A stretch of DNA of 64,000 bases. Source: an uncultured SAR116 cluster alpha proteobacterium (GTDB lineage: Bacteria > Pseudomonadota > Alphaproteobacteria > Puniceispirillales > Marisalimonadaceae). Position numbers and translations under genes: made by a program. The first letter of the stretch is position 1; every line of letters starts with the position of its first letter. Under the pieces are notes generated by a model. It saw only the letters and a list, made by a program, of their open reading frames with translations, made no database searches and had not been told where the DNA came from. Shown in pieces: positions 1 to 64,000 of the stretch. The stretch is from positions 1 to 64,000 of the forward strand of contig CACBDG010000005.1 of NCBI GenBank assembly GCA_902537945.1, written 5' to 3'.

Positions 1-1338
1 GGTCCAGGGTATGCAAGTCCTTCTGAAGCAATTAGAGCACCAAGTGAAAAATTACTTTACACTATAGCTATTTATACTGGCACTGGTATTCAAAAACCAG
101 ATTACTTAGCAACAATTGATGTTGACCCTAAAAGTGAAAGTTTTTCAAAAGTAATACATAGACTGGAAATGCCAGGAATAGGAGATGAACTTCATCATAT
201 GGGTTGGAATGCATGTTCATCTTGTCATGATGATAAAAGTATGAGTAGAAGATATCTTCTTGTTCCGGGTGTTAGATCAAATAATATTTATGTCGTAGAT
301 ACAGCAACAAATCCAAAAGCACCTAGAATACACAAAATTATCCAAGGGACCGAAATTAAAACTAAAACTAATTTATCAGGACCACACACTGTTCATTGCT
401 TAGGATCAAGGATAATTATTTCTTTCCTTGGAGACGCTAAAGGTGAAGCTCCAGGAGGTTACTTACATCTTAACAAAGATTTTGAAATTTTAGGGCGTTG
501 GGAAAACTCGATGGGTGATATTCCTTTTAGTTATGATTTTTGGTATCAACCACGTCACAATGTAATGGTTAGCTCAGAATGGGCTGCACCAAACACTTTT
601 ATGCCAGGCTTTGATCTTGAAGAAGTTGGCCATCTTAAATATGGAAGACGTTTACATATTTGGGATTTTGAGAAGAAAAGGCCAATTCAAACGATGTATT
701 TAGGAGAAGATGGACTTATTCCTTTAGAAGTAAAGTTTTTACACAATCCAAATAGTAGCCATGGGTTTTGTGGTGCAGCCTTAAGTGCAAACGTAATACA
801 TTTTTGGAAAACTAAAAATGGTAGCTGGGAATGGGAAAAGATAATAGATATTGATAATGAACCTCATCCAGATTGGCCTATTCCTATTCCAGGAGTTATG
901 TCAGCTCTTTTAGTTTCTATGGATGATAAATACCTTTATATAAATAATTGGCTTCACGGTGATATGCGACAATATAATATTACTGACCCACACAATCCAG
1001 TTTTAACAGGTCAAGTTTGGATGGGTGGTCTTCTTGGCAAAGCTCCAATAGTAAATGGTGTCAAAATTGCTGGAGGTCCACAGATGTACCAATTATCTTT
1101 AGATGGGAAACGTATGTATGTAACTACATCACTTTTTTCAACTTGGGATAATCAATTTTATCCAGAAATTAGAACCAATGGTGGCGTAATGCTAATGATC
1201 GACTGCGATGTGAAAAATGGTGGTATGAAAATTAATGAAGATTTTGTTGTAAACTTTGGCAATGAACCTAATGGCCCAAGTCGTTGTCACGAAAGTCGTT
1301 ACCCTGGGGGTGATTGCACAAGTGATATTTGGTTATGA
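1..1338 (+). CDS. mtoX: Selenium-binding protein SBP56 / methanethiol oxidase, 5' truncated by window edge
   Basis: Frame 1 is open from base 1 (GPGYASPSEAIRAPSEKLLYT...), continuing into the listed ORF; SBP56-like motifs (HHMGWNACSSC, LSGPHTVHCLG, HDMRQYNI-like). Confidence 0.85.
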   Translation, partial: GPGYASPSEAIRAPSEKLLYTIAIYTGTGIQKPDYLATIDVDPKSESFSKVIHRLEMPGIGDELHHMGWNACSSCHDDKSMSRRYLLVPGVRSNNIYVVDTATNPKAPRIHKIIQGTEIKTKTNLSGPHTVHCLGSRIIISFLGDAKGEAPGGYLHLNKDFEILGRWENSMGDIPFSYDFWYQPRHNVMVSSEWAAPNTFMPGFDLEEVGHLKYGRRLHIWDFEKKRPIQTMYLGEDGLIPLEVKFLHNPNSSHGFCGAALSANVIHFWKTKNGSWEWEKIIDIDNEPHPDWPIPIPGVMSALLVSMDDKYLYINNWLHGDMRQYNITDPHNPVLTGQVWMGGLLGKAPIVNGVKIAGGPQMYQLSLDGKRMYVTTSLFSTWDNQFYPEIRTNGGVMLMIDCDVKNGGMKINEDFVVNFGNEPNGPSRCHESRYPGGDCTSDIWL

Positions 1339-1703
1339 AAAAAATTACAATAGCAAATCGTAATAATGCAACATATGAGGTTAGAGGTAATAAACCGTTA
1401 TTATTAGAATTACGTTCACTTGGTGTTGATTTACCTTATGGTTGTCAATACGGAGGATGTATTACGTGTGCTGCAAAATTAATTAAAGGTAAAGTTGATC
1501 AAAAATCTCAAGTAGCACTTAACAATAGGCAAATTAACGATGGTTATGTAATATTATGTGTGGCAAGAGCTAAAACAGATTGTACTTTTGACATAGGTGT
1601 AGAAAGTCATGATAAATTATACCGTAATCCATTTATTGATCCGTTAGCTCCACATGAATTAAAAGCTGATATTGCATCATTCAGGGGAATTAAAAATGAT
1701 TAA
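1335..1703 (+). CDS. Plant-type [2Fe-2S] ferredoxin
   Basis: GCQYGGCITC...C cysteine pattern; ATG at 1335 overlaps the stop of the upstream gene (ATGA). Confidence 0.85.
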   Translation: MKKITIANRNNATYEVRGNKPLLLELRSLGVDLPYGCQYGGCITCAAKLIKGKVDQKSQVALNNRQINDGYVILCVARAKTDCTFDIGVESHDKLYRNPFIDPLAPHELKADIASFRGIKND

Positions 1704-2154
1704 CATTAACCATGATGAACCGTATGAAGATAAATACCTTCAAGATATTTTAAATTCTGTCAAGACTATTGCAATGGTTGGAGCAAGTCCTGACAAAACA
1801 AAGTTTAGCTATGGTGTTTTAAGAGTATTACATGAAACTGGCTATGATATGATACCAGTGAATCCAAAACCTGGATTAAAAGAAATTAGAGGCTTGGAAG
1901 TATTCCCAAATTTAAAAAATATTAATAGGCCAGTTGATATGGTTGAAGTTTTTAGAAAATCAGAAGACTTATTTAGTATAGCTGAAGAAGCAATTGAAAT
2001 TGGTGCCAAAGTTCTGTGGGGACAAATTGGCGTTATCAATTATGAAGCTGCTCGTCTTGCTGAAAATGCAGGTTTAAAAGTTGTTATGAACCGTTGTCCA
2101 AAAATTGAATTGTTCCGTCCATTTTGGAAACCTAGACTTGACCTAAAGATTTAA
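1696..2154 (+). CDS. CoA-binding domain protein (CoA_binding_2, YccU-like)
   Basis: IAMVGASPDKTKFSYGVLRVL...PVNPK...VDMVEVFR...WGQIGV...VMNRCPKIE; ATG at 1696. Confidence 0.85.
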   Translation: MININHDEPYEDKYLQDILNSVKTIAMVGASPDKTKFSYGVLRVLHETGYDMIPVNPKPGLKEIRGLEVFPNLKNINRPVDMVEVFRKSEDLFSIAEEAIEIGAKVLWGQIGVINYEAARLAENAGLKVVMNRCPKIELFRPFWKPRLDLKI

Positions 2155-2185
2155 TAAATAAGTTAATTAATCTTCAATAGAATAA

Positions 2186-2482
2186 TTATAGATATTTAGA
2201 TGAAATAGAAATGAATGATTTTCTTGTATCGGTGGTATCTTTTTTAACTTGAATTATTTTCTCTGAACGTAGTTTTTTTAAACATCTGAATAATGTTGCT
2301 CTTGGATGTCTACAATTTTTAATAATATTTTCGAGGCTAATTAATTTATTTTTTTCTTGAAGGAATAAAATACATAAAAATATGTCACGCTCAGTTAAAG
2401 ACAATTTGTCTAGTCCTAACTTTTTTTCTTGGTCTCTTAATAGAGACCACAATTTTGCTAAGGACAGAGCATTTTTGTGCAT
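2186..2482 (-). CDS. Small winged-helix (MarR-like) regulator
   Basis: 98 aa with a wHTH-like pattern (SLENIIKNCRHPRATLFRCLKKLRSEKIIQV...DTRKSFISIS). Confidence 0.6.
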   Translation of the reverse strand: MHKNALSLAKLWSLLRDQEKKLGLDKLSLTERDIFLCILFLQEKNKLISLENIIKNCRHPRATLFRCLKKLRSEKIIQVKKDTTDTRKSFISISSKYL

Positions 2483-2715
2483 ACAATATCCCCCATAAGT
2501 ATATATGATATTGTTTCAGATGATAATTTCAACTTTTTAGCTAATTATCTAATTAGGATTTTAATTATAGAGTTATTTTTAATTTACATTAGTACTTAGA
2601 AATGATTAAGATTTAGTAAATTAAGTTGGAAATAAATTTTATATTCATTATAACTTTAAAAATATTAAATAATTGATATTCGAATATTTCTATTTGAAAT
2701 TCTGAAAGAAAATAA

Positions 2716-3612
2716 ATGAAGATTACTAATAAAACTTCTAAATCAATTGGCTTTATTGGCGCAGGTAACATGGGTTTGCCAATGTTAAAAAACTTAATAA
2801 AGCAAGGATATGAAGTTAAGGTATATGACATTAATCCTAAAATTACAAAAAAGTTAGAAAAAGATAAAATAAAGTCCGCGAATAACTTAAGAGGTATTGC
2901 AAATAGCAATTTTATTATTTCAATTTTGCCAGATACAAATGATGTTGAAAATGTTTTCAATGATCGTACTGGTATAAACTCGTATCTTAAACCTGGTACA
3001 GTTGTAATTGATATGAGTACAATTTCATCAAAATCAGCAATTGAAATTGGTAAAACTCTACAAAAAATACAGGTTGATTTTCTTGATGCGCCAGTAAGTG
3101 GCGGCGTCAAAGGTGCTCAGAATGCAAAATTATCAATAATGGTAGGTGGGAAAAAAGACATATTTAAAAAATCAATTAATATTCTTAATTGTTTTGGGAA
3201 AAATGTAATTTATGCTGGAAAATCTGGTATGGGTCAAATCTTCAAAATGTGTAATCAAATAATGGTTGGTTCTCACATACAAGCTATGTGTGAAGCTTTT
3301 GCTCTTTGTAAATCAAAAGGTGGTAATTTAAACCTTTTAAGAGAAACCTTAATGGGAGGGTCAGCTAATTCCTGGATGTTAGAGAATTTAGGAAATCATG
3401 TGATAGATAAAAATGATCAAGCTGGATTTAGAATAGATTTGCAATTAAAAGATTTAAGGTTAGCTAGTGAGGCAGCTTTCGAGAGTGGAGTTCCGTTACC
3501 AGGGTTGTCTCTTGTACAAACACTTTATTTGGAATCGAGGGCTCACAATGAAGGAAAAAATGGAAACCAGTCTTTGTTTAAAACTTATGATAGAATGACA
3601 AACCAAAAGTAG
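2716..3612 (+). CDS. NAD(P)-dependent beta-hydroxyacid dehydrogenase (3-hydroxyisobutyrate / tartronate semialdehyde reductase family)
   Basis: GFIGAGNMGLPMLKNLIKQGYEV Rossmann motif, DAPVSGGVKGAQ, GKSGMGQIFKMCNQ. Confidence 0.88.
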   Translation: MKITNKTSKSIGFIGAGNMGLPMLKNLIKQGYEVKVYDINPKITKKLEKDKIKSANNLRGIANSNFIISILPDTNDVENVFNDRTGINSYLKPGTVVIDMSTISSKSAIEIGKTLQKIQVDFLDAPVSGGVKGAQNAKLSIMVGGKKDIFKKSINILNCFGKNVIYAGKSGMGQIFKMCNQIMVGSHIQAMCEAFALCKSKGGNLNLLRETLMGGSANSWMLENLGNHVIDKNDQAGFRIDLQLKDLRLASEAAFESGVPLPGLSLVQTLYLESRAHNEGKNGNQSLFKTYDRMTNQK

Positions 3613-3633
3613 TTACTTTAAATTTTCTATTAA

Positions 3634-3924
3634 TTATTTGCCTTCAAAAATTCTAATATCTCTGTCTGCGCCACCATCCAGGGCTTTTAAAGCTAGTTGA
3701 TAATCAAAACCATAATAAAAATCTTTTGCTTTCTCTAAGCTTTCAAATTCAACAAGAACAGTTTGTTCAGAAACACCATTTTCATGAGCATCTACTTCAT
3801 TGGTGCTAGCTAATATTTTACCATTACCTTTCAAAATGGCAGGTCCTGCAAGATCAAGATATGCCTGTCTTTTTTCAGGATTCGCAGGTGAACGGTGGGC
3901 GCTTAAAAAATAACCTTTAGGCAT
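3634..3924 (-). CDS. DUF1330 family protein
   Basis: 96 aa; KGYFLSAHRSPANPEKRQAYLDLAGPAI...VLVEFESLEKAKDFY. Confidence 0.75.
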   Translation of the reverse strand: MPKGYFLSAHRSPANPEKRQAYLDLAGPAILKGNGKILASTNEVDAHENGVSEQTVLVEFESLEKAKDFYYGFDYQLALKALDGGADRDIRIFEGK

Positions 3925-4012
3925 AAAAACTCCTCTACATTATATATTTAGGACATCTTCTTTTTTTATAATTTTCAATACTTATATAAATCATATACCA
4001 AAGGAAATTGAC

Positions 4013-4444
4013 GTGGAAGATAAAAGTTTAGAAAATTCATTAAAAAGAGCTAATTCAGGTGGTACACATAAGCTACTTAAAACAAAATTTTTAAATTTAG
4101 AAAATGATATATATAAATTTGAACTTGAATTTTCAAAACAATGTTTAAACCCTTTTAATACGGTTCAAGGTGGGATGATTACGAGTGCTATAGACGAAAT
4201 AACTTCAATAAGTGTAAATATTTTTACAAAAGATAAATATTTACCAAGTTCAACTGATATTCATACTACATTTCATAGACCATTATCTGAAGGCAAAGTA
4301 CTAGGTACTGCTAAAATAATTAAATTAGGAAAGCAAATAGTTTCAATAGAAGGAAGGCTGTTTTCTCCTTCTGGCAAGGTTGCTGCCTCAGGTTTGCATA
4401 CGGCAATTTTAGTAAAAACATCACAAATAGACCAATATAAATAG
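4013..4444 (+). CDS. PaaI-family hotdog thioesterase
   Basis: NPFNTVQGGMITSAIDEITS...TDIHTTFHRPLSEG; GTG start. Confidence 0.75.
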   Translation: MEDKSLENSLKRANSGGTHKLLKTKFLNLENDIYKFELEFSKQCLNPFNTVQGGMITSAIDEITSISVNIFTKDKYLPSSTDIHTTFHRPLSEGKVLGTAKIIKLGKQIVSIEGRLFSPSGKVAASGLHTAILVKTSQIDQYK

Positions 4445-4453
4445 TTACCTAAC

Positions 4454-4597
4454 ATGATAAAAAAAGAGAATTTACCTTCAAAAATTTGTCTCATTTGCGA
4501 AAGACCGTTCAAATGGAGAAAAAAATGGCAAAAGGTTTGGGATGAAGTTAAGTATTGTAGCGAAAAATGTAAAAGAAATAGGATCAAAACAAAATGA
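4454..4597 (+). CDS. DUF2256 small cysteine-rich protein (47 aa)
   Basis: Hand-translated MIKKENLPSKICLICERPFKWRKKWQKVWDEVKYCSEKCKRNRIKTK*; CxxC...CxxxC; not in the supplied ORF list. Confidence 0.85.
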   Translation: MIKKENLPSKICLICERPFKWRKKWQKVWDEVKYCSEKCKRNRIKTK

Positions 4598-4800
4598 AAA
4601 CAAATTACAAAGATTATGATATCAACAATATTATAGAAATGGCTTGGTGTGACAAAACAAGTTTTGACTCTATAAAATTTCAAACAAACCTAAGTGAAAA
4701 AGAAGTTATAAAAATAATGAGATCAAACTTAAAAAAAAGAAGTTTTCAAATATGGAGAGAGAGGGTTTACGGCCGTAAAGCAAAACATGCAAAAATCTGA
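4594..4800 (+). CDS. DUF2805 / TIGR03643 family protein
   Basis: DINNIIEMAWCDKTSFDSIKFQTNLSEKEVIKIMRSNLKKRSFQIWRERVYGRKAKH; ATGA overlap with the upstream gene. Confidence 0.85.
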   Translation: MKTNYKDYDINNIIEMAWCDKTSFDSIKFQTNLSEKEVIKIMRSNLKKRSFQIWRERVYGRKAKHAKI

Positions 4801-6310
4801 AATACAAATAGTGTGGTTTAAAAGAGACTTAAGAACTATAGACCACAAACCTTTATTTGAAGCTTCAAAAACTCTAAAACCAATTTTACCAATATATGTC
4901 GTAGAAAATGAATATTGGAAACAGCCTTTTTCGAACAAAAGACATTGGTGTTTTATTTATGACAGTTTAATTGAGTTAAGAAAAGAATTAAAAAAACTTG
5001 GTCAATCGCTGATAGTACGGATAGGGTCTGTGACTGAAATTTTTAATGAGTTATCAACACAATTCAAAATTATTTCAATATACGCTCACGAAGAAACAGG
5101 AAATCAATGGACTTATGACAGAGATTTAAATGTTAAAAAATGGTCTAATCAAAAAAATATTCCTCTTATTGAGTATCCCACTAATGGTATAGTAAGAAAT
5201 TTAAAAAAACGTGATGATTGGTCAAAAATTAGAAATTTAAGAATGAAAGAAAGTTTAATTCCTGACCCTGTATCTCTAATGTCTATTGATGAAATTTTAG
5301 AAGGATCTATCCCTAAAAAAAATAGTCCTATTTTTAAAAACGATTTTATTGGTGAAGTTCAAAAAGGGGGAAGAAGTGAGGCTCTAAAAATAATACAAAG
5401 TTTTATCAACGATAGAGGTCAAAATTATTTATTTAATATTTCCAAACCAGGAATATCTGAAAAAACATGCTCTCGAATTTCTCCTCATTTGACTTGGGGA
5501 ACTATCTCATTAAAAGAAATAATAAAACTATTGAATTTAAATAAAATCAATTCTCAAAAAAATAGAAGTACAATTAATAGTAGAAACCTAAATGCAATCA
5601 AATCTAGGCTTTCATGGAGATGCCATTTCATTCAGAAATTAGAATCTCAACCCTCCATAGAAACTTCATGTATGCATCCTTTTTATGATAAATTGAGAAA
5701 GGATAATATGAATTTAGAATATTATAAAGCTTGGAAAGAAGGATTGACAGGCTATCCATTTATAGATGCATGCATGAGAAGTTTAAATCACAACGGATGG
5801 ATCACATTTAGAATGAGGGCAATGTTAGTTAGTTTTGCAAGTTATGATCTTTGGCTTGATTGGAGAAAAACAGGACATCATTTAGCCCAGACTTTTACAG
5901 ACTACGAACCAGGTATTCATTATAGTCAATTACAAATGCAATCTGGAGTAACTGGTATCAACACATTAAGAATTTATAATCCAATCAAACAATCAATGGA
6001 TCATGATATTAATGGTAAATTTATAAAAAAATGGGTTCATGAGCTCAGAAACATACCAGAAATATGGATACATGAGCCTTGGAAAATGGATCTAAAGACA
6101 CAAGAAAATGTTAATTGTTTAATTGGAGAGCATTATCCTAAACCAATTGTTGATCACACAATAGCAATAAGAAATGCAAAAGCAAAAATATCATCTATTT
6201 TTCAAAAAGAAGGTTATAGAAAAAAATCAAACATAGTATTTGAAAAATTAGGAAGCAGGAAAAGAACAAAATCGTCAAAAAAAAGAAACACTCAACTTCA
6301 ACTTATATAG
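4787..6310 (+). CDS. Deoxyribodipyrimidine photolyase / cryptochrome-family flavoprotein
   Basis: WFKRDLRTIDHKPLF N-terminus; C-terminal FAD domain WKEGLTGYPFIDACMRSLNHNGWITFRMRAMLVSF; overlaps the DUF2805 gene. Confidence 0.9.
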   Translation: MQKSEIQIVWFKRDLRTIDHKPLFEASKTLKPILPIYVVENEYWKQPFSNKRHWCFIYDSLIELRKELKKLGQSLIVRIGSVTEIFNELSTQFKIISIYAHEETGNQWTYDRDLNVKKWSNQKNIPLIEYPTNGIVRNLKKRDDWSKIRNLRMKESLIPDPVSLMSIDEILEGSIPKKNSPIFKNDFIGEVQKGGRSEALKIIQSFINDRGQNYLFNISKPGISEKTCSRISPHLTWGTISLKEIIKLLNLNKINSQKNRSTINSRNLNAIKSRLSWRCHFIQKLESQPSIETSCMHPFYDKLRKDNMNLEYYKAWKEGLTGYPFIDACMRSLNHNGWITFRMRAMLVSFASYDLWLDWRKTGHHLAQTFTDYEPGIHYSQLQMQSGVTGINTLRIYNPIKQSMDHDINGKFIKKWVHELRNIPEIWIHEPWKMDLKTQENVNCLIGEHYPKPIVDHTIAIRNAKAKISSIFQKEGYRKKSNIVFEKLGSRKRTKSSKKRNTQLQLI

Positions 6311-6313
6311 TTT

Positions 6314-6967
6314 TTAACTTTTTTTAGTTTTGACAGCTTTTTTTCTTTTTGGGTAACAAGTCGTACATATTTTACAAACAGTACCGTCACAAGCCCAAGC
6401 AGAACAAAATTCACGACCATAAAATATTATTTGTAGATGAAGTTTGTTCCATTTTTCTTTGGGAAATAAACGTTTTAAATCATTCTCGGTTGTTTTAACA
6501 TTTTTACCATTAGTCAAACCCCATCTTTGAGCAAGCCTGTGAATATGTGTGTCTACTGGAAAAGCAGGTATACCAAATCCTTGAGAAACTACAACACTTG
6601 CTGTTTTGTGCCCAACACCAGGTAATTTTTCTAATTCATTTATATCCTTGGGAACCATCCCATCAAATTTATTAACGAGAATTTTAGAAAGATTTGAAAT
6701 TGCTTTAGATTTTTGAGGTGCAAGCCCACAGGGTCTAATAATTTCATAAATTTTTTCAACAGGGATTTTTTCCATATCAAAAGGATTATCGGCAATTTTG
6801 AATAATGAGGGTGTTACTTTATTTACACGTTCATCTGTACACTGTGCACTAAGCAATACAGCGACCAAAAGTTCAAAAACATTTTTGTTATTAAGTGGAA
6901 CTGGCGTGTTTGGATAAGTCTGTTCCAAAAAATCCATTATAAATTTAGTTCGTTCAGATTTTAACAA
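6314..6967 (-). CDS. nth: Endonuclease III
   Basis: HhH motif LEKLPGVGHKTASVV, PVDTHIHRLAQRWGLT, C-terminal Cys cluster. Confidence 0.92.
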   Translation of the reverse strand: MLKSERTKFIMDFLEQTYPNTPVPLNNKNVFELLVAVLLSAQCTDERVNKVTPSLFKIADNPFDMEKIPVEKIYEIIRPCGLAPQKSKAISNLSKILVNKFDGMVPKDINELEKLPGVGHKTASVVVSQGFGIPAFPVDTHIHRLAQRWGLTNGKNVKTTENDLKRLFPKEKWNKLHLQIIFYGREFCSAWACDGTVCKICTTCYPKRKKAVKTKKS

Positions 6968-7063
6968 ATTTTAATCTCAAAATTTTGGGTTTATAATTTT
7001 TAGTATTATAATTTATATATATATATCAGTTTTATTAATCTTAAAAAGTTTATAATAAATATT

Positions 7064-7753
7064 ATGAAAAAGTGGCAAATATTTAAACAAGGTGTTCTTC
7101 AAGAGTTACCCTTACAATTAGGTGTTTTTCCCTTTGGTATTATTTATGGAGTTATGGCTATTGAAAGTGGTTTAACTTTCTTGCAAGCCCTTCTTATGTC
7201 TTCAATTATTTTTGGTGGGGCTAGTCAGATAGCATTTGTTCAACTTTTATCAAATTCTACTCCATATGGAGTGATAGTCACAACTGTAGGTGCAATAAAT
7301 TCACGGCATCTATTATATAGTATTTCAATGGTTGAATATTTAAATAAGTTATCTTTAAGTTGGCGAGTGACACTCGCTTATTTACTAACTGATGAAGCTT
7401 ATGCTGTATCAATTAGAAAATTCATAAACCATTCAGATAATTCAATACTTCATTATCACCTTTTAGGTTCTGGTATAACATTATTTTTATCTTGGCAAAT
7501 TTCTACATTATTTGGTGTCTGGTTAGGTAATGATTTGCCAGAATTTTTGGATTTGCAATTTATCATACCACTTACTTTTATAGCTATAATTATCCCAATG
7601 ATTAAATCAAAATCAACTCTTATCACAGTTGTTTCATCAGGAATTTCAGCACTCATTTTTAAAAACTTAGATATTAATTTCTGGATAATTTTGTCAGGCC
7701 TTACTGGTATCTTAGCTGGAATGGCTTCAAGTAGATGGGATAAAAAATCATGA
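7064..7753 (+). CDS. azlC: AzlC family branched-chain amino acid exporter subunit
   Basis: LPLQLGVFPFGIIYGVMAIESGL...SSIIFGGASQIAFVQL. Confidence 0.88.
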   Translation: MKKWQIFKQGVLQELPLQLGVFPFGIIYGVMAIESGLTFLQALLMSSIIFGGASQIAFVQLLSNSTPYGVIVTTVGAINSRHLLYSISMVEYLNKLSLSWRVTLAYLLTDEAYAVSIRKFINHSDNSILHYHLLGSGITLFLSWQISTLFGVWLGNDLPEFLDLQFIIPLTFIAIIIPMIKSKSTLITVVSSGISALIFKNLDINFWIILSGLTGILAGMASSRWDKKS

Positions 7754-8058
7754 TTTGGTCGTTAATTATTTTATGTGGCGTCATTACTTTTTTGATTAGA
7801 TTTATTCCTCTTTCAGGTATATTTTCAAGTGATTTACCGTTATCTGTGAAACATACATTTAAATATATTCCTTTAGCAGTTTTAACTCCCATTATTGTTA
7901 ATGACTTATCAATTATTGAAAATAACAATTTTTTCTTAATTGAAAATTTCAAACTATATGCTGCTTTAATAGCAATAACTGTTTCAATAATTTGGAATAA
8001 TGTTCTTGCTACAATATCAATAGGTATGGCAAGTTTTTTAATATTGTCCAATATTTAA
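7750..8058 (+). CDS. azlD: AzlD family protein
   Basis: ~100 aa membrane protein overlapping the azlC stop; ITFLIRFIPLSGIFSSDLPLSVKHTFKYIPLAVLTPII. Confidence 0.85.
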   Translation: MIWSLIILCGVITFLIRFIPLSGIFSSDLPLSVKHTFKYIPLAVLTPIIVNDLSIIENNNFFLIENFKLYAALIAITVSIIWNNVLATISIGMASFLILSNI

Positions 8059-8084
8059 TGTTTAATTACTTGAGGGATTAATTA

Positions 8085-8453
8085 ATGAATAAAAATATTA
8101 TAGGTATTAATGGTTGTGTAAAAGATTGTCATGAAGCAGCTGTAAAGGGTGGTTGGTGGCATGATGCTGAAGGAAAAAAAAAAGATAGAAACGTTGGAGA
8201 ATTATTGTGTCTAATACATTCAGAAATAAGTGAAGCTATGGAAGGTGCAAGAAAAGGATTAATGGACAATCATTTAAAACACAAATCAATGATGGAAGTT
8301 GAACTGGCTGATGCTGTCATTCGGATATTTGATCTAGCTGAATCTAGGAGTTTTAACTTAGGTGAAACAATTTATGAAAAATTAGAGTATAATAAGTCTC
8401 GAGCAGATCATAAACTTACAAATCGCCTTCAAGAAGGTGGAAAAAAATTTTAG
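8085..8453 (+). CDS. MazG-like nucleotide pyrophosphohydrolase
   Basis: ELLCLIHSEISEAMEGARKG...MMEVELADAVIRIFDLAES (ExxE...ExxD pattern). Confidence 0.75.
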   Translation: MNKNIIGINGCVKDCHEAAVKGGWWHDAEGKKKDRNVGELLCLIHSEISEAMEGARKGLMDNHLKHKSMMEVELADAVIRIFDLAESRSFNLGETIYEKLEYNKSRADHKLTNRLQEGGKKF

Positions 8454-8496
8454 TAAAATATTTATTTAACTATAACAATAAAATTAAATCTAAAAA

Positions 8497-9432
8497 ATGA
8501 AAACACAAATTCCAAACATAATGTCAATTGATGATCATGTTATAAAAATTAATTTGGCCAAAAACAAAGTCAAAAACAGTATATTTGAGATGGCTGATGC
8601 AATAACAAATGCTTTGAATCAGTTAGAAAATAGACAAGTTGAGTTAGCTCAAAAGCTTGGGATGTCAAAAGGTACTCTTTCAAAATGGCATTCAATTGGT
8701 TCCAATAATAATATAATGGGAATCAGAGAATTAGCGCCTCCATCATTTGATTCATTATATCAATTGAGTGTTTTAGACAATCAGTATTACAAATATTATG
8801 GAAAAGAAAAGGGAGGTAAAAAGTTTATTAAACTTTTTAAAAACAAAGTTGTAACTCCTTTGTCTCAAAGGAATGATATAAATAAAATTATAAAATTGCA
8901 TAAACAAAAAATTAATCCTCAAAATTTTGAGACTAAAGTTTTAGATAATAAAAAATTTAATTCAGAAATTAAGCTAAGCATTTTAGTTAAATCAAAATTA
9001 TACTTTAATACTATTATTATTATTCCATCAGATAATCAGCTTGATAAATGGAAAAATGTTTCCTCTATTAAAGATATAAATTTTGATTATCCAATTCGTA
9101 GTTTAGAAGGTTTAGATAAAAATATTTTCCAACAATGCCTAATTAAAGTTAAGGCTAAACATATTGATATTTCTATTAATTGTTTGAATTCATGGGGATA
9201 TAAATACAATAGGATAATGGCTCCCAGACAGCCAAAAAGTGGTCTTGTCGATTTGTCATCTAAATTTGTATTAGTTGTTGGGTCAAAAGGATTATCAAAG
9301 AATAACAGATTAACAATAAAATCAGATCAGAGCGCTGATTTAATATATTATGCTAAAAAGACAGGAAACAGCCCCTTTTTATTTATAGGCGAAGTTGTTA
9401 ATGAAAAAAATTGGATGTACTGTATTAATTAG
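8497..9432 (+). CDS. HTH protein with degenerate MT-A70-like domain
   Basis: N-terminal VELAQKLGMSKGTLSKWHS HTH; C-terminal DYPIRSLEGL, LNSWGYKYNRIM, FVLVVGSKG, LFIGEVVNEKNWMYCIN resemble MT-A70 motifs; no DPPW. Confidence 0.5.
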   Translation: MKTQIPNIMSIDDHVIKINLAKNKVKNSIFEMADAITNALNQLENRQVELAQKLGMSKGTLSKWHSIGSNNNIMGIRELAPPSFDSLYQLSVLDNQYYKYYGKEKGGKKFIKLFKNKVVTPLSQRNDINKIIKLHKQKINPQNFETKVLDNKKFNSEIKLSILVKSKLYFNTIIIIPSDNQLDKWKNVSSIKDINFDYPIRSLEGLDKNIFQQCLIKVKAKHIDISINCLNSWGYKYNRIMAPRQPKSGLVDLSSKFVLVVGSKGLSKNNRLTIKSDQSADLIYYAKKTGNSPFLFIGEVVNEKNWMYCIN

Positions 9433-9489
9433 ATTAATAATAAATAAACTTAAGCTCTATGAAAAGTTAACTGTTACTAAAGTTATACA

Positions 9490-10845
9490 ATGATACCTAT
9501 TAAAGTATTAGTTCCTTCAGGAGTTCTTGGTCTTGGTTTTGATCTAGAAGCTCTTAACAATGGTGTTAAAAATAACCCAGACATTATTAGTATTGACGGA
9601 GGCTCTACAGATAGCGGTCCATATTCTTTAGGTTCAGGAACATCGAAATATTCACGCGCTGCTATAAAAGCAGAGTGGAAAAGTCTAATGATAGCAAGAA
9701 AAAAAGCTAATGTACCACTTGTAATTGGTTCCTGTGGCACCTGTGGAACTAATAATATGGTTGATTGGATGGAAAATATTACGACTGAATTAGCTGAAGA
9801 ATTAAATCAAAACATAAAAATTGCCAAATTATATTGCCAACAAGAAAAAAACTTTATTAAAAAAAATTTACAATTACGTAAGATTTTTCCTTTAAACCCT
9901 GCCCCTATGCTAAATGGTCAATTAATTGAAGAAATGACAAATATCGTTGCGCTTGCAGGTGCTGAACAAATACAAGAGTGCATCAATACAGGGGCTGATA
10001 TTATTCTTGCAGGTAGAACAACTGATACTGCAATTATTTCTGCATTGCCATTAATGAAAGGGGCTAATCCTGGTTCTTCTTGGCATGGAGCTAAAGTTGC
10101 TGAATGTGGCGCGTTATGTTCAACAAACCCTACATCTGGCGTTGTGATGGTAGAATTTGATAAATCCGGATTTACTGTCGAGCCAATGTCTAAAAATGCA
10201 TTCTGCACTTCTGAAACAGTTGCTGCCCATATGCTTTACGAAAACGCAGATCCTTATATTTTACATGAGCCTGGAGGATATATGGATGTAAGTCACTCAA
10301 ATTATTATAATATTGATAAAAAAAAGGTTCGAGTTGAGGGTGCAACCTGGAATTCATCAAAAAATTACAGTGTTAAGTTAGAAGGAGCTAAAATTTCAGG
10401 ATATCAAACTTCTTTATTAGTCTTATTAAGAGATAATAATTATGTGAAAAATGCAAAAAAATGGACAAATAAGCTATCAAAATTCTTAAATAAAGAAATT
10501 AATGAAAGAATGAATATTGACTCTTCAGAATATTCACTTGAATTCAGACATATAGGCCTCAATTCAATCTTGGGAGAGTTAGAAAAAAACCTAGGTAATC
10601 CTGTTGAAGTAGGTGTTTTGTGTTTGATCACATCAAAAGATAAAATATCCACCGAAATAGCAGAATTAATAAATCCATTTTTATTACATTTTCCACTTTC
10701 TTTTAATGAAGAACTCCCTACCTTTGCGTTTCCATTTTCTCCAGTTCATTCAGATAGGGGGTGCGTTTATGAATTTGCATTGAACCATATTTTAGAATTG
10801 GATGACCCAATGGATGCATTTCAAATTCAAATTTCTGAGGTATAA
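9490..10845 (+). CDS. AtuA-like protein (DUF1446)
   Basis: VLGLGFDLEAL...IDGGSTDSGPYSLGSG...VIGSCGTCGTN...CGALCSTNPTSGVV. Confidence 0.85.
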   Translation: MIPIKVLVPSGVLGLGFDLEALNNGVKNNPDIISIDGGSTDSGPYSLGSGTSKYSRAAIKAEWKSLMIARKKANVPLVIGSCGTCGTNNMVDWMENITTELAEELNQNIKIAKLYCQQEKNFIKKNLQLRKIFPLNPAPMLNGQLIEEMTNIVALAGAEQIQECINTGADIILAGRTTDTAIISALPLMKGANPGSSWHGAKVAECGALCSTNPTSGVVMVEFDKSGFTVEPMSKNAFCTSETVAAHMLYENADPYILHEPGGYMDVSHSNYYNIDKKKVRVEGATWNSSKNYSVKLEGAKISGYQTSLLVLLRDNNYVKNAKKWTNKLSKFLNKEINERMNIDSSEYSLEFRHIGLNSILGELEKNLGNPVEVGVLCLITSKDKISTEIAELINPFLLHFPLSFNEELPTFAFPFSPVHSDRGCVYEFALNHILELDDPMDAFQIQISEV

Positions 10846-10846
10846 T

Positions 10847-11146
10847 GTGCCAACTCTAGGTGAAAAAGTAAAAAAAATAAGATCCAAGAACGCAGGACCT
10901 TTTTGGATTACTATTGATATATTTTGTGAAGATAAAAAGACATATAAGGTTGTTTGTAATCAATTAAAAAATTCAAAAATTTCAAGTTTACTTATGATAA
11001 GTGAACAAGATTTGAAGAGATTTGAGATTGATAATTTAAATGTAATTAAATTTTCGTTTCCAAGGAAGATAATACAAGGAGACATTTTTGATAGAGACAT
11101 GCATGGTGCCCAACTAGCTGTTCTGCTCTCTGAAATGAAGTTCTGA
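10847..11146 (+). CDS. DUF4387 protein
   Basis: KIRSKNAGPFWITIDIFCEDKKTYK...FPRKIIQGDIFDRDMHGAQLAVLL; GTG at 10847 directly after the DUF1446 stop. Confidence 0.8.
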   Translation: MPTLGEKVKKIRSKNAGPFWITIDIFCEDKKTYKVVCNQLKNSKISSLLMISEQDLKRFEIDNLNVIKFSFPRKIIQGDIFDRDMHGAQLAVLLSEMKF

Positions 11147-11286
11147 TTTTATTAACCTACTAAGATTTTTTTTCACAAATTGTATATTTAAATTTTATAC
11201 ATTAATATCTTCTTTAATTGTTATAATATGGGTTTAAAATTAATTTCTAAATACTTATATATACATAAATTATAAAGAGGAAAAAA

Positions 11287-11724
11287 ATGTTTATAACTAA
11301 ATCAGTTTCTGTTCTATCAGTGTTCTTATATTTATTAGTTTCAAGTTTTGCTCACGCAGAAAATCACACTATTGATATGTTAAATAAACTTGGAAAAGAA
11401 AAAATGGTTTATTCTGAAAAAGTTATATCTATTAAAGTTAATGATGAAGTAACTTGGAAGTCTGTAGATAAAGGTCACAATGTAGAATTTATTGGTATGC
11501 CAAAAGGGGTGTCTAAATTCAAATCAAAAATAAGTAAAGATGCAAATTTTAAATTTACTAAATCTGGGATATATTTATATCAATGTACTCCCCATAAAGC
11601 TATGGGAATGATAGGCTTAGTTATTGTTGGAGATGATAAAAGTAACTTAGATAAAATCAAAAAAGTCAAAGTTTATGGTAAATCAAAAAAATTATTAAAA
11701 ACACTCTTGAAGTCTATAAGCTAA
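11287..11724 (+). CDS. Pseudoazurin-like cupredoxin, exported
   Basis: Signal peptide; type-1 Cu ligand pattern GHNVEF...YQCTPHKAMGM. Confidence 0.85.
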   Translation: MFITKSVSVLSVFLYLLVSSFAHAENHTIDMLNKLGKEKMVYSEKVISIKVNDEVTWKSVDKGHNVEFIGMPKGVSKFKSKISKDANFKFTKSGIYLYQCTPHKAMGMIGLVIVGDDKSNLDKIKKVKVYGKSKKLLKTLLKSIS

Positions 11725-11834
11725 TTTTGACTTATTTGCACTTATAAAATATTATAAACAATAACAAAAAATTGCTTATGTAATTTCGATATTGAAACTT
11801 TGTTAAACTTAAATTTTTTATTAGGAGATAAACA

Positions 11835-12257
11835 ATGACTAACTGTTTTCATCTAGCAATACCTGCTGGAAATATTAAAACTGCTTTAAAATTCTATTGT
11901 GATATATTAGGTTGTAAAACTGGAAATCAGGAAGAAGGTCGTTGGATTGATGTTAATTTTTGGGGAAATGAATTAACATTACACGAAACCAAGTCAAAAC
12001 AATTTAGAGAAAGACACGATGTTGACATGGGTGACGTTTGTGTACCTCATTTTGGAGTCCATCTAGAAGAAAATGATTTTGAAGAAGTAAAAAAAAGAAT
12101 AGAAGCAAGTGATATAGATTATTTTGATAAACCGTATAGAAGGTTTATAGGCTCTAAATTTGAACAAGAAACATTTTTTGTTGAAGATCCTAATGGAAAT
12201 GTTCTTGAAATTAAAACGATGTCAAACCCTGAGGTTTTATTTGAAACTGCATCTTAG
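11835..12257 (+). CDS. VOC (glyoxalase/dioxygenase) family protein
   Basis: FHLAIPAGNIKTALKFYCDILGCK...FFVEDPNGNVLEIK. Confidence 0.85.
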   Translation: MTNCFHLAIPAGNIKTALKFYCDILGCKTGNQEEGRWIDVNFWGNELTLHETKSKQFRERHDVDMGDVCVPHFGVHLEENDFEEVKKRIEASDIDYFDKPYRRFIGSKFEQETFFVEDPNGNVLEIKTMSNPEVLFETAS

Positions 12258-12363
12258 TTACTTAAAGAGGTAAAATCCTGAAATCAAAACTTATATTCGA
12301 TTGAATATTATTCGTAATATGCAATCTAATAACTTGCTCAGATTAATTTCAAAAATTTAAAAG

Positions 12364-13143
12364 ATGACCATATTAAAAAAAATTTTTAGATATCCAATAA
12401 AAGGTCTATCTGGTGAAAACATTAAAAAAATTTTATTAGAAAAAGATCAAGTTTTGTTAGGAGATCGTGAATATGCATTTGCTAGATCGCATGTTTCATT
12501 TGATGAAAATAATCCTTTATATTTAAGAAAAACAAACTTTTTAGCTTTAGTTAATGAAGAAAAGTTAGCTAAATTAAGGACAGAGTTTATTAGTAAATCA
12601 AAAAGATTAATAGCAAAAGTTGATAATAAAATAGTTCTAGATGAAATTCTTAATAATGAAATTAACATAAATAAAGTTGAAGTTTTTTTTCAAAAATATT
12701 TAAACTTAGGTGATAATAATAAACCAAAGTTAGTCCAAGAAAAAAATAATTATAATAAAAAAAACCTTAAACATTCATTTTCAGACCTTCCCGACAAGGC
12801 TATTTCTATAATTAATCTAAACACAATCATTGATTTTGAAAAAAAAATAGGTAAAAAAATTGATCCATCTAGATTTAGAGCAAATTTATTGATTGACAAC
12901 ATTGATCCTTGGAAGGAGTTTGATTGGGTCGGTAAAAAAGTTAAAATTGGCAAAAGTGTTTTAGAAGTTTTTAAAAGAACCCAAAGATGTGCGGCAACAA
13001 ATGTAAATCCTGAAAATGGTGTCAGAGATATCAATATACCTAATGAAATTAATTCTTATTTTGGTCATTTAGATTTGGGGGTTTATGCAAAGGTTAAAAA
13101 AACTGGAATTATTTCAGTTAATGATGAGTTACATTTAAATTAA
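12364..13143 (+). CDS. MOSC domain protein
   Basis: FRYPIKGLSGE...GDREYAFAR...DPSRFRANLLID...QRCAATNVNPENGVRD. Confidence 0.85.
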   Translation: MTILKKIFRYPIKGLSGENIKKILLEKDQVLLGDREYAFARSHVSFDENNPLYLRKTNFLALVNEEKLAKLRTEFISKSKRLIAKVDNKIVLDEILNNEININKVEVFFQKYLNLGDNNKPKLVQEKNNYNKKNLKHSFSDLPDKAISIINLNTIIDFEKKIGKKIDPSRFRANLLIDNIDPWKEFDWVGKKVKIGKSVLEVFKRTQRCAATNVNPENGVRDINIPNEINSYFGHLDLGVYAKVKKTGIISVNDELHLN

Positions 13144-13202
13144 GCCGTATTTTTAAGGGGAATAAAATCAATTTCACTCAAGAGAAAAATAAATTTAAAG
13201 AA

Positions 13203-13418
13203 ATGGGATTCTTTAAGTTTTGGTTCTATTCTACGTTATTTTTTTTAACCTTTCCCATTTCACTTGTGTTTTGTTTGCTTTTCTTGGGATTTAAAGAAAC
13301 AAAACAATTTATTACAGTGTTAATTAAAGATTATGTGCAAACATTTTTAATAATTTTTATTTTGTCATTATCAATACTAATATTTTTCATTTACTATCTA
13401 GTCTCACTATTTAATTGA
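13203..13418 (+). CDS. Small hydrophobic membrane protein
   Basis: 71 aa, two hydrophobic segments, 4 nt upstream of the modA-like gene. Confidence 0.55.
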   Translation: MGFFKFWFYSTLFFLTFPISLVFCLLFLGFKETKQFITVLIKDYVQTFLIIFILSLSILIFFIYYLVSLFN

Positions 13419-13422
13419 TTTA

Positions 13423-14202
13423 ATGTATATTTTAATTAAAAAAATAAAAACAGTTATTACTGCGTCATACATTTTGATATTTTTTGTATTTTTTCCTTAT
13501 AAAAAATTGCTTGCTAATGAAATCCATATAGGTGTAGCTTCAAACTTTTTAATGCCTATAAATTTTATAAAAAAAACCTTCGAAAAAGAAAATAATACTA
13601 AAATTTTTCTTTCAAGTGGCTCTAGTGGAAGTTTATACTCTCAGATCATAAACGGGGCTCCTTTAGATATTTTTCTTTCAGCTAATCAAGAACTTCCAAA
13701 AAAACTTGAGAATACTAGTAAAGGAGTTAAAGGAACACGATTTACCTACGCAACGGGTAAATTACTCTTGTTTAGTACAAACAAGGATTTTTTTAACTTT
13801 ACATTTCCAAATATTATTTTGTCTAAGAAAATTAAATATATTGGATTAGGAAATCCAAAATATGTGCCCTATGGCTTGGCTGCTAAAGAAGTATTAAAAT
13901 CTTTGAAAATTTTTAATATATTAGAAAAAAAAATTGTTTTAAGTAAAAATGTTAATCAAGTTTTTCTTATGAATTATTATGGTAATTTAGATATAGGTTT
14001 TATATCGAAATCTGATTTTGTTATTAAAAGTAAAAAAGGTAAAGTTTGGGATATTCCTCAGAATTTATACTCTCCTATAAAACAAGATGCAATTTTACTA
14101 AAAAATGGCGAGAAAAAATCAAAGGCAAGGATATTTTTAAATTTTTTATCTTCAGATAGAGTAAAAGATAAACTCATTAGCTTAGGGTATATTGTTAATT
14201 AA
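13423..14202 (+). CDS. modA: ModA-type molybdate/anion ABC substrate-binding protein
   Basis: EIHIGVASNFLMPINFIKKTFEKENNTKIFLSSGSSGSLYSQIINGAPLDIFLSANQELPKKL. Confidence 0.85.
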   Translation: MYILIKKIKTVITASYILIFFVFFPYKKLLANEIHIGVASNFLMPINFIKKTFEKENNTKIFLSSGSSGSLYSQIINGAPLDIFLSANQELPKKLENTSKGVKGTRFTYATGKLLLFSTNKDFFNFTFPNIILSKKIKYIGLGNPKYVPYGLAAKEVLKSLKIFNILEKKIVLSKNVNQVFLMNYYGNLDIGFISKSDFVIKSKKGKVWDIPQNLYSPIKQDAILLKNGEKKSKARIFLNFLSSDRVKDKLISLGYIVN

Positions 14203-14803
14203 GTTTTCTCAAATTATTAATTTTTTGAATTATAGAAGTTTCATTTTCACCCCAGGATATTGTTCCTTTAAAATTTCCTAATTCATCAATCATGAATACA
14301 GTTGCAGTATGGTTAAGAGTATAATTATTTTTTGAAGTTTTGACAGTTTCATAAAAGACTCCCCAATTCTCTGCAAATTTTTTTATTTCAATTTTATCAC
14401 CTGTCACACCAATAATATTACCATCAAAATATTGGATATAATCTTTGAGATGTTTTTTATCATCTCTTTTTGGGTCTAAAGTAACAAAAATAATATTTAT
14501 TTCATCAACAGTTGATGTGACTTCTTTGGTAATTTCTGACAAATCAGCAAGTGTTGTGGGGCAAATCTCTGGACAATTTGTGAAACCAAAAAATAACAAT
14601 GAGGGTTTGTTTTTAAGAGTAGTACTTTTAAAAGGTTGTCCATAATGATCAATTAAATGAACTTTATCGATTATTTGTGATATTTTTTGTGGGGCATTTT
14701 TACGTGAAAGATATTCTGCAAAAAGAAAAGTCAAAATTAAAATAATAATAAAAGAAATGATTATTGATGAAAGTAAAATTAATTTTTTCTTTGCGAAATT
14801 CAT
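14195..14803 (-). CDS. SCO1/SenC copper chaperone family
   Basis: LLFFGFTNCPEICPTTLADLSEI (CxxxC), later NHTATVFMID. Confidence 0.9.
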   Translation of the reverse strand: MNFAKKKLILLSSIIISFIIILILTFLFAEYLSRKNAPQKISQIIDKVHLIDHYGQPFKSTTLKNKPSLLFFGFTNCPEICPTTLADLSEITKEVTSTVDEINIIFVTLDPKRDDKKHLKDYIQYFDGNIIGVTGDKIEIKKFAENWGVFYETVKTSKNNYTLNHTATVFMIDELGNFKGTISWGENETSIIQKINNLRKLN

Positions 14804-14858
14804 TAGATATCAATTCGTAATTTTAAATCACATCCTTATACATTTTTTTAAAAGTTTG

Positions 14859-14996
14859 TCATTTTATAATTGACATGCAGTATGACAAAAGACTAGTTAA
14901 ATAATGATTTTCTCTAGCAAAAAAAGGCAGCGACCAGCTGATTACTAAAAAAGCCATACCCCAAAATACAAATAATAATAAATTTTTGCTATTCAT
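14859..14996 (-). CDS. Small single-pass membrane protein (45 aa)
   Basis: Hand-translated MNSKNLLLFVFWGMAFLVISWSLPFFARENHYLTSLLSYCMSIIK*; co-directional, upstream of sco. Confidence 0.5.
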   Translation of the reverse strand: MNSKNLLLFVFWGMAFLVISWSLPFFARENHYLTSLLSYCMSIIK

Positions 14997-15085
14997 TTTT
15001 TTTAATTTTTTGTAAGTTTATTTACAAAAAAATAATAAAATATTTTTCTATAAATTTAAACGTTTTGTACTAATTTATTTTAAAT

Positions 15086-15457
15086 ATGGGAAGCTTAATG
15101 AAATTTTTTTATTCGGTTCTTTTTTTATTGTATTTCTCATTTAGTTGTTATGCCCTTGAATATTCATGCATAGACAAAAAACATGGTCATTTGTCTAAAA
15201 TGACTGTAAAGGGTGAATTAGTAAAATATGAAGATCAAAAAGGTGAAACTGTAGAATATAAAATTGTAGAGAATTCAAAAATAGCTCTAATGGCCATTAG
15301 CAAGGTTTCACCTGAAGAAAACCCAATACTAAATTACGTGTTTATAATTAAAGACAAATCATTAGCTTTCAATGCTAATTTAAGATCTATAAATAATAAT
15401 TATAATGAAATATTTACAAAAAATATAATTTTAAAGTGTATTGGGAATAATGATTAG
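15086..15457 (+). CDS. Hypothetical secreted protein
   Basis: Signal peptide MKFFYSVLFLLYFSFSCYA; two mature cysteines. Confidence 0.6.
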   Translation: MGSLMKFFYSVLFLLYFSFSCYALEYSCIDKKHGHLSKMTVKGELVKYEDQKGETVEYKIVENSKIALMAISKVSPEENPILNYVFIIKDKSLAFNANLRSINNNYNEIFTKNIILKCIGNND

Positions 15458-15521
15458 AAAAATTATTTAGTATTGATTTATTTCCATATTATCTCCAAGA
15501 TTAGTTAGTTGGAAAAATACA

Positions 15522-15872
15522 TTGAATAAATTAATTAAAATAGCAAAAAAATCATCATTTAATGGATCATATTCTGGATCAGAGGATATAGAGCTTTTTG
15601 GGAAGTTTGATGGTTCCCTAATAGTAAAAAACTTATTCATAAAAAAATCAGGTATTTTTAATGGAGCTGTATCTGCTGAAAATATTTTTGTCGAAGGAAT
15701 AATTACTGCTGATATTGAAACAGAATCGCTACATTTAAAGTCAACTGGAATAGTTGATGGCGACGTTTTTTATAGAAACATCATTATAGACTATGGCGGC
15801 ATATTAAAATCTCAAATGGTTCAAAATATGTCAAAAATGGATAACTTAGTTAGGTTGAATAAAAAATTATAA
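15522..15872 (+). CDS. Bactofilin family cytoskeletal protein
   Basis: ELFGKFDGSLIVKNLFIKKSGIFNGAVSAENIFVEGIITADIETESLHLKSTGIVDGDV repeated beta-helix pattern. Confidence 0.85.
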   Translation: MNKLIKIAKKSSFNGSYSGSEDIELFGKFDGSLIVKNLFIKKSGIFNGAVSAENIFVEGIITADIETESLHLKSTGIVDGDVFYRNIIIDYGGILKSQMVQNMSKMDNLVRLNKKL

Positions 15873-15874
15873 CA

Positions 15875-16222
15875 ATGGATTTATCAAACAAAGAACAAAT
15901 TTCTATCAATGATTTTACAAAACTAAATATTGTTTTAGGAACTATTTTAGATGCCTCAAAAAACACAAAAGCAATAAAACCAGCATATATTTTAAAAATT
16001 GATTTTGGTAAAGCTATTGGTATAAAACAAACTTCTGCTCAGATTACTAATTATTCATTAAAAGAACTAGTTGATAGACAGGTGGTAGCTGTTTGTAACT
16101 TACCTTCAAAAAAAATTGCAGGTTTCACTTCTGAAGTTCTTGTACTTGGTGCAATTTCTGGTAAGGACGTACATTTACTAAGACCTGATGTCAAACTTGA
16201 AAACGGTACATTAATTGGCTGA
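15875..16222 (+). CDS. csaA: tRNA-binding domain protein CsaA
   Basis: FTKLNIVLGTILDASKN...KIDFGKAIGIKQTSAQIT...VVAVCNLPSKKIAGFTSEVLVLG. Confidence 0.88.
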   Translation: MDLSNKEQISINDFTKLNIVLGTILDASKNTKAIKPAYILKIDFGKAIGIKQTSAQITNYSLKELVDRQVVAVCNLPSKKIAGFTSEVLVLGAISGKDVHLLRPDVKLENGTLIG

Positions 16223-17138
16223 ATTAGCAAACGATATTTCATATATGAAGGGTATCATACCTAGTTTGCACACACCATTTAATGAAAAAAATAAAATTGA
16301 CTTACCTTGCTTAAGAAAATTAATAGACCATACTATTTTAACTGGATGTGCTGGCATGCTTGTTGGTGCAGTTGCTGGAGAAAATTCCAGTCTCAGTTTT
16401 GATGAAAAAAATATCTTATTAAATGAATGTGTAACTTACAATAAAAGTAGAGTTCCAATCATTGTAAGTTGCACTGCCAAAAATCAGATGGAAAGAATTT
16501 CATTGTCTAAAAATGCAAAGGAATTAGGTGCTGATTGGATATTATGTCAAGTACCCGAAAATATTTTTGGTAGTGAATTGGTCCAATGTTTTAATGAAAT
16601 TGCTCAAGTTGGTCCAGATAATCTTATGATACAAGATTTATCATGGACAGATTATGGAATGAGTGATGAAGATATAATTTTATTACATAAAAATATCGAT
16701 AAATTTAAAAGTTTGAAAATTGAGGTCCTTAATTCAGGTCCAAAATATACAAGAGTTTTAGATATAACTAATCATCAGTTACATCTCAGCGGTGGTTGGG
16801 CAATTATGGGGATGATTGAGGCCTTGAATAGGGGGGTGCATGCTCTAATTCCATCAACTATGGAGCTAATCTATAACAAAATCTATAATTTATATTTAGA
16901 AAATAAAAAAGAAGACTCGAGAAGATTGTTTTCTCAAATCTTACCAATTTTATCATTTACACATCAGCATATAGATATATCTATCAAATTTTCAAAAATG
17001 TTGCGTGTAAAAGAAGGAATTTTTAATACAAATTATTGTAGAGAACCAGTTAAGGACTTTGATAAATTTCAAATTGAAGAAGCTAACTTACATATAAAAA
17101 AAGTATTAGATCTGCAAAACTCTCTAAATAATAATTAA
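16215..17138 (+). CDS. DapA/N-acetylneuraminate lyase-family aldolase
   Basis: GIIPSLHTPFNEKNKIDLPCLRKLIDHTILTGCAGMLVGAVAGENSSLS; start may be TTG 16215 or ATG 16245. Confidence 0.82.
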   Translation: MAELANDISYMKGIIPSLHTPFNEKNKIDLPCLRKLIDHTILTGCAGMLVGAVAGENSSLSFDEKNILLNECVTYNKSRVPIIVSCTAKNQMERISLSKNAKELGADWILCQVPENIFGSELVQCFNEIAQVGPDNLMIQDLSWTDYGMSDEDIILLHKNIDKFKSLKIEVLNSGPKYTRVLDITNHQLHLSGGWAIMGMIEALNRGVHALIPSTMELIYNKIYNLYLENKKEDSRRLFSQILPILSFTHQHIDISIKFSKMLRVKEGIFNTNYCREPVKDFDKFQIEEANLHIKKVLDLQNSLNNN

Positions 17139-17200
17139 ACATTTTTTTATTGTGTCGTTATAAAATTTATAAAGTAATTATTATATATTCCTCCTTATTT

Positions 17201-17233
17201 AAATAGAGACCTATGGGTCTCTATTTTTTTCTT
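17201..17233. terminator. Rho-independent terminator
   Basis: AAATAGAGACC-TATG-GGTCTCTATTT perfect 11-bp stem followed by T tract. Confidence 0.85.
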
Positions 17234-17290
17234 GTTATTAATTTTTTTGTTAATATATACTGACTTTACCTCTCATATTGAGTTCTTTTA

Positions 17291-18163
17291 ATGCAAAATA
17301 ATGTTCTTTATGGAATTAGCCTTATGGTTATTACAACATTTATGTTTTCAAGCATGGATGGATTTTCCAGATATCTTGCAGAAAATAATAATGTATTCAC
17401 ACTTGTGACAATGCGTTACTGGTTTATTGCTCTAATTATTTTAATTTCATGTTTCTTTATTAAAAGTCCAATATCAGAAATTTTAAAAACAAATCAACCC
17501 TATATTCAATTTTCTAGAGGCGTAATTCTTTCGCTAAATAATTGCTTAGTTGTTTACACATTCACGTTATTAGGTTTAGTTGAAACTCATGCAATTATAG
17601 CGTGTTACCCATTAATTGTTGCAGGTTTGTCTGTTCCTTTTTTAGGAGAAAAGTTTGGATGGAGGAGATGGTTGGCAATTTTCACAGGATTTATAGGGGT
17701 TATTGTAATTTTAAGACCAACTACAAATGTCATTTCAGAAGGATCTGTTTTTGCAATCATTGGTGCAATCATGTTTGCAGTTTATCTTATCTTAACACGA
17801 TATGTTTCAAAATCAGATAATGCAGTAACGAGTTTTTTCTGGACAGGAATTGGTGGTGTCGTAACGATGAGTTTAATCAGTCTTTTCATATGGGATAATA
17901 TTCTTAGAGAGGATTATTTGTGGCTTTTTATAATGTGTCTTTTAAGTGCCACCTCACATTTTATGATGGTCAAAACACTTCAAGTAGCTGAGGCTTCAGT
18001 TGTACAACCATTTTCGTATCTTCAGTTAGTATTTGGATCAATTATTGGTGTTACAATTTTTTCTGAAAGTATAGATTTGATGATTATTGTAGGCTCACTA
18101 ATAGTTATTGGGTCAGGATTATTTACAACATGGCGGGAATATAAATTAAAAGATAAGATTTGA
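17291..18163 (+). CDS. EamA/DMT family transporter
   Basis: 10-TM-like protein; MFSSMDGFSRYLAE...FLGEKFGWRRWLAIFTGFIGVIVILRP. Confidence 0.88.
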   Translation: MQNNVLYGISLMVITTFMFSSMDGFSRYLAENNNVFTLVTMRYWFIALIILISCFFIKSPISEILKTNQPYIQFSRGVILSLNNCLVVYTFTLLGLVETHAIIACYPLIVAGLSVPFLGEKFGWRRWLAIFTGFIGVIVILRPTTNVISEGSVFAIIGAIMFAVYLILTRYVSKSDNAVTSFFWTGIGGVVTMSLISLFIWDNILREDYLWLFIMCLLSATSHFMMVKTLQVAEASVVQPFSYLQLVFGSIIGVTIFSESIDLMIIVGSLIVIGSGLFTTWREYKLKDKI

Positions 18164-18281
18164 TATTTAATCTTATTTGACAAAACTTATATTAAATGGA
18201 TTCATTAAATTTTATTTAGGATTTATTATATCAATTAGATTTAATGGTAAGACCTCAGATAAGTTTCCTTTACCAGAAAAA

Positions 18282-19367
18282 ATGAAAGCATGGGTCTTAG
18301 GAGACCCAGACGAACTGATGTTAATTGAAAAGCCTATAGTTATGCCAGGTAAAGCAGAAGTTCTAGTCAAAATTGATGCAGTAGCTATATGTGCAACAGA
18401 TCTTGATGTTATTAGTCATGGTCTGCCGGCTCTAATAGAAGGCGGATTACCATTTAATAAAAACTTCACTCCTGGACACGAGTATATGGGGACAGTTGTA
18501 GCATTAGGACCATCAGTAGATGAATTTGATATTGGTGACAGGGTAACCGTAGAAATTCATTCAGGTTGTGGTCAATGCAAAAGATGTAGGATGGGAATGT
18601 ATACTTCATGCCATAACTATGGTCTAAACTATGGAAATGTAAATAAGGGTCACAGAGCAAACGGCTTTACAACAGATGGTGGATTTAAACAATATGCTGT
18701 AATTAACGTAAATACACTTATAAAAGTTCCTGATAGCATGTCAGATGAAGAAGCTACCTTAGTAGTTACAGCAGGAACTACAATGTATGGTCTTACAGAA
18801 TTAGGAGGATTAATTGCTGGGGAAAGCTTAGTAGTAATAGGCCCTGGCCCAATAGGATTATTAGGCGTTGCAGGAGCTAAAGCTCTAGGGGCAGGGCCAG
18901 TGATATTAATTGGCACCAGAGAAAGCAGACTTGAAATAGGAAGGCAACTTGGCGCAGATTTCACTCTTAATGTTATGCATGAAAAAGATATTGTTCAAAG
19001 TGTAAAAAAAATTGTTGGAGAAAAAGGTTCTGATTATGTCATTGAGTGTGCAGGAACAAAAGAAGCTTTGAATAATGCAATTTTGATGACTAATAGAGGA
19101 GGTAAAATATGCCTTGCAGCCTTCCCTCACAAGCCCGTTGAGATAAACATACCACATATGGTTATAAATAATATTTATATGTTTGGAATACGAGGTGAGG
19201 GTAAAAGTGCTACACAAAGAGCTATGCAATTTATGAAAGAAAAAAGATTTGATGCAAAACTTGTACACACTCATACTTTTAATTTATCAGATCTACCAAC
19301 TGCTTTAAAGTATGCAAGAGAAAGAATAGATGATGCAATAAAAATAGTGATCAAACCATGGAGTTAA
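18282..19367 (+). CDS. Zinc-dependent alcohol dehydrogenase (MDR family)
   Basis: GHEYMGTVVALG, CGQCKRCRMGMYTSC structural Zn site, VIGPGPIGLLGV; ATG at 18282 preferred over TTG 18177. Confidence 0.88.
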   Translation: MKAWVLGDPDELMLIEKPIVMPGKAEVLVKIDAVAICATDLDVISHGLPALIEGGLPFNKNFTPGHEYMGTVVALGPSVDEFDIGDRVTVEIHSGCGQCKRCRMGMYTSCHNYGLNYGNVNKGHRANGFTTDGGFKQYAVINVNTLIKVPDSMSDEEATLVVTAGTTMYGLTELGGLIAGESLVVIGPGPIGLLGVAGAKALGAGPVILIGTRESRLEIGRQLGADFTLNVMHEKDIVQSVKKIVGEKGSDYVIECAGTKEALNNAILMTNRGGKICLAAFPHKPVEINIPHMVINNIYMFGIRGEGKSATQRAMQFMKEKRFDAKLVHTHTFNLSDLPTALKYARERIDDAIKIVIKPWS

Positions 19368-19401
19368 AAATTTTAATTTTAGAATTTTATAGGAGAAAAT
19401 A

Positions 19402-19725
19402 ATGTGGGCTGTGACTAGATCAATCAAGTTTCAAAATAAATTGGCAAAAGAGGCTATAATAAATGCTCTAAAAAGTAGAAGTAAAGATATGTTTCAAGAT
19501 GGAGAAATGATAATTAGAGCTTTTACAAATGTTACCGAAAACTCAATAGAGATATTTCATCTTTTCAAAAATAAGGAATACGTCAACAAACAAAGGGCTG
19601 GATGGACTAATCAATTTTGGCAAGATATTAGGGAAATGGGAGGAACAGTCTCATTTACCGAAGATAAGTGTGAGGTAGAATACTCTCCTAGAATTGATTT
19701 AAAAGATTTTAGTAAAATAGAATAA
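19402..19725 (+). CDS. Hypothetical protein
   Basis: 107 aa ORF, RBS-like AGGAG upstream, co-directional with the ADH gene. Confidence 0.6.
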   Translation: MWAVTRSIKFQNKLAKEAIINALKSRSKDMFQDGEMIIRAFTNVTENSIEIFHLFKNKEYVNKQRAGWTNQFWQDIREMGGTVSFTEDKCEVEYSPRIDLKDFSKIE

Positions 19726-19768
19726 ATATAAATTTTTTTGGCATATAATTTGCAAAACTCACTATGAA

Positions 19769-19831
19769 GGGAATAGCTTTTTAAAATCTCCACGATTATC
19801 CTAAATAAGGTAAATAATTAAAGCTATTCCC
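19769..19831. repeat. 12-bp inverted repeat with 39-nt loop
   Basis: GGGAATAGCTTT (19769-19780) / AAAGCTATTCCC (19820-19831). Confidence 0.8.
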
Positions 19832-19834
19832 AAC

Positions 19835-20377
19835 TTATTCTTGTACAACTTTACCTATAAATGGCAAATGTCGATTATCTTGTGCGTAATCAATTCCATA
19901 ACCAACGACAAACTCGTCTGGAATGTCAAAACCTACCCATTTACTTTCAATATCAGTTTCCCGTCGCGAAAATTTATTTAATAAGCAACATATTTCCAGA
20001 CTTTTAGGTTTTCTACTTTTTAGTAACTTAATTACTTGATTAAGAGTATGTCCAGTATCAATAATATCTTCTACCAATAATACATCTAAATTCTTAATAT
20101 CGGTATTTAAATCTGTCAAAATTCTAATATTATTTGAAGATTGCATAGTGTTTCCATAACTAGAGGCAGTCATAAAATCAACTTCAACAGGTATTTTAAG
20201 CTCTCTTACTAAATCAGCAATAAATACAAAAGAACCTCTTAATAATCCAACTACTAAAAGTTTTTTTGTCTCCTTGTAGAAAAGGTTCACCTCTTCGCCT
20301 AATTCAATAATACGTTTCTTTATTTCTTTTTCTGAAATTAATGTATCTACGGAATAAGGCATGATATTTTTGTTCAT
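19835..20377 (-). CDS. hpt: Hypoxanthine phosphoribosyltransferase
   Basis: VLLVEDIIDTGHTLNQV PRPP motif; LLRGSFVFIADLVREL. Confidence 0.92.
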   Translation of the reverse strand: MNKNIMPYSVDTLISEKEIKKRIIELGEEVNLFYKETKKLLVVGLLRGSFVFIADLVRELKIPVEVDFMTASSYGNTMQSSNNIRILTDLNTDIKNLDVLLVEDIIDTGHTLNQVIKLLKSRKPKSLEICCLLNKFSRRETDIESKWVGFDIPDEFVVGYGIDYAQDNRHLPFIGKVVQE

Positions 20378-20473
20378 TATAATTGCTCATTAAAACTTTA
20401 TTAAAACAAAGTATACTTTATGATAATAATTGATATAAGAAAATAAAAATTATTCATATGATAGGAGTGAAAT

Positions 20474-20860
20474 TTGTTAACATTGGTGGCTGGAGCAATA
20501 TTAAGTTTTATGATTTTTTTCCCATTAGTAGTAGCTACTTCTGTGTTCAGAGTATTGGATGAAAAACAGTCATCTAAATTTCTAAGAATTTTCTTTCCAA
20601 AATATTATCTTTATGGTTTTGTTCTTAGCGTTATTGGTCTTATCCTTTCAACATATTATGAAAATAAATTATCAATGTTAATATTTTTACTTATTATGTT
20701 TGGATTTATTTTCTCAAGGCAAGTCTTAATGCCTATGATTAATAAATCGAAAGATTTAGGGGATGAAAGTAAGTTTCACAAATTACATAAATTCTCAGTA
20801 TTTATAAATTTTCTTCAGATAATTGGAAGTATGTTTTTATTGGTAACCTATTTAAAGTAA
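20474..20860 (+). CDS. DUF4149-like membrane protein
   Basis: Four hydrophobic segments, FFPLVVATSVFRVLDEKQSSKFLRIFFPKYYLYG. Confidence 0.6.
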   Translation: MLTLVAGAILSFMIFFPLVVATSVFRVLDEKQSSKFLRIFFPKYYLYGFVLSVIGLILSTYYENKLSMLIFLLIMFGFIFSRQVLMPMINKSKDLGDESKFHKLHKFSVFINFLQIIGSMFLLVTYLK

Positions 20861-20883
20861 TTATTAATTGAGGATAAATTTGT

Positions 20884-22053
20884 ATGAGGACAAATGTTGT
20901 AATTATTGGAGGTGGTCCTTCAGGTTTATTATTATCAAGACTTTTGTCTATTGATGGTATCAACAATATAGTTCTCGAAAAACAATCCGAAGAGCATGTT
21001 ACTGGTAGAATTAGAGCTGGAGTTTTGGAAAGTGGAACAATTGAAATGCTTAAAAAAGCAGGTGTTTCGAATAGGCTTGAAAGAGAAGGCTTTATACACG
21101 ATGGTATACAACTATCATTTAAAAATCACGGTTTTAGAATTAATTTAAAAAAATTAACTAATAAACATGTAACCGTTTATGGACAAACAGAGGTAACTAA
21201 GGATTTATATAGCATAATAAAAAAAGAAAATGGGGAAATAATAAACAATGCTGAGGATGTTTTACCTCAAGCTGTTAGCACAGAAACTCCATTTGTAACA
21301 TTCAAAAAAAATGGTATGGAAAAGAAAATCATGTGTGATTGGATCGCTGGATGTGATGGTTTTCATGGAGTAAGTAGAAGCATTATACCTAAATCAATAG
21401 TTAAAAATTATGAGAGAATATATCCGTTTGGTTGGTTGGGGATTTTATCAGAAACTCCTCCAGTAAGTGATGAATTAATATATGCAAATCATGGTAATGG
21501 TTTTGCACTAGCCTCGATGAGAAACAAAAAATTGAGTAGATATTACATACAAACTCCGATAAATGAAAAGATTGAAAATTGGACAGATAAAAAATTTTGG
21601 GATGAACTAAAAAAAAGACTTCCAACTGAGGCTGCGGATACAATTGTAACAGGAATTTCAATTGAAAAATCAATTGCTCCGTTGCGTTCATTTGTTTGTG
21701 AGCCTATGAGTTGGAAAAAATTGTTCTTAGTTGGTGACGCTGCTCATATAGTGCCTCCAACTGGAGCCAAAGGTTTAAATTTAGCTGTTTCAGATGTGTA
21801 TTATTTACATAATGCTTTAAAAAAATATTACAAATTTAATACAAAAGATGATTTAAAAATGTATTCACAAAATGCCTTATCAAGAGTTTGGAAAGCTATT
21901 AGATTTAGCTGGTGGATGACAACCACTTTTCATAAATTTCCTAAACAGTCTTCTTTTGATCAACGAATACAGGACTCAGAAATAGAATATCTAGAAAATT
22001 CTGTTGCATCTCAGAGAGTTTTGGCAGAAAATTATGTTGGTTTACCTTATTAA
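20884..22053 (+). CDS. pobA: 4-hydroxybenzoate 3-monooxygenase
   Basis: VVIIGGGPSGLLLSRLLSIDGI, RIRAGVLESGTIEML, LVGDAAHIVPPTGAKGLNLAVSDV. Confidence 0.93.
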   Translation: MRTNVVIIGGGPSGLLLSRLLSIDGINNIVLEKQSEEHVTGRIRAGVLESGTIEMLKKAGVSNRLEREGFIHDGIQLSFKNHGFRINLKKLTNKHVTVYGQTEVTKDLYSIIKKENGEIINNAEDVLPQAVSTETPFVTFKKNGMEKKIMCDWIAGCDGFHGVSRSIIPKSIVKNYERIYPFGWLGILSETPPVSDELIYANHGNGFALASMRNKKLSRYYIQTPINEKIENWTDKKFWDELKKRLPTEAADTIVTGISIEKSIAPLRSFVCEPMSWKKLFLVGDAAHIVPPTGAKGLNLAVSDVYYLHNALKKYYKFNTKDDLKMYSQNALSRVWKAIRFSWWMTTTFHKFPKQSSFDQRIQDSEIEYLENSVASQRVLAENYVGLPY

Positions 22054-22091
22054 CCTCAATAAAAAATAATTTGGTAAATTTAGGAAAAAAT

Positions 22092-22817
22092 ATGAATGTT
22101 AAATCACTAATTAGAAGAAATTATAATAAACAACCTAAAGTAGATTTTCCTAATTATAAATCTAGTATTTTTAGAGCTCCTAAAAATAAAAAAATTTCGT
22201 TTTCATCTTCAGATAGTGAAATTTTAGGGCCGATATTTAACAAAAGTATTATTGGTGAACTAGACAACAATTTAACTTTAAATTTTTCTAAAAATAACAA
22301 TTCTCCACTTGGTCATAAAATTATTGTTTACGGGACTGTATCTGACCAATTTACTAATCCAATTGAAGGAGCACTTATAGAAATTTGGCAAGCTAACTCA
22401 GCTGGTAAATATTTACATGATAATGATAAAAATTCAGCACCAATTGATCCTAATTTTGCAGGTTGTGGAAGATGTCTGACTACATCAACAGGTTATTATG
22501 AATTTTTAACCATTCAACCTGGACCATATCCATATCCAAATCGAGGAATTGAATGGAGGCCAATGCATATACATTTTTCTGTATTTGGCAAAAGTTTTGG
22601 ACAAAGATTAATAACGCAAATGTATTTTGAGGGTGATCCTCTCTTAAAAAATTGCCCAATGGTTAACTCTATTGCTGATGAAAAAGCAAAAAAAAGTTTA
22701 ATTGGGGCATTGGATACTTCTAGATCAAATACACAAAATCTATTAGCTTATAAATTTAATATTGTTTTAAGGGGTATTAAACAAACATATTTTGAAAATA
22801 GAAGAGAAGGGCTTTAA
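22092..22817 (+). CDS. pcaH: Protocatechuate 3,4-dioxygenase beta subunit
   Basis: IEIWQANSAGKYLHDND...FLTIQPGPYPYPN...WRPMHIHFSVFG...RLITQMYFEGDPL. Confidence 0.93.
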   Translation: MNVKSLIRRNYNKQPKVDFPNYKSSIFRAPKNKKISFSSSDSEILGPIFNKSIIGELDNNLTLNFSKNNNSPLGHKIIVYGTVSDQFTNPIEGALIEIWQANSAGKYLHDNDKNSAPIDPNFAGCGRCLTTSTGYYEFLTIQPGPYPYPNRGIEWRPMHIHFSVFGKSFGQRLITQMYFEGDPLLKNCPMVNSIADEKAKKSLIGALDTSRSNTQNLLAYKFNIVLRGIKQTYFENRREGL

Positions 22818-22818
22818 T

Positions 22819-23394
22819 TTGAATACTTCAAAAGAAAATCTTGATGAAACCCCTTTTCAAACTGCAGGCCCTTTTCTTCATATAGGTTGTATGCCTAATG
22901 CAATTAAAATTAAAAAACTTTATCAAAACGATTTGGGAGAAAAACCATTTAAGAATAAAAATGAGAACGAATTAATAACTATTGAAGGTTCTGTTTTTGA
23001 TGGTAATGGGATTGCTTTAGATGATGTGATGCTAGAAACTTGGCAATGTGATGAAAAAGGAGAATTCAAAGAAGACAGTGGGTTTGCTAGGTTTATTCCA
23101 AATAATTTGACAAAAAAATTCGTTTTGAAAACAGTTAAACCTGGAACATTCAAGGATTTTGATGGGAAAATCCATAGTCCACATATTTCATTATCTATTT
23201 CATCAAGAGGCCTTAATATGACGCTTAATACTCGAATATATTTTGAAGGTGATGAATTGAAAAATGATCCACTTCTATCTATAATTAATAATAGTAATGT
23301 AAATAGTTTAATTGCCAAAAAAATTAAAAAAGGTAGCTATTTATTTAATATACTTTTACAAGGTGAAAAAGAAACAATTTTTTTAGATATTTAA
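22819..23394 (+). CDS. pcaG: Protocatechuate 3,4-dioxygenase alpha subunit
   Basis: TPFQTAGPFLHIG...LETWQCDEKGEF...HISLSISSRGL; TTG start suggested just after the pcaH stop. Confidence 0.9.
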   Translation: MNTSKENLDETPFQTAGPFLHIGCMPNAIKIKKLYQNDLGEKPFKNKNENELITIEGSVFDGNGIALDDVMLETWQCDEKGEFKEDSGFARFIPNNLTKKFVLKTVKPGTFKDFDGKIHSPHISLSISSRGLNMTLNTRIYFEGDELKNDPLLSIINNSNVNSLIAKKIKKGSYLFNILLQGEKETIFLDI

Positions 23395-23439
23395 AATTTA
23401 AATTTATAGTGGAGAAATTATTTGGGTAGATCTAATTTT

Positions 23440-23601
23440 ATGATGAATTATTATAAAAATTATAAAGAAGAATTAGAGGTTATTGAAGAAAAAAGCAAAA
23501 CTTTCAAGCCTAAACCGTGGTGGGCTTATTTATTATTTTACTGTTATTTAATATTTTATGGATACATTTTTTGGATGGAGCCATTAGATATTCCTGTGTA
23601 A
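23440..23601 (+). CDS. Small membrane protein (53 aa)
   Basis: Hand-translated MMNYYKNYKEELEVIEEKSKTFKPKPWWAYLLFYCYLIFYGYIFWMEPLDIPV*. Confidence 0.5.
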   Translation: MMNYYKNYKEELEVIEEKSKTFKPKPWWAYLLFYCYLIFYGYIFWMEPLDIPV

Positions 23602-23634
23602 AATTTTTTACTTTTTCTTCAGTAGGAGTATAAG

Positions 23635-24111
23635 ATGCAAGACAATGGTAAGTCAGCAATTTGGGAACCTGGTGAAGTAATATATGAAGCAGGTAATGAA
23701 GCATCAGAAGCATATTTAATTTTAGAAGGATATGTAAACATTGAAACAAAAGATGGCTTAAAACTTAACCGACTTGGAATGGGAGAAATATTTGGAGAAA
23801 CTTCTATTTTACTTAACGTTCCAAGAACAGTGACCGCTAAAGTATGTGCTCAAAAGTTAGTAGCAAAAAAAATACCAAAGTCATATTTTACAAAAATGAT
23901 TAAATCTAATGTCGTATTAAGTGCATTAATTAGAAAAACTCAGATAAGACTTTTAGATTCGAATAGACAAAGTAATGAATTAGCAAATGAAATGTCTAAT
24001 CTCTTAGATCAATTTGATTCAAATAACCCGCCTAAGAAAAACGTTCTTGAAGAAAGAATGAAAAAAATTAGGAATAAAATTAATCAAATAAAAAATACCA
24101 TTGATGATTAA
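23635..24111 (+). CDS. Cyclic nucleotide-binding (CAP_ED) domain protein
   Basis: WEPGEVIYEAGNEASEAYLILEGYVNIE...LGMGEIFGETSILLNVPRTVTAKV. Confidence 0.85.
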   Translation: MQDNGKSAIWEPGEVIYEAGNEASEAYLILEGYVNIETKDGLKLNRLGMGEIFGETSILLNVPRTVTAKVCAQKLVAKKIPKSYFTKMIKSNVVLSALIRKTQIRLLDSNRQSNELANEMSNLLDQFDSNNPPKKNVLEERMKKIRNKINQIKNTIDD

Positions 24112-24114
24112 CAA

Positions 24115-25731
24115 CTAATTCAAATTGAATTCTTTATAGTTATTGTTTTTAATATTGTCACAAACTTCAGTATATTTTGGAAGACCGCCTGCATATGGCA
24201 TGAAAACTCTAGGCTTGCCAGGAATGTTTGCTCCCAAATACCAAGAATGTTTTACAGTTGGTAAAAGTGTTTTATTGGCTACTGAATTTACCTCAGCACC
24301 CCATTTCTCAGCAGAATTTGTATTAGCTTCAATTGTTGAATAATCTTTTTTGTTCATATATTCTATGCAATCCGTAATCCATTCTACGTGTTGTTCGATA
24401 GCCATTGGCATATTTGTTAGAACTGAAGGACTACCAGGCCCTGTAATTGTAAACATATTTGGAAACCCTGGTATCTGAAGACCTAAAAAAGTTTTTGGTC
24501 CTTCTTTCCATGCATCCTTTAGTTTTAAATTATTTTTCCCAGTTATGTTCATATTCAATAATGGTCCAGTCATCGCGTCATAGCCAGTTGCAAAAACAAT
24601 TATATCTAATTCAAAATGATTATTTTTGGTTTTAATTCCAGTTTTGTCAATTTTCTCAATAGGATCACTACGAAGATCAACTAAATTTATGTTATCCCTA
24701 TTAAAAGTTTCAAAATAATTACTGTCTATGGGTGGACGTTTCCCAGCATAGGGGTGGTCAATATCTGACAATATTGAAGCAAACTTTTTATTTGAAACAG
24801 TTTCTCTTATTTTCTTTTTTATAAAATCAGAGGCTGTTTTATTAGCATCAATGTTAGTTACTAAATCATTAAATACTGCCCTAAACTGAAGCCCCCCTAT
24901 CTCCCAGGCTTTTTCATAAATTTCATTTAATTCCTCTTGATCTACGTCAGCAACTTTACGATTACTTATTTCAAAAGGATGAGCATTAGGTGTACGTTTT
25001 ACTAGTTTTTTGTATAAATTTGAATTTTCTTTTACATGTTTTTTAAATTCTGAAGTTAAAGGTTTATTTCTTGCAGGAATGCTATAATTTGCAGTTCTTT
25101 GGAAAACAGTTAAATATTCAGCTTCTTCAGCAATAACAGGAACTGCTTGAATACCAGTAGATCCAGTCCCAATTTGGCCAACTTTTTTACCAGAAAATGA
25201 GACACCATTTTTAGGCCAGTTTCCAGTGTGGTAGTGTTTTCCCTCAAAATTTTCTAGTCCTTTTATTTTTGGAATATTAGCATTTGATAAACAACCAACA
25301 GCAGATATAAAAAACTTAGCACTAAACTCAATTTTTTTATTAGTAACTATTTTCCATTTTTTTTCATTACTATTAAAAGTTGCACTACTAACTTTTTGTT
25401 GAAAAAGAATATCTTTTCTGAGATCAAATTTTTTAGCAACAAAATTCATATACCTTCTAATTTCAGCATGTCCTGGATATCTTTCTGACCATGTCCATTC
25501 TTTTAATAATTCGTCAGAAAAATAATAAGAATAGGCATGACTTTCTGTATCACATCTAGCACCTGGGTAGCGGTTCCAATACCATGTGCCACCTACATCC
25601 TCTCCTGTTTCTAACACTACACAATTAAGGTTAAGCTGATCACGAAGACAGATCAATTGGTATAATCCAGAGAAACCAGCTCCTACTATTATGGCATCAT
25701 AATCTTTATTATTTAATTTAATTTGATTCAT
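24115..25731 (-). CDS. Baeyer-Villiger-type flavin monooxygenase
   Basis: GAGFSGLYQ, BVMO fingerprint FEGKHYHTGNWP, GTGSTGIQ. Confidence 0.9.
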   Translation of the reverse strand: MNQIKLNNKDYDAIIVGAGFSGLYQLICLRDQLNLNCVVLETGEDVGGTWYWNRYPGARCDTESHAYSYYFSDELLKEWTWSERYPGHAEIRRYMNFVAKKFDLRKDILFQQKVSSATFNSNEKKWKIVTNKKIEFSAKFFISAVGCLSNANIPKIKGLENFEGKHYHTGNWPKNGVSFSGKKVGQIGTGSTGIQAVPVIAEEAEYLTVFQRTANYSIPARNKPLTSEFKKHVKENSNLYKKLVKRTPNAHPFEISNRKVADVDQEELNEIYEKAWEIGGLQFRAVFNDLVTNIDANKTASDFIKKKIRETVSNKKFASILSDIDHPYAGKRPPIDSNYFETFNRDNINLVDLRSDPIEKIDKTGIKTKNNHFELDIIVFATGYDAMTGPLLNMNITGKNNLKLKDAWKEGPKTFLGLQIPGFPNMFTITGPGSPSVLTNMPMAIEQHVEWITDCIEYMNKKDYSTIEANTNSAEKWGAEVNSVANKTLLPTVKHSWYLGANIPGKPRVFMPYAGGLPKYTEVCDNIKNNNYKEFNLN

Positions 25732-25831
25732 TGAAAAGTCTCTTGTAATTCACTTAATATGTTAAAGGAAAAAAATATGAACAGTCAAGACAACTTAGTG
25801 TATAAATATTTTATTTAATAATTTTGGTTAT

Positions 25832-26848
25832 ATGATGGACCCTTTTACTCAAGGAGCATTTGGCGCAATTTTTGCTCAAACAATTTCTAATAAGAAAAAA
25901 ATTTTAGTAGGATCAATAGTAGGTTGCCTTGCAGGTTTGGCACCTGATCTAGACATTTTTATTAGATCTACTTCTGATCCTTTATTAAAATTAGAATATC
26001 ATAGACAATTTACACACTCCATAATCTTCATACCTATTGGAGCTTTAATTGTAACTTTATTTTCGAGAATACTTTTCAGAAAATATTTAAGTTGGGGTGA
26101 AACGTATCTGTTTAGTTTGTTTGGTTTCGCTACACATGGTTTATTAGACGCTTGTACAAGTTATGGGACGCAGCTTTTATGGCCATTTTCTGATGAAAGA
26201 ATTTCTTGGAATTATGTGTCTGTAGTTGATCCATTTTTAAGTATTCCTATATTTCTAATTATAATTTTTGCAATAATTATGAAAAATAAATTAATCACTT
26301 TCTTAGGAATTATTTATATTTTAACTTATCTAACTTTCGGAGCCTTTCAAGAAAATCGTGCTAGATTTATTGGGGAATCTATTGCCAATTTTAGAGGTCA
26401 TGAAAGCAAAAATTTAACTGTAAAGCCTAGTTTGGGAAATTTGTTTTTATGGAAAACAATTTATGAGCATGCTGGTTTTTATTATGTTGACGCAGTAAGA
26501 TTGTTTTCTAAATCAGAGTACTGCCAAGGAACAAAAATTAAGAAACTTAATCTTTTAAATGATTTTTTAGAACTTGATAAAAAAAGTCAACAATATAAAG
26601 ATATAAAAAGATTTAATTGGTTTTCTCAAGGCTATCTAGGAAAAGGAATGAATAAAAATTTAATAACAGACGTAAGATATTCAGCAGTTCCTAATGAAGT
26701 TGATGGTTTGTGGGGAATTAAGATAAATCCAAATAAAACTTATCTTGATCATGTTGATTGGGTTGTAAATAGAAGTAATTATATACAAAAATCGAAGAGA
26801 TTTTTTGATTTGATCTTAGGAAAAAATTGTAAGAATTTAATAAATTAA
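25832..26848 (+). CDS. YdjM-like membrane metal-dependent hydrolase
   Basis: MDPFTQGAFGAIFAQ...GLAPDLDIF...HRQFTHSI...HGLLDACTSYGTQLLWP. Confidence 0.85.
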   Translation: MMDPFTQGAFGAIFAQTISNKKKILVGSIVGCLAGLAPDLDIFIRSTSDPLLKLEYHRQFTHSIIFIPIGALIVTLFSRILFRKYLSWGETYLFSLFGFATHGLLDACTSYGTQLLWPFSDERISWNYVSVVDPFLSIPIFLIIIFAIIMKNKLITFLGIIYILTYLTFGAFQENRARFIGESIANFRGHESKNLTVKPSLGNLFLWKTIYEHAGFYYVDAVRLFSKSEYCQGTKIKKLNLLNDFLELDKKSQQYKDIKRFNWFSQGYLGKGMNKNLITDVRYSAVPNEVDGLWGIKINPNKTYLDHVDWVVNRSNYIQKSKRFFDLILGKNCKNLIN

Positions 26849-27006
26849 AGTAAATCTCGCTAAGTCTATAAAATTGCAACTCTTAAACTAATAATATCTT
26901 CATAAATCAAAAAAATCCTCATAGTTTTGCTAATTAATGTATTAACAACAAGAAAAAATTATATAATATATATTTCTGATAATAATTTCTTATGTAAGGA
27001 GAGCAT

Positions 27007-27537
27007 ATGCCAATTTATAGTTTAGGTAAAAAAAACCCTCAATTACCCGAAAATGACTTATATTGGGTAGCGCCAGATGCACACGTCATAGGAAACGTTA
27101 TTTTAGGGAAAAATGTTGGTGTATGGTTTGGATCAGTTTTAAGAGGTGATAATGACGTCATTAAGATTGGTGAAGAAACAAACATACAAGAAAACACTAT
27201 AATTCATGTTGATCCGGACTGTCCTGTCACCATAGGTGATAATTGTACGATTGGACACAATGCAATTATACACGGTTGTACAATAGGTAATAATTCTTTA
27301 GTTGGAATGGGTGCAACAATTCTCAACAATGCTAAAATAGGCAACAATTGCCTTGTAGGCGCTGGTGCCCTTGTTACGGAAAATAAAGAATTTCCGGATG
27401 GTTGGTTAATTGTAGGCTCACCAGCTAAAGCTGTAAAAGAACTAAGTCAAGAGATGATTGATAATATGACAAGATCTTCAAAGCATTACGTAGCAAACTT
27501 TAAAAAGTTTGCAAAAGAAATGAAAGAAATCAAATAA
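27007..27537 (+). CDS. Gamma-class carbonic anhydrase family protein
   Basis: Left-handed beta-helix: VWFGSVLRGDNDVIKIG...TIGHNAIIHGCTIGNNSLVGMGA. Confidence 0.92.
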   Translation: MPIYSLGKKNPQLPENDLYWVAPDAHVIGNVILGKNVGVWFGSVLRGDNDVIKIGEETNIQENTIIHVDPDCPVTIGDNCTIGHNAIIHGCTIGNNSLVGMGATILNNAKIGNNCLVGAGALVTENKEFPDGWLIVGSPAKAVKELSQEMIDNMTRSSKHYVANFKKFAKEMKEIK

Positions 27538-28741
27538 TCTTGTTGTCTTTAAAACTTTCAATTTCATCTTCAGTATAACCTAAACCAGATAATATCTCAG
27601 TATTGTGTTCACCGAGTTTAGGCGCTCTTTTTATGTTCGCAGGTGTTTTGGAAAATTTCCAAGGAGTGCCGTGTACTTTCATATTTTTGTTTAGTTCTGG
27701 GTACCATACTTCGGTTACATAATTATTTTCTTTTATATTTGGATCATTAGATGCTTCAAGCATTGTATTAACATGGGTAGATATCATGTCAGCTTTTCTC
27801 AAGACTGATATCCAATTATCTCTGGTATCAGTTGAGAACAATTCAGCAAGTTTATTTAAAATTTCAGTTTTCTTTATTTCAGATTCAAATGCCAAACCAA
27901 GGTCAATAAGACCATTTTCTGTAAGAATATCAAAAAAGTTAAGAGCTTTCATTGCTTCTTGCCAGTCATCTGGGTCAAGTTGAAGTGCAAAAGGTTTACC
28001 ATTAATATCATTAAAACATGCTGCAATACCTGGCCTTTCTCTCGTTCCATTAATTCTAGCTCCAGTAATTGGTGGCCTGTTACTCCACATTGCTGTAGTC
28101 ATAGTCCAACCAAGAAGTCTAAAAGCACTCCCAACTAAAGAAGTTTCTAACTTTTGACCTTTTCCTGTTTTTTGAGCATTTATATATGCAGCTAAAATTC
28201 CTCCAAAAGTTAGTATTGCACAGCTCTCATCTGCAACTGAGGCTACCCCAGTTCTTAAATTATTTCCTGGAATTGAATATGCTTCAGCTAATCCACTTAA
28301 AGCTTGTCCCACAGCGTCGGTTCCTGGTAAATGTCTATCTGGGGCATCGGGTCCATAAGCAGAAACAGAAGCGTAAACTATTTTAGGATTAATTTTACTT
28401 AGAGTTTCATAATCAAAATTAAGTTTTTCAGCAACGCCTGGTCTAAAATTTTGACCAAATACATCGGCATCTTTTATTAAACTGTGAAGTATCTTTTGCC
28501 CGTTTTCTGACTTAAGATTTAGAGTTAAACTTTTAACTCCTCTGTTATTAGTCTCAAAAAATGATCCAATCTCTCCTTCTAAAAAACCTGAGTTACGATT
28601 GTTATCACCTTTACCTGGTGTTTCAATTTTAATTACTTCAGCACCAAGATCTGCCATTAACATGTAGGGGACAGTTCCAGCTTGTGCTGTTGAACATGCA
28701 ACTATTTTTAACCCAGAAAGAGCTCCATTTATTTCACTCAT
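27530..28741 (-). CDS. CaiB/BaiF family CoA transferase
   Basis: LMADLGAEVIKIETPGKGD...NNRGVKSLTLNLKSENG. Confidence 0.9.
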   Translation of the reverse strand: MSEINGALSGLKIVACSTAQAGTVPYMLMADLGAEVIKIETPGKGDNNRNSGFLEGEIGSFFETNNRGVKSLTLNLKSENGQKILHSLIKDADVFGQNFRPGVAEKLNFDYETLSKINPKIVYASVSAYGPDAPDRHLPGTDAVGQALSGLAEAYSIPGNNLRTGVASVADESCAILTFGGILAAYINAQKTGKGQKLETSLVGSAFRLLGWTMTTAMWSNRPPITGARINGTRERPGIAACFNDINGKPFALQLDPDDWQEAMKALNFFDILTENGLIDLGLAFESEIKKTEILNKLAELFSTDTRDNWISVLRKADMISTHVNTMLEASNDPNIKENNYVTEVWYPELNKNMKVHGTPWKFSKTPANIKRAPKLGEHNTEILSGLGYTEDEIESFKDNKII

Positions 28742-28749
28742 TTTGACCT

Positions 28750-29559
28750 CTAATTTTCCTCTAATTTTGGCATATTATATCTATCTTCTGGTTTAATCCA
28801 ACCTTTGAAGTTTGGTTTTCTTTTTTCTGCAAAGGCTCTTCTACTTTCCATTCTATCCTCAGTGTCGCCGTGAAGATGTAGTTTTTCAGCAAGGTCTGCG
28901 ATATTAGGACTGATTTTTGGTGCCATATGCTTCATCATATAAAGTGTGTTTACTCTTGCAGCAGGAGGAAGTGATAGTAGATGTTCTGCCATTGAATGAG
29001 CTTCACTCATAAGGTCTTTAACTTCGACTAAACGATTAATGAAACCAACTTGATGCATCCTTTCAGCAGAAATTCTATATCCAAAGGCCATTTCAGTTGC
29101 AACGGGATGTGGGAGATTGCCATAATGTCCATGATTATAACCGCCTAGAAGCCATCTTTTTGCTTCTGACATTTCAAAAATTGCTTCTTTTACAGCAATC
29201 CTAAGATCTGTTCTCTCAACTAACATAAACCCACCACCCATTGCATATCCGTTTACTGCTGCTATGACTGGTTTTTGAAGAGCACCTGTTTGAAATGGGT
29301 CAACTAAATTTTCTTCTACAAATTCTTTTGGGGATCCTGGAATGCCTCTATCAATAGATTCTTTCATATCTTCGCCTGCACAAAACCCTCTTCCAGTTCC
29401 TGTCAAAATTGCTACCTCTAGATCTTTATCCTCATGAAATCTATTAAAAGCTTCTGCCATTCCTTTTCTTATAACGGTGCTTAAAGCATTTAGTCTATCT
29501 GGACGATTTAATCTGATAGTAATTATTTGGCCATTAATTTCAGTTTCAACAAAACTCAT
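28750..29559 (-). CDS. Enoyl-CoA hydratase/isomerase
   Basis: LTGTGRGFCAGEDMKE...VIAAVNGYAMGGGF. Confidence 0.9.
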   Translation of the reverse strand: MSFVETEINGQIITIRLNRPDRLNALSTVIRKGMAEAFNRFHEDKDLEVAILTGTGRGFCAGEDMKESIDRGIPGSPKEFVEENLVDPFQTGALQKPVIAAVNGYAMGGGFMLVERTDLRIAVKEAIFEMSEAKRWLLGGYNHGHYGNLPHPVATEMAFGYRISAERMHQVGFINRLVEVKDLMSEAHSMAEHLLSLPPAARVNTLYMMKHMAPKISPNIADLAEKLHLHGDTEDRMESRRAFAEKRKPNFKGWIKPEDRYNMPKLEEN

Positions 29560-29681
29560 AGAGATGCTCCTAATTTTTTAAATCTTCAAAGCCTAATTTA
29601 TATACTAAAAAATCTTGCAAGTCATGGATATTAAATCATAATAAAATTTAGATTTTAGAAAATTATTATTTGGGGGGCGCA

Positions 29682-30791
29682 ATGAAAACTAGAGCTGCAG
29701 TTGCTGTGGAGGCAGGAAAACCGCTTGAAATTATGGATGTGGATCTTGAAGGGCCTCGTTCTGGTGAAGTTTTAGTAGAAATTAAAGCAACAGGTATATG
29801 TCATACTGATGAATTCACACTTTCTGGTGATGATCCTGAAGGACTTTTCCCAGCAATCTTGGGGCACGAAGGGGCAGGTTTAGTCAGGGAAGTTGGTAAT
29901 GGTGTAAAATCGCTTATGGAAGGTGATCATGTAATTCCTCTTTACACACCAGAATGCAGAGAGTGTGAGTATTGTTTGCATCCAAAGACTAATTTATGTC
30001 AGGCAATAAGAGTTACCCAAGGTAAGGGTGTAATGCCAGATGGCACTAGTAGATTTTCTATTAATGGAAAACCAATATTGCATTATATGGGAACATCTAC
30101 TTTTTCAAATTACACTGTAGTTCCTGAAATTGCTCTTGCTAAAGTAAACAAAAAAGCTCCTTTTGATAAAATTTGTTATATTGGTTGTGGTGTAACCACA
30201 GGTATTGGAGCAGTTATCAATACAGCAAAGGCAACTGCAGGTTGTAACGCAGTAGTTTTTGGTTTAGGCGGAATTGGGCTCAACGTCATTCAAGGTTTGA
30301 GAATGATAGGAGCAAATATGATAGTTGGTGTCGACATGAATAATAAAAAAGAGTCTTGGGGTAAAAAGTTCGGTATGACACATTTTGTTAATCCGTCCGA
30401 GGTAGAAGGTGACTTGGTAAATTACTTGGTTGATCTTACAGGTGGTGGTGCAGACTACTCTTTTGAATGCATTGGGAATGTCAACGTAATGAGACAAGCT
30501 TTAGAGTGTGCACATAAAGGTTGGGGAGAGAGCATAATAATTGGAGTCGCTGGAGCGGGGCAAGAAATTAAAACTAGACCTTTCCAGTTAGTTACGGGTA
30601 GGAGCTGGAAAGGAACAGCTTTTGGAGGAGCAAGGGGAAGAACCGACGTTCCTAAAATTGTGGAATGGTATCTTCAAGGAAAAATTGATATTGATCCAAT
30701 GATTACGCATAACTTAAAATTAGAAGATATCAACAAAGGTTTTGATTTGATGCATGCAGGTGAATCAATAAGATCAGTTGTAGTTTTTTAA
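29682..30791 (+). CDS. frmA: S-(hydroxymethyl)glutathione dehydrogenase / class III ADH
   Basis: [63 protein letters not shown] at 29682. Confidence 0.93.
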
Positions 30792-31615
30792 TGAAAAATA
30801 TATCTGAAGCATTTTCATTTGAGGGTAAACAATTAGTCTGTAGTCATCAGTCTATGGTTAATAATTGCGAAATGACTTTTGCGGTTTTCATCCCTCCAAA
30901 GATAAAAAATCCTCCAGTCTTGTGGTATCTATCTGGTTTGACTTGCAGTCACTTAAACGTAATGGAAAAAGGTGAGTATAGAAAAAAAGCAGCTGAATTA
31001 GGCATGGCAATCGTTTGTCCTGACACAAGTCCTAGGGGCGAAAATATACCCGACGAAAAAGATAATTGGCAATTTGGTAGTGGGGCTGGTTTTTATTTAG
31101 ATGCAACAGAATCGCCCTATGACAAAAACTATAATATGTATAGTTATATAATTGATGAACTTCCAAGTGTTATTGAAAATCATTTTGATTTTGATATGTC
31201 TAGACAAAGTATTTTTGGTCACTCAATGGGTGGACACGGAGCTATTATAATGGCTTTAAGAAATCCAAATAAATTTAAAAGTTGTTCTGCCTTTGCCCCA
31301 ATTGTAGAACCATCGACAGCCAGTTGGTCTAGTGAGGCTTTTAAAAAATATATTGGTTTAGACCAAACTAATTGGAAAATATATGACAGTGTAGCTTTAG
31401 TTAAAAAGGGTTATCATTTCCCTGAAATTCTTGTTGACCAAGGAGATGCCGATAGTTTTTTAGAAGATGGGTTAAGGCCATGGCTATTAGAGGATGCGTG
31501 TAAAAACACAAATATTAATTTAAAACTTAGAATGCAACCAAATTACGATCATTCATATTATTTTATTTCAACCTTTATGGCAGATCATTTAATTTGGCAT
31601 AGAGAGAGAATCTAA
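30791..31615 (+). CDS. fghA: S-formylglutathione hydrolase
   Basis: LWYLSGLTCSHLNVMEKGEYRKKAAELGMAIVCPDTSPRG...FGHSMGGHGAI; overlaps the frmA stop. Confidence 0.93.
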   Translation: MKNISEAFSFEGKQLVCSHQSMVNNCEMTFAVFIPPKIKNPPVLWYLSGLTCSHLNVMEKGEYRKKAAELGMAIVCPDTSPRGENIPDEKDNWQFGSGAGFYLDATESPYDKNYNMYSYIIDELPSVIENHFDFDMSRQSIFGHSMGGHGAIIMALRNPNKFKSCSAFAPIVEPSTASWSSEAFKKYIGLDQTNWKIYDSVALVKKGYHFPEILVDQGDADSFLEDGLRPWLLEDACKNTNINLKLRMQPNYDHSYYFISTFMADHLIWHRERI

Positions 31616-31617
31616 AA

Positions 31618-32034
31618 TTATTTTTGTGGAATAGAATAAGTAAGTGAAGCGTGGGCAACAGGCTCGTCAATGTCTTCTGAATAAATTAAAACATCTCCTA
31701 CACTTAAAGTTTTTCCTAATTTTAAAATTCTTGCTTTACTAGTTAAATTTTTCTCATTCGGTTTTCTTAAAAAATTTATTGAACAATTAGTTGTAACAGT
31801 AAGACTTTTAGGTCCTATAATACTTAAAGTTGCTAAATAAAAAGTTACATCTGCCAATAAAAACATTGTTGGTCCTGAAACTGTCGACCCTGGTCTCAAA
31901 TGTTCTTCAGTAATATACATTAACATTGAAAAAAACTGATTACTTACATTTAATATCTTGAAGTTTTTACTTACTTGAGGAAATTCTTTATTTAAAAATT
32001 TATCAAGGCTTTCTTTTGTCATCAATTGTTGCAT
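31618..32034 (-). CDS. Hotdog thioesterase (PaaI family)
   Basis: LRPGSTVSGPTMFLLADVTFYLATLSIIGPKSLTVTTNCSINFLRKP. Confidence 0.8.
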   Translation of the reverse strand: MQQLMTKESLDKFLNKEFPQVSKNFKILNVSNQFFSMLMYITEEHLRPGSTVSGPTMFLLADVTFYLATLSIIGPKSLTVTTNCSINFLRKPNEKNLTSKARILKLGKTLSVGDVLIYSEDIDEPVAHASLTYSIPQK

Positions 32035-32038
32035 TATT

Positions 32039-33394
32039 TTAAGGTAACTTTCTATTGTCTAAAAGTCTCTGTGCCATAATAGGAGCCGCTCCTAAGTAAT
32101 TAGATGGATCTATAATTTTAAACAAATCTTGCTCATTAAAAAAGTTCGAAATTTCTTTATTTTTTAACAACGTATCTACAAATGATATGTTTTTTTTGAT
32201 TGATTCTCTACAACAGTCATAAACTAAGTCGTGTGCAATTTGTCTTCCCATCTTGTGAGCGAGGACCATCATAACAGACTCTGCAACAATTAACCCATTG
32301 GTTTTATATATATTTTCTTTCATTTTTTCAGGTGAAACTTCTAAACCTTCTAAAAGATACTTAGCTGAGTTGAAAGATGAAGAAGCAATTAAAAAGGCAT
32401 TAGGTATTGCATGCCATTCTACATGCCATTGACCTGTGGCTCTTTCATGATCAAGGACCATAGCATCTAGCATAGAAGAATGATGTTCTCTTAGTAGTTT
32501 TGAACAAGCGAGTATTACTTCAGAAGAAATAGGATTTCTTTTTTGAGGCATTGTTGAAGAAGAGCCCCGTCCGTGAAGATATGGTTCAGCCACTTCTTGT
32601 GTCTCTGTTTGCATCATTAACATTACATCATAAGCTATTTTACCAAGTGATGCGGCGACCATTGCAAGCCAACCAGTTACTTCACAAAAATTATCTCTAA
32701 TTGAATGCCAACTAACGTCAGGTACATTCAGATCCAATTCTTCTGCAAGAGTTGACTGTGTCTTAAGACCATTATGTTCTCCTAAAGAAGCAAGTGTTCC
32801 TGCTGCTCCAAAAAATGAAACATTGAAAATACGTTTCTTTATTTCTTCTAGTCTTTTGTGATGCCTATCTATTCCAGATAACCAAGTAGATGCCTTGTAA
32901 CCAAATGATATAGGTAAAGCATGTTGCAAATGTGTTCTACCAGCCATAGGTGTTTTGATATGATGCTCAACAATTTTTTCTAAAGCATCTGAAATTGACT
33001 TTAGGTCTTTAGATAATAATTCAAGACCCTTTCTAATTTGAAGGACATCTGCTGTGTCCATAATATCTTGTGTTGTAGCGCCCCAATGACAAAATTGTCC
33101 AAAGTTGCCTTCAACTTTTTCACTTAGTTGTTCTACTATTGGAAGAATTGGATATCCAACTATAGATGTTCTTTTTTCAAGTTTCTCCCAATCAATCATA
33201 TCAACTTTTGCTGCTTGGGTTATTTTTTCCCCAGCGTCTTTTGGTATAATATTCAACTTTGACTGTGATCTTGCTAAAGCCGCTTCTACATCTAAATATA
33301 ACTGTGTAGTACTCTGATCAGAAAATAAGAAATGCATTTCTTTAGTACCAAACATTTCTCCCCATATTTTTGAATTTGTTACTAAAGCAGGCAT
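32039..33394 (-). CDS. Fumarase/aspartase superfamily lyase (adenylosuccinate lyase / PcaB-like)
   Basis: GSSTMPQKRNPISSE signature; GATTQDIMDTA. Confidence 0.85.
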   Translation of the reverse strand: MPALVTNSKIWGEMFGTKEMHFLFSDQSTTQLYLDVEAALARSQSKLNIIPKDAGEKITQAAKVDMIDWEKLEKRTSIVGYPILPIVEQLSEKVEGNFGQFCHWGATTQDIMDTADVLQIRKGLELLSKDLKSISDALEKIVEHHIKTPMAGRTHLQHALPISFGYKASTWLSGIDRHHKRLEEIKKRIFNVSFFGAAGTLASLGEHNGLKTQSTLAEELDLNVPDVSWHSIRDNFCEVTGWLAMVAASLGKIAYDVMLMMQTETQEVAEPYLHGRGSSSTMPQKRNPISSEVILACSKLLREHHSSMLDAMVLDHERATGQWHVEWHAIPNAFLIASSSFNSAKYLLEGLEVSPEKMKENIYKTNGLIVAESVMMVLAHKMGRQIAHDLVYDCCRESIKKNISFVDTLLKNKEISNFFNEQDLFKIIDPSNYLGAAPIMAQRLLDNRKLP

Positions 33395-33412
33395 TTTATA
33401 TTTCCTATAATT

Positions 33413-34204
33413 TTAATTTTGATACCAAGATGCAGTTCTTTTCTCAAGAAAACTATTTAGGCCCTCTTTTGCTTCATCAGTCATCCTTTTTTGAGAATGT
33501 TCAAAAACAAGTTCGTCAAATTTTTCATCTGATAACATTAAACCACCTTCAATTAAAGTTCTTCTTTTTGTAGCTTCTAGTGCATCTGGAGCGCACATTA
33601 ACAAATCCTCAATAACCGGTTTAACTGCATTTTCAAGGTCACCGGTTCTACAAACTTGGTGAACTAAACCCATTTCCTTGGCTTGACTAGCATTAAAACG
33701 CTCACATGTAAGAGCATATCTTCTTACATTTCTCACCCCAATACTTGCGTTTAAATGAGGTATTATTATTCCTGCCATTACACCCCATTTAGCTTCAGAA
33801 ATAGAAAAGATAGCATCTTCACTAGCTATTACTATATCAGCTGCTGCTGCAATTCCTGTTCCACCTCCAAAGCATCCTCCATGGATCAAGGCAATTGTTG
33901 GTTTAGGGAACTTTGTAAGACCTTGAATCGCTGAAGCTGTTTTCCTTGAAACCTGTATATTTTCTTTTTGACTAAGATTACCAATTTCTTTAAGCCATTG
34001 TAAGTCAGCTCCTGCTTGAAAATGTTTTCCATTACCTTTAATTATGACTACTCTTACGGAACTATCTTTATATAAAGTTTCAAAGGTTTTGATTAATTCA
34101 ATAATCATATCGCCGTTATATGCATTATTTCTCTCCGGACGGTTTAAAATAACTTCAGCAATTCCTCTGTCATTTACACTTGTTAATACAATATTTTCAC
34201 TCAT
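33413..34204 (-). CDS. Enoyl-CoA hydratase/isomerase
   Basis: IIKGNGKHFQAGADLQWLKE...TIALIHGGCFGGGTGIAAAADI. Confidence 0.9.
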   Translation of the reverse strand: MSENIVLTSVNDRGIAEVILNRPERNNAYNGDMIIELIKTFETLYKDSSVRVVIIKGNGKHFQAGADLQWLKEIGNLSQKENIQVSRKTASAIQGLTKFPKPTIALIHGGCFGGGTGIAAAADIVIASEDAIFSISEAKWGVMAGIIIPHLNASIGVRNVRRYALTCERFNASQAKEMGLVHQVCRTGDLENAVKPVIEDLLMCAPDALEATKRRTLIEGGLMLSDEKFDELVFEHSQKRMTDEAKEGLNSFLEKRTASWYQN

Positions 34205-34240
34205 TTCTGGTCCTTCTATTCTTTTACTTTAAATACAATT

Positions 34241-34585
34241 TTAATTTTCTAAATCTAGTGCTGTTATTGATGCATCTTTAATTGAGAATGCCCTGAGTCT
34301 TATAAAAACATTAAATTTATTTTGTAAAATTTTACCAATTCTTTTTAAACATTTATTTCTTTTGTTTATATTTCTAGTCTCTTTATCTCTAAACTTCAAT
34401 TCACCAAAGATTTTATAATTTGAGGAAATTATTTTGCTCTGCACCCATATAATTTGACAGTTGTTTTTTTTAGCCTCTAACTCTTCTTCAATAATATCTA
34501 TTATAATTTTTTCTACTGCTTTAATCGAAGAAATTTTAAAAGTATTTTCTAAGATTTCATCTATATGTAAAATTAAAGAAGGCAT
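34241..34585 (-). CDS. Tautomerase / 5-carboxymethyl-2-hydroxymuconate isomerase-like protein
   Basis: 114 aa beginning MPSLILHIDEIL with CHMI-like layout; weak by-eye match. Confidence 0.4.
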   Translation of the reverse strand: MPSLILHIDEILENTFKISSIKAVEKIIIDIIEEELEAKKNNCQIIWVQSKIISSNYKIFGELKFRDKETRNINKRNKCLKRIGKILQNKFNVFIRLRAFSIKDASITALDLEN

Positions 34586-34683
34586 TTTGAAGTTCCTATC
34601 ATATAAATATTTTATTAATTGATATTAATATAATTTTTATATTTAATAGTTTCAAATATTCAAAAAAATAAAAGGTTCATCAA

Positions 34684-35541
34684 ATGGAAAATGAAGCGCT
34701 TGATATTAATCATTTAAATAAATGGTTAGGTAATATAGAGACTGTAATAGATTACCTCACACCAATTGTTGAACAGAGATACAGAGCAACATTAAATATT
34801 GATCCAGGTGATCCTAAAATTGGGGAGGATGCAACCTCAGGTTTGCATTGGATGTTAGGATGGGATTTAAAAAAAAATGATGAACTTGGTGTTGACTCTC
34901 ATCCTGCTAGAGGTGATTTTTTGCCTCCAGTCCCACTTCCAAGAAGAATGTGGGCAGGCAGTCAGATCAAAGTAATTAAACCTCTAAGAGTAGGTGATAA
35001 AGTAATAAAAAAATCTAAGGTAGCTGACATAAAACTAAAGGAAGGTAGGACAGGACAGCTTTGTTTTGTTACTGCAGAGTATGAATTTTTAGTTAATGAA
35101 GAGGTAAGATTACATGAACTTCATAATATTGTTTACAGAGATGTAACTAAAGCAGGTGGTGGTTCTGGTGTGTCAGACACAATACCTGAAGATGCAGATT
35201 ATACAGAAACTATTTTTATGCATCCAACTATTTTGTTCCGTTATTCTGCAATTGGTTTTGTGGGTCATAGGATACATTATGACTATCCATATACTAAAAA
35301 TGAAGAGAACTATCCAGATTTAATTGTTCATGGTCCCTTGCAAGCTACTTTTTTATTAAGGGCAGCTGAAAAGCTTAAAGGTAAGACTGTAACATCATTT
35401 AGTCATAAAGTTATGGCCCCTGTTTTTGCAAATAGCGATTATATCATTGGTGCAAAGGAAAATACTGATGGAAGTGTTAGTTGTTGGGGTGCAGTAAAGG
35501 GTTCAGGAATGACCATGCAAGCTGAAGCAAGTTTTGAATAG
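34684..35541 (+). CDS. MaoC/FAS1-like dehydratase (mesaconyl-C4-CoA hydratase-like)
   Basis: GLHWMLGWDLKKNDELGVDSHPARGDFLPPVPLPRRMWAGSQIKVIKPLRVGD...HPTILFRYSAIGFVGHRIHYDYPYT. Confidence 0.85.
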   Translation: MENEALDINHLNKWLGNIETVIDYLTPIVEQRYRATLNIDPGDPKIGEDATSGLHWMLGWDLKKNDELGVDSHPARGDFLPPVPLPRRMWAGSQIKVIKPLRVGDKVIKKSKVADIKLKEGRTGQLCFVTAEYEFLVNEEVRLHELHNIVYRDVTKAGGGSGVSDTIPEDADYTETIFMHPTILFRYSAIGFVGHRIHYDYPYTKNEENYPDLIVHGPLQATFLLRAAEKLKGKTVTSFSHKVMAPVFANSDYIIGAKENTDGSVSCWGAVKGSGMTMQAEASFE

Positions 35542-35561
35542 TTTTAGGGGAGGGATAGATT

Positions 35562-36881
35562 ATGTCGATTACAAAATTATTTGGTAGTTATGGATTTAAT
35601 ACTAAATTTGACAGTTTCAATGATGAAATGAAGTTTTTTGCCAAGATGTCAATACTAGATTGGTGTGGAGTAGCCTATGCAGCAAAACAAGAACCGGTTT
35701 CAAAAATAGTTTCTGAAATGGTTAAAGAAGAAAATGGCGTTAATCAAGCACGAGTGATTTCAACTGGATATAACGTTTCATCTAGAGGCGCAGCTTTAGC
35801 TAATGGAGCTACTGGTCATGCATTAGATTATGATGATACTCATTTTCTTTTTGTGGGTCATCCAACTTCAAGTGCATTACCAACTGCTCTAGCCTTAGGC
35901 GAAGAATTAGAATTATCTATGGAAGATTTATTACTTGCTTATATGGCTGGAGTTGAAGTCTCTACTAGAATTGGTCATATCTTAGGCTATTCTCATTATA
36001 ACGCAGGGTTCCATCAAACTGCTACAAGTGGATCATTTGGTGCAACAATTGTTGCATCAAAATTACTTAATTTGAGCGAGGACCAGACAATAAACGCGCT
36101 TGGTTTGGTTTCAACAAGAGCGTCTGGAATTAAATCCCAATTTGGTACTATGGGTAAACCATATCATGCTGGAATGGCTGCTTCAAACGGTATTGAGGCT
36201 GCCAAATTATCTAAACTTGGGTTTGTCTCAAGACAAGATGGTATTGAGTGTGATCAAGGTTTTTTTCAAACTCATGGTTGGGATAACAAAACTCCTACAA
36301 GAGCTGTAGAAAATTTAGGAACAGACTTCCTGTTTCCTGAAATAAAGTATAAATTTCATGCCTGTTGTCATGGTTTACATTCTTTCCTGGAAGCACTTGA
36401 GGAATTAAAACAAGAAAACAACTTTAATCCTGAATCAATTGAAGAAATTGCAATTGAAACTAATCCTTCTTGGCTTAAAGTTTGTAATATTCAAGAACCT
36501 AAAACTGGTTTGGAGTCAAAATTTTCATATAAATTAACAGCAGCCATGTCAATTTATGGTAAAGATACAGCTGACTTAAGGACGTATAACGATGATATAT
36601 GTTTTGATGAAAAGATTAATAATGTTAGGGATAAGGTAACGGTTATACCTAATGATAAATTAACTAATACTCAGTCTTTAATTTCTATTAAAGATGGAAC
36701 TAGAGATATTAAAAATAAACATGATTTATCAGACAAGATTGATCAAAATATTTTGGAAAATAAAATTGTTAACAAATCTGCCTCATTGCTATCAAAAAAT
36801 AAATCTCATGAAATTTCTAAAATATTAAACGCACCATCTGAAAGTAAAGTTGTCTCTTTAGTAGATTGTTTGGTTAGCTAA
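35562..36881 (+). CDS. MmgE/PrpD family protein
   Basis: ALANGATGHALDYDDTHF...GFHQTATSGSFGATIVASKLL...KPYHAGMAASNG. Confidence 0.9.
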   Translation: MSITKLFGSYGFNTKFDSFNDEMKFFAKMSILDWCGVAYAAKQEPVSKIVSEMVKEENGVNQARVISTGYNVSSRGAALANGATGHALDYDDTHFLFVGHPTSSALPTALALGEELELSMEDLLLAYMAGVEVSTRIGHILGYSHYNAGFHQTATSGSFGATIVASKLLNLSEDQTINALGLVSTRASGIKSQFGTMGKPYHAGMAASNGIEAAKLSKLGFVSRQDGIECDQGFFQTHGWDNKTPTRAVENLGTDFLFPEIKYKFHACCHGLHSFLEALEELKQENNFNPESIEEIAIETNPSWLKVCNIQEPKTGLESKFSYKLTAAMSIYGKDTADLRTYNDDICFDEKINNVRDKVTVIPNDKLTNTQSLISIKDGTRDIKNKHDLSDKIDQNILENKIVNKSASLLSKNKSHEISKILNAPSESKVVSLVDCLVS

Positions 36882-38035
36882 TGGAAAAACAAAATTCCGG
36901 AAAGGATTTAGAGGGTTTATTAGTCGTAACAGTTGAGCAAGCTGTGGCAGCCCCTTACACATCGTGTAGACTGGCAGATGCAGGTGCCAGAGTTATAAAA
37001 GTTGAGAGACCGGAAGGTGATTTTGCTAGAAACTACGATAGCAATGCACTTGGAAATAGTGCTTATTTTGTTTGGTTGAATAGAGGAAAAGAGTCAGTTG
37101 CTTTGGATCTTAAAAACAGTAAAGATTTTAAAATTTTTGAGAAAATTATTTCACAATCAGATATTTTAATTCAAAATTTAGCACCAGGTGCATTTGATCG
37201 TCTTGGTTTAAATTTAGATGAATTGAGAAAAAAACATCCATCTTTAATTACATGTTCTATTTCTGGATTTGGAGAAGAAGGCCCATATAAAAACCAAAAA
37301 GCTTATGACATGTTAATTCAAGCTGAAACTGGTGTTATTGATATAACTGGTCTTCCAGATAAAGATGGGGTTGATGGAAGAGCAAAGGTTGGCCCATCAG
37401 TCTGTGATATATCTGCCGGAATGACAGCTTACCAGGCAATTTTGCAAGCACTTATCAAGAGAAGTATTAATGGAAAAGGTAGACACATATCAGTCTCTAT
37501 GTTTAATTCTCTCGCAGATTGGATGAACCCTTTCTATCTAGGTTATGTTTATAATAAAAAAATCCCAAAAAGAAACGGCATGACCCATCCAATAATCGTT
37601 CCCTATGGTGCATATAATTGCAAGGATAATTTGACTATTTTAATTGCTATACAAAATGATAGAGAATGGGTGAAATTATGTAAAATTGTATTAGATGACG
37701 AAACTATGGTTAATGACACTCGCTTTAAAACTAACTCAGATCGTGTTGCCAATCGAGAATTAATAGAAAAAATCATTCAAAATAAATTTATTACTTTTGA
37801 ACGTGAGGCATTAATTAAAAAACTTGAAGAAGCAAGCGTTGCTTACGGAAGAATATCTGACATGGAACAATTAAAAAACCATCCTCAAAACAATTTCTTA
37901 GAAATTGAAACCAAAAACGGCAAAGTAAAGGTCTTAGGTCCAGGCGCAATACATGACAACTTTATACCAAAAGTGAATAAGATGCCTGAACTAGATGAGC
38001 ATGGGAAAAAAATTAGAACTGAATTTAGTTCTTAA
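36881..38035 (+). CDS. CaiB/BaiF family CoA transferase
   Basis: VEQAVAAPYTSCRLADAGARVIKVERPEGDFAR. Confidence 0.92.
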   Translation: MEKQNSGKDLEGLLVVTVEQAVAAPYTSCRLADAGARVIKVERPEGDFARNYDSNALGNSAYFVWLNRGKESVALDLKNSKDFKIFEKIISQSDILIQNLAPGAFDRLGLNLDELRKKHPSLITCSISGFGEEGPYKNQKAYDMLIQAETGVIDITGLPDKDGVDGRAKVGPSVCDISAGMTAYQAILQALIKRSINGKGRHISVSMFNSLADWMNPFYLGYVYNKKIPKRNGMTHPIIVPYGAYNCKDNLTILIAIQNDREWVKLCKIVLDDETMVNDTRFKTNSDRVANRELIEKIIQNKFITFEREALIKKLEEASVAYGRISDMEQLKNHPQNNFLEIETKNGKVKVLGPGAIHDNFIPKVNKMPELDEHGKKIRTEFSS

Positions 38036-38051
38036 AAAATAGGAGGTAAAT

Positions 38052-38864
38052 TTGAGAAGTATTTTATTTTTACCAACGGATAAAATTGAGAGATTACCAA
38101 AGGCTATAGGATCTGGGGCCGATAAAGTTATTTTTGATTTAGAAGATGGTTTGGCCAATGAAAACAAAGCTATGGGAAGATCTAATTTTGCTGATTTGGC
38201 AAATAGAAATTATGACGGTCAAGCAGATAAGCTATTATTGCGCATTAATGCTTTAGATACTGAAGAGTATCAACATGATATAGAAATGTTAAGGTCTTTA
38301 CCTTCTCTTCCATACTCTATTGCTATTCCTAAAATAGAGTCTGCTAATGAATGTAGGACTTTTTTAAAAGATCTTGGAACTAATATATTAATTTTACCTC
38401 AAATTGAAACGCCGCGTGGTATAGCAACTATTGAAAGTTGGGATTGTTCAAACATAGAGTTTTCTGGAATTGGATTTGGGTCAGCAGATTATTGTGCATC
38501 TACCGGTGGTGATATGGGTAAAGCCAGTTTAGCGTATGGAAGGGGTAAAATTATTAACGCTGCAGCATTATACAACACACTTGCTCTTGATGGTGTATGG
38601 CTAGATTTCAGAGATCCTAATGGATGTAGAGAAGAGACATTATACGTCAAAACTATGGGTTTCAAAGGACGTTTTGCTATACATCCAGATCAGATTAAAC
38701 CTATTCACGATGCTTACAGACCTACTACAGAAGAACTTGAATGGGCAAAAGGTGTTTTAGAGGAAGCAAAAATAGCAGGTTCTGGTGCTTTTAAATATCA
38801 AGGGAAAATGGTTGATGCACCCGTGTTAGCGGTTGCAAGATTGATTATATCAAGGGAGGATTAA
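38052..38864 (+). CDS. CitE-like HpcH/HpaI family lyase (malyl/citramalyl-CoA lyase-like)
   Basis: RSILFLPTDKIERLPKAIGSGADKVIFDLEDGLA...GRFAIHPDQIKPI. Confidence 0.9.
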   Translation: MRSILFLPTDKIERLPKAIGSGADKVIFDLEDGLANENKAMGRSNFADLANRNYDGQADKLLLRINALDTEEYQHDIEMLRSLPSLPYSIAIPKIESANECRTFLKDLGTNILILPQIETPRGIATIESWDCSNIEFSGIGFGSADYCASTGGDMGKASLAYGRGKIINAAALYNTLALDGVWLDFRDPNGCREETLYVKTMGFKGRFAIHPDQIKPIHDAYRPTTEELEWAKGVLEEAKIAGSGAFKYQGKMVDAPVLAVARLIISRED

Positions 38865-39404
38865 ATGGATGAAAATTCTTATGGAATCAAAAAAATAGGA
38901 CCCCAAAGGTATAGAGAAGATCCAGGTAGATATTTTGAAGATTTTCAAGTAGGAGATGTTTATGAGCATTGGCCTGGAAGAACGGTAAGCGAAGCTGATA
39001 ACATATGGTTTACAAATTTAACAATGAACACTCATCCAATTCACTTTGATGCAAATTACGCTTCTAAATCTGAGTTTGGAAAATATTTAGTTAATTCGGC
39101 TTTTACTTTAGCCCTTGTAACCGGAATGTGTGTTAGTGGCACTAGTCAAAAAGCAATAGCAAACTTGGGATGGGAAGAAATAAAAATACCTGCACCTGTG
39201 TTTGTTGGTGATACACTATATTCTGAAACTGAAGTTTTAGACAAAAGGGAATCAAAATCAAGACCCACACAGGGTATTGTGAAGGTAAGACACATTGGTA
39301 AAAATCAAGACAAAGTCGTTGTTATGGATATGGTAAGATCTTTCCTGGTTGCTAAGCGTGGGCATAGTGTAGTTGATGAAATTATTAAAGAAGCAGCAAA
39401 TTAG
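38865..39404 (+). CDS. MaoC-like enoyl-CoA hydratase
   Basis: YFEDFQVGDVYEHWPGRTVSEADNIWFTNLTMNTHPIHFD. Confidence 0.92.
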   Translation: MDENSYGIKKIGPQRYREDPGRYFEDFQVGDVYEHWPGRTVSEADNIWFTNLTMNTHPIHFDANYASKSEFGKYLVNSAFTLALVTGMCVSGTSQKAIANLGWEEIKIPAPVFVGDTLYSETEVLDKRESKSRPTQGIVKVRHIGKNQDKVVVMDMVRSFLVAKRGHSVVDEIIKEAAN

Positions 39405-39415
39405 AGAATAATAAT

Positions 39416-40621
39416 ATGGATTTACCTTTATCAGGAGTCAGGGTAATTGCTTTTGAGCAATATGGAGCGGGACCATTTGGCACTCAATATTTAGCTGATT
39501 TAGGAGCAGACGTAATTAAAGTTGAACCAGCAGGTACAAGTGGTGATTATTTAAGAGCAATTGGTCCTTATTTTATTGATGGTGAAGATAGAAATTCTGC
39601 TTCCAGTATTTTTTTTCAAGCCCTAAATAGAAACAAAAAAAGTATAACATTAGACATACTTTCAGATGATGGAAAAAAAATTCTTCAAAAATTAGTTGAG
39701 AATGCTGACGCAGTCGCGAACAATTTGAGAGGAGATGTTCCAGAAAAACTTGGAATAACTTATGATCAACTTAAACAATTTAATAAATCAATAGTTTCAG
39801 CACATTGTTCTGCGTATGGAAGAGAGGGGCCAAGAAAAAATTGGCCAGGATACGATTATCTAATGCAAGCAGAAGCCGGCTATTTTTCATTGACAGGGGA
39901 ACCTAATGGGCCTCCAGCACGATTTGGTCTTTCAATTGTAGATTATATGTCTGGATTGACAATGTCATTTGGGTTGGTAAGTGCTATTTTATCGGCAAGG
40001 TCAACTGGTGTTGGAAGAGATGTAGATGTAAATTTATTTGATACAGCTATGTTTAATCAAAGCTACATGGCCGCTTGGACTCTTAATACTGATTTTGAAA
40101 GTGAAAGATTAGATAGATCAGCTCATCCAATTTTAGTTCCTTGTCAGTTGTATAAAACTAAAGATGGTTGGATTTACTTAATGTGCAATAAGGAAAGTTT
40201 TTGGCCTATTCTATGTGAAAAATTAGGAAGGGAAGATCTTATTCAAAATACAAATTTTGTTGACTTTGCTTCAAGACAAAAAAATAGAGATGAAATCACT
40301 CAAATTCTTGATAAAGAATTAATGAGAAAAAACACTTCAGAATGGTTGGAAGAATTTGGTGGTGTTGTTCCAGCTGCACCAATTTTGAACTTAAAGGAGT
40401 CTCTAGAAAATCCATTTTTAAAGGACAGAAAAAATATTCAAAAATTAAAAACCAAGAGTGGAATTGATATTAGTCTTTTGAAAACACCAGTTCATGTCTC
40501 AGACAGTAAATTTCAAGATAAAACTGCGCCAGAACTTGGTGAAGACACAGATGATGTCCTCAAAGAGGTTGGTTTTACTAGGGAACAAATAAGTACATTT
40601 AGGACTAAAGGCATAATTTAA
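39416..40621 (+). CDS. CaiB/BaiF family CoA transferase
   Basis: VIAFEQYGAGPFGTQYLADLGADVIKVEPAGTSGDYLR. Confidence 0.92.
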   Translation: MDLPLSGVRVIAFEQYGAGPFGTQYLADLGADVIKVEPAGTSGDYLRAIGPYFIDGEDRNSASSIFFQALNRNKKSITLDILSDDGKKILQKLVENADAVANNLRGDVPEKLGITYDQLKQFNKSIVSAHCSAYGREGPRKNWPGYDYLMQAEAGYFSLTGEPNGPPARFGLSIVDYMSGLTMSFGLVSAILSARSTGVGRDVDVNLFDTAMFNQSYMAAWTLNTDFESERLDRSAHPILVPCQLYKTKDGWIYLMCNKESFWPILCEKLGREDLIQNTNFVDFASRQKNRDEITQILDKELMRKNTSEWLEEFGGVVPAAPILNLKESLENPFLKDRKNIQKLKTKSGIDISLLKTPVHVSDSKFQDKTAPELGEDTDDVLKEVGFTREQISTFRTKGII

Positions 40622-40686
40622 CTAAATTACATAACATATTAACTAATTTATAGGATTTATTACAATTAAAGGTTTACCTCAAAAGC

Positions 40687-40696
40687 ATAACGTTAT
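40687..40696. promoter_or_regulatory. Palindrome ATAACGTTAT upstream of dctP-like gene (candidate operator)
   Basis: Perfect 10-bp palindrome 34 bp before the dctP ATG. Confidence 0.3.
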
Positions 40697-40729
40697 AGTT
40701 TGTGATTCTAAATATTTGGAGGAAATTTA

Positions 40730-41899
40730 ATGAAATTAAATAAATTATCATTAGTTGGTGTAGCTGGTGCAGTTGCACTAACGTTCGCAGCTGGAACTAA
40801 TTTAGCTTTAGCTGATGGACATAAAGTTAAGCCTATCAAGATGCGTTGGGCTTCTGACCATTCAGGTCCACCACACCCTGCTGCTATTGCAGAGATGCGT
40901 TTTGCTGAAGAAGTTGAAAGAAGAATTCCTGGAAGTAAAGTTCAAATTTATTGGGCAAAGTCTCTATACAATGTTCCTAAAGGCACGCAAGCCTTAACAA
41001 AAGGTAACCTTGAAATGATGACTGGACAGTTTGGAAAAACTTCTAGTGTTGAGCCATATGCAAATACTATAGTTGGCGCCGGAAAGTTAACTTCACCTGG
41101 TGCTATTCAAGGTCTTGATGGAACAAAGACATTTGCTGCAATCAAAAAAGTTATGAATGACAAGCATGGTATTACTGTCTTTGGTTCCGGTCATTTAAGT
41201 ATGTACATGGGTGCTGGAGCTGTAAAAAGCAGAATGTTAGTCCCTTCTGATTTTGCTGGTAAAAAGGTAAGAAGTATGGGACCTGCGGAAAATGCATTGT
41301 TAGGTGCTTTAGGTGCAAACCCAACTACAATGGCTTTTGGTGATGTTCCGCCTGCTCTTCAAACTGGAGTTATTGATGGACTGCTAACAAGTTTAGGTGG
41401 ATTTAATGCTACCAAAGAACAAGCTCCATATTTTACAGTTGCTGGTATCAATGGTATTGTTGGTGACTATTACTGGATTGGTGCATCTAACAAGTGGTGG
41501 GCTACATTAGACAAAAAGCAAAAGGCAGTTTTAACTGATATTATCATGAATGATTTTATCCCTTACCAAAAGGCTATTAACTTTTGTAATGATAAAAGAT
41601 TAGTTGATAAGTTTAAAGTAACAGATAAATCTAAGCCAGGTATCTATGTTATGAGCCCAAAAGAAGCAGGTGTTCTTCAAGCAAAAGAAGGTGGTGCAAC
41701 TAACAAGTGGATTAAGTCAAAAGTTGATGATGCTGGTGACAAGCTAGTTGATCAGTTTACAGCAGAAGCTAAGGCGCTAGTTGCTGCTAATCCAATGGGT
41801 TCAAGCCAATTAGAAAAAACCGACTGTTCAGCTTTTGCCTCAGACTTCGCTAAGTATGCTAAGGGAACAGCTTTATACAAGAAAAAGTCTAGAAAATAA
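40730..41899 (+). CDS. dctP: TRAP transporter substrate-binding protein (DctP family)
   Basis: Signal peptide; MRWASDHSGPPHPAAIAEMRFAEEVERRIPGSKVQIYWAKSLYN...GDVPPALQTGVIDG. Confidence 0.92.
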   Translation: MKLNKLSLVGVAGAVALTFAAGTNLALADGHKVKPIKMRWASDHSGPPHPAAIAEMRFAEEVERRIPGSKVQIYWAKSLYNVPKGTQALTKGNLEMMTGQFGKTSSVEPYANTIVGAGKLTSPGAIQGLDGTKTFAAIKKVMNDKHGITVFGSGHLSMYMGAGAVKSRMLVPSDFAGKKVRSMGPAENALLGALGANPTTMAFGDVPPALQTGVIDGLLTSLGGFNATKEQAPYFTVAGINGIVGDYYWIGASNKWWATLDKKQKAVLTDIIMNDFIPYQKAINFCNDKRLVDKFKVTDKSKPGIYVMSPKEAGVLQAKEGGATNKWIKSKVDDAGDKLVDQFTAEAKALVAANPMGSSQLEKTDCSAFASDFAKYAKGTALYKKKSRK

Positions 41900-41909
41900 T
41901 TTTTTTAAG

Positions 41910-41940
41910 AAGGCCTGGCACATGTCAGGCCTTTTTATTT
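41910..41940 (+). terminator. Stem-loop with T tract between dctP and dctQ (attenuator-type terminator)
   Basis: AAGGCCTG-GCACATGT-CAGGCCTT followed by TTTATTT. Confidence 0.85.
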
Positions 41941-41942
41941 AG

Positions 41943-42503
41943 TTGATTATCATGGATAATTTTTACAAAATCTCAAACAAAATTCAGTCTTTAATCACTG
42001 CTGTATTAGGTAGGTGTTCTGCTTTCTTAATGATAGCTGTCACCCTCTTTGCGTTAGCTGAAATTATTAGAAGATATATTTTTGGTGTTGTTTTTGAATG
42101 GGGTCAAGATGCTGTTATATACATGATGGTATCTTCAGTTGCCTTTTACATTTGTGTAACACAGATTAACAGAAATCACCTTGTAATGAGTGCTGTTTTA
42201 CAACTTTTAAATACAAAAGGTTTTCACAGAACAGTAGGTTTTTGTAAAATTTTTGTTTCTCTCTTTGTTTCTGTATTCACTGGTTCCTTGACTTATACAG
42301 CGTATTCAACAGTTGAATATTCAATACAGATTGGTGAAAGATCTGAGAGTTTATTTTTCTTTATGTGGCCATTTTATTTTATACTTGCCTTAGGTATGGG
42401 CTTAATGTCTTTAGTAGCCTTTCTTCAATTTATTGAAGATATACATAGTTATATAAAGGGCGACCATTTTACTGCAGAAGTTGAAGCTGCTACAGATGTA
42501 TAA
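41943..42503 (+). CDS. dctQ: TRAP transporter small permease (DctQ family)
   Basis: 4-TM protein; AEIIRRYIFGVVFEWGQDAVIYMMV. Confidence 0.88.
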   Translation: MIIMDNFYKISNKIQSLITAVLGRCSAFLMIAVTLFALAEIIRRYIFGVVFEWGQDAVIYMMVSSVAFYICVTQINRNHLVMSAVLQLLNTKGFHRTVGFCKIFVSLFVSVFTGSLTYTAYSTVEYSIQIGERSESLFFFMWPFYFILALGMGLMSLVAFLQFIEDIHSYIKGDHFTAEVEAATDV

Positions 42504-42524
42504 TATTAATAATACAGGAAATGT

Positions 42525-43811
42525 ATGATGTGGGCTTTAGGAGGGTCTTTATTTAGTCTATTATTTGCTGGAGCACCTATTGGTATTGCTTTAGCAGGAG
42601 CAACCGCTCTTCTTGTTTTATTTGATGATTTCTTAACTTACTCTACATTATTTGAAGCTTTTTTTAGCTTTCTTACTAAATATACATTAGTAGCTATTCC
42701 ATTTTTTATTTTTGCAGGTTTTTTAATGGAAAAAACTGGTTTAGTTGCGAGTCTTTTTAAATTTGCTGATTCAATAGTGGGATGGGTTCCAGGTGGCTTT
42801 GCTTATGCAACATTGCTTGCAGCTGTTTTATTTGGAGCAATTTCTGGTTCATCCACAGCAATGGCTGCTGCAATGAGTGTTATAGCTTATCCCGAATTAA
42901 TTAAAAGAGGTTATCCAAAATGGATGGCTGCGGGAGTTATTGCATCCGCAGGTGGTATAGCGCTTCTTATCCCTCCAAGTATAACCTTGATTCTTTTTGG
43001 TGTCATAACAGAAATGTCTATAGTTGATTTATTTTTCGCAGGTATAATACCTGGATTGATGTTGGCTATGAGTGATGCAGTTATAATTGTTAGTGTTTCA
43101 CTTTTTATTAAACTACCTCGAGGGAAATTTGATTTATGTGAAGTTTGGAGGTGTTTCAAAGAAGCTCTTCCTGCTTTGTTAATGCCCGTAATTATTTTAG
43201 GTGGTTTATATGGAGGTTTATTTACGCCTACTGAAGCAGGTGCTGCTGCAGCTAGTTATGCTCTTTTTTATGGTTTAATATTTAAAAGGAAAACATTTGC
43301 GAAGGAATTAATGCCGACAACTTTAAGAACTATGAATCTTACTGCAGTTGTATTTTTTCTATTGGGTTGTGTTGGTATCTTCCAATTTTATCTTGCAAAT
43401 ATGGGTTGGCCTCAAATGATTGCTGAATGGGCTGGTGAATTGGGTCTGAGTAAAACAGGGTTTTTATTTGCCCTTATGGGATCGTTACTGTTCTTATCCA
43501 TGTTTCTTACAGGTGTAGCTATTTTAGTTTTAACTGTACCTATATATTTCCCTGTTGCTTTGGCTCTTGGCGTGGACCCAATTCATTTAGGGATTTTAAC
43601 TGCATTATGCATTGAAATTGGCAGTGTTATACCTCCTGTTGGTCTAAATTTATTTGCTGTGAGTGGGGTAACAGGGTTACCAGTAACAACTGTTATAAAA
43701 GGATCATTTCCATTTTGTATCTCTGATACAGTTGTCTTAATTATAGTTCTGCTATTCCCAGCATTGGCATTAACATTACCAGAACTTTTAGTTGAATCTC
43801 ATTTTAAATAA
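42525..43811 (+). CDS. dctM: TRAP transporter large permease (DctM family)
   Basis: FAGAPIGIALAGA...FGAISGSSTAMAAAMSVIAYPELIKRGYPKWMAAGVIASAGGIALLIPPS. Confidence 0.93.
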   Translation: MMWALGGSLFSLLFAGAPIGIALAGATALLVLFDDFLTYSTLFEAFFSFLTKYTLVAIPFFIFAGFLMEKTGLVASLFKFADSIVGWVPGGFAYATLLAAVLFGAISGSSTAMAAAMSVIAYPELIKRGYPKWMAAGVIASAGGIALLIPPSITLILFGVITEMSIVDLFFAGIIPGLMLAMSDAVIIVSVSLFIKLPRGKFDLCEVWRCFKEALPALLMPVIILGGLYGGLFTPTEAGAAAASYALFYGLIFKRKTFAKELMPTTLRTMNLTAVVFFLLGCVGIFQFYLANMGWPQMIAEWAGELGLSKTGFLFALMGSLLFLSMFLTGVAILVLTVPIYFPVALALGVDPIHLGILTALCIEIGSVIPPVGLNLFAVSGVTGLPVTTVIKGSFPFCISDTVVLIIVLLFPALALTLPELLVESHFK

Positions 43812-45082
43812 GCTTTATAGATTTCATTAGAGAAGTCTAATAGCTTGTCATCATTCCCAAATTTTGTCACTAGCTGACAACCAATAGGTAGCCCTTGATC
43901 ACCTGTAAAAAGCGGAAGTGTTATACATGGGTTCCCATTTAGTGACCATGTTGTATTAAATATTGGTGATCCAGTATAATCTAGTCCCTTTAACGCTTCC
44001 CCTGGCGCACTAGGGGTAATAATCAAATCTATTTCATTGAAAACAGTTTCAACTTGATTTTTGAGAATAAAAAGTTCTTTCATTGCAATTTTGTATTGTT
44101 TATTGGTAACCTGATTTCCATCATTAAGTCTACCGTTTCTCAACTGATCACTTAGTTCATCATAATGATTAAATCTTTCATGAGATATTGATCTTTTAAA
44201 TTCATATCCACTTATATCTAAATGAAGTGCATCAGATTTTGAAATAAGGTTATCAATTTCTAAATCAATTACATTTAATTTATCTGAACGAAGTAAATTA
44301 AGAAAATGCTCAAAAGCTTCCTTTGTAGAATCATCAGTTTTATCCCAGTGTGGTGTTCTTACAAATCCAATTTTAATTTTGCTTAAATCTACATTTTGTA
44401 TTGAAACTAATTCTTCTTCGAGAAGGATTGATCGAAAAAGTGCAATATCTTCTACTGACCTAGACATCAATCCTAAAGTATCAATTGATGGAGAATTTGG
44501 TAGAATGCCTGATTTATCAAAATCACCATAAGATGGTTTATACCCAATAACTCCGCAGTAAGCGGCAGGTCTTATTACCGACCCAGTAGTTTGTGTGCCA
44601 AAACAAACAGGTGCCATCATAGATGCTACAGCTGCAGCCGATCCAGAACTTGAGCCTCCTGGTGTAAAATCTTTATTATGTGGGTTCGTTGTTAATCCAG
44701 GTGCTCGGTGTCCTAATTCCGTTGAAACAGTCTTACCTATAAATATGCAACCTGATTGTTTTGCAACAGCTACCGAAGAAGCATCTCTCATAGGAACATT
44801 ATTTTGATAAAAATTAGTTCCAAATCCAGTTGGTGTATTGCTTGCATCAATTATATCTTTAATTCCAAATGGAATTCCAAGTTGTGATTTATCATTTTCA
44901 TTATCTAACTGCTTGGCTTTTTCTAAAGCTCTATCTTCATCCAAGTACACCCAAGCTTTTATAAGATCTTCTTTTTCACGGATTCTTTCGAAACAACTTT
45001 GTACCCACTCATACCTTGATAACTTATAGTTACCAATCATTTTAATTGCATCAGTTGCAGTTAATTCAAAAGGATTTGTCAT
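43799..45082 (-). CDS. Amidase signature family protein
   Basis: GIPFGIKDIIDA...PGGSSSGSAAAVASMMAPVCFGTQTTGSVIRPAAYCGVIGYKPS. Confidence 0.93.
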   Translation of the reverse strand: MTNPFELTATDAIKMIGNYKLSRYEWVQSCFERIREKEDLIKAWVYLDEDRALEKAKQLDNENDKSQLGIPFGIKDIIDASNTPTGFGTNFYQNNVPMRDASSVAVAKQSGCIFIGKTVSTELGHRAPGLTTNPHNKDFTPGGSSSGSAAAVASMMAPVCFGTQTTGSVIRPAAYCGVIGYKPSYGDFDKSGILPNSPSIDTLGLMSRSVEDIALFRSILLEEELVSIQNVDLSKIKIGFVRTPHWDKTDDSTKEAFEHFLNLLRSDKLNVIDLEIDNLISKSDALHLDISGYEFKRSISHERFNHYDELSDQLRNGRLNDGNQVTNKQYKIAMKELFILKNQVETVFNEIDLIITPSAPGEALKGLDYTGSPIFNTTWSLNGNPCITLPLFTGDQGLPIGCQLVTKFGNDDKLLDFSNEIYKAYLK

Positions 45083-45187
45083 GGTATTTTCTCATATGAT
45101 TTTAATAACGATATTTTAATGATTATTTTTTAGTTTTGTAAAATGAAATTTTAGTTTAACCTTTTCAATATATTTTGGGAGAAATAA

Positions 45188-46570
45188 ATGGAAAATATGA
45201 CCGAAAAGTTTGCTGAGTTTTGTGCCGAAATTAGATACGAAAATTTATCTTCAGACGTTATAAAAAGAACAAAATTGTTAATTCTTGATACTGTTGGAAT
45301 AATAATACGAGCAAGACATGATGCAGAATCAACTGCTAGTTTAGTCGCAGCAATCGATAGATTAGAAATGAGTAAAGGAAGTTGCCAAGTTTTTTCAGAT
45401 AAAAATAGTTACTCTCCAAGTGCAGCTGCTCTACTTAATGGAACTTTAGCTCATTCTCTTGATTTTGATGACACTCATGCAGAAGCTTCTTTACATTCCA
45501 GTGCCCCAATACTTTCTGCCGCCTTGGCTGCAGCACAAATGAATAAATCATCAGGACAAGAGTTAATAACAGCATGTATTGCTGGTTATGAAATACAAAT
45601 AAGACTTGGATTAGCTGGCGGCTCATCAGCGCATTATAAAAAAGGATTTCATCCAACTGCTACATGTGGTGTGTTTGGTGCTGTAGCTTCAGCAGGCTAC
45701 CTTATGGGCTTAACAAAAGATCAGTTTGTTTCTGCATTTGGAATAGCCCTAAGTCAATCAGCTGGATCGATGCAATTTTTAACAGATGGTGCTTGGACAA
45801 AAAGATCGCATGTAGGACAAGCAGCACAGAATGGTCTAAATTGTGCAACAATGGCGGTGGAAGGATTCAAAGGTCCTTCTCAAGCTTTTGAGGGTCAGTG
45901 GGGTTATTTGCATGCATACGCTTCAGGAGGAGATTTAAAAAAAGCATTGGAAGGTTTAGGTAGCAAATTTGAAACACTTAACTTAGGAGTAAAACCTTAT
46001 CCATCTTGTAGATATAGTCATGCAGCAATTGATGGCATAATAGATCTAAAAAAAGAATTGGATTTCTCTATTGATGATTTGGATGATATTGATATTGGTC
46101 TGTCAGAAACAGCACTGAACATTATTGGATATCCTCTAGAGGACAAACAGAATCCAAAAAGTATTGTTGATGGGCAATTTTCAATGCCTTTTTGTGCAGC
46201 CGTTGCGGCCAAAAGTGGTGGATTAAAGTGGGACGATTATAAAGATCATTTAAACAATAATGAAACACTCGCATTATGTAACAAAGTAAAAGTAAATCCG
46301 GATAAAGATGCTGAGAAGTGCTGTCCAGAATTTATGAGTGCAAAGGTAAAAATGGTGGTAAAAGGAAAGACTTATGAAAAGTTTGTAAAAATTCCAAAAG
46401 GAGAACCAGAAAACTTTATGAAAGACGAAGAATTCATATCAAAGTTTAAAGGTTTAACAAAACCATATTTATCAAATGAAAGAGTTAACCAGTTGACAGA
46501 TTTAATGCTTAAAATTGATCAAGCAAATAATGTCAATTCAATATTTGAGTATAGTCAGATAGATCTATAA
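45188..46570 (+). CDS. MmgE/PrpD family protein
   Basis: ALLNGTLAHSLDFDDTHAEASLHSSAPILSAALAAAQ...GFHPTATCGVFGA. Confidence 0.9.
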   Translation: MENMTEKFAEFCAEIRYENLSSDVIKRTKLLILDTVGIIIRARHDAESTASLVAAIDRLEMSKGSCQVFSDKNSYSPSAAALLNGTLAHSLDFDDTHAEASLHSSAPILSAALAAAQMNKSSGQELITACIAGYEIQIRLGLAGGSSAHYKKGFHPTATCGVFGAVASAGYLMGLTKDQFVSAFGIALSQSAGSMQFLTDGAWTKRSHVGQAAQNGLNCATMAVEGFKGPSQAFEGQWGYLHAYASGGDLKKALEGLGSKFETLNLGVKPYPSCRYSHAAIDGIIDLKKELDFSIDDLDDIDIGLSETALNIIGYPLEDKQNPKSIVDGQFSMPFCAAVAAKSGGLKWDDYKDHLNNNETLALCNKVKVNPDKDAEKCCPEFMSAKVKMVVKGKTYEKFVKIPKGEPENFMKDEEFISKFKGLTKPYLSNERVNQLTDLMLKIDQANNVNSIFEYSQIDL

Positions 46571-46591
46571 TCATTAATTTAGGAGATATTA

Positions 46592-47764
46592 ATGAATGAA
46601 CATAAAATAATTGAAGTCGAAAATGAAAAATCAGACTCTGAAGATAATTTAATAATAGAATCTGTAAATAAATTCTTAGAAAAAGATGTAAAGCCTTATG
46701 TAAAAGAATTTGAGTCACAAGATAAATATCCACAAGATATTGCTGATAAAATGGCAGATTTAGGTCTATTTGGTGCTACAATTTCCCCTAAGTATGGTGG
46801 TTTAGGTTTATCAGCAGTTACTTACTCAAAAATTGTAGAAAATGTGTCAGCCGTATGGATGTCAGTTTCTGGTATTTTTAACTCTCATCTTATAATGTGT
46901 GCTGCTGTAGAAAGATTTGGCACTGAAGAGATGAAAAGATATTATCTTCCTAAGTTTGCAACCGGAGAGATAAGAGGTGGTATCGCACTTACGGAACCAG
47001 ATTGTGGTACTGACCTTCAATCGATAAAAACCAAAGCAAAAAAAGTTGGGAACGAATATATTATTGATGGTACAAAAACATGGATAACAAACTCAGTTCA
47101 AGGAACTATTTTAGCTGTTTTAGTAAAAACGAATACTGAAATTCAACCAGCCCATAAAGGTATGAGTTTAATTCTTGTTGAAAAGAAAGATGGATTTATA
47201 TCAAGAAAACTAAAAAAATTGGGTTACAGGGGAATTGATACAGGAGAAGTTCAACTTGAAAATGTAAAAGTACCAACTTCTAATTTGATTGGTGAAATAG
47301 AAGGAAAAGGGCTCAAACAAATTTTGGCGGGCCTTGAATTAGGAAGAATTAATGTAGCTGCACGTGGCGTCGGTGTGGCTAGAGCCTCTCTCGAAGATTC
47401 AATAGAATATGCAAAAATAAGGAAGACATTTGGAAAACCAATTAGTGAACACCAAGCAATTCAAATTAAATTAGCTGAGATGGCAACGAAACTCGAAGCT
47501 TCTAGGTTACTAACTGAACAAGCAGCAAAGGCATATGATTCTGGTAATAGATCAGATTTACAAGCTGGAATGGCAAAGCTTTTTGCTACTGAAACAGCAT
47601 TATTTAACTCTACAGAAGCAATGAGAATTCATGGAGGATTTGGGTATTCACCGGAGTATAACATTGAGAGATATTATAGGGATGCTCCTTTGTTGGCTAT
47701 TGGTGAGGGAACAAATGAGCTGCAGAAATTGATTATAGCTAAGCAACTTGTGTCTGAAAATTAA
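46592..47764 (+). CDS. Acyl-CoA dehydrogenase
   Basis: IALTEPDCGTDLQSIKTKAKK...IHGGFGYSPEYNIERYYRDAPLLAIGEGTNELQ. Confidence 0.93.
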   Translation: MNEHKIIEVENEKSDSEDNLIIESVNKFLEKDVKPYVKEFESQDKYPQDIADKMADLGLFGATISPKYGGLGLSAVTYSKIVENVSAVWMSVSGIFNSHLIMCAAVERFGTEEMKRYYLPKFATGEIRGGIALTEPDCGTDLQSIKTKAKKVGNEYIIDGTKTWITNSVQGTILAVLVKTNTEIQPAHKGMSLILVEKKDGFISRKLKKLGYRGIDTGEVQLENVKVPTSNLIGEIEGKGLKQILAGLELGRINVAARGVGVARASLEDSIEYAKIRKTFGKPISEHQAIQIKLAEMATKLEASRLLTEQAAKAYDSGNRSDLQAGMAKLFATETALFNSTEAMRIHGGFGYSPEYNIERYYRDAPLLAIGEGTNELQKLIIAKQLVSEN

Positions 47765-47769
47765 AATAT

Positions 47770-48117
47770 CTAAGATAAAAATATTCCAACGCTAAAGAAG
47801 AGCACTCCTATTGCTAACCCCAAAATTGGTTTTTTTGGGAAAAATAAAAATATAATTATACCAATTAAAAAAGGTACTATTCTTTCAATCAATTCAGTTT
47901 CGGCTAATGCTCCTGTTGGAAAAATTATAATTCTAGTCATTAAAGCAGTCGTCATAGCAAATGCAATAGCATTGATCCATTTTGCAAAAAAACTATCTTT
48001 TTGTATTTTACTAGATAAAACAACTCCTAAAAATCTCCAAACAAAAATACCTGAGCTAGCCACTAAAAGCATTGTCCAAGGCATTATTTCAGGTATAATT
48101 ATTGAACTCTCATACAT
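47770..48117 (-). CDS. azlD: AzlD family protein (second copy)
   Basis: 115 aa membrane protein overlapping the azlC-like gene; WRFLGVVLSSKI...WINAIAFAMTTALMTRIIIFP. Confidence 0.75.
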   Translation of the reverse strand: MYESSIIIPEIMPWTMLLVASSGIFVWRFLGVVLSSKIQKDSFFAKWINAIAFAMTTALMTRIIIFPTGALAETELIERIVPFLIGIIIFLFFPKKPILGLAIGVLFFSVGIFLS

Positions 48118-48835
48118 TGATTTTATCCTTTTTCAAAAGATAACTGACCATCAAGCCAACTGAACCGCCAACTAATCCTGCAACAATCAAACTCCAATCA
48201 CCAATATATGGAAATAAAAGCGGCCCGATAATTCCTCCAGTAACAACTGCTAATCTGTAATAAATTTCAATAGCTCTTAGCATTAAGATTGTTAAATATA
48301 ATGGCATTATAAATACGGGAATAGAAACAACATCATTAGGTAAAAAATCATATAATTTGTAACCAATAATTGTTGTTGTTGAATTAAATATTACCAATGC
48401 CAAACTAAGACCCTGAAAAAATTTAAATAAATCTTTTTCTTCTATTTCATTTTTTATTTTAGTTAACTCAGCCCAACCTGTGGGACTAATCAAGTGAGCC
48501 CAAAATAATTTTGTAATAAAAGATAATTTATGTTTGTGAATATTCATTAATGTAAGGCCAGATAAGACCAAAAAAAATTGTCTCATGTTAGCCAATAAAA
48601 CAGTAGTGAATAGCAAGAAGATTGGTGTGCCTATTGAAAAAAGAGACACAAAAATAACCATACCAGGCATGCTCCATAAAATTAAAACTGAACCTAAACA
48701 CAGATATAGATCTAGTCCAGCTTCTGCAGCAAAAACACCATATCCAAACATTGCTGAGCTCATTCCTATGCCAGGGAAACCAAAGCCAGTAAAAATACCT
48801 TTTTTAAAAGGGCTACATTTTCTTTTCATAGACAA
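48110..48835 (-). CDS. azlC: AzlC family protein (second copy)
   Basis: FKKGIFTGFGFPGIGMSSAMFGYGVFAAEAGLDLYLCLGSVLILWSMPGMVIFVSL. Confidence 0.8.
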   Translation of the reverse strand: MSMKRKCSPFKKGIFTGFGFPGIGMSSAMFGYGVFAAEAGLDLYLCLGSVLILWSMPGMVIFVSLFSIGTPIFLLFTTVLLANMRQFFLVLSGLTLMNIHKHKLSFITKLFWAHLISPTGWAELTKIKNEIEEKDLFKFFQGLSLALVIFNSTTTIIGYKLYDFLPNDVVSIPVFIMPLYLTILMLRAIEIYYRLAVVTGGIIGPLLFPYIGDWSLIVAGLVGGSVGLMVSYLLKKDKINV

Positions 48836-48845
48836 TTTTTTTTAT

Positions 48846-49232
48846 CTAAACTTTTGCTACTAGATCAATCTCAACCGAAGCACCTACAGCAAGTCCAGTT
48901 ACACCAATACATGTTCTAGCAGGAAGTTTGTCTTCTTTGAAATAGGATTTATAAATTTTATTCACTTTGTCGAAGTCTTGGAAGTTAACTAAATACACTC
49001 TTACGAAAGTTACTCTCTCGAGAGAAGAGCCACAATTATCTAAAACACTAATTAGATTTTTCATAACCTGATGTGTTTGTTTTTCAATATCATTACTTAC
49101 TAGTACGTCAGGATTTTCTGGAAATGTTGGCATTTGTCCAGTAATAAAAATAAATTCACCAGCTTTAACAGCATGACTAAAGGGGCCAACTCTTTTAGGT
49201 CCATTTTCAAATACTAAATGTTCTATGTCCAA
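48846..49232 (-). CDS. RidA/YjgF family protein
   Basis: GPFSHAVKAGEFIFITGQMP...VRVYLVNFQDFDKVNKIYKSYF. Confidence 0.88.
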   Translation of the reverse strand: MDIEHLVFENGPKRVGPFSHAVKAGEFIFITGQMPTFPENPDVLVSNDIEKQTHQVMKNLISVLDNCGSSLERVTFVRVYLVNFQDFDKVNKIYKSYFKEDKLPARTCIGVTGLAVGASVEIDLVAKV

Positions 49233-49309
49233 TCGAATACTCCAATAAAGATTAATGTTGTCAAAAAGGCTAATTTAAATAAACTTTGCATTAACAGGGG
49301 GATTTTTCA

Positions 49310-50071
49310 ATGAGATTTACAAATAAAACTGTGTTTATTACTGGAGCAGCAGGTGGAATTGGTCGTCAAACAGGTCTAAGTTTTGCAAAAGAAGGTGCAA
49401 ATGTAGCTGTTTCAGATTTAGATTTTGATATGGCTAGCAGGGTGGCTAAAGAAATAAAATCTGCAGGTGGTAATGCTGAGCCATTTAAGTTAGATGTAAC
49501 AAATCAAAATGAAACTATTGAAAACATGAAAAATGCATATGAACATTTTGGCAGTTTAGATATTGCATTTTGTAATGCAGGTATAAGAGAGATTGTCTCT
49601 CCGTTAGAATTGTCTATAGAAGAATGGAGAAAGGTTATTGATATAAATGTTACTGGAGTTTTTATAACTGCACAAACATTTGCAAAGCACTGCATCGAAA
49701 AAAAAATAAAGGGTAATATTGTAATTACTTCTTCGACTTTAAGCGTAACTTCTGCGCCTAATAGGTGCGCTTATACTGCATCTAAACATGCTACAGCCGG
49801 AATAACTAAGCAACTAGCAGTAGATCTAGCCAAGTATGATATTAGAGTAAATGCTATTGGACCAGGTGTTATTAGAACTCCATTAACAGAAAGATATTTT
49901 CAAGATGAGGAAGCTTCTCAAAAAGTAAGGAACTTGCACGCCATGAAACGTTGGGGGGAACCAAATGAAATTTCTAGTGCAGTTTTATACCTTGCGAGTG
50001 ATGAAGCAAGTTTTTGTACTGGTACAAATTTAATCGTAGATGGTGGATGGACAGCTGGAAAAGACTGGTAG
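49310..50071 (+). CDS. Short-chain dehydrogenase/reductase
   Basis: VFITGAAGGIGRQTGLSFAKEGANVAVSD...YTASKHA...SFCTGTNLIVDGGW. Confidence 0.93.
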   Translation: MRFTNKTVFITGAAGGIGRQTGLSFAKEGANVAVSDLDFDMASRVAKEIKSAGGNAEPFKLDVTNQNETIENMKNAYEHFGSLDIAFCNAGIREIVSPLELSIEEWRKVIDINVTGVFITAQTFAKHCIEKKIKGNIVITSSTLSVTSAPNRCAYTASKHATAGITKQLAVDLAKYDIRVNAIGPGVIRTPLTERYFQDEEASQKVRNLHAMKRWGEPNEISSAVLYLASDEASFCTGTNLIVDGGWTAGKDW

Positions 50072-50911
50072 TTAAATAATTTTATTTAAAATTGGATGTA
50101 GGTATTTTAAAAATTCTTTTGGATTTTCACTCATTGGAAAATGACCTACATTTTTCATTTTGATCATTTCGATACCAATAGTGTCAGCTAGAGATTTTGT
50201 TTCCTCTGGTGTTGCTGAGTAATCATATTCACCAGTTAATAAATAAATTGGACATTTTGAATTATCAATTTTTTTAATTTCATTGCCAATATTTCCATCG
50301 AACTTATAAAAAAATAAATCTCCTTTAAAAATTCCAGGTCCACCTTGCATATAATGCCACATTGTTTCAAACTTTTCACCTTCAGGACTTGTTGGTGCCA
50401 TTAAGCCATAAGCAATGCCTCCACAAACTTCTCCTCCATGAACATCTTGTCTATGTAACCAACTGATATCGTAATAAGGATCCAAATGACCAGCACTTTG
50501 TAGCCCTATCAAAGCTCTAAATTTCTCTGGATAATTTATTGCTAAATGAAGAATAATTCTTCCCCCTATAGAACAACCCATTACAACTGGTTTTATTAAT
50601 TCAAGACCATCTATAAAACTCATGATTTGGGAAATATAAAAATTAGTAGATAATTTATAATTTCCAACTTTAGCATTTTCGGGTGGTGATGATTTTCCAT
50701 GCCATGGCATATCAAAAACTATAACCCTAAACCTTTCTAATATTTTTTTATCATTCAAAAGAGCTCTATATTGTCTTCCATCAGATCCCGCCGTATGTAA
50801 GCAAACTAGAGGAATGCCCTGACCGGCTTCTTCCCAGTATACTCTATAGTCAATACCATCAATTTTAAATTTTCCATATTGACCAGTAATAGGTTCTTTT
50901 TCAATTTTCAT
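50072..50911 (-). CDS. Alpha/beta hydrolase
   Basis: PLVCLHTAGSDGRQYRALL...VVMGCSIGGRIILHLA. Confidence 0.9.
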   Translation of the reverse strand: MKIEKEPITGQYGKFKIDGIDYRVYWEEAGQGIPLVCLHTAGSDGRQYRALLNDKKILERFRVIVFDMPWHGKSSPPENAKVGNYKLSTNFYISQIMSFIDGLELIKPVVMGCSIGGRIILHLAINYPEKFRALIGLQSAGHLDPYYDISWLHRQDVHGGEVCGGIAYGLMAPTSPEGEKFETMWHYMQGGPGIFKGDLFFYKFDGNIGNEIKKIDNSKCPIYLLTGEYDYSATPEETKSLADTIGIEMIKMKNVGHFPMSENPKEFLKYLHPILNKII

Positions 50912-51275
50912 TTTTACTCTCCTCTGGCCTTAGGGAGGCCAGAAGTAATTTGAAGTATAGTAAGTGAGACATTAAAGGATGGAGATCTCCTTCAAATTTC
51001 AAAACTTTTCTTCGAAGCATTGCAATAATATCATGAGACCCCGGTTGAGGAGTATGTTGTAAAAATTTTAGCCACTCGTTCTTAGGTGCAGTTAACTTAA
51101 AGACATAGCTTGGCATTACAAAAGGTCCTTCTTCTATATTTTTTACAACGCCTTTTTCAATATTTACTAAATACTCGTTCTCTATTGTACTAATCATAAA
51201 ACTTGTGTTTAGATATTGAGCCATAATAGAAAGTTGGCTTCGTTTTTTATTGTCATCGATTAAAGATTTAAACAT
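50901..51275 (-). CDS. SCP2-like small protein
   Basis: FKLTAPKNEWLKFLQHTPQPGSHDIIAMLRRKVLKFEGDLHPLMSHLLYFKLLLASLRP; overlaps the alpha/beta hydrolase gene. Confidence 0.5.
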   Translation of the reverse strand: MFKSLIDDNKKRSQLSIMAQYLNTSFMISTIENEYLVNIEKGVVKNIEEGPFVMPSYVFKLTAPKNEWLKFLQHTPQPGSHDIIAMLRRKVLKFEGDLHPLMSHLLYFKLLLASLRPEESKNEN

Positions 51276-51378
51276 AAAATTCTCAAAATAATTTCTGTAA
51301 AGTTTTACATAAAATTAAATTATTACCAATTAGATTTTTATTTTGATATGTTAATTAAAAATAAGATTGGAGGGTCTT

Positions 51379-52926
51379 GTGAACGGAGCAGAAAGTTTAG
51401 TTGGTACTTTATTAGAAGGTAATGTTGACGTTTGTTTTACTAATCCTGGAACATCAGAAATGCATTTTGTTGCAGCTTTAGATAAATATCAAAATATGCG
51501 AAGCGTTTTATGTCTTTTTGAGGGATGTGCTACTGGTGCTGCTGATGGTTACTTTAGAATGAAAAGATCGCCAGCATCAACTTTACTACATTTAGGTCCT
51601 GGATTAGCAAATGGCCTTGCAAACCTACACAATGCAAAAAAAGCTTATTCAGGAATTGTTAATATAGTAGGCGAGCACGCTCTTGATCATATAAAATTAA
51701 ATGCTCCGTTAACTTCTGATATTGAAGGAATAGCAAGTCCAGTTTCCCATTGGGTAAAAACAAGTAAATCTTCAAAAAATATTGCAAATGATGGTGCTGA
51801 AGCTATTAGACAAGCAAATGTAAAACCTGGGCAAATTGCAACTTTAATCTTGCCTGGTGATACTGCATGGAATGAAGGAAATAAAATTGAGTCGATTGAG
51901 TTAAATATGAAATCTAATATTGTTTCTTCTAAAATGATAGACGAAGCAATCTTAGAACTTCAAGATGCAAAGAATCCTCTAATTCTTGTTGGCGGTGAGG
52001 CTTTAGAAGAAAACAACCTTATTAAATTGGCAAAAGTAGCGGACAAAATAGGCTGTCCAATTAAAACTGACTGGTTTAATGCTCGATTAGATAAAGGTGC
52101 GGGAAGAATCAATTCTGTAAGAATACCATATGTTGTTGATAAAGCAGTTGAAGTTCTTAAAGACTTTGACACCATTATAATAATAGGAGCTAGACGACCA
52201 GTCGCCTTTTTTGCATATCCAAATAAGCCTGGAGTCTTAACACAAGATTCTACTAAATTTTTTGAATTAGCTTCTATATCAGATGATATCACTTCAGTTG
52301 TCGAAGAGTTATCAGATAGGATTGGAATATCAAATAATACTCCTAGTACTATTTCAAAATTTGACATTCCAGACATTCCTAAAGGTCCAATTAACCCAAT
52401 GTCATTGGGAATGGTATTAGGTGCATTAATCCCAGAAAATGCGATCATAGTTGATGAATCTGTAACTACTGGAAGAGAATTCTTTTATCAAACTTCAGGA
52501 TCACATCCACATACATGGCTGAATAACTGTGGAGGATCTATAGGATTTGGAATGCCTGTAGCAATTGGAGCGGCAATATCATCTCCAGATCAAAAAGTTA
52601 TTTCATTAGAAGGTGATGGAAGTGCCATGTATACTGTCCAGTCTTTATGGACTATGGCAAGAGAAAATTTAGACATAGTTGTACTAATTTTTGCAAACCA
52701 AAGTTACAAGATCCTTCAGGGAGAATTAACAAACGTAGGCGTTGATAACCCAGGAAAATCAGCAATGGAAATGTTGTCTTTAAAAGATCCAGCATTAGAT
52801 TGGGTCTCTATATCAAAGGGAATGGGAGTAGACGCCGTTAAAGTTGAAAACATTGAAGATTTAGTAAAATATTTTAAACATGGACTTAAAGAAAAAGGCC
52901 CATTTCTAATTGAAGTTTTGATTTAA
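51379..52926 (+). CDS. Thiamine-diphosphate-dependent enzyme (acetolactate synthase large subunit-like)
   Basis: TNPGTSEMHFVAALD...FEGCATGAADGYFRM...SLEGDGSAMYTVQSLWTMARENLDIVVLIFANQSYKIL; GTG start proposed. Confidence 0.88.
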   Translation: MNGAESLVGTLLEGNVDVCFTNPGTSEMHFVAALDKYQNMRSVLCLFEGCATGAADGYFRMKRSPASTLLHLGPGLANGLANLHNAKKAYSGIVNIVGEHALDHIKLNAPLTSDIEGIASPVSHWVKTSKSSKNIANDGAEAIRQANVKPGQIATLILPGDTAWNEGNKIESIELNMKSNIVSSKMIDEAILELQDAKNPLILVGGEALEENNLIKLAKVADKIGCPIKTDWFNARLDKGAGRINSVRIPYVVDKAVEVLKDFDTIIIIGARRPVAFFAYPNKPGVLTQDSTKFFELASISDDITSVVEELSDRIGISNNTPSTISKFDIPDIPKGPINPMSLGMVLGALIPENAIIVDESVTTGREFFYQTSGSHPHTWLNNCGGSIGFGMPVAIGAAISSPDQKVISLEGDGSAMYTVQSLWTMARENLDIVVLIFANQSYKILQGELTNVGVDNPGKSAMEMLSLKDPALDWVSISKGMGVDAVKVENIEDLVKYFKHGLKEKGPFLIEVLI

Positions 52927-53028
52927 ATATTTTTAATGTAATAAATTTGAAATAAAAATTATTTACAAAGACATAGTTTTGAGAATTCATCTGGTTTGAA
53001 TTGATGAGATTAAGTTAGATTTTACCAA

Positions 53029-55161
53029 ATGAAACTCAAAACCTCAAATTCTGAGGTTAGATTGTCTTTAAATAAAATCACAAAAAAATTAATTAATAAT
53101 CAAAATGACAGATATTTTGACAGAGAAATTAGCTGGTTATCTTTTAATGAAAGAGTTTTACTACAAGCATATGATAAGACAATTCCTTATGGTGAAAGAC
53201 TTAGATTTGTAACAATTTCTTCAGAAAATTTAGATGAATTTTATATGGTTCGAATAGCTGGGCTACATCAGCTTATAAGTCAAGGTTTCAATACAGTTCC
53301 TGAAACTGGAATGAGAGCAGATGAATTATTAAAAACAGTACTTAATGCTTCCATAGATTTAAAAAATAAACAGCAACGATGTTTGAATTATTTATTGAAT
53401 GAAAAGGAAGATTGTGATGTTTCAATTTTGTTTGATAATAAATGGACTAAAAATGAATTAGAATGGCTTAAAGAATATTATGAACAAAATATTCTACCTC
53501 TTTTAACTCCAACCACGTTAGATCCTGCACACCCTTTTCCTTTTATCCAAAATAAAGGCAAATGTGTATTAATGGAGATGAAAGATACAAAAAACAAAAA
53601 TATAAATTGTGTGGTTTTACTTCCTGATAATATAGATAGATTTATAAGATTACCTGGTGAAAATCAGAGATATGCTATGCTGGAGAACTTAGTTACAAAG
53701 TTTGTTCATTTAATTTATCCTGAATATAAATTATTAAAATCAGGCATGTTTAGAGTTATCAGAGATGCCGAAATTGAAATAGATGATGAAGCAGATGACT
53801 TAATAGGTCAATTTGAAACTGCAATTAAAGCCAGAAAAAGAGGTGGTATTGTATCTTTAACCTTTTCTCATGATTTATCTAAATCTGCTCAAAAACTTTT
53901 AACTAGGGAATTAAATATCCCTGACGATCATATATATGTTGCGCAAGGATTTGTTGGGATCAATGACTTTACTGAAATAATAAATAATCTACCCAAACAA
54001 AATATATTCAAACCGTACAAACCCAGAATGCCACAAAGAATATTAGACTTTAAAGGAAATTGCTTTTCGGCAATAAAAAATAAAGAAATAATTGTTCATC
54101 ATCCTTACGAAAGTTTTGATGTAGTTTTAAGTTTGCTTCAACAGGCAGCAACAGATAAAAATGTTTTAACAATTAGACAGACTTTATATAGAACAACACC
54201 TGACTCACCAATAGTAAAAGCTTTGGTGTCCGCTGCTGAGTCAGGAAAATCTGTTATTGCAGTAATTGAGCTGAAAGCTCGATTTGATGAAGAAAATAAT
54301 GTTCAACTAGCTAGAGTATTAGAACAAGCTGGTGCACAAGTTGCTTACGGCCTAGTTGATTTAAAAGTACATGCAAAATTATCTTTAATAACAAGAAAAG
54401 AGGGTAAAAAATTAGTTTCTTACGCTCATTGTGGAACTGGTAATTATCATCCACATACTGCTAAAATTTATACTGACTTTTCGTTATTCACTATCGATAA
54501 AAATATTTGTGAGGACGCTAGATCAGTATTTAATTTTCTTACCAGTCATGTTCAGCCAAAACAATTAAATAAGATGATCATTTCACCCAACTCTTCATAC
54601 GATTGGTTAATTGAGAGAATTGATAATGAAATGCAAAATGCTAAAGATGGTTTTGAAAGTGGAATTTGGATTAAATGTAATGCGATTGTAGATCAAAAAA
54701 TAATTGAAAAATTCTATGAAGCATCTAATGCAGGGGTAAAAATTCATTTGATGGTTAGGGGTATTTGTTGTCTACGCCCTAATGTTAGAGGAATGTCTGA
54801 AAACATTATAGTAACTGCAATTATAGGAAGATTTCTTGAACATGGAAGAATATATGTTTTTGCAAATAAAGGAAAATTTCAGTCTGAAAGTAATTTAGTA
54901 TATATAGCATCTGCTGATATAATGCCTCGTAATTTATATCATAGAGTTGAGGCTTTTATACCTCTAGAAAACAAAACAGTTCGAGGTCAAGTCCTAGACC
55001 AAGTATTACCTGCTCTAATAAACGACACAAAAAATACTTGGCAATTAAATAAAAATGGAGAATACTCCAAAAGACAAAATAAGGACAAAACATTTTGTGC
55101 GCACACTTATTTTATGAAAAACCCAAGTTTATCAGGTCAGGGAAGCTTAGCTAAAATATAA
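53029..55161 (+). CDS. ppk1: Polyphosphate kinase 1
   Basis: REISWLSFNERVLLQA...SSENLDEFYMVRIAGL...HHPYESFD...VHAKLSLITRKEG. Confidence 0.95.
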   Translation: MKLKTSNSEVRLSLNKITKKLINNQNDRYFDREISWLSFNERVLLQAYDKTIPYGERLRFVTISSENLDEFYMVRIAGLHQLISQGFNTVPETGMRADELLKTVLNASIDLKNKQQRCLNYLLNEKEDCDVSILFDNKWTKNELEWLKEYYEQNILPLLTPTTLDPAHPFPFIQNKGKCVLMEMKDTKNKNINCVVLLPDNIDRFIRLPGENQRYAMLENLVTKFVHLIYPEYKLLKSGMFRVIRDAEIEIDDEADDLIGQFETAIKARKRGGIVSLTFSHDLSKSAQKLLTRELNIPDDHIYVAQGFVGINDFTEIINNLPKQNIFKPYKPRMPQRILDFKGNCFSAIKNKEIIVHHPYESFDVVLSLLQQAATDKNVLTIRQTLYRTTPDSPIVKALVSAAESGKSVIAVIELKARFDEENNVQLARVLEQAGAQVAYGLVDLKVHAKLSLITRKEGKKLVSYAHCGTGNYHPHTAKIYTDFSLFTIDKNICEDARSVFNFLTSHVQPKQLNKMIISPNSSYDWLIERIDNEMQNAKDGFESGIWIKCNAIVDQKIIEKFYEASNAGVKIHLMVRGICCLRPNVRGMSENIIVTAIIGRFLEHGRIYVFANKGKFQSESNLVYIASADIMPRNLYHRVEAFIPLENKTVRGQVLDQVLPALINDTKNTWQLNKNGEYSKRQNKDKTFCAHTYFMKNPSLSGQGSLAKI

Positions 55162-55163
55162 GT

Positions 55164-56621
55164 ATGAATGAAGTAGCTTTAAGTTTCTATAGGAAGATAA
55201 ATAAAGGTAAATTAGCAATAATCGATATTGGTTCTAATTCTATTAGACTTGTTATATATCCTCAAAATGGTAAATACCCTTTTCCATTATTCAATGAAAG
55301 AATAAATTGTAAGCTCGGTGAAGGTTTATCATTGAGCAAAAATATTTCAAGTCAATCAATTTCAAAATCTTTGTCAGCTATAAAGCGTTTTGCATATATA
55401 ATAAAAACAATGTCTGTAAAACATCAAATAATTATAGCAACTGCAGCTGTTAGAAAAGCCAATAATGCAAAAGAATTTTTACGTCCTGCAGAAAAACTTC
55501 TTAATCATAATATTAAAATCTTGTCTGCTAAAGAAGAAGCTGATTATGCCTCTTTAGGAGTTCTTAGCAACATAAAAGTTGATAAAGGGCTTATAGCAGA
55601 TTTAGGAGGAGGAAGTTTAGAACTTATTCTTATTCAAGATGGAAAAAAGATAAAATCAACGAGTATTGATATTGGACACTTATCTCAAATTACTAGTGAA
55701 GAAATCAGAAAAGAAATTAATAAAGTTAAATGGCTGAATAAATCTAAAGGTCTTACATTGTTTGGAACAGGTGGAAGTTTTAGAGCTCTAGGCTCTGCCT
55801 ATATAAAGAATTATAATTATCCACTCTCATTATTGCATGGATTAAAATTCGATGTCGAAAGAGGGATAATCCTTTTGGATCAAATGTCAGATGAAAACAA
55901 AGAAGTATTAGGTATACCTCCTGGTAGAACAGATACTATTTCAACTGCAGCAAAGATAATAACTCACCTGATTTTATCATCAAATGTAAAAAATATTATG
56001 ATTAGTGGAACAAGTATAAGAGATGGATTGATAGCAGAATTAAATAAAGAAAATAGGATCAATCCAGATAAAGTTGCTTACTATAATGTACTTGCAAAAA
56101 ACCAAAGATTTAATGGCATGCAAACTAAAATAAAAAAAATATTCAGTCCTATATTTCAAAAAATTGCAGATAAAGATCTTGAGAGGGTATTTAAAATTAG
56201 TACTAATCTTTCAGATATTTCTTGGGACGAACAGCCAGATATGAGAGGTAATATTGCCGCAAACAAAATCTTATCACTACCTGTAAGAGATTTAACTCAT
56301 ATTGAGAGGGTATGGATGGCCAAAGTTGTTTATCACAGATATGTTGGTACTAAAGATAAACAACAAATTGATAAAAGAATAATCAATTTACTTTCAGAAA
56401 AGCAAAAAATTTCATCTTATGCTATAGGTTTAGGATTAAGATTTTTATATAATTTTAGCGCAGGATTACCAGAAAATTTGGATAGCATTAAATTTAAGAT
56501 TAAGAAAAATAAATTAACTTGTAAAATAAAACCTGAAGCCAAAGCCCTCATGGATGAAGAAAACGAACGAAGATTAAAAAACTTTTCTAATGCCTGTAAT
56601 TTAAATTATGAGATTATTTAA
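55164..56621 (+). CDS. ppx: Exopolyphosphatase / GppA family
   Basis: LAIIDIGSNSIRLVIY...ATAAVRKANNAKEFL...IADLGGGSLELILI. Confidence 0.93.
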   Translation: MNEVALSFYRKINKGKLAIIDIGSNSIRLVIYPQNGKYPFPLFNERINCKLGEGLSLSKNISSQSISKSLSAIKRFAYIIKTMSVKHQIIIATAAVRKANNAKEFLRPAEKLLNHNIKILSAKEEADYASLGVLSNIKVDKGLIADLGGGSLELILIQDGKKIKSTSIDIGHLSQITSEEIRKEINKVKWLNKSKGLTLFGTGGSFRALGSAYIKNYNYPLSLLHGLKFDVERGIILLDQMSDENKEVLGIPPGRTDTISTAAKIITHLILSSNVKNIMISGTSIRDGLIAELNKENRINPDKVAYYNVLAKNQRFNGMQTKIKKIFSPIFQKIADKDLERVFKISTNLSDISWDEQPDMRGNIAANKILSLPVRDLTHIERVWMAKVVYHRYVGTKDKQQIDKRIINLLSEKQKISSYAIGLGLRFLYNFSAGLPENLDSIKFKIKKNKLTCKIKPEAKALMDEENERRLKNFSNACNLNYEII

Positions 56622-57479
56622 TCATTTAATTGCCGAAACATAATTAATACATGCTTTATAATTTGTTACATCATTAACTCTTCTTTTTTTGCATAATTCA
56701 ACCATTTCATTCTTAACGATTAATAGTTTTTCACTAGATAAATTCTTTTCTGATAATATTTTTGCTCTTGGTCCAATTCCCATAAGAATATTTGCGTTGT
56801 CTCTTACACTATCTTTAGTTGAAATTGAAGTATAAACTTTATCAACATTAATATTTTTAAACCCTGAGAATTCAAGAATTTCTTTTATATATTCTTCATC
56901 ATTAAATGCAAAAGGACCAGGTTGTTTTGTTATTTCTGGAAGATCTTCTTGAGTATATTTAGTTATAATTTCCATACCTTCAATGAAGAATTCGTTTTTC
57001 ATCAAATCTGTCCAACAAACAAAATGTAGAGAACCGTTTGTTTTCATTGATGAATGTATATTTTGAAAAGCATCAAATGGATTTTCAAAGAACATTACGC
57101 CAAACCTTGATATAACTTTATTAAAATAATTTTTTTTAAATTTATAATTTTGTACATCACAGTTTATAAATTCGATTTTATTAATATTTGAAAATTTACT
57201 CTTTGCATGTTCTAACAGAGTATTAGATATATCAGCTCCAACAACATGACCAGTATTATCTAATAATTTAGATGTTTGATAAGTTGTTTCTCCACCTCCA
57301 CAACCAATATCTAAAACATGATCAGATTTTTTAATATTAGCTTTTAAAAAAAGTTTTTTAGTTAGAATAGAAAATCTTTCATTCATGGCATCATCAAATT
57401 TTACCCACTTTGGGCCAGATTTTTCGTTCCAGTACTCAGATTGCTCTATGTTAATAATTTTTTGCTTCATATCATTCAC
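56622..57479 (-). CDS. Class I SAM-dependent methyltransferase
   Basis: VLDIGCGGGETTYQTSKLLDNTGHVVGADIS. Confidence 0.88.
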   Translation of the reverse strand: MNDMKQKIINIEQSEYWNEKSGPKWVKFDDAMNERFSILTKKLFLKANIKKSDHVLDIGCGGGETTYQTSKLLDNTGHVVGADISNTLLEHAKSKFSNINKIEFINCDVQNYKFKKNYFNKVISRFGVMFFENPFDAFQNIHSSMKTNGSLHFVCWTDLMKNEFFIEGMEIITKYTQEDLPEITKQPGPFAFNDEEYIKEILEFSGFKNINVDKVYTSISTKDSVRDNANILMGIGPRAKILSEKNLSSEKLLIVKNEMVELCKKRRVNDVTNYKACINYVSAIK

Positions 57480-57509
57480 TCTTATTACGCTGTAGTATAG
57501 TTGGTAATT

Positions 57510-58562
57510 TTAAGTATACTTAAAATATTTTTCTTTAAATTTCAAAGCAACGGAAACTAGTAATATTAGTATAGGTACTTCAACAAGAGGACCAATAACA
57601 GTTGCGAAAGCCTCTTTTGATGCAAGGCCAAAAGTGGCAATTGAAACTGCAATAGCTAATTCAAAATTATTTGAAGCTGCAGTGAATGATAAAGAAGTAG
57701 CCTTTGGATAATTAATATTAGAAAACCTGCTGATACCAAAACTAATAAAAAACATGATTAGAAAATATATGACTAAAGGAATTGATATTGTTAAAACATC
57801 TAAAGGTAGTTTTAAAAGTTCATTTCCTTTTAGAGTAAACATAACAATTATTGTAAATAACAGCGCAATTAAAGTTATAGGACTTATTCTAGGAAGAAAC
57901 TTGTTCTCGTACCATTCTTCACCATATCTTTTAACTAATAATGATCTTGTCACAAAACCTGCTAAAAATGGAATACCAAGATAAACTAGAACTATTTTAG
58001 CAATGTAAAATATTGAAATATCAATAATTTGACCGTCATATCCAAAAAATTCAGGCAAAATTTTTAAAAAAAACCATGCATAAGGTGCAAAGAAGATAAT
58101 TTGAAAAATTGAATTAAAGGCAACTAATCCTGCTACATATTCTGAACTTCCTCTAGCCAACTCATTCCAAACAAGAACCATTGCTATACATCTAGCTAGA
58201 CCAATTAGTATGACACCAGTCATATATTCAGGCTTATCAGAAAGAAAAGTAAGAGCTAAAAAAAACATTAATGCAGGGCCTATTATCCAATTTTGAAATA
58301 AAGACAAAGCTAAAACTTTCCTATCTTTAAAAACTTCAATTATTTTTTCATATTTTACTTTTGCTAGAGGTGGATACATCATTAAAATAAGCCCTATTGC
58401 AATAGGAATATTTGTATTACTGTAAGTTATTGAATCAAGAAATTTAGGCATATTTAAAAAAACATTACCTATAACTATACCTATAATCATTGCAAGAAAT
58501 ATCCATAGAGTTAGGTATTTATCTAAAAATGATAGATTTAATTTTTTATGTTTTGGATACAT
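57510..58562 (-). CDS. acr3: ACR3-family arsenite efflux transporter
   Basis: [23 protein letters not shown]...[38 protein letters not shown]. Confidence 0.93.
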
Positions 58563-58569
58563 CTTTTAT

Positions 58570-59715
58570 TTAAGCAACTTCTCGACCACTTGCCCATACT
58601 TTTCTAATGATTGGTAAATCCTTTTTAATACTTAATCGTACCAAATCTGCTTTTAAACCTTCTTTTATCATTCCTCTATCATTTAAGCCTGTAACTTTAC
58701 AGGGGTTAGCAGTTACTGCAGCGATACTTTTGGGTAAATTATTAGATTTTATGCCCCACATTATCGCTGCCATCATCAATGATGAAGGCACGTAATCAGA
58801 ACTTAAAATGTCTAGAAGATCTTTATCAATAAGTGATTGAGCTGAAACATTACCTGAATGAGATCCTCCTCTTACTAAATTTGGTGCTCCCATTATTATT
58901 TTTATGTTACTGCTTTTACACTTTGTTGCTGCTTCAAGAGTGGTTGGAAACTCAGCTAAATTTATACCTTGTGAACAACTCTCTTCCACATCAGAAATTG
59001 TAGTATCATCATGACTAGCCAATACTGCATTTAATCTTTTACTAAATTTTATTGTTTCATTTTTATGTTTTTTACCAAACATTTTTTGAAGATCTTTTAA
59101 GTATGAAAAGTGTTGTTGAATTTGTGATTCCGAAAGACCAAATTTTCCCGATAAATAAACTTTGAACTGTGAAACATCACGAAACTGTCTTTGGCCTGGT
59201 GTGTGATCCATAAGACTAACTATTTTTACCTTATCCTGATTGTTGAATTCTTCTAACTCCTGAATTAAATTTTCTGAACATATTTCAGCTCTTAGATGAA
59301 TAAAATGATCAATCTTAAAAGATTTGTCTTTTGATAAGTTATTGATAGAGGTGGCTGTTTCTCTCGCATATTTGTCATATCTATGTACACCATCTCTGTT
59401 AATAGATCCTACTCTTAAAGCATCGAAAACAGTTGTAATACCTGCAGATGCTAATTCTCCATCATGAGCTGTAAGAGCATTATTTATAGGCCAATTTACA
59501 CCAGGTCTTGGTTTTAGATGCCTTTCTAAATTATCTGTGTGAAGTTCAACTAAACCTGGAATTAAGTAATCTTCACTGCAATCTATAGATCTAGGTAAAG
59601 AGCTTTTTCCTTTATTGACCCTTTTAATAAACCCATCTTTTAATTGAATACTCCCCAAAAAGACTTCGTCTTCAGTTACAATATTAACATTATTTAAAAT
59701 GACATCAGACATCAT
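58570..59715 (-). CDS. phnM: PhnM, alpha-D-ribose 1-methylphosphonate 5-triphosphate diphosphatase
   Basis: YLIPGLVELHTDNLERHLKPRPGVNWP...VLASHDDTT...APNLVRGGSHSGNVSA. Confidence 0.95.
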   Translation of the reverse strand: MMSDVILNNVNIVTEDEVFLGSIQLKDGFIKRVNKGKSSLPRSIDCSEDYLIPGLVELHTDNLERHLKPRPGVNWPINNALTAHDGELASAGITTVFDALRVGSINRDGVHRYDKYARETATSINNLSKDKSFKIDHFIHLRAEICSENLIQELEEFNNQDKVKIVSLMDHTPGQRQFRDVSQFKVYLSGKFGLSESQIQQHFSYLKDLQKMFGKKHKNETIKFSKRLNAVLASHDDTTISDVEESCSQGINLAEFPTTLEAATKCKSSNIKIIMGAPNLVRGGSHSGNVSAQSLIDKDLLDILSSDYVPSSLMMAAIMWGIKSNNLPKSIAAVTANPCKVTGLNDRGMIKEGLKADLVRLSIKKDLPIIRKVWASGREVA

Positions 59716-59816
59716 GAAATCCTTAAATATCCATACATATGACTCTAATATTACAGTTTTTTTAAAAGTTAAAATATATTAATTAAATTGAAACAAAACT
59801 ATAATATGTAAATCTC

Positions 59817-60524
59817 ATGGAAGAATATTATAAAAGATATGCAATATATTATGCACCTTTTGAAAATTCAGAGCTAGATGTGTTTGGTAAATGTTGGTTA
59901 GGATGGGATCCTTATAAAGGTTTAGAAACTACTAAGTCAGATCTTTCAAGTTCACCCAATTTACAGAAATTTTCTAGATTTGTACTTGCACCAAAACAAT
60001 ATGGATTTCATGGCACAATAAAAGCTCCATTTAGATTAAAGGATGGGTATACCTATAATGATCTTGAAAATAAAGTTTGTGAAATATCAAAACAAATACA
60101 TAGTTTTCATTTAGACGAACTAATTATTAAAAAATTAGGTAATTTCATTGCATTAATTCCTACTAATAATCTCAAAGTAAATGAAGTATCTAATAAATTT
60201 GTAGAAGGATTAGATTATTTAAGAGATGAGCTTTCTGAAGATGAATTAAAAAAAAGAAATCCTGAAAAATTAACCCCAAATCAAAAAAAAATGCTCTATA
60301 AGTGGGGTTATCCTTATGTATTTAATGAATTCAAATTTCACTTAACTCTTACCAGTAAATTAAATATTGAAGAAATTGATGGCGTGTTTAAATCTCTTCA
60401 AAACATTTTAAAACAAGTTAATTTAAGTAAGATAAACTTTAATAATATTTGTATTTTTGGACAAAAGAGTGATGAAAAATTTTATTTTATTAAAAGATTT
60501 AAATTTAATAATTCAAAGCATTAA
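59817..60524 (+). CDS. DUF1045 phosphonate-associated protein (2H phosphoesterase-like)
   Basis: YAIYYAPFENSELDVFGKCWLGWDP...FHGTIKAPF...FHLTLTSKL (two HxT motifs). Confidence 0.85.
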   Translation: MEEYYKRYAIYYAPFENSELDVFGKCWLGWDPYKGLETTKSDLSSSPNLQKFSRFVLAPKQYGFHGTIKAPFRLKDGYTYNDLENKVCEISKQIHSFHLDELIIKKLGNFIALIPTNNLKVNEVSNKFVEGLDYLRDELSEDELKKRNPEKLTPNQKKMLYKWGYPYVFNEFKFHLTLTSKLNIEEIDGVFKSLQNILKQVNLSKINFNNICIFGQKSDEKFYFIKRFKFNNSKH

Positions 60525-61041
60525 TTAAGTTATTTACGCCAGTTTCTAAATCAATGTCATTTTTAACATAGATTGTATCCGAAGGTAATTTTCCAACTTT
60601 TCTATTAAGTCTTTTTTTAATATCATCCTTACTTTCTCTATTTCTTGATATAAGACGGCTTTCAGTAGCTTTTTTGGAAGCAATAATGCAAATAATCTTT
60701 GCATCAGGATAACTTTCCCTAATTTGCTTCAAAGCGTGTCTTGATCCATTAAAAATTACATTAACACCTTTTTTCAATTCATTTTCAATATCTTTTGGAA
60801 TACCATATGATAAGGAATGTGCTTGCCAGCTTATTGCAAAAAAACCGTCTTTAACCTTATTTTGAAAATCAGTATTTGATATAGCGATATGGTCTTCATT
60901 ATTTTTATCAAGGGTTCTGGTAATATACCTTTTTACAAAGTAAAAATTTTCTAGCTTAGCTTTTATTTCATTTAATAAAGTATCTTTACCTACCCCAGAA
61001 GCTCCTACAATCACAAATAAATTGCCATTAGTTTTTTTCAT
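60505..61041 (-). CDS. phnN: PhnN, ribose 1,5-bisphosphokinase
   Basis: LFVIVGASGVGKDTLLNEIKAKL...KRYITRTLD...ISWQAHSLSYGIP. Confidence 0.93.
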   Translation of the reverse strand: MKKTNGNLFVIVGASGVGKDTLLNEIKAKLENFYFVKRYITRTLDKNNEDHIAISNTDFQNKVKDGFFAISWQAHSLSYGIPKDIENELKKGVNVIFNGSRHALKQIRESYPDAKIICIIASKKATESRLISRNRESKDDIKKRLNRKVGKLPSDTIYVKNDIDLETGVNNLINALNY

Positions 61042-61045
61042 TAAT

Positions 61046-61711
61046 TCATAAATTTTCTAAATTGACTTCTCTTGTAGCAACTTTGTTTCTAGCTGTTTCA
61101 TCATGAAATATTCCTATTATAGCTGAACCATTTAGCTTAGCTTTTTCTATTAAATCTAATACAACATTTTTATTATTTTGGTCCAGACTTGCGGTTGGTT
61201 CATCTAAAAGTAAATACGGATAATTATGAATAAAACCCCTAGCAATATTTACTCTTTGTTGTTCACCTCCTGAGAAAGTTAAGGGAGATAAGTTCCACAA
61301 ATTTTTTGGGATATTAAGTCTTTCTAATATTTCTTGGGCTTTTTTTAATGCAATTTTTTTTTCACATCCAATCTCAAGCAATGGTTCTATTACAACATCT
61401 ATTGTTGGCACTCTAGGTACAACTCTCAAAAATTGACTAACATATCCCAATTTATTCTTTCTTAGTTTTAAAATATCTCTAGGTGATGATTTTCTAATAT
61501 TAATATCTGAAATAAGAACATCACCTTTACTTATCACATAACTTCCATAGATTAATTTTAATAAAGTAGATTTACCTGTGCCAGAGTTACCAGTAAGTGC
61601 AACAACCTCACCTTTATTAACTCTGAAGTTTATATTTTTAAATACATTTATGTTTGTATCGTTTTGATTATAAAGTTGGAATGATTTGTTTAAATTTTTA
61701 ATTTGTATCAT
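61046..61711 (-). CDS. phnL: PhnL ABC-type ATPase of C-P lyase
   Basis: LTGNSGTGKSTLLKLIYGSY...SPLTFSGGEQQRVNIARGFI; position after phnK. Confidence 0.92.
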   Translation of the reverse strand: MIQIKNLNKSFQLYNQNDTNINVFKNINFRVNKGEVVALTGNSGTGKSTLLKLIYGSYVISKGDVLISDINIRKSSPRDILKLRKNKLGYVSQFLRVVPRVPTIDVVIEPLLEIGCEKKIALKKAQEILERLNIPKNLWNLSPLTFSGGEQQRVNIARGFIHNYPYLLLDEPTASLDQNNKNVVLDLIEKAKLNGSAIIGIFHDETARNKVATREVNLENL

Positions 61712-61712
61712 T

Positions 61713-62489
61713 TTACACCTGTAATACTGAACTAACTAATAATTGCGAATATTTATGCTGTGGATCATCTAAAACCTGATCACACAAACCAGCTTCTATT
61801 ACATTTCCATTTTGCATTACAATTATACGATCAGCTAAAAGTCTAACTACTGCAAGATCGTGTGTAACTATTACTGCAGCAATGCCAAGTTCTCTTACAA
61901 GGTTTCTTAATAAATCCAAGATTTTAGCTTGTACAGATACATCCAAACCTCCAGTAGGTTCATCCATAAAAATCAATCTTGGTCTAGTTACAAGATTTCT
62001 TGCAATTTGAAGTCTTTGTTGCATTCCTCCAGAAAAAGTACTTGGCTTATCATCAATTCTGCTAACATCAATTTCAACTTTTTCTAGCCAATTTGCAGCA
62101 ATTTCTCTAATTTCACCATAATTTCTATGACCAATTGCCATTAATCTTTCACCAATATTTCCACCTGCGCTTATATTCATTCTGAGACCATCACGAGGAT
62201 TTTGATGCACAAATGCTAGATCAGATCTTTGAATTAAACGAAGTTTTGGTTCCGAAATTTTTGTAAAATTGAGGATTGTTTTTGATTTGTCGTTTAAGAA
62301 AATATCTCCTTCATCAACTTCTAAATTTCCATAAATACAGTTTAATAATGTAGACTTCCCAGAACCTGACTCGCCAACAATTCCAAGGACCTCTCCAGGA
62401 TTAATATCTAAAGATACATTTTTGCAACCTATATTTTGGCCATAGTATTTAGAAATATTAGAGGCTTGAAATAAGAAATTTTGCTTCAT
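61713..62489 (-). CDS. phnK: PhnK ABC-type ATPase of C-P lyase
   Basis: YYGQNIGCKNVSLDINPGEVLGIVGESGSGKSTLL...FVHQNPRDGLRMNISAGGNIGERLMAIG; MKQNF start at 62489 rather than the longer ORF. Confidence 0.94.
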   Translation of the reverse strand: MKQNFLFQASNISKYYGQNIGCKNVSLDINPGEVLGIVGESGSGKSTLLNCIYGNLEVDEGDIFLNDKSKTILNFTKISEPKLRLIQRSDLAFVHQNPRDGLRMNISAGGNIGERLMAIGHRNYGEIREIAANWLEKVEIDVSRIDDKPSTFSGGMQQRLQIARNLVTRPRLIFMDEPTGGLDVSVQAKILDLLRNLVRELGIAAVIVTHDLAVVRLLADRIIVMQNGNVIEAGLCDQVLDDPQHKYSQLLVSSVLQV

Positions 62490-62491
62490 AA

Positions 62492-63370
62492 TTAATCTTC
62501 TTTTTTTGAATTTAATTTGGTTTGTTCTTTGCAATAGTCTGTGTCTGAACATATGTATGATCGTTTACCATCATCTGAAACAATAATTTCATCTAAATAA
62601 CTATCACTGGATCCACATATTGAACATTTGAAATTAGCTTTCATAGCTTCAAAAGGATAGTCTTCAAAATCAAGACTTTTAACATTTGTATAAGGTGGAA
62701 TAGCATAAATTCGTTGTTCTCTTCCAGCGCCAAAAAGTTGAATAGCTGGACTATTATTCATTTTGGGATTATCAAATTTTGGAATAGGAGAAGGGTCAGT
62801 AACATAATTTCCATTTGTTTTTACTGGATATGCATATGCTGTCTCAATATGACCATGTTTTGCAATATCTTCATAAAGTTTTACATACATTAATCCATAT
62901 TCAGAAAGAGCATGCATTTTTCTAGTTTCTGTCTCTCTTGGTTCTAAGAATCTAAGAGGTTCTGGAATTGGTACTTGATATACTAATATTTGTTTTTCTT
63001 TTAATTTTGTTTCAGGAATTCTGTGTCTAGTTTGTATAAGAGATGCATCTGAAGTTTTTTCAGTTACAGCTACATTTGCAGTTTTTTGAAAAAATTTTCT
63101 TATTGATACTGCATTTGTAGTATCGTCGGCGCCTTGATCTATTACCTTTAAAATATCTTTGGGTATTAAACAAGCAGATGTTACCTGAATTCCACCAGTA
63201 CCCCAACCATATGGCATTGGCATTTCTCTTGAGGAAAAAGGTACTTGATAGCCAGGTATACATAATGCTTTCAGAAGAGCTCGTCTTATCATTCTTTTTG
63301 TATTTTCATCTAAATAAGCAAAATTATAAATTTGAATATCTAAATTTTCATTTTTACTCATTTCATTCAT
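62492..63370 (-). CDS. phnJ: PhnJ, radical SAM C-P lyase catalytic subunit
   Basis: FAYLDENTKRMIRRALLKALCIPGYQVPFSSREMPMPYGWGTGG...CSICGSSDSYLDEIIVSDDGKRSYICSDTDYC (CX2CX21C, then C). Confidence 0.97.
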   Translation of the reverse strand: MNEMSKNENLDIQIYNFAYLDENTKRMIRRALLKALCIPGYQVPFSSREMPMPYGWGTGGIQVTSACLIPKDILKVIDQGADDTTNAVSIRKFFQKTANVAVTEKTSDASLIQTRHRIPETKLKEKQILVYQVPIPEPLRFLEPRETETRKMHALSEYGLMYVKLYEDIAKHGHIETAYAYPVKTNGNYVTDPSPIPKFDNPKMNNSPAIQLFGAGREQRIYAIPPYTNVKSLDFEDYPFEAMKANFKCSICGSSDSYLDEIIVSDDGKRSYICSDTDYCKEQTKLNSKKED

Positions 63371-63374
63371 TTTA

Positions 63375-64000
63375 TTACCTTTTCATATTAACTTTGGCGT
63401 CAGCTCTAATTTTTCTAATGAGCTCTAGTTCAGATTGAAAATCAACATAATGTGGTAGTTTTATGTGCTCTAAAAAACCAGTCGCTTGAATGTTGTCGCA
63501 ATGTGAAATAACAAATTCTTCGTCTTGTGCTGGTGCGCCAGAATAATCTTCACCTAATTCTTTCCATCTTAAAGCTCTATCGATCAAAGCCATTGCTAAA
63601 GCTTTTCTTTCAGTCTGTCCGAATACTAAACCATAACCTCTTGTAAATTGTGGAGGTTCAATTTTGGATCCTTGAAATTGATTTACCGTTTCACATTCAG
63701 TTAAAATGATCTCAGCAACATTAATTTCAAAACCTAATTCTGGAATATAAAGCTCAATGTCAACTATGCCAATTCTTAGTTCCCCTACAAATGCATGATT
63801 TCTTGCATATCCTCTTTGAGTAGAATATGCGAGACCAAGTAAAAAACCCTCATCTCCTCTTGATAATGCTTGTAACCTTGCCGAACGAGATGTTGGATAG
63901 CTAATAGGTTCTCGAGTTATATCGATAGGATCAAGATTGTTATCTTTTTCGTTTTGCATTAAATCTTCTTGATTTAAAAAACTTAAAACGTGAGGCATTT
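63375..64000 (-). CDS. phnI: PhnI C-P lyase core subunit, 5' truncated at window edge
   Basis: TREPISYPTSRSARLQALSRGDEGFLLGLAYSTQRGYARNHAFVGELRIG; frame remains open to the window end. Confidence 0.94.
   Translation of the reverse strand, partial: MPHVLSFLNQEDLMQNEKDNNLDPIDITREPISYPTSRSARLQALSRGDEGFLLGLAYSTQRGYARNHAFVGELRIGIVDIELYIPELGFEINVAEIILTECETVNQFQGSKIEPPQFTRGYGLVFGQTERKALAMALIDRALRWKELGEDYSGAPAQDEEFVISHCDNIQATGFLEHIKLPHYVDFQSELELIRKIRADAKVNMKR

Follow-up and report, generated by a model that had tools for sequence, protein, structure and literature searches.

A helix-turn-helix protein with a degenerate MT-A70-like domain as a putative DNA-binding regulator in SAR116 bacteria

The window, that is, the whole 64,000-nucleotide stretch of DNA analysed here (forward strand of contig CACBDG010000005.1 of an uncultured SAR116 cluster alphaproteobacterium, assembly GCA_902537945.1), contains at positions 8497-9432 of the plus strand an intact open reading frame with an ATG start that encodes a protein of 311 amino acids. 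The translation agrees with the protein that a first-pass annotation, made from the sequence alone, had quoted for this frame and had read as a helix-turn-helix (HTH) protein with a catalytically dead MT-A70 methyltransferase domain. The locus and the regions of its product are composed as follows.

8085..8453, plus strand: phage-type MazG-like NTP pyrophosphatase, 122 amino acids, 43 nt upstream of the HTH gene
8497..9432, plus strand: HTH-pseudo-MT-A70 gene, 311 amino acids, resident and syntenic in SAR116
8584..8916, plus strand: predicted N-terminal all-helical DNA-binding domain, residues about 30-140 (AF2 helices)
Residues 29-68: HTH, with the recognition helix at about 58-68 (HTH_3 and ParB-HTH matches; invariant GM..TLS.W..IG)
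8974..9429, plus strand: degenerate MT-A70 domain, residues about 160-311 (Foldseek, hhalign)
9022..9033, plus strand: lost DPPW position, residues 176-179 (I-P-S-D); D, second P and W each gone in 19/19 members

The MazG-like gene that had been noticed just upstream is genuine and of phage type, its product matching the phrog_5658 pyrophosphatase with an E-value of 2e-56 and phage pyrophosphatases with 50-57% identity over most of its length; no significant match to this protein was obtained in Pfam. The MazG-like gene and the HTH gene are probably transcribed together on one transcript. No conserved palindrome or operator was found in an alignment of the regions upstream of the HTH gene.

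In the genus of the window, 29 out of 40 genomes carry the gene, and in every genome whose flanking regions were inspected it sits in the same place. Throughout 29 resident loci (28 from the genus and one from a sister genus) it is located downstream of the MazG-like gene, with an extra gene in between in the sister-genus locus L086, and AtuA follows downstream in 28 of them. The 11 genomes of the genus without the gene equally lack detectable MazG and AtuA, and an Nth orthologue was not found in them, the Nth matches being distant (23-35%); since these neighbours are also missing, the region has probably simply not been assembled, although a subclade might conceivably have lost it altogether. 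Relatives within SAR116 share between 97 and 28% identity. A search of 385 genomes sampled from the class gave no full-length relative outside the order. Pattern scans of viral contigs, made with the family and also with two divergent paralogues from mobile islands, likewise yielded no relatives, and neither did tblastn searches of phage records or a search of plasmid records with one of the island paralogues. The frame at 8497-9432 is a genuine ORF under purifying selection, with dN/dS values of 0.11-0.22 for most pairs and of 0.39 for the closest pair, in which changes are few. In closely related pairs, dN/dS is lower for the N-terminal than for the C-terminal domain, which is thus the less constrained of the two. 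Recent pseudogenisation was considered and rejected because of the low dN/dS and because nearly all ORFs are intact.

An HTH domain is present in the family. The HTH_3 profile matches all 14 members tested with a best E-value of 6e-5, the window protein itself falling under the cut-off, a ParB-type HTH matches 10 of the same 14, and the AlphaFold2 (AF2) model of this region is helical. The N-terminal HTH proposed in the first-pass annotation thus finds support in weak but consistent profile matches together with the helical model, and the sub-threshold matches suggest that the protein binds DNA.

The C-terminal half shows its relationships only remotely, such that structure or profile-profile methods are needed for their detection. 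Searches of Pfam, NCBIfam, PADLOC and PDB sequences gave no MT-A70 match; Pfam returned solely weak HTH matches for the window protein, and, at E-values up to 10, PF05063 was neither one of the families to which the window protein showed a match nor one of the 25 most matched families. On the other hand, all 50 PDB matches listed for the AF2 model of the window protein (pLDDT 73.6, 14-sequence alignment) are MT-A70 structures, namely Tetrahymena MTA1 and human METTL14/METTL3. A second AF2 model, made for the G042 island paralogue (28% identity with the window protein), likewise retrieved MT-A70 structures only among its 50 matches listed, with best Foldseek E-values for the two models of 1.6e-5 and 2.4e-5. 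The confidence of both models is modest (pLDDT 74-75, pTM 0.45-0.46), and the two jobs are not fully independent, as they have most alignment rows in common. The best viral Foldseek matches are phage IME4-type MT-A70 proteins (E 6.7e-6); the viral matches span 340-373 columns and one of them is ParB-like.

Profile comparison points in the same direction. Against 29 genuine alphaproteobacterial MT-A70 proteins, hhalign scored 44.9 with the full profile and 43.8 with the C-terminal part, for which 60 shuffles reached a maximum of 19.4; with a larger alignment the score was 44.7, and none of 150 column shuffles exceeded 25.2. The alignment is collinear from DPPW through the C-terminal W, and the motifs that the annotation had quoted as MT-A70 landmarks sit where it had placed them, with YP, WGY and GSKG of the family pairing with Y, WGF and G-x-[RK]-G of MT-A70. 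Structure prediction and profile-profile search, the two tests by which the annotation had proposed to refute its reading, have both led to MT-A70 and so upheld it, the former for two divergent members and the latter with a score above all shuffles. A C-terminal domain unrelated to MT-A70, its likeness being generic to Rossmann-like folds, would fit the lacking Pfam match and the moderate model confidence; with two models that retrieve no other methyltransferases across all PDB matches listed, and with a collinear profile alignment between DPPW and the C-terminal W, this reading is largely refuted and very improbable. By predicted fold and by profile, the C-terminal domain is homologous to MT-A70.

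Its active-site residues have been lost. In the profile alignment, YFNTIIIIPSDNQ aligns at DPPW, with D, P, P and W opposite I176, P177, S178 and D179, respectively. The reference set for kept and lost residues comprised the positions with at least 85% conservation among the 29 MT-A70 enzymes. The family has kept positions that appear scaffold-like, that is, the first P of the motif, Y198, W233-G234, G249, G265, S276 and W306, among which Y198, G234, G265 and W306 are found in 19/19 members and W233 in 18/19. Among those lost in 19/19 are D, second P and W of DPPW and the W of the following strand, equally W105/K107, E128, E180, F182 and R184 (L096 numbering). Of HSxKP, H and P are found in 0/19 members and K in 8/19, the Arg of ELFxR is found in 0/19, and the protein chain stops short of the GN[QE] motif. 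In METTL3, Asp395 of DPPW, His512, Lys513, Arg536, Asn549 and Gln550 contact substrate or SAM (PMC5023411); by our own matching of sequences, these contact residues would correspond to HSxKP, ELFxR and GN[QE]. As model confidence is modest and the last 13 C-terminal residues are unreliable, the pocket was judged by sequence and not by coordinates, and by this measure it is lost, with neither the ELFxR Arg nor GN[QE] remaining. The absence of DPPW, stated earlier for the window protein, extends to every relative found, and the proposed search for orthologues retaining the motif has retrieved none among them.

A new conserved motif, P-[STL]-x-x-Q-[LI]-x-x-W, occupies the former DPPW place, which indicates a site remodelled rather than randomly decayed and might speak for a still active methyltransferase or a SAM-binding sensor with an unusual site, P-S-x-x-Q instead of DPPW. 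However, the SAM contacts (Arg, HSxKP) and the GN[QE] ribose contacts are gone, the chain stopping before GN, and we consider such an enzyme or sensor improbable; the protein most probably lacks SAM binding.

Two divergent paralogues are located in mobile islands that also encode a recombinase or integrase, namely L088 in genome G033, which has a resident copy besides, and L123 in genome G042. Both are flanked by a class-I methyltransferase and a C5-cytosine DNA methyltransferase, the C5 enzyme of L088 bearing a PP-loop domain, and the cassette genes are tightly packed or overlapping. Counterparts of the island methyltransferase, the PP-loop protein and the C5 enzyme, with 29-42% identity, form a module in the cyanophages S-B05 and S-CRM01, and no HTH protein is annotated between the module genes in these two phages. 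The module is common to cyanophages and SAR116 islands, the PP-loop protein being missing in some, and may make a hypermodified cytosine. This cassette setting ties the family to DNA modification; in contrast to the idea in the first-pass annotation that the protein might sense or compete at adenine-methylation sites, it points to cytosine rather than adenine methylation, and it suggests that the HTH protein participates in control or targeting of DNA modification. In a tree, resident copies cluster apart from island copies, a split that is tentative because the branches of the island copies are very long. That the resident locus might be left over directly from the cyanophage module was considered and dropped, as the MazG-like protein of the window gave no alignment to the pyrophosphatase of the module. 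Furthermore, a CcrM-size N6/N4 DNA methyltransferase, by size and conservation putatively CcrM, is nearly universal in the relatives, which makes a crosstalk of the HTH protein with adenine methylation possible.

Compared to known systems, the family shares with bacterial and phage IME4-like MT-A70 enzymes (PF05063) the fold and the order of landmarks (motif IV strand, Y, WGF, G-x-[RK]-G, S, C-terminal W), but lacks DPPW, HSxKP, ELFxR and GN, has an N-terminal HTH added and matches at no curated cut-off; the window protein is not a member of these enzymes. ParB-HTH-MT-A70 fusion proteins of phages, archaea and some bacteria (for ParB-MT-A70 fusions see PMC12704722) similarly have a ParB-like HTH followed by an MT-A70 domain, and the ParB-like phrog_4715 matches the N-terminal half of an island paralogue (E 1.9e-6). 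In contrast to these fusions, the family is devoid of the ParB NTPase-like N-terminus, and an alphaproteobacterial fusion at L094, its ParB part judged by eye, retains the DPPW that the window protein lacks.

In its mode of working, the protein may be likened most to METTL14 and MTA9, inactive partners with an eroded active site, EPPL and NALW, respectively, at the DPPW position, and yet a conserved MT-A70 fold (PMC5023411, PMC9852454). The window family differs from them in being bacterial, in having its own HTH domain and in a further changed motif (IPSD-type). A dead subunit of this kind, supplying DNA recognition to a catalytic MT-A70 protein or another methyltransferase encoded elsewhere, would agree with the structural likeness of the predicted C-terminal domain to METTL14 and MTA1 and with the position of the island copies between two methyltransferase genes. 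However, neither a catalytic MT-A70 partner nor any MT-A70 protein above the PF05063 cut-off was found in 136 genomes of the order, many of them incomplete, which disfavours a pairing of the METTL14 type with an active MT-A70 protein, although partners of another kind are conceivable. The island cytosine and class-I methyltransferases belong to classes different from MT-A70, for which we know of no pairing with MT-A70 domains, and a search of the window's genome (about 75% complete) did not reveal the class-I methyltransferase of the cassettes. Overall, a METTL14-like subunit seems rather unlikely.

The reading as a DNA-binding pseudo-methyltransferase put forward at the outset is supported by predicted fold, profile and the lost DPPW, and we assign a probability of roughly 0.72 to a protein with HTH and dead MT-A70 domain that acts as a DNA-binding regulator or scaffold and not as an enzyme, with regulator or targeting subunit as the most likely role of the family. 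The chain would consist of an N-terminal ParB/XRE-like HTH domain, a linker and a degenerate MT-A70 domain that retains the Rossmann-like core but, devoid of catalytic DPPW and SAM contacts, would not methylate. Site-specific recognition of DNA would fall to the HTH, and the dead domain may mediate dimerisation, contact nucleic acids or bind a partner, as in METTL14 and MTA9. In the mobile cassettes, the HTH protein might regulate or target the adjoining DNA-modification enzymes, and the resident SAR116 copy might have been retained as a regulator or scaffold next to the phage-type NTP pyrophosphatase. More tentatively, these proteins may constitute a prokaryotic class that arose in phage-related modification cassettes as targeting or control subunits and later became fixed in SAR116 chromosomes as a stand-alone regulator, a bacterial parallel to METTL14/MTA9 that combines DNA reader and dead writer in a single chain.

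Inactive MT-A70 proteins are familiar from eukaryotes, where they partner m6A and 6mA writers, and in the part of the literature covered, no description of a bacterial HTH-pseudo-MT-A70 protein was found. If the preferred reading holds true, the MT-A70 fold would have found another use outside eukaryotes, as a module for binding DNA or proteins, and an abundant marine lineage would possess a regulator of a new type with a link to DNA modification.

Some minor observations concern the islands and individual loci. The class-I methyltransferase/PP-loop (asparagine-synthase-like)/C5 module is located at L088:7057-11046, L123:8107-10877, L190:4989-7611 and L189:6052-7889. Adjoining the methyltransferase cassette of the G042 island, L123:624-7347 contains resolvase, integrase, DnaK-like, TerB-like and M48-like peptidase genes (named by eye). 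As a probe, phrog_4715 was discarded, as nearly every genome was matched, apparently through ordinary chromosomal ParB. The resident orthologue L071 of genome G023 has an internal TAA after residue 235 that removes the last quarter, either a sequencing error or a decaying copy. Downstream of the gene, a TTTCTCAYGAGAAA-type palindrome followed by a T run, common to several lineages and not seen in the window, is present in L075, L076, L082, L083, L085 and L086 and is a likely terminator.
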